Of a stretch of DNA of 24,062 nt, positions 1 to 24,062 are shown one piece after another. Source of the DNA: a virus; IMG/VR virus record IMGVR_UViG_3300037155_000091, positions 1 to 24,062 of that record. One strand, given 5' to 3'. A program made the position numbers and the translations under genes. The notes beneath the pieces are model-generated. The model worked only from the letters and a program-made list of their open reading frames with translations. It ran no database searches and had not been told where the DNA came from. Position 1 is the first letter of the stretch. Every line of letters starts with the position of its first letter.

Positions 1-310
<310 letters not shown>

Positions 311-314
<4 letters not shown>

Positions 315-637
315 GCGATTCGCTGGTACGTCAGATCGACCTCTGGTCTACCTCGAGTGCGAGAAAGCACTCGGGGCAGATCGAATTATTGAAACCGATC
401 GCGCAGGAGCTCGCGCGAAAGGCCAGGCATCATGGCGTCACGATCGCCGACGTCCGGATCATTGCGATCCAGCGCGGATTACTCTCCGGCGCCGAGAGCG
501 GTCGCGATCTGTCCTATCTCGGCGCCGTAATGCGAGCAGCAAAGCTTTCGGCCACCGATCGCACGCGCAGATCTCATATCGACAAGAGTCACGGCAACCG
601 GCACACGGTCTGGATCGATCCAGGAGCGTGCGCGTGA
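311..637 (+). CDS. conserved hypothetical phage protein, 108 aa
   Basis: Begins with GTG at 311, overlapping the preceding stop by four bases; the Shine-Dalgarno sequence is weak, which fits translational coupling. The middle (IELLKPIAQELARKA, then VTIADVRIIAIQRGLL and SYLGAVMRAAKL) reads as several helices in an order resembling a helix-turn-helix fold. The C-terminus is polar with a short HTVWIDP strand. Proteins of this general look occur as small genes in the early/replication region of many phages, but I cannot assign a biochemical role. It sits directly before the winged-helix-like gene at 634, with which it shares a GTGA junction, so the two probably belong to one operon. A DNA-associated function is an inference from fold impression and neighbourhood only. 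Confidence 0.75.
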
Positions 638-1374
638 GCCACCCATTCCTGCAGGATCCAGAGAACCTCCGCGCATTCCAACAGCTGACCGCCAGCCCGA
701 CTGGCTCAGTGCGGAAGTGGGAGCAGCTTCTCGGATGGAAGCCAGGACGAATGCAACGATTCCTCGCGAGCCTGGTGAAGTACGGACTCGCCGAGATCGA
801 TGCCTGCAAACATCACTCGGTCTTCCGCCCTCGAGGTGTAGCGGATCGTAGTGTAGTGTCGCGGAGTGTAGCGCCGCCCTTAAAGCAAGGGCAGTCCTCT
901 GGATTGAAAAAACCTAGCTTGCGGCAATCGCCACAGAGGGGAAAGGCGGCACAGCACCCCGGCGCTGAGCTCCTCATCGATGCGATGAACCGGAGCATGA
1001 AACGCTTCGATTCCTACCTCCCGGTCCGGGCTGACAATTTCGGCTCGCACCGCGCGGCGAAGCGGTGGCTCGTCGACGAACAGATCCCGCTCGAGGAGGC
1101 GGTCACGCTCCTCTACCGCGCAGCTGAGGGGTTCAGCCTGGATCTCGCACCGGGCGGGGACTATCCGAAATCGATCGCCTTCTTCTCGAAGGTGGTCGTG
1201 GCCAGGTGGCGGGCGATGCAGAAGAGTCGACAGCAGCTCGGCCTCTTTCCGAAGCAGGAAATGGAAGTCGTCCGGGTTCCTGAGTATGCGCCGGAACCGG
1301 AAGGACCGGCCGCGTCCAAGGAGACAATCGACAGCGTGATGGGACCGCTACGCCAACAACTGGAGCGCGCATGA
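634..1374 (+). CDS. putative DNA-binding protein with winged-helix-like N-terminus (possible replication protein), 246 aa
   Basis: GTG at 634 is chosen because AGGAG at 622-626 precedes it at good spacing and because it overlaps the previous stop (GTGA). The open frame extends back to ATG 256, but that part lies over the 108-aa gene and does not look like protein. Residues about 8-68 (LRAFQQL, then VRKWEQLLGW and MQRFLASLVKYGLAEI) resemble a winged helix: helix, turn, a helix paired with a short wing. Residues 70-110 are a Ser/Arg/Lys-rich linker. From about residue 112 a helical domain follows (AELLIDAMNRSMKRF, then RAAKRWL and PLEEAVTLLYRAAEGF), ending in an acidic tail. A DNA-binding wing, flexible linker and helical C-domain is the layout of many phage replication initiators or loaders, but no catalytic motif is visible. 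Function is inferred. Confidence 0.75.
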   Translation: MSHPFLQDPENLRAFQQLTASPTGSVRKWEQLLGWKPGRMQRFLASLVKYGLAEIDACKHHSVFRPRGVADRSVVSRSVAPPLKQGQSSGLKKPSLRQSPQRGKAAQHPGAELLIDAMNRSMKRFDSYLPVRADNFGSHRAAKRWLVDEQIPLEEAVTLLYRAAEGFSLDLAPGGDYPKSIAFFSKVVVARWRAMQKSRQQLGLFPKQEMEVVRVPEYAPEPEGPAASKETIDSVMGPLRQQLERA

Positions 1375-1583
1375 GATATGTCGTCTGGATCCCGATCGCG
1401 CTTTGGTTCGCCTGGCTCGCCTACGTCTACGCGCGCGGCCGCCGCTGCCAGCTCTGTCACCGCGAGTTCGGGATCTATCGCCGGCGCTACAAGGGCAACG
1501 GACTCTGGCGCTGGGTGTGGCTCTGTCGGAAGCACCGCGACGAGTGGGATTCCAAGTTCGCCTTCAAAGGGAGCTTCACATGA
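1371..1583 (+). CDS. small membrane-anchored zinc-knuckle protein, 70 aa
   Basis: ATG 1371 overlaps the upstream stop as ATGA. Residues 3-21 form a hydrophobic, aromatic-rich segment (VVWIPIALWFAWLAYVYA) that could be an N-terminal transmembrane anchor. Then come a Cys-x2-Cys (C26, C29) and, after a basic and aromatic loop, Cys-x2-His (C52, H55), a spacing fit to bind one zinc ion. A one-pass anchor with a cytoplasmic basic zinc knuckle could tether nucleic acid or a partner protein to the membrane, but this is speculation. It is one of several tiny Cys-rich proteins in this block. No family recognised. Confidence 0.65.
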   Translation: MRYVVWIPIALWFAWLAYVYARGRRCQLCHREFGIYRRRYKGNGLWRWVWLCRKHRDEWDSKFAFKGSFT

Positions 1584-1735
1584 GTGACCGCGATCGCGAC
1601 CTGTTGCTCCGCCTCGAGGACCTTGAATGCGAGATCTGCACGCGGCGCTACTCGAGACGATGGAGGTGTTGCCGGCGAGCTCGTGGCGGAGTCCGCCGGC
1701 GAATTCACCAGCTGCTTGCAGGAGTCACGCAATGA
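1580..1735 (+). CDS. very small basic Cys-rich protein, 51 aa
   Basis: ATG 1580 overlaps the stop of the preceding gene (ATGA) and the frame closes at TGA 1733-1735. An acidic/leucine-rich N-terminal helix (DLLLRLEDLE) leads to Cys-x2-Cys (C17, C20), and a Cys pair follows at C30-C31 in an Arg-rich segment. The spacing suggests a degenerate zinc knuckle. The Arg-rich C-terminal half suggests nucleic-acid binding. Short length and extreme Arg content leave some doubt, but the exact ATGA coupling matches its neighbours. A longer reading of this frame begins at 1403 but lies over the previous gene and is not supported. Confidence 0.5.
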   Translation: MSDRDRDLLLRLEDLECEICTRRYSRRWRCCRRARGGVRRRIHQLLAGVTQ

Positions 1736-1783
1736 TCAGAGCACACGCGGCCGCCGTCAGCGGTTGAATTCATGGAGGACGAA

Positions 1784-2077
1784 ATGCCCGACAAAAGAAT
1801 CGAGCTCGGCGATCGAGTGAAGGACCGGATCACCAAGCGAACCGGCATCGTTGTCAGTATCACGGATTGGCTTTATGGCTGCAGACGCATCCAGATCGAG
1901 CCCGAGAAGGCGAAAGATGGAAAGTTCGAGCACTTCGTGATTGACGAGCCGCAGTGCCAGCTGGTGAAGACGCACGTGATCACCGGCAGACACCACGCGC
2001 TCGATATCGATTCGAGGCGACACGGCGCCCGGCCGGACGCTGCGCGAGCTCCGGATCCAACTCGGGCGAGCGACTAA
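1784..2077 (+). CDS. small SH3/KOW-like phage protein, 97 aa
   Basis: ATG 1784 is chosen over ATG 1772 because GGAGG (1774-1778) sits at ideal distance before 1784. Residues 1-60 are beta-rich: LGDRVKDRITKRTG, then IVVSITDWLYGCRRIQI and FVIDEPQCQLV. This is the pattern of a small barrel in which a turn centred on TG and a DWLYGC segment alternate with strands. Small phage proteins of this style with a Pro/Asp/Arg-rich tail are common near replication and packaging modules, and this one also ends with a repetitive RPDAARAPDPTR tail. Function unknown. The frame resumes immediately after its TAA without a shift, giving an in-frame downstream region (see 2078-2323). Confidence 0.7.
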   Translation: MPDKRIELGDRVKDRITKRTGIVVSITDWLYGCRRIQIEPEKAKDGKFEHFVIDEPQCQLVKTHVITGRHHALDIDSRRHGARPDAARAPDPTRASD

Positions 2078-2323
2078 CTGCCACATCGATCGAAGGTCTG
2101 CGTTCGCTGCGGAGCCACGCCGGCGTTCATCGGCGTCTGTGCCGTCTGTTGGTATCTTGTGTCACCGGAGCTGCGCAACTATGCCTCGCATTGCTTCTCG
2201 GTCTTTGGTGGCGATCACCACGCTACGAAAGCCGCAATGCGGCGAGTCATACGAACGCTCAATGAATCACCAATACCGCCGGCGCGAGCGGCCAATCGCG
2301 CATTCAACCTTCCAGGAGGATCG
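2078..2323 (+). other. in-frame zinc-ribbon-coding region lacking a standard start codon
   Basis: Directly after the TAA at 2075-2077 the same frame stays open into the next gene. It reads as convincing protein: KVCVRCGATPAF and GVCAVCWYLV, a two-knuckle zinc ribbon (Cys-x2-Cys twice), then a helical RNYASHCFSVFGGDHH segment. The knuckles lie upstream of the first standard start in frame (GTG 2159). Only CTG at 2078, abutting the stop, could start before them. Options are a CTG start, reinitiation at the stop, stop readthrough from the 97-aa gene, or a decayed gene. It ends by running in frame into the ATG at 2324 with no stop between. Confidence 0.4.
2314..2319 (+). promoter_or_regulatory. 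strong Shine-Dalgarno site for the gene at 2324
   Basis: AGGAGG, the full anti-16S core, four bases before ATG 2324. It decides the start of the 126-aa protein, because the frame is open far upstream. Confidence 0.75.
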
Positions 2324-2704
2324 ATGCAGGGAACCACCGGCACCACGGGAATCACCGAGAACGTTCACACCGAACGGCTCGATGTCGGCCCGTTCAAGTA
2401 CGACGAGCTCGAGCTGATCGCGAAGAACGCACTCAGGGAGCTCGGCCTCAAATGGGATGACATCCCGATCGCTGAACAGCGGGGCTTTCTCGATCAGGAG
2501 ATCATGGTCCTGATGAACAAGCCTCCGACCAACAAGATGGCCGACACGAGCGGCTCGAAGGTCGACGTCGAGTTCAGGAAGCTCGTGCTCTCGAGTCTCA
2601 AGAACAGCCCCAAGTGGGATGACGACGCGTTCGTGCGCGGTTATACCATTCAGAATGCTCGAGGCAAGGAGAACCTCGGGACGCAGGGCGAAGCTCGCGC
2701 GTAG
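2324..2704 (+). CDS. hypothetical phage protein, 126 aa
   Basis: Start at ATG 2324 is set by AGGAGG at 2314-2319. A longer product from GTG 2159 (181 aa), or one including the upstream zinc ribbon, cannot be excluded. The N-terminus is Gly/Thr-rich (TTGTTGIT). The rest is predicted mixed helix: FKYDELELIAKNALRELGL, an acidic segment, then VEFRKLVLSSLKNS. No signal peptide, membrane segment or catalytic motif is seen and the family is not recognised. It closes the first gene block: a gap with two hairpins follows. Confidence 0.65.
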   Translation: MQGTTGTTGITENVHTERLDVGPFKYDELELIAKNALRELGLKWDDIPIAEQRGFLDQEIMVLMNKPPTNKMADTSGSKVDVEFRKLVLSSLKNSPKWDDDAFVRGYTIQNARGKENLGTQGEARA

Positions 2705-2717
2705 AAGCGCCGATCGG

Positions 2718-2747
2718 ATCCCCGCTCGCTCATCACGGGGCGGGGAT
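2718..2747 (+). terminator. 8-bp stem-loop after gene block 1
   Basis: ATCCCCGC at 2718-2725 pairs perfectly with GCGGGGAT at 2740-2747 across a 14-base loop. It starts 13 bases after the TAG of the 126-aa gene. No T run follows, so it is not a classic intrinsic terminator; it could protect the 3' end or be a weak terminator. Confidence 0.4.
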
Positions 2748-2777
2748 TCAGAGGGCCGCAACTCACTACGGCGCAAC

Positions 2778-2803
2778 GGGGTAGGATACATTTACACTAC
2801 CCC
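2778..2803 (+). promoter_or_regulatory. hairpin abutting the start of the 113-aa gene
   Basis: GGGGTAG (2778-2784) pairs with CTACCCC (2797-2803), a perfect 7-bp stem with a 12-base loop, three bases before ATG 2807. It covers the place where a ribosome-binding site should be, and the only purine-rich stretch (GGGGTAGGA) is inside the stem. It may restrict translation, or the inverted repeat may be an operator. TAGGAT at 2782-2787 could also serve as a -10 element. Confidence 0.4.
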
Positions 2804-2806
2804 CTA

Positions 2807-3148
2807 ATGCCCCCTTCGCAATCGAGATCGCGGGCTGTGGAACTGCTGCTCCCCAACGAGCGGATTCATTGCCCGAAAGGCCACAAAATCCGCCGCCGAA
2901 CCTGGGCGATCGGCCAGACGCCTATGCTGGCCGAGCGATGCTCTCATCTTGAGCCGCCAGGTAATATCGAATGCGGCGAGCTCGTTTACTGGATATTGGT
3001 GCCGGGCGGGATGAGGATTGTCGCTCAGATCTCAAGCGCCGAGGCCCACGCGATGGAAACGACGTGCATAGGGATCGAGGACGCCGATCGATGCCTGACC
3101 CAAATCCTCACGTTCCTCGGGCTTCGCTGGCCCCGAGCTGAGGTCTAA
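2807..3148 (+). CDS. zinc-knuckle protein, 113 aa, paralog of the gene at 3589
   Basis: ATG 2807 lies just after a hairpin; no free Shine-Dalgarno is visible. Candidate metal ligands are C22 and H26 (CPKGH), C45, and C56 (ECGEL), giving Cys-x3-His-x18-Cys-x10-Cys. The protein at 3589 has the same arrangement (Cys-x3-His-x14-Cys-x10-Cys), the same following hydrophobic strand, and a similar C-terminal helix ending in FLGL or YLGL, so the two are diverged duplicates. The second half has extra Cys residues (C87, C96 region). A small zinc-binding domain of this sort could bind nucleic acid or a host protein; no known family is recognised. It appears to form its own transcription unit between two structured gaps. 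Confidence 0.65.
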   Translation: MPPSQSRSRAVELLLPNERIHCPKGHKIRRRTWAIGQTPMLAERCSHLEPPGNIECGELVYWILVPGGMRIVAQISSAEAHAMETTCIGIEDADRCLTQILTFLGLRWPRAEV

Positions 3149-3298
3149 CAAATGTCATAGGATTCTGACGGGCCAACAGCTATCCTGTAGGTACAACTAA
3201 GCAGCGCGGTTAACCCGCGCCGCTGCGCTTTATAACCGCGGCGATATGACTCTCGGATCTCGAGGGACATATCGCCTTTTTGCATTTCTGGAGGTCTC
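3149..3298 (+). promoter_or_regulatory. structured leader before the 97-aa gene
   Basis: This 150-base gap has no gene. It contains TAGGAT at 3158-3163 (possible -10), then TATC (3181) and TGTAG (3186-3190), a pairing shared with two other leaders here. Next is a G/C stem around TTAAC (GCGCGG with CCGCGC, 3204-3220, flanked by GCAGCG and CGCTGC), then the terminator hairpin at 3240-3281, and finally GGAGG at 3290-3294 before ATG 3299. The order promoter-like sequence, hairpin, terminator, ribosome-binding site is that of an attenuator or a short leader RNA. No leader peptide is obvious. Confidence 0.4.
3240..3281 (+). terminator. strong intrinsic terminator in the leader of the 97-aa gene
   Basis: GGCGATATG (3240-3248) pairs perfectly with CATATCGCC (3268-3276). 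After an A-A mismatch, an inner CTCTCG/CGAGGG stem continues around GATCT. Five T residues (3277-3281) follow at once. This is a textbook Rho-independent terminator, ending only 17 bases before ATG 3299. Confidence 0.75.
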
Positions 3299-3592
3299 AT
3301 GGGAATCCGCGGACGATTTGCAGGCCTGCTCGGACTCGCTGCAGCATTCGCCGGGTTTGCCGTCTCGAGCGTTCCGCAAGCAATTACCGCTGCGCCGAGC
3401 GCGAAAGCAACGTCGTCGCCGTCGTCGAGCAAAGGTTCGACGCAGTCTGCCCAGGCCCGATCGGGCGCAGAGCAACGCGCTCAGAAGAGAGTGTTCGGAT
3501 CCGGATACTCGAGCCGATATAGCGGCGGGGTTATCCCACCTTTCCACAGGGTGAAGGGAAAAACTCGCGCAGTACTTCGGCCGGGCTATTGA
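3299..3592 (+). CDS. probable exported Ser-rich small protein, 97 aa
   Basis: ATG 3299 is preceded by GGAGG at 3290-3294. Residues 1-28 look like a signal peptide: positive MGIRGR start, hydrophobic core FAGLLGLAAAFAGFAV, then small residues with possible cleavage after VPQA or ITA. A low-complexity Ser/Lys/Ala segment (KATSSPSSSKGS) follows, then a basic, Gly/Tyr-rich C-terminus (GSGYSSRYSGG). No catalytic motif. An exported phage protein just upstream of packaging genes might act in the envelope (superinfection exclusion, spanin-like, or host modification), but that is inference; no Cys for a lipobox was found. It could also be a simple membrane-anchored protein. Its stop overlaps the next start as TTGA. 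Confidence 0.6.
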   Translation: MGIRGRFAGLLGLAAAFAGFAVSSVPQAITAAPSAKATSSPSSSKGSTQSAQARSGAEQRAQKRVFGSGYSSRYSGGVIPPFHRVKGKTRAVLRPGY

Positions 3593-3924
3593 TCCCAGTG
3601 TTGCCGCGCCGCGTTTGGTTCGAGCTCGCAGCCGATGACGAGGGCAATCCGCTTCCGAAATATTGCCCCTCCAATCACCGATTCCACGATCCGCTCGTGT
3701 GGACGTCCGCGGGCCTCGCTTGCCATCACAAGGGCAGGAGCGGTGAGAGCGATTGCAGCCACGTGGTGCTCTTAATCGGCGGAGATCTCAAAGACATACG
3801 CGGTCGACCGCGGAATCTCCTCACCATGTGCACACGGGAAGAGATGCGCGAAATGGAAATGAAGCGCATGAACCTGGACCAAATGCTCGAATATCTCGGG
3901 CTCGATCGAGGGAAGGCCGCATGA
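3589..3924 (+). CDS. zinc-knuckle protein, 111 aa, paralog of the gene at 2807
   Basis: TTG 3589 is taken as start because it overlaps the previous stop as TTGA, like the other coupled genes; GTG 3598 is an alternative. Candidate zinc ligands are C26, H30 (CPSNH), C45 and C56 (DCSH), matching the layout of the 113-aa protein at 2807. After the knuckle come a hydrophobic strand (VVLLIGG), a basic turn (RGRPRN) and an amphipathic Met/Glu-rich helix (EEMREMEMKRMNLDQML). Small nucleic-acid- or protein-binding zinc domain is the best description. Couples by ATGA to the next small gene. Confidence 0.65.
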   Translation: MIPVLPRRVWFELAADDEGNPLPKYCPSNHRFHDPLVWTSAGLACHHKGRSGESDCSHVVLLIGGDLKDIRGRPRNLLTMCTREEMREMEMKRMNLDQMLEYLGLDRGKAA

Positions 3925-4079
3925 TCGTCGCAGATAGTCCGTTCTGGTTGCTCAACGTGAATGTCAAAGAGGGCGAATCGACCTCGATGGTCTGCCTCTT
4001 CGTCTATCACTGGCAATTCCTGATTCCGGACGTGATCCGCCAGACGTCTGCGATCGCACAAGCGGACGGTGCACCGTGA
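3921..4079 (+). CDS. hypothetical small protein, 52 aa
   Basis: ATG 3921 overlaps the upstream stop (ATGA), and its own stop overlaps the GTG of the next gene (GTGA). The centre is hydrophobic and beta-like (FWLLNVNV, then SMVCLFVYHWQFLIPDVI). Not recognised. The precise coupling on both sides is the main support for it being real; a longer reading of this frame begins at 3753 but overlaps the previous gene. Confidence 0.55.
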   Translation: MIVADSPFWLLNVNVKEGESTSMVCLFVYHWQFLIPDVIRQTSAIAQADGAP

Positions 4080-4714
4080 TTCAAATTCACTGTGACATTG
4101 ACGCGTTCAAATCGATCTATACCAACATCGAGAAAGAGCAACTCCCGTTCGCTGCCTCCCTCGCGGTCAACAACACCATTAAGGGCGCGCAGGTGTTCGC
4201 GATCCAAGGAATGCGCGAGAACTTCATCATTCGCCGCAACTGGGTAACCCAGGAAGCCGCGAAGATCACTCACTTCTCGAATAAGCACGAGGATCCTATC
4301 TACGCGCGGATCCAGGTGGGCGACAAAGCCGACTTCATGAACAAGTTTGAAGGAGGCGGCACGAAGACGTCGCGCAGCGGCCGCAATGTCGCGGTGCCGA
4401 TCATGGCTCGACCAAGTAGAGCTGGTCTCATCCCCACTTCGCTCCGTCCAAAGAATTTGAATCTGCACGCCGTCGGCGGAGCCATTCGCGGCGATCAGCG
4501 GACGTTCATCATGACGACCGGTGGCGGCCGGCAAGGAATCTTCCAGCGCACCGGACCGGGTAAGCGCGATTACATCCTTCTCTATTGGCTCACGCCCAGC
4601 GTGCCGATTCCTGCCTCTCTCCACTTCGAAGCGAGAGTCGCCGAGGCTGTCGGTCGATTGTGGGTGCAGGAGTTCGAGCGCGCGTTCGAGCAAGCCATGG
4701 CAACGGCACGATGA
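4076..4714 (+). CDS. putative virion protein, resembling minor tail/tail-completion (gpZ-like) proteins, 212 aa
   Basis: GTG 4076 overlaps the preceding stop (GTGA). After a beta start (IQIHCDIDAF), residues 20-45 read LPFAASLAVNNTIKGAQVF, an Ala-rich helix of the type seen near the N-terminus of lambda gpZ-like and other tail-completion proteins. Next is FIIRRNWV, then a beta-rich segment with VGDKADFMNKFEGGGT, a Gly-rich loop, and a C-terminal helix RLWVQEFERAFEQAMATA. That order of N-terminal helix, beta core with a Gly-rich loop and C-terminal helix fits gpZ-like proteins. The position is odd, since this family normally sits among connector or tail genes, whereas here it precedes the terminase. 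The assignment is from pattern impression; an unrelated structural protein is possible. Confidence 0.5.
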   Translation: MIQIHCDIDAFKSIYTNIEKEQLPFAASLAVNNTIKGAQVFAIQGMRENFIIRRNWVTQEAAKITHFSNKHEDPIYARIQVGDKADFMNKFEGGGTKTSRSGRNVAVPIMARPSRAGLIPTSLRPKNLNLHAVGGAIRGDQRTFIMTTGGGRQGIFQRTGPGKRDYILLYWLTPSVPIPASLHFEARVAEAVGRLWVQEFERAFEQAMATAR

Positions 4715-5271
4715 CGACAACAGAAGAAACCTCGACGCCGGCGCCGTGTGCGGATTGCAACGGGACGTCCTATCGCCTCACGCTCAACAAGATCACTCAG
4801 GATCTGATTCGTGTGCCGTGCGCATGCAACGTGAAGGATCTGCCACTCAAGCTGGTATATCAGCGCGAGCGATCAGACTGTGTGGTTGCTGCGATCGCAA
4901 CAGCGATTGGTAAGTCATACAAGGACGTTCGCTTTGCTTATGACCTGACGCACGACTTCTCTGCTGAAGGCATGCACATGTCTCAGGCGGCTGACGTACT
5001 CGATCGCTTCGGTTACGCCGTGCGTTGGCGTTACGCCACTGAGCCGCGTCTCAATTACGCCGATCGCAATCCTTGGCCATGTGCACCCTGGGCCGACGTC
5101 ATGATCTGCGACGTGCGCACGCTGTCCGAGCACTGTGATCACGCAGTCGTGCTGCTGCGTGACGGTCGCGTGCTCGATCCCTATTGGGGTGTGCTCCAGG
5201 GCATCCACCGCTTCACCAAGGTGAACAGCATGATGGCTGTGTATGCAGTGAACGTAGAGAAGGCAGCGTGA
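4711..5271 (+). CDS. zinc-ribbon plus C39-like papain-fold cysteine peptidase, 186 aa
   Basis: ATG 4711 overlaps the preceding stop (ATGA). Residues 13-39 form a zinc ribbon: Cys13-x2-Cys16 and Cys37-x-Cys39. From residue 48 a papain-like domain follows, with Cys57 at the N-terminus of a helix (RSDCVVAAIATAIG), His144 opening a strand (DHAVVLLRDG) and Asp156 (RVLDPYWG) on the next. This Cys-His-Asp spacing is typical of C39/BtrH-like domains, which cleave double-glycine leaders or other peptides. A Gln-like residue before the Cys (Gln51) may form the oxyanion hole. There is no membrane segment or ABC domain, so it is a free cytoplasmic peptidase. It lies beside the terminase; targets could be a virion or host protein. 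Catalysis is inferred from motif spacing. Confidence 0.7.
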   Translation: MTTTEETSTPAPCADCNGTSYRLTLNKITQDLIRVPCACNVKDLPLKLVYQRERSDCVVAAIATAIGKSYKDVRFAYDLTHDFSAEGMHMSQAADVLDRFGYAVRWRYATEPRLNYADRNPWPCAPWADVMICDVRTLSEHCDHAVVLLRDGRVLDPYWGVLQGIHRFTKVNSMMAVYAVNVEKAA

Positions 5272-5414
5272 TTGCGCGCGTTGAGTGCGGCAGCGCCATG
5301 CCAACAAACTTTCGGGTCCTTCCGGCGGCTTCCCATAAGGGTCACGCGCCAGTGCACCTTTTCGCTAGTGCCAGCGTTTTCAAATCGGCATTTCCCTTCC
5401 GCCTCTCGTGATCT
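5272..5414. other. 143-base gap before the terminase small subunit
   Basis: No convincing gene or strong hairpin is seen. Composition is less GC-rich toward the 3' half (TTTTCAAATCGG region, 5378 onward). A short frame from ATG 5298 to TGA 5411 codes for 37 residues without recognisable character. Because cos or pac sites often lie next to the terminase small subunit, this is the most likely place in the window for one, but nothing in the sequence proves it. No Shine-Dalgarno precedes GTG 5415. Confidence 0.35.
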
Positions 5415-5933
5415 GTGTCTCGTTCCAAGAGCATCACGCAGAAGGAGCTCGCTGAGCGCCTCGGGATCACGGGTCGGCACGTTCGGAATCTCGTTTTCGA
5501 GGGAATGCCGAAGGACGGCGAAGGACCGAAGGCAACGCACCCCTGGCCGGAATCGCGCGACTGGTACAACGGATATCTCCGCGCCCAGGAGCGGAAGAAA
5601 GAACCGGAGGATGATCTCAAGGAGCTCAGGAAGCGAAAGTTCGTCGCCGAGGTCCGGAAGGCCGAGCTCGAGATCGAGGAAGCCGAAGGCCGTGTCGTCC
5701 GCTACGAGATCGTGGAGCTCAGGATCGGTCAGATCTGCGATCGATTGCGGAATGTGTTGATGACGGTGCCATCCAAGTTTCTCTCACGGATCCAGGTCGC
5801 ACGCAGCGAGCTCGAGGCGCAGGCCGTGGGCGAACAGATCCGGGACGAGTCGCTCCGCGCGTTGCAAGGAACCGCACAGGACGTCGACGATGACGATCCG
5901 GAGATCGAGGCCGCCGAAGATGAAGTAGCATGA
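5415..5933 (+). CDS. terminase small subunit (lambda Nu1-like), 172 aa
   Basis: Recognises the packaging site on phage DNA and hands the DNA to the large subunit. Residues 7-27 (SITQKELAERLGITGRHVRN) are a helix-turn-helix, followed by a wing and a HPWPESRDWYNGYL segment, as in Nu1-type small subunits. Residues 60-95 are a charged coiled coil (KELRKRKFVAEVRKAELEIE) that would drive oligomer formation. The extreme C-terminus is very acidic (DVDDDDPEIEAAEDE), the usual region contacting the large subunit. Length fits lambda Nu1 (181 aa). GTG 5415 lacks a clear Shine-Dalgarno; other starts further in would break the helix-turn-helix. Its stop overlaps the large-subunit start (ATGA), as in most terminase pairs. 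Confidence 0.88.
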   Translation: MSRSKSITQKELAERLGITGRHVRNLVFEGMPKDGEGPKATHPWPESRDWYNGYLRAQERKKEPEDDLKELRKRKFVAEVRKAELEIEEAEGRVVRYEIVELRIGQICDRLRNVLMTVPSKFLSRIQVARSELEAQAVGEQIRDESLRALQGTAQDVDDDDPEIEAAEDEVA

Positions 5934-7855
5934 CCGAGCTCGTGAAGACTCGGCTCGGCCGCACCAGGAGCTCCAAGCTCGCCGCCCTCGAGCGGAAGAT
6001 TCTCTACGAGAGACTAAAGCCCGTACCGCGGCTCACCGTCTGTCAGTGGGCCGATCGGTATCGCGTGCTCTCGCCCGAGGCCTCGTTCCGCGCCGGGCAG
6101 TACTCCTCGGACGACGCGCCCTACCAGAAAGAGTTCATGGATGTCTGCGGAGATCCGAGACACCCGCACGTGGTCGGCATGTGGGGCTCGCAGCTCGGGA
6201 AGACGGAGACCCTGAACAACGTTGCCGGCTACTACATGGATCAGGATCCATCTCCGATCCTGATGCTGCAGCCGACCAAGGAGATGGCCGAGGCCTGGTC
6301 AAAGGATCGTCTCGCGCCGATGCTCCGCGACACTCCGCGGTTGAAGGACAAGGTCGCAGACGCCAGGTCTCGCGATTCCGGCAACACAATCCTGCACAAA
6401 ACGTTCGCCGGCGGCCACTTGACGATCGTCGGCTCGAACTCGGCCGCGGGCCTGGCGTCGCGGCCGATCCGAGTACTCCTCCGCGACGAGATCGATCGTT
6501 ACGCAGCGTCCGCCGGCGCCGAGGGCGATCCGAGAGCGATCTCCGAATCGCGGACGTCCACATTCCCGAACAAGAAGATCATCGACGTCTCTTCTCCGAC
6601 GGTCGAAGACGGTCCGATCGGGAAAGCGTACACGGCAAGCGACCAACGCGAGTACTTCGTTCCCTGCCCTCACTGCGGCCATGAGCAGAAGCTCGAGTTC
6701 GGCGGGAAGGATACGAGCTGGGGAATCAAGTGGGACCAGGGGAAGCCGGAGACCGCGCACTACGTCTGCCGCGCCTGCGCCGCCGTGATCGAAGAAGCGG
6801 ACAAGATGCTCATGCTAAAGCGCGGCCGCTGGATCGCGCAGAATGCAGAATCGCCGATTCCGGGATTCAAGATCTCAGCTCTCTACTCCCCGTTCTTCAG
6901 ATGGAGCGAGCTCGTCGCGCGATTCCTCCGGGACAAAGAGGATCCGCTCAAGCTGCAGAGTTTCGTCAATACGATTCTCTGCGAGTTCTGGGTGGAGGGC
7001 GGAGAACAGGTCGACGAAGGAGTACTCGAGGAACACAAGAGTCCATTCCCCCGCGGCAACGATCCGGATTCCCCGCAGATGATCGTCCCACACGGCGTCG
7101 GCGCCTTGACGCGCTCCGTCGACGTTCAGGGCGATCGCCTCGAGACCACCGTGTGGGGATGGGGCAAGCGAGAGGAGGCCTGGCGCGTCGACTTCGAGCT
7201 GATCCCCGGAGACCCGGCAACAAAAGAGCCGTGGGACGAACTACATAGGATCATTTCGCGACCATATCTGCACGAATCGGGAGCAACCGTCAACGTTTTG
7301 ACGACGTTCATCGACGCCGGCGGCCACCACGCGCAGCAGGTTTACGACTTCGCACGGAAGCACGCGCGGCAGAGAGTCTTCGCGATCAAGGGATCTTCGC
7401 TCCAGGAAGGCGTTCCCTTCGTCTCGCCTCCCAAGCGCCACAAATCAGCTCGGATCGTGACCTACCAGGTGGGTAGCTACACCGGGAAGGAGGCGCTCAT
7501 GAAGCGGCTCTTGAAGGTCAAAGAGCCCGGTCCCTTCTATATACATCTTCCGGACGACATCGATCAGGCGCACGTCGAGCAGTTCCTGAACGAGAAGCTG
7601 ATGCGGAAGATCGTTGCCGGCCGGCCGCGCGGGATCTGGGTCCGGACCGGACCGAACGAGCAGATCGATCTGTTCGTCTACGCGCTGGCCGCATTACACT
7701 CGCTCGGCCCGTTGGTGATCGACAAGCTCGAGGCGAGAGCGAAGGAGCTCTCCGAGTGGAAGTCAGTCGAGAAGAAAGCGGCTGAAGAAGACCCGCTGGC
7801 ACTCCTCAAACGGCGCGGGAAACGCAACTGGGTCAACGATTGGAAGGACAAGTAG
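5930..7855 (+). CDS. terminase large subunit, lambda gpA family, 641 aa
   Basis: ATP-driven motor and nuclease that cuts concatemers and packages DNA into proheads. Residues 83-97 hold the ATPase P-loop-like segment (GMWGSQLGKTETLNN), and LLRDEID at 183-189 is Walker B. Two Cys-x2-Cys pairs (C246/C249 and C280/C283) form the zinc site typical of gpA-type subunits. From about residue 390 a RNase H-like nuclease domain follows: SVDVQGDRLETTVWGWG begins with the metal-binding Asp, and FIDAGGHHAQQVY carries a further acidic residue. Total length (641) equals that of lambda gpA. Start ATG 5930 overlaps the small-subunit stop. Membership of the gpA group suggests cos-type or related end generation, but end type cannot be read directly. 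Confidence 0.96.
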   Translation: MTELVKTRLGRTRSSKLAALERKILYERLKPVPRLTVCQWADRYRVLSPEASFRAGQYSSDDAPYQKEFMDVCGDPRHPHVVGMWGSQLGKTETLNNVAGYYMDQDPSPILMLQPTKEMAEAWSKDRLAPMLRDTPRLKDKVADARSRDSGNTILHKTFAGGHLTIVGSNSAAGLASRPIRVLLRDEIDRYAASAGAEGDPRAISESRTSTFPNKKIIDVSSPTVEDGPIGKAYTASDQREYFVPCPHCGHEQKLEFGGKDTSWGIKWDQGKPETAHYVCRACAAVIEEADKMLMLKRGRWIAQNAESPIPGFKISALYSPFFRWSELVARFLRDKEDPLKLQSFVNTILCEFWVEGGEQVDEGVLEEHKSPFPRGNDPDSPQMIVPHGVGALTRSVDVQGDRLETTVWGWGKREEAWRVDFELIPGDPATKEPWDELHRIISRPYLHESGATVNVLTTFIDAGGHHAQQVYDFARKHARQRVFAIKGSSLQEGVPFVSPPKRHKSARIVTYQVGSYTGKEALMKRLLKVKEPGPFYIHLPDDIDQAHVEQFLNEKLMRKIVAGRPRGIWVRTGPNEQIDLFVYALAALHSLGPLVIDKLEARAKELSEWKSVEKKAAEEDPLALLKRRGKRNWVNDWKDK

Positions 7856-7859
7856 TGAC

Positions 7860-7887
7860 TTGCGCGACTCCCCGAGTGTCATATACT
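7860..7887 (+). promoter_or_regulatory. candidate sigma70-type promoter after the terminase
   Basis: TTGCGC (7860-7865) and TATACT (7882-7887) are 16 bases apart, matching bacterial -35/-10 spacing, five bases after the terminase stop. Transcription from it would enter the leader of the gene at 8003. The TATC ... TGTAG pair (7891, 7898-7902) just downstream is shared with two other leaders. Confidence 0.35.
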
Positions 7888-7908
7888 GAGTATCTGGTGT
7901 AGCATCTA

Positions 7909-7925
7909 GCGGCGCAAAGCGCTGC
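7909..7925 (+). promoter_or_regulatory. compact leader hairpin
   Basis: GCGGCGC (7909-7915), loop AAA, and GCGCTGC (7919-7925) form a 7-bp stem with one G-T wobble. Downstream of the candidate promoter and upstream of the terminator at 7948. A similar G/C hairpin is at the matching place in the leader before 3299. Confidence 0.4.
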
Positions 7926-7927
7926 AC

Positions 7928-7993
7928 AATTCAAAGTACCGCTCACAACGGCTCTCAATCCTTTTCGGGGATCGGGGGCCGTTTTTCGTTTCC
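7928..7993 (+). repeat. 66-base terminator cassette, copy 1
   Basis: Matches 10482-10547 over 66 bases with about 80-85 percent identity by eye. All base substitutions seen are transitions, plus a one-base shift in the loop and in the T run. Contains the terminator at 7948. Both copies lie just upstream of a gene start. Confidence 0.75.
7948..7990 (+). terminator. intrinsic terminator before the gene at 8003
   Basis: ACGGCTCTC (7948-7956) pairs with GGGGGCCGT (7974-7982) using two G-T wobbles. After an A-C mismatch, ATCC pairs with GGAT around TTTTCGG. TTTTT (7982-7986) then CGTTT follows. It ends 12 bases before ATG 8003, so readthrough is needed for the portal block if transcription comes from the terminase side. 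Confidence 0.7.
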
Positions 7994-8002
7994 AGGAACC
8001 GA

Positions 8003-8629
8003 ATGGCGCCTCCGGTCCCACAGACAGAGCCCCAGATCCTCGTCGCAGGCGACACGTGGGCCTGGAATAAGACGCTCGCGAGCTATCCCCCAGCTGAGGG
8101 ATGGACGCTCGGCTACGCCATTCGCGGCCAGTCCGTTCTCGCGAACATCAAGGTCGTCGTCACGGTCGTCGGGCCCAGCTACAGCGTAAAGGTCCTCCCC
8201 GTCGACACGACTCCGCTCATCGCCGGCGCCTACCAGTGGCAGTCCTTCGTAGACGGATCGGGCGCCCACGCTGGCGAGCATTACACGGTCGAGCAAAACG
8301 TCTTCACAGTCGTGCCATCCATGACCGCGATCGCGGATAACTCCGCGGTCACGCACGCCGAGCGAACGCTTCTCCTGATCGAGGCCAAGATCGAGGGACG
8401 CATTACCGCCGATCACGAGAGCTATTCGATCAACGGTCGATCGATCATGAAGATCCCGACCAAAGAACTGATCCGGATGCGCGCGATCTACCAGGCGAAG
8501 GTTTACCGCTTGAAGAACCAGGGCTCGCTCGGTCCGGTCATTCTCGCGCAGATGAACAATCCGGACGGCACGATCGGCACAAGCGAGCCCGTGGTGTTGC
8601 CGCCCTGGTACCGAGCACTCGTTCAATGA
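8003..8629 (+). CDS. conserved phage head-region protein, 208 aa
   Basis: ATG 8003 follows AGGAACC (7993 region), a moderate Shine-Dalgarno. The N-terminal 110 residues are beta-rich like an Ig-type sandwich (TLGYAIRG, VKVVVTVVGPSYSVKVL, AGAYQWQSFVDG, YTVEQNVFTV). Residues 120-180 are helical with the pattern HAERTLLLIEAKIEGR, DHESYSINGRS and IPTKELIRMRAIYQAKV. This two-part protein is familiar to me from the slot between terminase and portal in many phages; its role is not known to me, though head assembly or connector scaffolding is plausible. Couples by ATGA to the membrane protein next door. Confidence 0.75.
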   Translation: MAPPVPQTEPQILVAGDTWAWNKTLASYPPAEGWTLGYAIRGQSVLANIKVVVTVVGPSYSVKVLPVDTTPLIAGAYQWQSFVDGSGAHAGEHYTVEQNVFTVVPSMTAIADNSAVTHAERTLLLIEAKIEGRITADHESYSINGRSIMKIPTKELIRMRAIYQAKVYRLKNQGSLGPVILAQMNNPDGTIGTSEPVVLPPWYRALVQ

Positions 8630-8913
8630 CGCGTCTCGATCGCCTTCGACTTAAGGCAAAGGTCGCCAGCTGGTGTCGGCCGGTAACGGAGATCGTCCGC
8701 AAGTTCCCGGGCGAGATCGCGGTTTCACTCGCGGCCATCTCTGGCTGGGCTTTTCTCACCGCCGGAATCGCGAGCCTCCTCCCAAGTGCTGCGGCCCGCG
8801 CGCTTTGGCTCGCGTCGACCGGACTCCTCCTTGTCTCGCTTTCGGGCTGGAAGTTCCTCCGGCGTATCGCGACCGAGGGACTCTACGTCCTGACCAGGAA
8901 GAGCAATGCCTAA
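8626..8913 (+). CDS. small two-pass membrane protein, 95 aa
   Basis: ATG 8626 overlaps the preceding stop (ATGA), and the last 8 bases overlap the portal start. Hydrophobic helices at about 31-52 (IAVSLAAISGWAFLTAG) and 57-75 (LWLASTGLLLVSL) are separated by a short Pro/Ser turn; both termini are basic. Topology resembles small two-helix holins, but no endolysin is nearby and the position between terminase and portal is normally taken by a small head-tail joining protein (lambda gpW). It might anchor assembly to the membrane, or be a holin displaced from its usual module. Confidence 0.6.
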   Translation: MTRLDRLRLKAKVASWCRPVTEIVRKFPGEIAVSLAAISGWAFLTAGIASLLPSAAARALWLASTGLLLVSLSGWKFLRRIATEGLYVLTRKSNA

Positions 8914-10414
8914 TCCGTTCGCGGCCGCCGCGTCCGGCCCGAGGCAGCAGCGCGCGTATGCGCAGGGCGCGATCGTCGATCGCCTCTCGACCGATTGGCG
9001 CCTCTCTTCCGCGTCGGGCAACCAGGAGCTCAGAGCCGACATCCGGGAGCTCAGGCGCCGGGCGCGCGCTCTCTTTCGCGACGACCCCTATGTGACGGGC
9101 GCCGTTCGCGAGTTCGTCCAGAATATCGTCGGCGAGCAAGGGATCCGTCCGCACCCGCGTAACATGGGCGCCGACGGGAAGCCGGCCACCAAAGCGAACA
9201 AGGCGCTCGTCGATGCGTTCAAGCTCTGGGGACGGAAGCAAACCGCGAGCGTCGACAAGCGGCTCTCCTGGATCGCTCTCCAGGACCGGATCGTCGAGAG
9301 CTGGGTCATCGACGGCGAGGCGATCCTCCGGAAGCACAAAGGCTTTAGAAACAGCTTCGGCTTCGCGCTCGAGCTGATCGATCCGGATCTCCTGGACGAG
9401 CAATTCAATAGAGAGGCCGATCGACAGGGCAACGCGATCTACATGGGCGTCGAAGTCGACAACTGGGACGCTGCGGTCGCATACCACTTCTGGTCGCGTC
9501 ACCCATCCGAGCCCGGACGCCGCGAGCGTATCCGCGTGCCGGCGGACGAGGTCATTCATCTCTTCAAACAGAAGAGAGCGAAGCAGGTGCGCGGCGTTTC
9601 TCTTCTCTGCGCCGTCATTTTCCGCCTCAAGATGCTCGGAGCATACGAGGACGCCGAGGTCACGGGCGCCCGCATCAGCTCGAGCAAGATGGGCTTCTTC
9701 GAAACGATCCCGGAGTGGCTCGATTCATTCGAGCAGCCGGCCCCGGGCGAAAAGATCATCATGGACGTCGCGCCAGGCTCGTTCGAGCAGCTCCCACCAG
9801 GCATGAAGTTCACGGCGTGGGATCCGCAACACCCCGGTGCCAACGTCGAGAAGTTCGTCAAGACGATCCTTCGCTCGATCGCGGTCGGGACCGGCATGGC
9901 TTACACAACGCTCACCGGAGATCTCGAGGGAACGAACTATTCGTCGATCCGCGCCGGGTTACTCAACGAGCGCGACTTCTGGCGCCGGTGTCAGGGTTGG
10001 ATGTCTGCCGAGGTGAACGCCGACGTCTTCACCAACTGGCTCGACATGGCGATCTTGACGCCCCTGCTCGCGCTCCCTTCCAAGATCGCGGAACGCTGGA
10101 CGGACATCGAGTGGCGCGGCCGCGGCTGGAGATGGGTCGATCCATACAACGACGCGAGATCGAACGAGATGATGCTCTCCTTGGGGTTGACGAGCCGTCA
10201 GCGACTCTGCGCCGATATGGGCATTGAGTTCGAAGACATTATCGACGATCTGAAGCGCGAGACCGAGATCGCTGACGAGGCCGGCGTCTATATCGGTGGC
10301 ATTGCGGCCAAGGCGGACACGCCGCAACCCGATGCCGGGGCAGGTCCTTCAGGTGCCGATGCCACTGAGGAGACACCACCGGCCGGCAAGAAGTCCGCGT
10401 TTCGCGTCGCTTGA
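8906..10414 (+). CDS. portal protein, lambda gpB family, 502 aa
   Basis: Forms the dodecameric ring at one capsid vertex through which DNA passes. Order of hallmarks: RRRARALFRDDPYVTGAVREF then IVGEQGIRPHP (residues 48-85), WVIDGEAILRKHKG (132-145), LELIDPDLLDEQFN (154-167), VIHLFKQKRAKQVRG and LKMLGAYEDAEVTGARI (215-260), and GTGMAYTTLTGDLEGTNYS (330-350) followed by a basic stem helix. These are the segments of the phage_lambda_portal family. The C-terminal tail is Pro/Ala/Gly-rich (about 460-495). Length fits lambda gpB (533 aa). Start ATG 8906 lies inside the end of the previous gene. Confidence 0.94.
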   Translation: MPNPFAAAASGPRQQRAYAQGAIVDRLSTDWRLSSASGNQELRADIRELRRRARALFRDDPYVTGAVREFVQNIVGEQGIRPHPRNMGADGKPATKANKALVDAFKLWGRKQTASVDKRLSWIALQDRIVESWVIDGEAILRKHKGFRNSFGFALELIDPDLLDEQFNREADRQGNAIYMGVEVDNWDAAVAYHFWSRHPSEPGRRERIRVPADEVIHLFKQKRAKQVRGVSLLCAVIFRLKMLGAYEDAEVTGARISSSKMGFFETIPEWLDSFEQPAPGEKIIMDVAPGSFEQLPPGMKFTAWDPQHPGANVEKFVKTILRSIAVGTGMAYTTLTGDLEGTNYSSIRAGLLNERDFWRRCQGWMSAEVNADVFTNWLDMAILTPLLALPSKIAERWTDIEWRGRGWRWVDPYNDARSNEMMLSLGLTSRQRLCADMGIEFEDIIDDLKRETEIADEAGVYIGGIAAKADTPQPDAGAGPSGADATEETPPAGKKSAFRVA

Positions 10415-10481
10415 AAGCTGGCCGTAGGAAATAGCTATCCCGAGTTGTAGACTCAGTTTGTAAGGCACCAAGCACCACCAA

Positions 10482-10547
10482 AATCCAAAGCACCGCCCAC
10501 AGCGGCTCTCAGTCCCTCCGGGGATCGAGAGCCGCTTTTCGTTTTCC
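10482..10547 (+). repeat. 66-base terminator cassette, copy 2
   Basis: Counterpart of 7928-7993 (see there). The shared core CGGCTCTCA and GGGGATCG form the two strands of the stem. The two copies bracket the block 8003-10414 on the upstream sides. Confidence 0.75.
10501..10544 (+). terminator. intrinsic terminator before the capsid fusion gene
   Basis: AGCGGCTCTC (10501-10510) pairs perfectly with GAGAGCCGCT (10527-10536). After the same A-C mismatch as in copy 1, an inner stem GTCCC/GGGAT continues. TTTTCGTTTT follows. It lies 22 bases before ATG 10567, the gene that must be expressed most strongly, so partial readthrough or antitermination is implied. Confidence 0.8.
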
Positions 10548-10566
10548 CGGCTCCACGAGGCATGAG

Positions 10567-12675
10567 ATGGCGAAGGAAACAAAGAAGACTTTCCAGTCCA
10601 CCAAGGGCTACCGCGAGATGTCGTTCGCGATCGATCGCGAGAAGCTCGCGTCGCTCGCCACGAGATCGGCCGACGGTGGAGTCGCCGAGGAGCGGATCCC
10701 GATCGCGATCTCGAGCGAGACTCCGGTCCGCCGCTACAGCTGGTGGGACGGCGAGTTCTACGACGAGATCCTCGTCCACACGAAGGCCGCGGTCGATCTC
10801 TCCTACGCGAAAGATGGAATGCCCTTCCTCGATATCCACGACACGGGCCAACAGGAAGGAATCGTCGAGGATATCACGGTCGACGCCGACGGCGTGATGC
10901 GCGGCATGGTGCGCTTCAGTCAGAGGCAGACCGCGCAGGATTTGAAGCGCGACATGCTCGACGGGATCCGAAAGAAGATCTCGGTCGGCTACGGCATCCT
11001 CGAGAGCGAGACCATAGAAGTCGAGGACGACAACACAGTCGACCAAGTCCGCATTACCCGCTGGATGCCGATGGAGGCTTCGAGCGTACCGATCCCCGCC
11101 GATTACACGGTGGGCGTGGGCAGAAGCGCGGGGGACGCGCTGCCCGAGAACGTCGAGGCCGCGATCGCGGTCGTTCGACAGCACTTCCCCCACCTCACAA
11201 CCACGGCCCCGAAGGCCAAGGAGCGTACTCCGATGTCTGGAGCCAACACGGCCACTGTAGAAGGGGCCGAAAATAGACCATCCGCGATCACTGTTGCGGA
11301 CCGCGACGAGGCCGTGAAGGCCGAGCGCAAGCGCGGGAACGAGATTCGTGCTCTCGCCGAGAAGCACAAGATCCCGGCCGAGAAATCGGAGAAGTGGATC
11401 GATGAGGGCCGTTCCGTTGAAGCTGCGGCCGCTTCGATCCTGGGCGAGCTGCAGGAACGCGGCGACGCTGGCGCACCGACCGGCCGGCCCGCAGTCGAGC
11501 TCACCGACAAGGAACGGAAGCAGTACTCCTTCCAGAGAGCCATCCTGCTTCACTCGGATGACGTGCTCGGGAAGCGAGTCGATGGCTCGTTCGAGCGCGA
11601 GATCGCACAGGAGCTGGAAAAGAAAGTCCCCGAAGGCGTCAAGCGTAACGGCGGCTTCCTCGTTCCAACGTTCACGTCGACCGAATCTGCGCGCGAGATC
11701 ATGGCGCGTCAGAACGGCTGGCCGCTGGCCACTCGTGCCGGTTTGGATTCAGGCACAGCGACCAAGGGTCAAGAGCTCAAATTCACCGTGCCGGGTGATT
11801 TCCTCGAGCTGCTCCGGAACAAGATGGTGGCTTTCGCAGCTGGCGTGGAACTGTACGCCGGTCTCCAGGGTCCCGTCGCCTTCCCAGCACAGAACGGTGC
11901 AGCTACCGCGACCTGGGTCGGTGAAAACCCGGGAGCCGATGTCGCCGATTCCAACATGACTCTGACGCAGATCGCGCTCAATCCGAAGTCGATCCAGGCT
12001 TCGACGAGCTATTCGCGGCAGTTGCTTGCGCAGGCCGTAGTCGACGTCGACAGCATCGTCCGAAACGATCTGGCGCGCGTCAACGCAGTCGCACTCGATC
12101 TGGCAGTGATCAACGGCACCGGCGCTTCGAACCAGCCGACCGGAATTGCGAACACCGCCGGCATTGGCTCTGTCGCCTTGGGCGTCAACGGACTGACGCC
12201 CGTATACAACAACCTGGTCGATCTCGAGACCGCGGTCGCCATTGCGAACGCAGACCAGTGGCCCTGCAGCTACCTCGTGCACCCAACCTCCCGCGGCACG
12301 TTCAAGAAAGCGACCGTGTTGGCGAACACCGTTGGGATCCCTGTCTGGCAGAAGGGCGAGGCCAATATCCTCGGCACCGGCACCGTGCAGGGCATGAGCG
12401 CCCGCGTTCCGGGCGAGCTGAACGGCTATCCCGCGTTCTGCTCTGCGCAGGTCCCGAACAACCTCACCAAGGGAACGTCGGCAGGTATCTGCCTGGCGAT
12501 CCTCTTCGGCGCTTTCAGCCAGGCCGTCGTTGGTGACTGGGGAATGATGGAGTTGATCGTCGACCCCTATCGCCTGAAGAAGCAGGGAATGATCGAAGTG
12601 ACCTCGTTCGCGATGTACGGCATTGCGGTCAAGTACGCCGCTGCCTTCGCCGCGATCAAGGACGCTCTGGCCTAA
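10567..12675 (+). CDS. fused prohead protease, scaffold and major capsid protein, 702 aa
   Basis: ATG 10567 follows ACGAGG at 10555. Residues 15-190 are an HK97-type (S78) prohead protease: His91 in FLDIHD and Ser139 in KKISVGY are the likely catalytic pair. Residues 223-305 are a helical, charged scaffold-like delta domain (EAVKAERKRGNEIRALAEK). Residues 310-702 are an HK97-fold capsid subunit, with GGFLVP near the N-arm, SYSRQLLAQ and a C-terminal VDPYRLKKQGMIEVTSF. The protease would act on the delta domain after shell assembly and release the mature capsid near residue 305. Such protease-capsid fusions are known in several phages. An internal ribosome-binding site and in-frame ATG at 11233 (residue 223) fall at the protease/scaffold junction, so extra capsid without protease is likely. 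Next gene is a capsid paralog. Confidence 0.9.
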   Translation: MAKETKKTFQSTKGYREMSFAIDREKLASLATRSADGGVAEERIPIAISSETPVRRYSWWDGEFYDEILVHTKAAVDLSYAKDGMPFLDIHDTGQQEGIVEDITVDADGVMRGMVRFSQRQTAQDLKRDMLDGIRKKISVGYGILESETIEVEDDNTVDQVRITRWMPMEASSVPIPADYTVGVGRSAGDALPENVEAAIAVVRQHFPHLTTTAPKAKERTPMSGANTATVEGAENRPSAITVADRDEAVKAERKRGNEIRALAEKHKIPAEKSEKWIDEGRSVEAAAASILGELQERGDAGAPTGRPAVELTDKERKQYSFQRAILLHSDDVLGKRVDGSFEREIAQELEKKVPEGVKRNGGFLVPTFTSTESAREIMARQNGWPLATRAGLDSGTATKGQELKFTVPGDFLELLRNKMVAFAAGVELYAGLQGPVAFPAQNGAATATWVGENPGADVADSNMTLTQIALNPKSIQASTSYSRQLLAQAVVDVDSIVRNDLARVNAVALDLAVINGTGASNQPTGIANTAGIGSVALGVNGLTPVYNNLVDLETAVAIANADQWPCSYLVHPTSRGTFKKATVLANTVGIPVWQKGEANILGTGTVQGMSARVPGELNGYPAFCSAQVPNNLTKGTSAGICLAILFGAFSQAVVGDWGMMELIVDPYRLKKQGMIEVTSFAMYGIAVKYAAAFAAIKDALA
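11218..11235 (+). promoter_or_regulatory. internal ribosome-binding site and start inside the capsid fusion
   Basis: AAGGAG (11218-11223) is nine bases before an in-frame ATG (11233-11235), codon 223 of the fusion. Initiation here would make a 480-aa scaffold-capsid product lacking the protease, as the ratio of the parts requires. Comparable nested products occur in lambda (C/Nu3). Confidence 0.5.
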
Positions 12676-12687
12676 GCATCTGAGCGA

Positions 12688-12718
12688 GTGGTGCGGTCGC
12701 TTCACCGGGCCGCACCAC
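12688..12718 (+). terminator. 9-bp stem-loop between the two capsid genes
   Basis: GTGGTGCGG (12688-12696) pairs perfectly with CCGCACCAC (12710-12718), loop 13 bases, starting 13 bases after the TAA. No T run follows, so it is more likely an mRNA-stabilising or processing hairpin than a full terminator. Confidence 0.5.
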
Positions 12719-12782
12719 AAAGCTCTCCCTCGAAAGATCCAACAACAAAGATCCACCAACACTCACACAGACCTTCAATCCA

Positions 12783-13874
12783 ATGTCGGATATCAAACTG
12801 AACGCAAAAGAGGAGCGCGAGTATCGCCTTGGCGATGCGCTGCTCCAGCTCGCGGACGATCCCGAGTGGACCCGCGAGAAGTCGGGACTCGCGTTCGAAA
12901 TCTCCGATGAGATCGCGAAGCACATGCCGGCCGGCATCTCACGGCACGGCGGACTCCTGGTTCCCTACTCGATGCGCGCAGGGTTGGACACGGCGACCGC
13001 AACCAAGGGAGCCGAGCTCAAGTTCACAAAGTCGGAGACGTTTATCGATGCGCTCAGAAAGCGCGCGATCGTGCTTAAGGGCGGCGCCACCATTCTCGAA
13101 GGCCTGACCGCCGACTTGGCGATCGCGCGCGGCAACGGCACCGCGACCGCTTCCTGGACGACGCAGAATCCGCTCGCCGACGTCGGCGACACCAATCTCT
13201 TGCTCAACTCGGTCGCCTTGTCCCCCAAGGAGTTGATCGGCACGAGCTCGTTCTCCCGCCAGCTCTTAGTTCAGAGCCAAGTGTCGACCTCGGCCGATGA
13301 TCTCGTGCGGAACGATCTCGCACGCGTACACGCGTCGACGATCGACCTGGCGGCCTTGAACGGCTCGGGTGCAGCGGGCCAGCCGAGAGGCGTGCTCAAT
13401 CAAGCCGGCACGAATGCGATCGCGCTTGGCGCCAACGGGCAGATCGCGACCTGGCCCCAAACCACGTCGTTCGAACGCGTGGTCGCCGTAGCAGATGGCG
13501 ACGTCGTCGACCTCACTACGATGGCCTACATCACGACGCCCGAGATCCGCGATCGCTGGAGGATCACCGATCGCCAGGCGACGTCGGGCTGGTTCATCCT
13601 GGACGGCGATCAGTCGATCAATGACTACCCGGTGCTCGTCTCGAATCAGCTCCCGAAGAATCTCGTCAAAGGAACCTCGGGCGCCATCTGCCACCCGATC
13701 GTCTTCGGCGCCATGTCGGAGATCATCGTCGGCTTCTGGGCGGGATTCGAGATCGTGGTGGATCCCTTCCGCCTGAAAAAGCAGGGAATGATCGAAATGA
13801 CGTCGTATCAGCTGATCGACGTCGCAGTGCGGCACGCGGCTGCTTTCGCCGTTTCGCTCGACGCCTTGTCATAA
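12783..13874 (+). CDS. second major capsid-like protein (HK97 fold), 363 aa, paralog of the fused capsid
   Basis: Aligns by eye with residues 310-702 of the fusion from end to end. Its IKLNAKEEREYRLGDALL matches VELTDKERKQYSFQRAIL, GGLLVP matches GGFLVP, SFSRQLLVQ matches SYSRQLLAQ, LVRNDLARV matches IVRNDLARV, and VDPFRLKKQGMIEMTSY matches VDPYRLKKQGMIEVTSF. It lacks both protease and scaffold parts and begins just where the mature capsid should begin. It may form a specialised position (vertex pentamers, a portal-proximal ring) or a second shell component. Conserved blocks are intact, arguing against decay. The leader before ATG 12783 is A/C-rich with no Shine-Dalgarno. Confidence 0.85.
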   Translation: MSDIKLNAKEEREYRLGDALLQLADDPEWTREKSGLAFEISDEIAKHMPAGISRHGGLLVPYSMRAGLDTATATKGAELKFTKSETFIDALRKRAIVLKGGATILEGLTADLAIARGNGTATASWTTQNPLADVGDTNLLLNSVALSPKELIGTSSFSRQLLVQSQVSTSADDLVRNDLARVHASTIDLAALNGSGAAGQPRGVLNQAGTNAIALGANGQIATWPQTTSFERVVAVADGDVVDLTTMAYITTPEIRDRWRITDRQATSGWFILDGDQSINDYPVLVSNQLPKNLVKGTSGAICHPIVFGAMSEIIVGFWAGFEIVVDPFRLKKQGMIEMTSYQLIDVAVRHAAAFAVSLDALS

Positions 13875-13888
13875 CCAACGGAGAAATC

Positions 13889-14185
13889 ATGTCGGATAAA
13901 ACAGAAACTGTTCCGGTCAAGATCATGTTCGGCTTCCAGCTCACGCACGTGAGCGAGGAAGGCGAGCTCGTGACCACGACCTACGAGCCCGGGCAGGAAG
14001 TCGAGCTCGATTCGGAAATCGCCCGCGTACAGGAGCACTCAAATCGCCTCCGGATCATCCGGGCGGATCCAGCCGCTCTACCGATTGCGCCCGAAGCCGA
14101 AGTTGCTGCTCAACCCGTTACCGAAACGCCGGCGGCTACCGAGCCGGTTCCCGAAGTCCCATCCGAAACACCGGCGGCATCATGA
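13889..14185 (+). CDS. small head-region protein with Pro/Glu/Ala-rich tail, 98 aa
   Basis: ATG 13889 follows GGAGA (13880). Residues 1-60 are beta-rich (VPVKIMFGFQLTHVSEEGEL and TTYEPGQEVELDSEIA), then a Pro/Ala/Glu-rich low-complexity tail to the end. Commonly such small proteins behind the capsid gene are head-decoration or completion factors, but I cannot confirm it. ATGA coupling to the next gene. Confidence 0.65.
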   Translation: MSDKTETVPVKIMFGFQLTHVSEEGELVTTTYEPGQEVELDSEIARVQEHSNRLRIIRADPAALPIAPEAEVAAQPVTETPAATEPVPEVPSETPAAS

Positions 14186-14430
14186 GCTCCAATCAGCACC
14201 AGATCACGAATCTCCGCGGTGAGAGGATCACCGGAACGGTGACGCTTCGCCTCAAGCCAGGCATTGGCATCCAGGGCATGAATGGCGAGCACTTGGAAGG
14301 CGGTCCTCACAACCTCCCCGTTGCGATCGCGCAGCAGCTGCTCGATACGAATCGCGCCGACGTCGTTCTAGTGGAGACGCGCGATCCCCAAGCTGAGAAC
14401 CGCGATCAGGATTCTCGGAGACGCAGGTAG
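14182..14430 (+). CDS. small head-region protein, 82 aa
   Basis: ATG 14182 overlaps the previous stop (ATGA). A beta-like N-terminus (GERITGTVTLRLKPGIGIQG) is followed by a short helix (LPVAIAQQLLDTN) and a basic tail (SRRRR). Not recognised. It lies among head-completion genes, so a connector or decoration role is a guess from position. Confidence 0.6.
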   Translation: MSSNQHQITNLRGERITGTVTLRLKPGIGIQGMNGEHLEGGPHNLPVAIAQQLLDTNRADVVLVETRDPQAENRDQDSRRRR

Positions 14431-14433
14431 CGA

Positions 14434-14727
14434 ATGTTCGGCGACTCGGATCTCCCGACCTTCTTCGCGGACTTCGGCGTGAACCTCACTTTCGGTGGGG
14501 TCACGGTGAAGGTGATCGACGACAGCTACGACTCGAGGGACTCCGGTTCCGCGGCGTTCGTCGACGTCGCCGATCGCATCACGATGATCCAGTTGCCGTA
14601 CAACTCGTTTGCGCCGATGCCAAAGCGCGGCGACACGGTCACGCTCGTGGCGACCTCGATGAAGGTGCGTGACGTCATTGCCGAGAAAGACGGCGGAATC
14701 ACGCAGCTCTTCCTGGTCACACCATGA
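14434..14727 (+). CDS. head-tail connector/adaptor (gpFII-like), 97 aa
   Basis: Joins the finished head to the tail. ATG 14434 starts MFGDSDLPTFFADFGVNL, the usual opening of this adaptor family (acidic and aromatic helix, then FGV), followed by beta strands GGVTVKVIDDSY, RITMIQL, GDTVTLVATSMKVRDVIAE and a C-terminal DGGITQLFLV strand. Length fits the family (about 100-120 aa). Only three bases separate it from the preceding stop. The next start overlaps as ATGATGA. Confidence 0.75.
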   Translation: MFGDSDLPTFFADFGVNLTFGGVTVKVIDDSYDSRDSGSAAFVDVADRITMIQLPYNSFAPMPKRGDTVTLVATSMKVRDVIAEKDGGITQLFLVTP

Positions 14728-15254
14728 TGATCGAGAGCTGCAGGATGGTCGAAGCCGTTTTGAAAGATGTGACTCTGGGCGTCAATGCTCAGATCGCAGC
14801 ACTTCCGCTCGATTCGGCAAACGGCGGCGGCCAAGACGCGCGGCCGGCAAATGTCACCGTCCGGAATGCGTTCGATGCTGACCCAGCGGTCCGCGAAGTC
14901 GAAACCACGTTCCCCGTTGTGGTGATCGACGTCCCGCAGCCTGGAGTCGCGCCCGGCCAGATCTGGAGCGGTGTCAGGGACTCGGAAGTCGATCTCATCA
15001 TCGCCTACGTGGTCGAGTCCGGAGACGTCGCCAAGAACAGACGCAATACCGACTACTCGCTTAGGGCGATCGTGCGATCGATCGCGAGGGGACTCCTCGC
15101 TTCGGGAAAGCGCGACACCGCCGGTACCAGGAACGGCTACGCCATCAGCAAATCATCGAAGATGAAATACGGCTCCACGCATCAGCCCGATTACGGCGGC
15201 GTCATGACTGGCGCCGTGCAATTCACACTCACTATCCGAGATCTCGCGCCATGA
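14724..15254 (+). CDS. putative tail terminator/completion protein, 176 aa
   Basis: ATG 14724 (or the second ATG 14727) follows the connector directly, within ATGATGA. It has an alpha/beta layout: an opening helix MVEAVLKDVTLGVNAQIAAL, strands EVETTFPVVVIDV and EVDLIIAYVVE, helix LRAIVRSIARGLLAS, and closing strands AVQFTLTIRDL. This and its place between connector and tail tube fit tail terminator (gpU-like) proteins that cap the tube, though the match is not certain. Confidence 0.6.
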   Translation: MMIESCRMVEAVLKDVTLGVNAQIAALPLDSANGGGQDARPANVTVRNAFDADPAVREVETTFPVVVIDVPQPGVAPGQIWSGVRDSEVDLIIAYVVESGDVAKNRRNTDYSLRAIVRSIARGLLASGKRDTAGTRNGYAISKSSKMKYGSTHQPDYGGVMTGAVQFTLTIRDLAP

Positions 15255-15472
15255 CCGATACCAAAGTGAAGGAATACCCAGTGGATCCCCGTGGCGGGCT
15301 CTTCGTCGATTTCGGCGATACCCGCGGCCGCGTTCACGAGAGTGAGCTGACTCCATCCGATCGCGCGAAGGCAGGCCTGCCGGCGATCGAAACACTCGCA
15401 ACACCCACCGCAACACCAACGGAAGCGGAAGTGTCCGCGTCCCCAACAGTGAGACAGACGGACAATGGCTGA
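15251..15472 (+). CDS. small hypothetical protein, 73 aa
   Basis: ATG 15251 overlaps the previous stop (ATGA) and the end overlaps the tail tube start by eight bases. Beta-like N-half (GGLFVDFGDTRGRV) and a Thr/Pro/Glu-rich tail. Not recognised; a tail-tube associated factor by position. Confidence 0.55.
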   Translation: MTDTKVKEYPVDPRGGLFVDFGDTRGRVHESELTPSDRAKAGLPAIETLATPTATPTEAEVSASPTVRQTDNG

Positions 15473-16451
15473 CCGCGCTACACTACTCGGCGTACTACTG
15501 GCCAAGCCAGAGACGACCGATGGAACCGATGCCGCACCGGTAGTCGCGAGCGACGCGATCGCCGTGCTTGAGCCGCTCGAGCCGAATGGCTCGTTCGCAT
15601 TCAAGCATCCACGCGACAAGCTCGTCGACGGCGCTTCGCTCTCAGCCGCTCCGCCCTTGAACCCAAAGGGCAGGATGGCCACCTGGCAGAACACGCTTCA
15701 TCTGCGCGGCACCCGATCGACGACTGCATACGCGGCCGCCAACCTTCCGGACATTCACCCGTACATGATCGCCGCCGGCTACGCCGCAACGGTCGTGCTG
15801 ACGGGTGGAAGCGAGTCGGTCACGTATAAGCCGGGTGCGACGTCGCTCCTGGGATGCACCGAGTATTACTACGTCGACGGAAAACTGTACAAGATCCTGG
15901 GCGCCAAGGCAGAAGTCGATTTCTCGATGGATGCCGGCGGACCCTTGGTCGCGACAGTCAAGCGCACCGGGCTCTACCAGCCCCCGACCGACGTTGCTGT
16001 TCCGACAGTCGTCGGCACGAGCTACGGGACAGCCGTGGCTCCCATAGGCGATTCGATCGCCTTGACGATCGCAGGCTTCGCCGCCGGGATCATCCGGAGC
16101 TTCAAGATGGCCACCGGCAACAAGATCGCCCAGCGCGGAAACCTGAACGCGGCCGGCGCCTTGTCGACCCACAGGATCCGGGAAAAGAAGGCTACCTGGG
16201 AGATAGTCCTCGAGGACGAGCTCGTCGGAACCAAGGACTTCGAAAACCTCGAGCTCACGAACGCCGTCAACGCGCTCGCCTTCCAGCTGAACGCGACCCA
16301 GTACAACAAGCTCACGTGGACCGCTCCCAACGCACGCATCGAGAGCGTCGCCAAGTCGGACGACAACGGCACGCAGCTGATCAAGCTGGCGGGCTGTCTC
16401 TACGATTCCGCTCCCGCGGCGAACGATGCCGTCTCCTTCCTCATGAACTAG
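15465..16451 (+). CDS. major tail protein (tail tube), 328 aa
   Basis: Builds the tail tube by stacking rings. Start ATG 15465. The N-terminus (RATLLGVLLAKPETTDGTDA) and subsequent DAIAVLEPLEP, then RMATWQNTLHLRGT and YYYVDGKLYKILGAKAEVDF, carry the beta strands of the tube domain. The C-half (ATWEIVLEDEL, YNKLTWTAPNARIES and LIKLAGCLYDS) repeats the same theme. It immediately precedes the chaperone pair and tape measure, the invariable order in siphoviruses. Length is at the upper end of the tube family, consistent with an added domain in the N-half. Confidence 0.85.
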   Translation: MADRATLLGVLLAKPETTDGTDAAPVVASDAIAVLEPLEPNGSFAFKHPRDKLVDGASLSAAPPLNPKGRMATWQNTLHLRGTRSTTAYAAANLPDIHPYMIAAGYAATVVLTGGSESVTYKPGATSLLGCTEYYYVDGKLYKILGAKAEVDFSMDAGGPLVATVKRTGLYQPPTDVAVPTVVGTSYGTAVAPIGDSIALTIAGFAAGIIRSFKMATGNKIAQRGNLNAAGALSTHRIREKKATWEIVLEDELVGTKDFENLELTNAVNALAFQLNATQYNKLTWTAPNARIESVAKSDDNGTQLIKLAGCLYDSAPAANDAVSFLMN

Positions 16452-16459
16452 GGACAATC

Positions 16460-16915
16460 ATGCTAGTCGTATCGATTCTTCCGGACGAGATGAGGGTCCC
16501 ACTCGACAAGTACGAGGATGAGGGAACCGTGATCTGCTCCTATCCCGGAGTGGTCGCGGTCGTCCGACCGATGGACCTGGAAGTGATGTCGCGCTGGAAC
16601 GACGCTTTTCCGAAAGCGACGGGCCGGAGCTTGGCCGCAACGACCCTGGTGTACGACCAGCTCATTGCGATCGAAGGCCTACAGATGAGGGACGAAGCGA
16701 CCAAGACTCTCGTTCCATTCGACGCGACCAACCCCGTTCACAAGCGATCGATCCCGATGGACATGAGGTCCGGGATTTTCCTCGCGCTTAAGAAGCGCGG
16801 GATCGTGTCGGATGCGCAGGAGTCAAAATCCGGCTCGCCGTCAGACTCGGGCGGCACGAGCGGTTCGGAAAGCTCACCTGCGGTAGGTGCAGCGAGCGCA
16901 AGCGCGACGAGTTGA
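16460..16915 (+). CDS. tail assembly chaperone (gpG-like), 151 aa
   Basis: ATG 16460 begins 9 bases after the tail tube stop. Helical core (LEVMSRWNDAFPKAT and TTLVYDQLIAIEGL, then DMRSGIFLALKKRGIV) and a Ser/Gly-rich end (SPSDSGGTSGSES), the profile of the first tail chaperone that binds the tape measure during tail assembly. In lambda and many siphoviruses a minor product is made by a -1 frameshift into the following frame. Here the following frame is open from about 16793, and A AAA TCC (16825-16831) is a possible slip point. Confidence 0.7.
   Translation: MLVVSILPDEMRVPLDKYEDEGTVICSYPGVVAVVRPMDLEVMSRWNDAFPKATGRSLAATTLVYDQLIAIEGLQMRDEATKTLVPFDATNPVHKRSIPMDMRSGIFLALKKRGIVSDAQESKSGSPSDSGGTSGSESSPAVGAASASATS
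16825..16831 (+). promoter_or_regulatory. candidate -1 frameshift slip site
   Basis: A run of four A (16825-16828) within codons TCA-AAA-TCC of the first chaperone. A -1 slip of the AAA-bound tRNA keeps full pairing and enters the frame that reads LTCGRCSERKRDELTCGLPGH into the next gene. It is not a full X-XXY-YYZ heptamer. GGAAAGC at 16867 is a weaker alternative. Confidence 0.3.
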
Positions 16916-17169
16916 CCTGCGGGCTCCCCGGTCATGAGCGGGAGCCGAAGAAAGTCCCGACGTACAAGATCGAAATGGGGAATGACCGCCGAGCGGTGCA
17001 GACCAAAATCTGCCCGTGGGCCGTCGCCCTGGAAGATGAAAAAGTATCGCAGTGGCTGCTCGCTTACGGGCTCGTGTCACGCTGGGGCAAGTGGCCACCA
17101 GGCCGTGAGGACCCGCAGCTCCTGGAGGCAATGGTCGTGATAGCCAACGAAGAATCGAGGACTGTCTAG
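16912..17169 (+). CDS. second tail assembly chaperone frame (gpT-like), 85 aa or frameshift extension
   Basis: Read as separate gene it begins at TTG 16912, overlapping the previous stop as TTGA. Upstream in the same frame, with no start codon, lies LTCGRCSERKRDE, a Cys-x2-Cys that together with TCGLPGH would make a zinc knuckle, so the protein may really begin further upstream via a -1 frameshift from the first chaperone. The core is VQTKICPWAVALEDEKVSQW, then LLAYGLVSRWGKW and LLEAMVVIANEES. Its position before the tape measure is that of gpT-type products. The stop lies three bases before the tape measure ATG. Confidence 0.6.
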   Translation: MTCGLPGHEREPKKVPTYKIEMGNDRRAVQTKICPWAVALEDEKVSQWLLAYGLVSRWGKWPPGREDPQLLEAMVVIANEESRTV

Positions 17170-17171
17170 CA

Positions 17172-19172
17172 ATGAGTACCCAGGTGCAGGTCGATCTAAT
17201 CGCAGACGCCAAGGCGGTTTCGCAGGAAATAAACCGCACGATTCGAGAAATCAGCCTCATGGGTAAGGCGATCGACACGAACAACGATCTCGCGGTCAAG
17301 AGCTGGAAGAAGGCCGCCGAGGCCGCGCACGAATACGCTGACGCCGCGGGTGCCACGCACGAACAGCAGCTTAGGCTTTCGGTGGCGACCCGCGCGACCG
17401 AAGACCGCATCGATTCGATGGGCGAGAAGTACGCGAGAGCTGGAGAGAGGGGCGAGCGAGCGCTCTCCAATATGATGCGGACGGGCGAGCTCACGGGCCG
17501 CTCGGTCAACAACCTCGTGGCCGCCGCCGGCGACCTGGGCTTCGCGTTCGGTCCGGCGGGGGCGATCGTCGCCGGAATCGCGATGGTAGGCTTGGCCGTC
17601 GTCACCCATCTGGAGCGCGCCGAAGTAAAGCTCGAGGACATCGCGGACAAGTTCACGCATCACATGAACGAGATGCTGATGAACGGGTCGGCTGTCGACG
17701 CGGCCAAGGCCGCCGGCAAAGCCTACATCACCGAGCTCGAGGCCATCGCCAAGGTTAAGCGCGACCAGGCGGAGGGCATCAGCTCCATATGGGGTGCGGT
17801 GACCGGTTCCAAGAACGGCATTCCGTTCGAGCAGACTCCGGACATCGTCCAGATCCTGCGCGCAATACATGCGCACGGCGACAGCGACGCGGTGGACGTC
17901 GCCCACAACGAGGGGAACGCCGACCGGGCCGCCTCGAGTCGACTGAGCAAAATCGAAGCGCACGACCCGCAGCTCAAAACTCTCGAGAAAGAGCGGAAGC
18001 AGGCAAACGACGACATAGCTCGTGCCGAAGAAAAGCTCCGAACGCTGGACGCCACGAAGAACCGAAGCGAGATCGCCGGGCTGAACGAGCAGAAGACTCA
18101 AGCGGAACGGAGACTGGCCGACTTGGAGCTTCAGACGGTGGCACTCGAGGGCGCGCGCCGGCAGCTCGTCGAGCACACCGTGGGAGAAGACTCGACCGTG
18201 GCGGCGATCAAATTCGGCGCCAGCAAGTTCAAGGAAGCGGACTTTGGAGCCGAGCACGAGGCGCGCGACACGGGCGCCGACCGGAACGCCGACGGCGCCC
18301 GGGGCCGGAGACGCGATCAGGACAGAGCCGCGGCCACAGCGGAGCGGCTCGCCCAGGCGAAGCGCGACCAGGCGGCCGATCGCGAGATCGCCGCCATGAA
18401 GGTCCGGACCCTGGAAGACAATGCGTCTCACATGGACGTGGCGAGCCCGCAGGGCGCGTTGTCCGAGCTCGCTGTCATACAAGCGAAGCGCGAGCAAGAG
18501 CGGCAGCGGATCGAAGAGATGGGAGTCAACGCCGATCGGAAGAAGCAGCTCCAGGCGGCCGCCGACGAAGAGGAGTTGGGAGCAGTCCGCGCTCTCAACA
18601 ACAGGATCGAGGCCGAGAACAAGCGCCACGACGATGCCGAGGATAAACGATCCAGGGCGGACGAGGCGAAGGAAGTAGCCGCGACCAAAAAGAAAATCCA
18701 GATGATCGAGCAGGCCGAACGCCACGGCATCGAAGCGATGCTGTCGGGCAAGAAGGATATCGGCCGCCAGCTCCTTAAGATCGCGCTCGAGCCGCTTGCA
18801 CAGACGCTCGAGGGCTGGGCCGCATTCTACACCGAGAAGGCAGCTGCAGAAGCCGTATCGGGTGATTACGCGCAAGCCGCCAAGGACTTTGGAGCCGCCG
18901 CAATCGACCTGGGTGGCGCGGCGGCCGTGCGTGCGATCGGAGGAGGCGGCGGCTCGTCGGGTGGTGGTGGAGGAGGAGGTGGTGGTGGCGCCGGCAGTGG
19001 CGCGGGGATGGGCGCTCAGTTCGGCACCTCGAGCGCCAGCGCTTCGCAGCAGCTCTTGAAGATCGAGATCGTCACCGTGACCAAAGATCAGACCGGCCGC
19101 GAAACCGCGCGCACGAGCCAGATGATCCAGCGGCTCACTGATCTCAACATGCCGATCAGGGTGGCGCTGTGA
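17172..19172 (+). CDS. tail tape measure protein, 666 aa
   Basis: Sets tail length and spans the tube. ATG 17172 is three bases after the previous stop. N-terminal 1-115 and 215-560 are Ala/Glu/Lys/Arg-rich coiled coil (LEKERKQANDDIARAEEKL, then KRSRADEAKEVAATKKK). One hydrophobic segment lies at about 117-143 (FAFGPAGAIVAGIAMVGLAVV), as in most tape measures. The end (590-612) has long Gly runs, then beta strands LLKIEIVTVTKD. At roughly 1.5 angstrom per residue the length implies a tail near 100 nm (family rule of thumb). A 752-codon open frame on the other strand is a codon-bias shadow. Confidence 0.88.
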   Translation: MSTQVQVDLIADAKAVSQEINRTIREISLMGKAIDTNNDLAVKSWKKAAEAAHEYADAAGATHEQQLRLSVATRATEDRIDSMGEKYARAGERGERALSNMMRTGELTGRSVNNLVAAAGDLGFAFGPAGAIVAGIAMVGLAVVTHLERAEVKLEDIADKFTHHMNEMLMNGSAVDAAKAAGKAYITELEAIAKVKRDQAEGISSIWGAVTGSKNGIPFEQTPDIVQILRAIHAHGDSDAVDVAHNEGNADRAASSRLSKIEAHDPQLKTLEKERKQANDDIARAEEKLRTLDATKNRSEIAGLNEQKTQAERRLADLELQTVALEGARRQLVEHTVGEDSTVAAIKFGASKFKEADFGAEHEARDTGADRNADGARGRRRDQDRAAATAERLAQAKRDQAADREIAAMKVRTLEDNASHMDVASPQGALSELAVIQAKREQERQRIEEMGVNADRKKQLQAAADEEELGAVRALNNRIEAENKRHDDAEDKRSRADEAKEVAATKKKIQMIEQAERHGIEAMLSGKKDIGRQLLKIALEPLAQTLEGWAAFYTEKAAAEAVSGDYAQAAKDFGAAAIDLGGAAAVRAIGGGGGSSGGGGGGGGGGAGSGAGMGAQFGTSSASASQQLLKIEIVTVTKDQTGRETARTSQMIQRLTDLNMPIRVAL

Positions 19173-20023
19173 GCAACAAGCCGCTCCTTCTTTCTGACAA
19201 TCTGTTCGAAAACGTGGTGCTCCATCCGACGTTCGTCGTGGGCACGGACCAAGCGACGCTCGCAGGGCGAGAAGCATTCCGCGTCGCAGATAATCTGCGC
19301 GACATGACTTCATGGGCGTCGTCAGTTCCGAACACCAATCAATACATCTGGGTCGACGCGCTGACGCCGGTAGCCCCGAACACGATCGTGATTGACCGCG
19401 GACACAATCTCGCCGGCGCGCAGGTCCTGGTTCGCGGCGACACCAGCAGTGCATTCGCCACGGCCGTCACGATTGTAAGCTGCGTCCTCCCTTCCTCGCC
19501 TGGTGGACTGCCGACCGACGCGAACGGCTGTCTGACGCCTGACGGTGTATGGTGGAAGACCTTCACCGGCCAGTCATTTCGTGCGCAGGGGATCGAAATA
19601 ATTGCCATGGGCGTCGGCATCGCGCCGATCGCGACCGGTATCTACTTGGGCACATCCTACCGCTTCCCCGAATTCCTGAACGCGCCCGCAGCCTTGGACT
19701 TCGGGACGAACATCAAGTACATGAGGAACGAGCTGTCGAGAGGCGGACTCCGGAGCAAATCCCGCCCGCTCAACTTCGACAAGCTGCCCTTGAACGTACA
19801 CCTGGACTCGGGCGACTACACAGGGTTCGACGTCGAAGTGAGACGGCTCTTGAGATACGGGCAGCCGTGGTGGTTTTGCCTCGATGATTCGGACGCTACG
19901 CTCTCGGGTCTCATGCGGTGTTTCCAGACCTCTCAGGATACGGACTTCAATCCGCAGGTCAATCCGGTCCACAGGGAGATCCAGCTCCTGCTCGAGGAAG
20001 TTCTACCCTCGCTCTACGCATGA
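19169..20023 (+). CDS. distal tail/minor tail protein, 284 aa
   Basis: GTG 19169 overlaps the tape measure stop (GTGA). Beta-rich throughout: NVVLHPTFVVGTD, TNQYIWVDALTP, NTIVIDRGHNLAGAQVLVRGD, then a GIYLGTSYRFPEFL strand pair and C-terminal FDVEVRRLLRYGQPWWFCLDD. Position after the tape measure and before the large hub protein is that of Dit-type baseplate proteins, but the family match is only positional. Couples by ATGA to the next gene. Confidence 0.65.
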   Translation: MSNKPLLLSDNLFENVVLHPTFVVGTDQATLAGREAFRVADNLRDMTSWASSVPNTNQYIWVDALTPVAPNTIVIDRGHNLAGAQVLVRGDTSSAFATAVTIVSCVLPSSPGGLPTDANGCLTPDGVWWKTFTGQSFRAQGIEIIAMGVGIAPIATGIYLGTSYRFPEFLNAPAALDFGTNIKYMRNELSRGGLRSKSRPLNFDKLPLNVHLDSGDYTGFDVEVRRLLRYGQPWWFCLDDSDATLSGLMRCFQTSQDTDFNPQVNPVHREIQLLLEEVLPSLYA

Positions 20024-23000
20024 CCGCCCTGGCCGAGCAGCCGACTTCAGGGCCGCTCTCTTCGATCATCAAAGCCACGCAGAGACTCAATCCCTGCATG
20101 GAGATCGATGTCGACGTGCTGGCCGTTGCGCGCGCAGCGGTCGCGTCAACGCAGGCAGACTGGGCGGCCGGTGTGCTCACGAGTACGGCGGCCGACACGA
20201 CCGGACTGCTCCGACTGAGCCCGCCCGCTGGCGTCTCGCTCTTTTCGCAGCTGAACGCGGTCACAGTCAATCACTTCCTCCAGGACTCGTCCAACGGGAT
20301 CGAGGAATACGCGCTCGACTTCTTCCCCGCACCAGGCATTACGCAGGGCGTCAGCTTCACCCTATCGTCGCTCGATCTCTACCTCGGAGGCGCGCAGAAT
20401 CTCAAAGGCTTTTATCGCGTGAGTGTCGGCTATTACGACCAGAACTGGCAACTCGTCAGCATGGGGGATCCAATTGATATCCTTTCGGGCGATGTCTCCG
20501 CGCTCGTCGGGAACGGCGGCGTCTACACGATCGACTTCATCGCGCGCGGCCACCGATACACGTTCCCGAGCGGGATGCAGAACACGACGACGGGCTCGGG
20601 CTACGACGGGACCAATATCAGGACCGCGAACGTAGACAACAAAAACGTTTCGCACCTCCTGAACATCCCACGCGGGCTTTCGATCTCGATCAGGCCAAGC
20701 GGCGCTCACGCCACTTCGGCCTTCATCGGATGCGTTGCGAACGCGACGGCGACACAGTTTCAGACGGGCTCCTTCTGGCGCGTCGCTCCGAACAGAAATT
20801 GCGGGCCATACAACCCGGTTAATCAGCCGTACACGGGTGCGACGACCGATCACAACCCCGACAACTATCTCGTGACCGGAGCGGTGCCGGGTTTCGGCGC
20901 GATTGCTGTGACCAACGGAAGCTGGGGAATCGCGAGACGCATCCCGACCGCACAGAGAGCGCAGAGTGCGTTCTACACGTGGGAGCAGCCATACCACAAC
21001 TTGAAGATCGTCGGCTATCCGTCCACGGGAACGGCGGTCAACGTGCTCGACATGGGAGCGACACCAACGAACCCGGTGGAGCTCAGACTCGACGACATCC
21101 AGCAGGCCGGAACTTCGCTCGCGTATGTCTTGAAGGGCTCGAACATTTCGGCCGCGGGTGCGTGGACCGCGATCACAGCCAACACCGACGGGAGCATTCT
21201 CTCCGGTGCGGATCTGTATCGCTGGTATCAACTGACGACGACCTTCACGCCCGGGCCCACCGGAGCAACCAAGTACGCATCGCCGGCGCTCCAGGCCTGG
21301 TCAATGATCGAGCGCGTCGCTCTTTCGACCTACAGGTATTTGAAAGATGTTGACTCGACGACGGTAGCCGATCCCATAACGGCCCAGTCCTCGATCGGCG
21401 AGCTCAAGGTGCCGGTGATGAATGGAGGCAGGCAGGACTTCCGAGATCTGGCGGCGCAGCTGGGGTCCGCCTACGCCCCCTCGTCACTCGAGGCCCACGT
21501 CTACGCACGGAATACGCGGAGCGGAGTCAGGTACTTCCTCGATAGCTACCGCCTCGAGAACCGAGACCCACAGTTTGGCGTAGAGGAGATGACCTTCGTT
21601 TCCGGCATGGACCGACTCACTCCCATGATCCCCTCGCCGACCGAGACGTTCAGGTATCCCGCTGGCTCAGGTCAGGTCGCGATTACGAACGTGACGAACG
21701 TGGGAGCCGTCTACACGATTACCGTGGCCGGAACCCCGTTCACGATCGCGGCTCTGGTCAACTTCAGGATGCACAGCGTTACCGGAGTCTCGGCGAACCA
21801 GGACTTTACCATTGTCTCTAATCCGACAACGAGCCAGTTCACGATCAATGTCGCGAGCGGGCCTATTCCCGCGATCGGAGACACGTTCGAAATCCACTCG
21901 GACCAGACGACCCGGGTAGCAGCTCCCTACGTCACCCAGGACTTCGCTGCGGTTTATGCGGACCTTCTCGGAGTGCAGGCAGCGGTCCCTGCGCGGTACC
22001 GCGGGAGATTGCCGGCGACTACGGGGCGCACGGGCTCATTCACGATTCCGGCTGGTGGTGTCAAGGCGCTCGACATTCTACAGGATGTAGCTCTCCATTG
22101 CGGCGGCTTCCCCGCGTGGGGCAAGGGCCGGATACAGTACGTCGATTTCTACGGACCCAAAGACTCGGTGTTCGTGTGGGGCGACAGAGAAATCGTCTCG
22201 CTCGAAACTCCAGTGGGCGCGGACCGGCGGATGCCGAGCGTTCGTGTGAAATACAACTACGATGCCGGCCAACAGAACTTTCTGAACGAAGCGACCTACG
22301 AAGACAACGACACGTTGCTCGGCTGGGGGCGATCGAACCTGTTCGACGTGTTCGAGCTGCCCGACGACTTCTGCAAATGGAATGACGTCAACGAGGCCGG
22401 CTTCGTGGCCAACACTCTACAGAAGGCATGGAAGAGTGGAGCGAGACTCTGGAAAGTAAAGACCGTTCTCTGCTATCCCTGGCTCTCTCAAGGTGATGCG
22501 GTGACGATACTGACGGATCAATACACCGACAGGCGGCTCTCATTCTCGGCCGACGGCGTAACCGATTTGGGAGTTCCCATTGCCGGCCGGACTTCCTCGC
22601 TCGCAGTGATCGTGGGAAGGAATCTCTGGGGCAACGAGTTCGTTGTCGGCGTGCGCGGACTGGATCAGATCACGTCAGCGGCCGTCGCCAGAACCGGGAC
22701 GGTTCAAAAACCTCCGCTCCCCACTCCCATCAGATCGCAGGTCTTTGACGACGGAAAGTTCGCAGTCAAGGCAAGTGATACGGGCGGCGGGAATGTCGAT
22801 CCGTCGGTAGTGGCGCCAAGCCTCTCACAAGCTGGCGCCTGGACTAGTTCCGGTGTAACGCTGGCGAGCACCGCGGCAACGATTAACGATGGAGATGTGG
22901 TCACCAACTCCTTCCACACCGATACGGCGGTCCCGGGCGCCTACGTGGAAGTCGACATGGGCGTCGCGACGACTTTTGACAACGTCCGCATCTGGGCCTC

Positions 23001-24062
23001 GACTGCCGGCTCCGTCGCGATTTACAAGGTCCGCCACTCGCCGGACGGCACTACTTGGACCGACACGACCGCGATCGGATTCAACCCCGCTTACTTGGGC
23101 TGGAACGTCATCGGGTTTACTGCCATCTCGAAACGATGGTGGCGGCTCGAGCTCACGAACACGCCTGGTCCCGGAGCTTGGAACAATGAAGTCGAGTTCG
23201 CCTGCGCGCAGAGCCTCGCCATTGTGAATCACCGTCCGCATCCGGTGGCGCGCTATGCAGACATGGCGGACCGGACCAACCTGGGGTTCGACACAGGAGC
23301 GAATCTCAAGAACAACGTGCAGCAATACGACAACCCGAGCGCCAACACCCTGGCCAAGAAATCGATGAAGGGTCGTCAGGCGGGCACCGCGTACAACGGA
23401 CAGGCGATCACTTTCTCAACGGCGTTCCAGAACCCTCCCGCAATGAAGTTCTCGCGCGGGGCAAACACGATCACGAACCAGCAGAGCAACACGAATTGGA
23501 GCACACCAGCGTCGTGGTCGGCCACGCTGCCGCAGATCGAGGACGTCCGCGCTTCCGGACTCACGGCGACGGGCTTCACTCAGGTCGCACAGCTTGTGCA
23601 GAGCTCTGCGACCACCGCGCGGGTCGGCGAGTTCACGACCGGCAACTCTCTTACGACAGCGGGCTCGCTGACGAGTTTCGCGCTCACCAACTGCCCGAGT
23701 TCAAACGGTCACTACACGGTCCGCTATACGTGGTCGGTAACAGTGACGAGCAACAAGCCCGGCATTGCGGCGACGGCTACGATCGTCGTGACCATAAATA
23801 AGCGGGCAGGTGGCGCGAGCGGTGCGAGCACCGAGCTCGCTCGCCAGACCTATAGCGTGACCGATCCCGACGGCACGGGTCCATACACCAATTCGAGCGG
23901 CGGCCCGCAGTCTACCGATATCAATGCCACGTTGGGCAACACCGATTGGCTCGAGGTGAAAATCACCAGCTTTACGCACTCGGGGGCGATCCTTCAAACG
24001 GACTCCTGCGTCGTTCACGGTTGCAACGTCACCAACGACGGCGCTGGGAATGACGGCGAATC
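20020..24062 (+). CDS. tail hub/host-specificity protein with C-terminal carbohydrate-binding-like domains (3' partial, at least 1347 aa)
   Basis: ATG 20020 overlaps the previous stop (ATGA). The frame is open to the window end, so the C-terminus is missing. Residues 1-600 are mainly beta-rich tail-tip modules (VNHFLQDSSNGIEEYALDFF and FYRVSVGYYDQNWQLVSMGD). Residues 627-720 contain ALDILQDVALHCGGFPAWGKG, a segment typical of phage tail hub proteins. Residues about 930-1065 look like a discoidin (F5/8 type C) domain: AYVEVDMGVATTFDNVRIWA, VRHSPDGTTW, RWWRLELTNT. Residues about 1121-1195 (YNGQAITFSTAFQNPPAMKF) resemble an H-type lectin fold. The end is Ig-like (1200-1300). It likely binds the receptor sugar on the host surface. 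Too long and modular to assign more closely. Confidence 0.8.
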   Translation, partial: MTALAEQPTSGPLSSIIKATQRLNPCMEIDVDVLAVARAAVASTQADWAAGVLTSTAADTTGLLRLSPPAGVSLFSQLNAVTVNHFLQDSSNGIEEYALDFFPAPGITQGVSFTLSSLDLYLGGAQNLKGFYRVSVGYYDQNWQLVSMGDPIDILSGDVSALVGNGGVYTIDFIARGHRYTFPSGMQNTTTGSGYDGTNIRTANVDNKNVSHLLNIPRGLSISIRPSGAHATSAFIGCVANATATQFQTGSFWRVAPNRNCGPYNPVNQPYTGATTDHNPDNYLVTGAVPGFGAIAVTNGSWGIARRIPTAQRAQSAFYTWEQPYHNLKIVGYPSTGTAVNVLDMGATPTNPVELRLDDIQQAGTSLAYVLKGSNISAAGAWTAITANTDGSILSGADLYRWYQLTTTFTPGPTGATKYASPALQAWSMIERVALSTYRYLKDVDSTTVADPITAQSSIGELKVPVMNGGRQDFRDLAAQLGSAYAPSSLEAHVYARNTRSGVRYFLDSYRLENRDPQFGVEEMTFVSGMDRLTPMIPSPTETFRYPAGSGQVAITNVTNVGAVYTITVAGTPFTIAALVNFRMHSVTGVSANQDFTIVSNPTTSQFTINVASGPIPAIGDTFEIHSDQTTRVAAPYVTQDFAAVYADLLGVQAAVPARYRGRLPATTGRTGSFTIPAGGVKALDILQDVALHCGGFPAWGKGRIQYVDFYGPKDSVFVWGDREIVSLETPVGADRRMPSVRVKYNYDAGQQNFLNEATYEDNDTLLGWGRSNLFDVFELPDDFCKWNDVNEAGFVANTLQKAWKSGARLWKVKTVLCYPWLSQGDAVTILTDQYTDRRLSFSADGVTDLGVPIAGRTSSLAVIVGRNLWGNEFVVGVRGLDQITSAAVARTGTVQKPPLPTPIRSQVFDDGKFAVKASDTGGGNVDPSVVAPSLSQAGAWTSSGVTLASTAATINDGDVVTNSFHTDTAVPGAYVEVDMGVATTFDNVRIWASTAGSVAIYKVRHSPDGTTWTDTTAIGFNPAYLGWNVIGFTAISKRWWRLELTNTPGPGAWNNEVEFACAQSLAIVNHRPHPVARYADMADRTNLGFDTGANLKNNVQQYDNPSANTLAKKSMKGRQAGTAYNGQAITFSTAFQNPPAMKFSRGANTITNQQSNTNWSTPASWSATLPQIEDVRASGLTATGFTQVAQLVQSSATTARVGEFTTGNSLTTAGSLTSFALTNCPSSNGHYTVRYTWSVTVTSNKPGIAATATIVVTINKRAGGASGASTELARQTYSVTDPDGTGPYTNSSGGPQSTDINATLGNTDWLEVKITSFTHSGAILQTDSCVVHGCNVTNDGAGNDGE

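Follow-up and report, generated by a model that had tools for sequence, protein, structure and literature searches.

The question raised by this locus is why a small phage should carry, directly behind the gene for a capsid protein that is fused to its own protease and scaffold, a second capsid gene that has no protease. The window analysed here is the full IMG/VR virus record IMGVR_UViG_3300037155_000091 (24,062 bases), from a small soil phage, and its ORF, Pfam and PHROG matches are those of a lambda-like tailed phage fragment. The genes are arranged in the order TerS, TerL, head-tail joining protein, portal, c1, c2, two small genes, an FII-like attachment protein and tail genes, where c1 and c2 are the two capsid genes; these two, and the features described within and between them, are on the plus strand. 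A gpZ-like minor tail/neck gene (window 4076-4714) is found upstream of the terminase genes and not 3' of the head genes. The interval between portal and c1 is only ~150 bases in the window, and in L015, a close relative, it holds three ORFs with no Pfam match (L015:2397-4126). Relatives with a single capsid gene come mostly from Acidobacteriota assemblies.

The c1 ORF (10567-12675) is uninterrupted and encodes a polyprotein of 702 aa in which a prohead protease, a linker/scaffold and an HK97-fold major capsid protein are fused. Residues 424-698 match Pfam Phage_capsid (PF05065, E=4.8e-35), residues 39-700 match PHROG 617 (E=1.9e-99) and residues 40-327 match PHROG 4523, while the match to the NCBIfam fusion model NF045541 is partial and under the model cutoff. 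For the S78-like protease domain (about residues 42-180; 10690-11106), the Pfam match is sub-threshold (PF04586 at residues 66-179, 18.5 bits versus a cutoff of 21), and H91, S139 and E170, the protease residues, do not vary among 10 known fused capsid proteins. Given the PHROG 617 match and the conserved H, S and E, c1 is a fused protease-MCP of an already known kind.

The c2 ORF (12783-13874; 363 aa) starts 107 bases 3' of the c1 stop codon, is likewise uninterrupted, and matches Pfam Phage_capsid (PF05065) with E=2.7e-23. The first-pass annotation had described two intact HK97-fold capsid paralogues in one late operon, with c2 aligning to the capsid part of c1 from residue 310 to its end, and both statements are borne out: the alignment runs end to end from c1 residue 310 and c2 residue 4, with an E-value (1e-85) far beyond chance. 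Identity between the two capsid parts is 39% by BLASTP and 43% over aligned columns, as compared with at most 35% between either of them and ten phage proteins. AlphaFold2 models of c1 and c2 match phage capsids with Z of 17-19, placing both in the HK97 fold; the core of c2 corresponds to residues 85-357 (13035-13853; Pfam, and VIA Z 17-18.6 to phage capsids). The Enc1/Enc2 encapsulin shell proteins of Streptomyces lydicus are also matched structurally, at Z of about 15-16. A two-component encapsulin, which would be encoded by an operon for a cellular compartment and its cargo enzymes, was considered as an identity for the pair and rejected, as the genes around c1 and c2 are those of a phage head operon, among them terminase, portal and tail genes. 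P-domain contact sequences are also common to both proteins, and c2 is a full HK97-fold capsid paralogue of c1.

It had further been proposed that c2 is leaderless, and is born in mature form. The first description holds for the protease and linker, which are absent (a profile of the protease-scaffold part has no match in c2), but not for the helical segment predicted ahead of the mature N-terminus, which is kept, and the second description is not supported, for the same reason. In the case of R4C, a phage with the same fused gene, the solved chain (PDB 8gta) comprises polyprotein residues 362-629 and starts with GGVLVAQDYR, which aligns with c2 from residue 76 onward. Numbering in the structural matches implies an earlier start for the count used by the R4C authors, at about residue 336, and this position corresponds to H55/G56 of c2. 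By either start, about 55 to 75 residues of c2 precede the mature chain. Residues 1-55 of c2 (12783-12947) are homologous to the R4C segment before the mature chain, and to residues 310-361 of c1 (11494-11649), which alignment and AlphaFold2 helices define as a helical prosegment 5' of the R4C-inferred mature N-terminus. For c2, AlphaFold2 predicts helices at residues 8-13, 16-25 and 36-46 (block pLDDT 78-91) and, behind them, an arm with little definition. From residues 11-13 on, this model can be aligned with prohead I of HK97 and of D3. Such a prosegment is present in every c2 protein that was read, and in the window c2 keeps a sequence of ~55 residues homologous to the prosegment of c1. 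Since c2 has no protease, its cleavage, if it matures, must be in trans by the c1 protease, and it is such trans cleavage that we infer.

The pair is not confined to the window. A viral scan with c2 alone first gave nothing, a scan with c1 and c2 together gave L015, and scans with an alignment of c2 gave the others, relatives being taken from the best 80 loci per scan. In agreement with the suggestion that the pair be sought in related phages, it recurs in at least 12 IMG/VR contigs including the window (at least 11 besides it), always as c1 followed by c2. The contigs fall into group A (the window, L015, L016, L037 and L104) and group B (L119, L121, L122 and L125, which share one c2, together with L128, L124 and L164); the L037 sequence as retrieved starts within c1. 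The genes of L015 are both intact, and are 85.7% (c1) and 80.8% (c2) identical to those of the window. Broken copies of c2 in homologous phages, a case that the first-pass annotation had considered, were not encountered, as the reading frame is intact in 12/12 contigs, and profile search found no protease in the c2 of paired contigs. A chimeric assembly is ruled out, as separate metagenomes yielded many contigs with the pair, one of them at 85% identity.

In all 12 contigs c2 lies directly 3' of c1, albeit in L104 after a wider interval, several hundred bases long. This position behind the capsid gene in a head operon would suit a subunit acting at a special site or stage, be it next to the portal, in an initiation ring or in an alternative particle size, and capsid subunits adjacent to the portal do adopt other conformations in some phages (PMC11445458). 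However, no sequence feature points to portal contact, and contigs of paired phages, the two longest of which are 37.3 and 36.8 kb, do not exceed those of single-copy relatives in length, making such a role improbable.

Outside these contigs, a second capsid gene is absent, among the matches listed, from 91 distinct single-capsid relatives whose sequence continues for at least 1.3 kb downstream. A scan of 396 Acidobacteriota genomes for prophage pairs gave five matches, one in each genome, and no pair. The INPHARED records matching c1 (138), c2 (57) or group B c2 (59) do so in one place only, again with no pair. The earlier impression that no described phage combines a fused polyprotein with a leaderless copy is upheld within the 138 matching INPHARED records and the open-access papers searched, and the novelty of the combination extends as far as those collections and papers do.

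Some relatives have a single capsid gene of unusual form. Two Acidobacteriaceae assemblies (L152:3527-8249 and L153:3373-4413) encode a lone capsid protein without a fused protease. The element in L152 also has integrase-like, gpZ-like, small-terminase-like and tape-measure-like genes, with no large terminase or portal seen, and a remnant or a capsid-forming satellite are possible readings of it. In L116, L127, L140 and L143, the open frame of the single capsid gene begins fewer than 80 residues ahead of the capsid part, profile search detects no protease in it, and its product is possibly an unfused relative.

Phylogenetic analysis bears on how often the pair arose. In the maximum-likelihood tree, the group A c1 and c2 proteins form one clade each (100/99), whereas group B c1 and c2 together form one clade (100/99) elsewhere in the tree. 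Placing all pairs in a single clade is rejected (p=1e-6), and a single clade of all c2 is weakly rejected (p=0.04). Two separate origins, one for each group, fit these sequences best. For group A, a sister relationship of c1 and c2 is compatible with the topology test (p=0.46), although it is absent from the unconstrained tree; duplication within this lineage is possible, and acquisition of its c2 from another phage is not excluded. The c1 and c2 trees of group A share the same branching (L037; window plus L015; L016 plus L104), and the c1 and c2 distances are correlated (r=0.95, over ten non-independent pairs), as is expected of two genes that have been inherited together.

The second copy is also under purifying selection, with a dN/dS of about 0.2 (0.19 between window and L015, and 0.21-0.23 in group B), which together with the intact frames rules out a pseudogene. 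A redundant or dying duplicate with no role in the virion would be consistent with the faster evolution of c2, for which the deep identities in group A are 40-48% as against 55-66% for c1, and with the lack of a Shine-Dalgarno match before c2 of the window. Nevertheless, a gene that is intact in all lineages, selected where measured, of two origins and forming a deep clade is very unlikely to be dying, and we consider that c2 is very probably a selected, functional second capsid subunit.

Expression signals at the junction differ between the groups. Group B c2 genes have strong Shine-Dalgarno matches, whereas the window c2 has none, and the relative amounts of c1 and c2 are therefore not predictable. 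Just 3' of the c1 stop codon of the window is a strong RNA hairpin of 11 pairs (12688-12718; z -3.6), which is also significant in L015 (z -4.6), where it is in the same place with a compensatory U-A to C-G change, and in L037 (z -3.7), but not in L016 and L121. A terminator between c1 and c2 was rejected, as the hairpin has no T-run and is unlisted by a terminator scan.

If c2 is functional, the question becomes whether it is interchangeable with c1. One possibility is that c2 is a protease-free diluent: with a protease and scaffold on every c1, such a copy would reduce both the dose of protease and the crowding in the prohead, and c2 would otherwise be equivalent to c1. In keeping with this, c2 of both origins has no protease or linker and retains the prosegment. 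Yet about 90 relatives do without c2, almost all of them having the fused gene, and c2 is far more diverged than an interchangeable copy would need to be, such that we give this explanation little credence.

The divergence is not evenly distributed. At alignment columns that single-copy members conserve, c2 departs mainly in the E-loop and spine helix, with 61/215 deviations in group A versus 16/215 for c1, and 29/129 in group B versus 7/129 for c1, while deviations are few in the C-terminal P/A part (15/160 for c2 versus 8/160 for c1). This pattern would mean that the part joining the shell is kept, and that contacts within the capsomer may be altered. N418 and Q442 (c1 numbering), at least 90% conserved in single-copy proteins, are lost in c2 of both groups (P about 0.005-0.01), a shared loss that is suggestive only, as the sites are few and were picked out after looking.

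Group A c1 proteins depart from the family in a different respect. A-domain loops of the HK97 fold face the capsomer axis, and in group A c1 this loop is about 16 residues longer than usual: the region measures 41-43 aa, including the partial L037 protein, which is complete here, versus 24-31 in group A c2, 24-34 in 62 single-copy proteins and 23-25 in group B. In the window, the insertion comprises about residues 595-612 of c1 (12349-12402), and pLDDT is below 50 at model residues 292-302, corresponding to c1 601-611. By alignment and structural matches, the lengthened region covers the A-domain loop of R4C, at residues 202-218 in its authors' numbering (PMC10276861). A longer loop at the axis may crowd a pentamer. 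It has also to be considered that c1 and c2 are mixed in a random or quasi-random arrangement, in which c2 tunes stability or curvature. Irregularly tiled shells of two HK97-fold paralogues do exist, as in the S. lydicus encapsulin (PMC12407261), and c1 and c2 share their fold and P-domain contact sequences. However, the axis loop specific to group A c1 and the E-loop and spine residues lost in c2 suggest that the two do not interchange within a capsomer, leaving random mixing unlikely.

Our preferred explanation, a plausible one that stops short of probable, is that c2 is a functional subunit derived from a gene in which protease, scaffold and capsid are fused, by duplication of its capsid portion, giving a T4-like split. 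Here, c1 would provide hexamers as well as protease and scaffold, and c2 would be incorporated into the prohead by means of a short prosegment of its own and of P-domain contacts that are conserved. The c1 protease would then trim c1 itself and, in trans, c2. By analogy with gp23 and gp24 of T4, c1 may form hexamers and c2 fill the pentameric vertices, an assignment that we make tentatively. The division of labour suggested by the first-pass annotation is compatible with two HK97-fold paralogues kept under selection in relatives, with the proviso that birth of c2 in mature form is not supported. In group A, the longer axis loop may disfavour c1 pentamers and so make c1 dependent on c2, and it is of note that T4 mutations that bypass gp24 fall in the A-domain of gp23 (PMC9958956). 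The group B c1 loop is of normal length, and the loop argument thus covers one origin only; that ~90 single-capsid relatives manage with one capsid protein also counts against vertex placement. R4C is a fused-MCP siphophage of 36 kb with a T=7 capsid of 415 subunits (PMC10276861), and if its geometry holds here, 55 c2 and 360 c1 subunits would be present. All of the pairs are metagenomic sequences, from which we infer the expression, co-assembly, trans cleavage and vertex placement of c2.

Comparison with known systems places the pair in context. Fused protease/MCPs (PHROG 617, NF045541), such as those of R4C, S-LBS1, VP882 and Persinger, match c1 over its full length and share its protease residues, but the phages checked have a single capsid gene each. 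The only precedent for duplicated capsid genes in the open-access literature searched is the Caulobacter phage CcrColossus, a tailed phage with a duplicated and diverged capsid gene (gene 36 and capsid gene 81; PMC3556154). There, the phage is much larger, the copies are 21 kb apart, and the extra copy is reported only for Colossus among six relatives (PMC3556154). Family 2B encapsulins such as S. lydicus Enc1/Enc2 are also adjacent HK97-fold paralogues, but they are not viral, involve no protease, portal or DNA packaging, and the two proteins mix irregularly.

A further parallel is T4, which according to a 2025 paper is alone among viruses in giving two HK97-fold proteins distinct structural roles (PMC12407261), the vertex protein being probably the product of a duplication (PMC9958956). 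As in T4, two HK97-fold paralogues with N-terminal prosegments are present in one phage, the second one here being kept under selection; in T4 the prosegments are cut by the phage protease, whereas here they are known from sequence and models. T4 differs in its large prolate head, its separate protease and scaffold and in gp23 and gp24 being about 20% identical, while here the genes are in tandem, the proteins are 43% identical and the protease and scaffold reside in the chain of one of them. Both c1 and c2 match PHROG 617, and the pairs branch from within that family in a tree built without T4 proteins, which speaks against descent from the gp23/gp24 duplication. A bolder possibility, still conjectural, is that small fused-polyprotein tailed phages, on at least two independent occasions, have divided their capsid protein into a protease-bearing hexamer subunit and a trans-cut, protease-free vertex subunit, giving a T4-like shell outside the T4 lineage. 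Tandem paralogues at 43% identity, with two origins and close single-copy relatives, offer a means to ask what pentamers need beyond what hexamers do, and how a self-scaffolding, self-cleaving shell of one protein comes to depend on a second. A conserved pair that has apparently arisen at least twice suggests that small phages, and not T4 alone, can use two specialised versions of a capsid protein.
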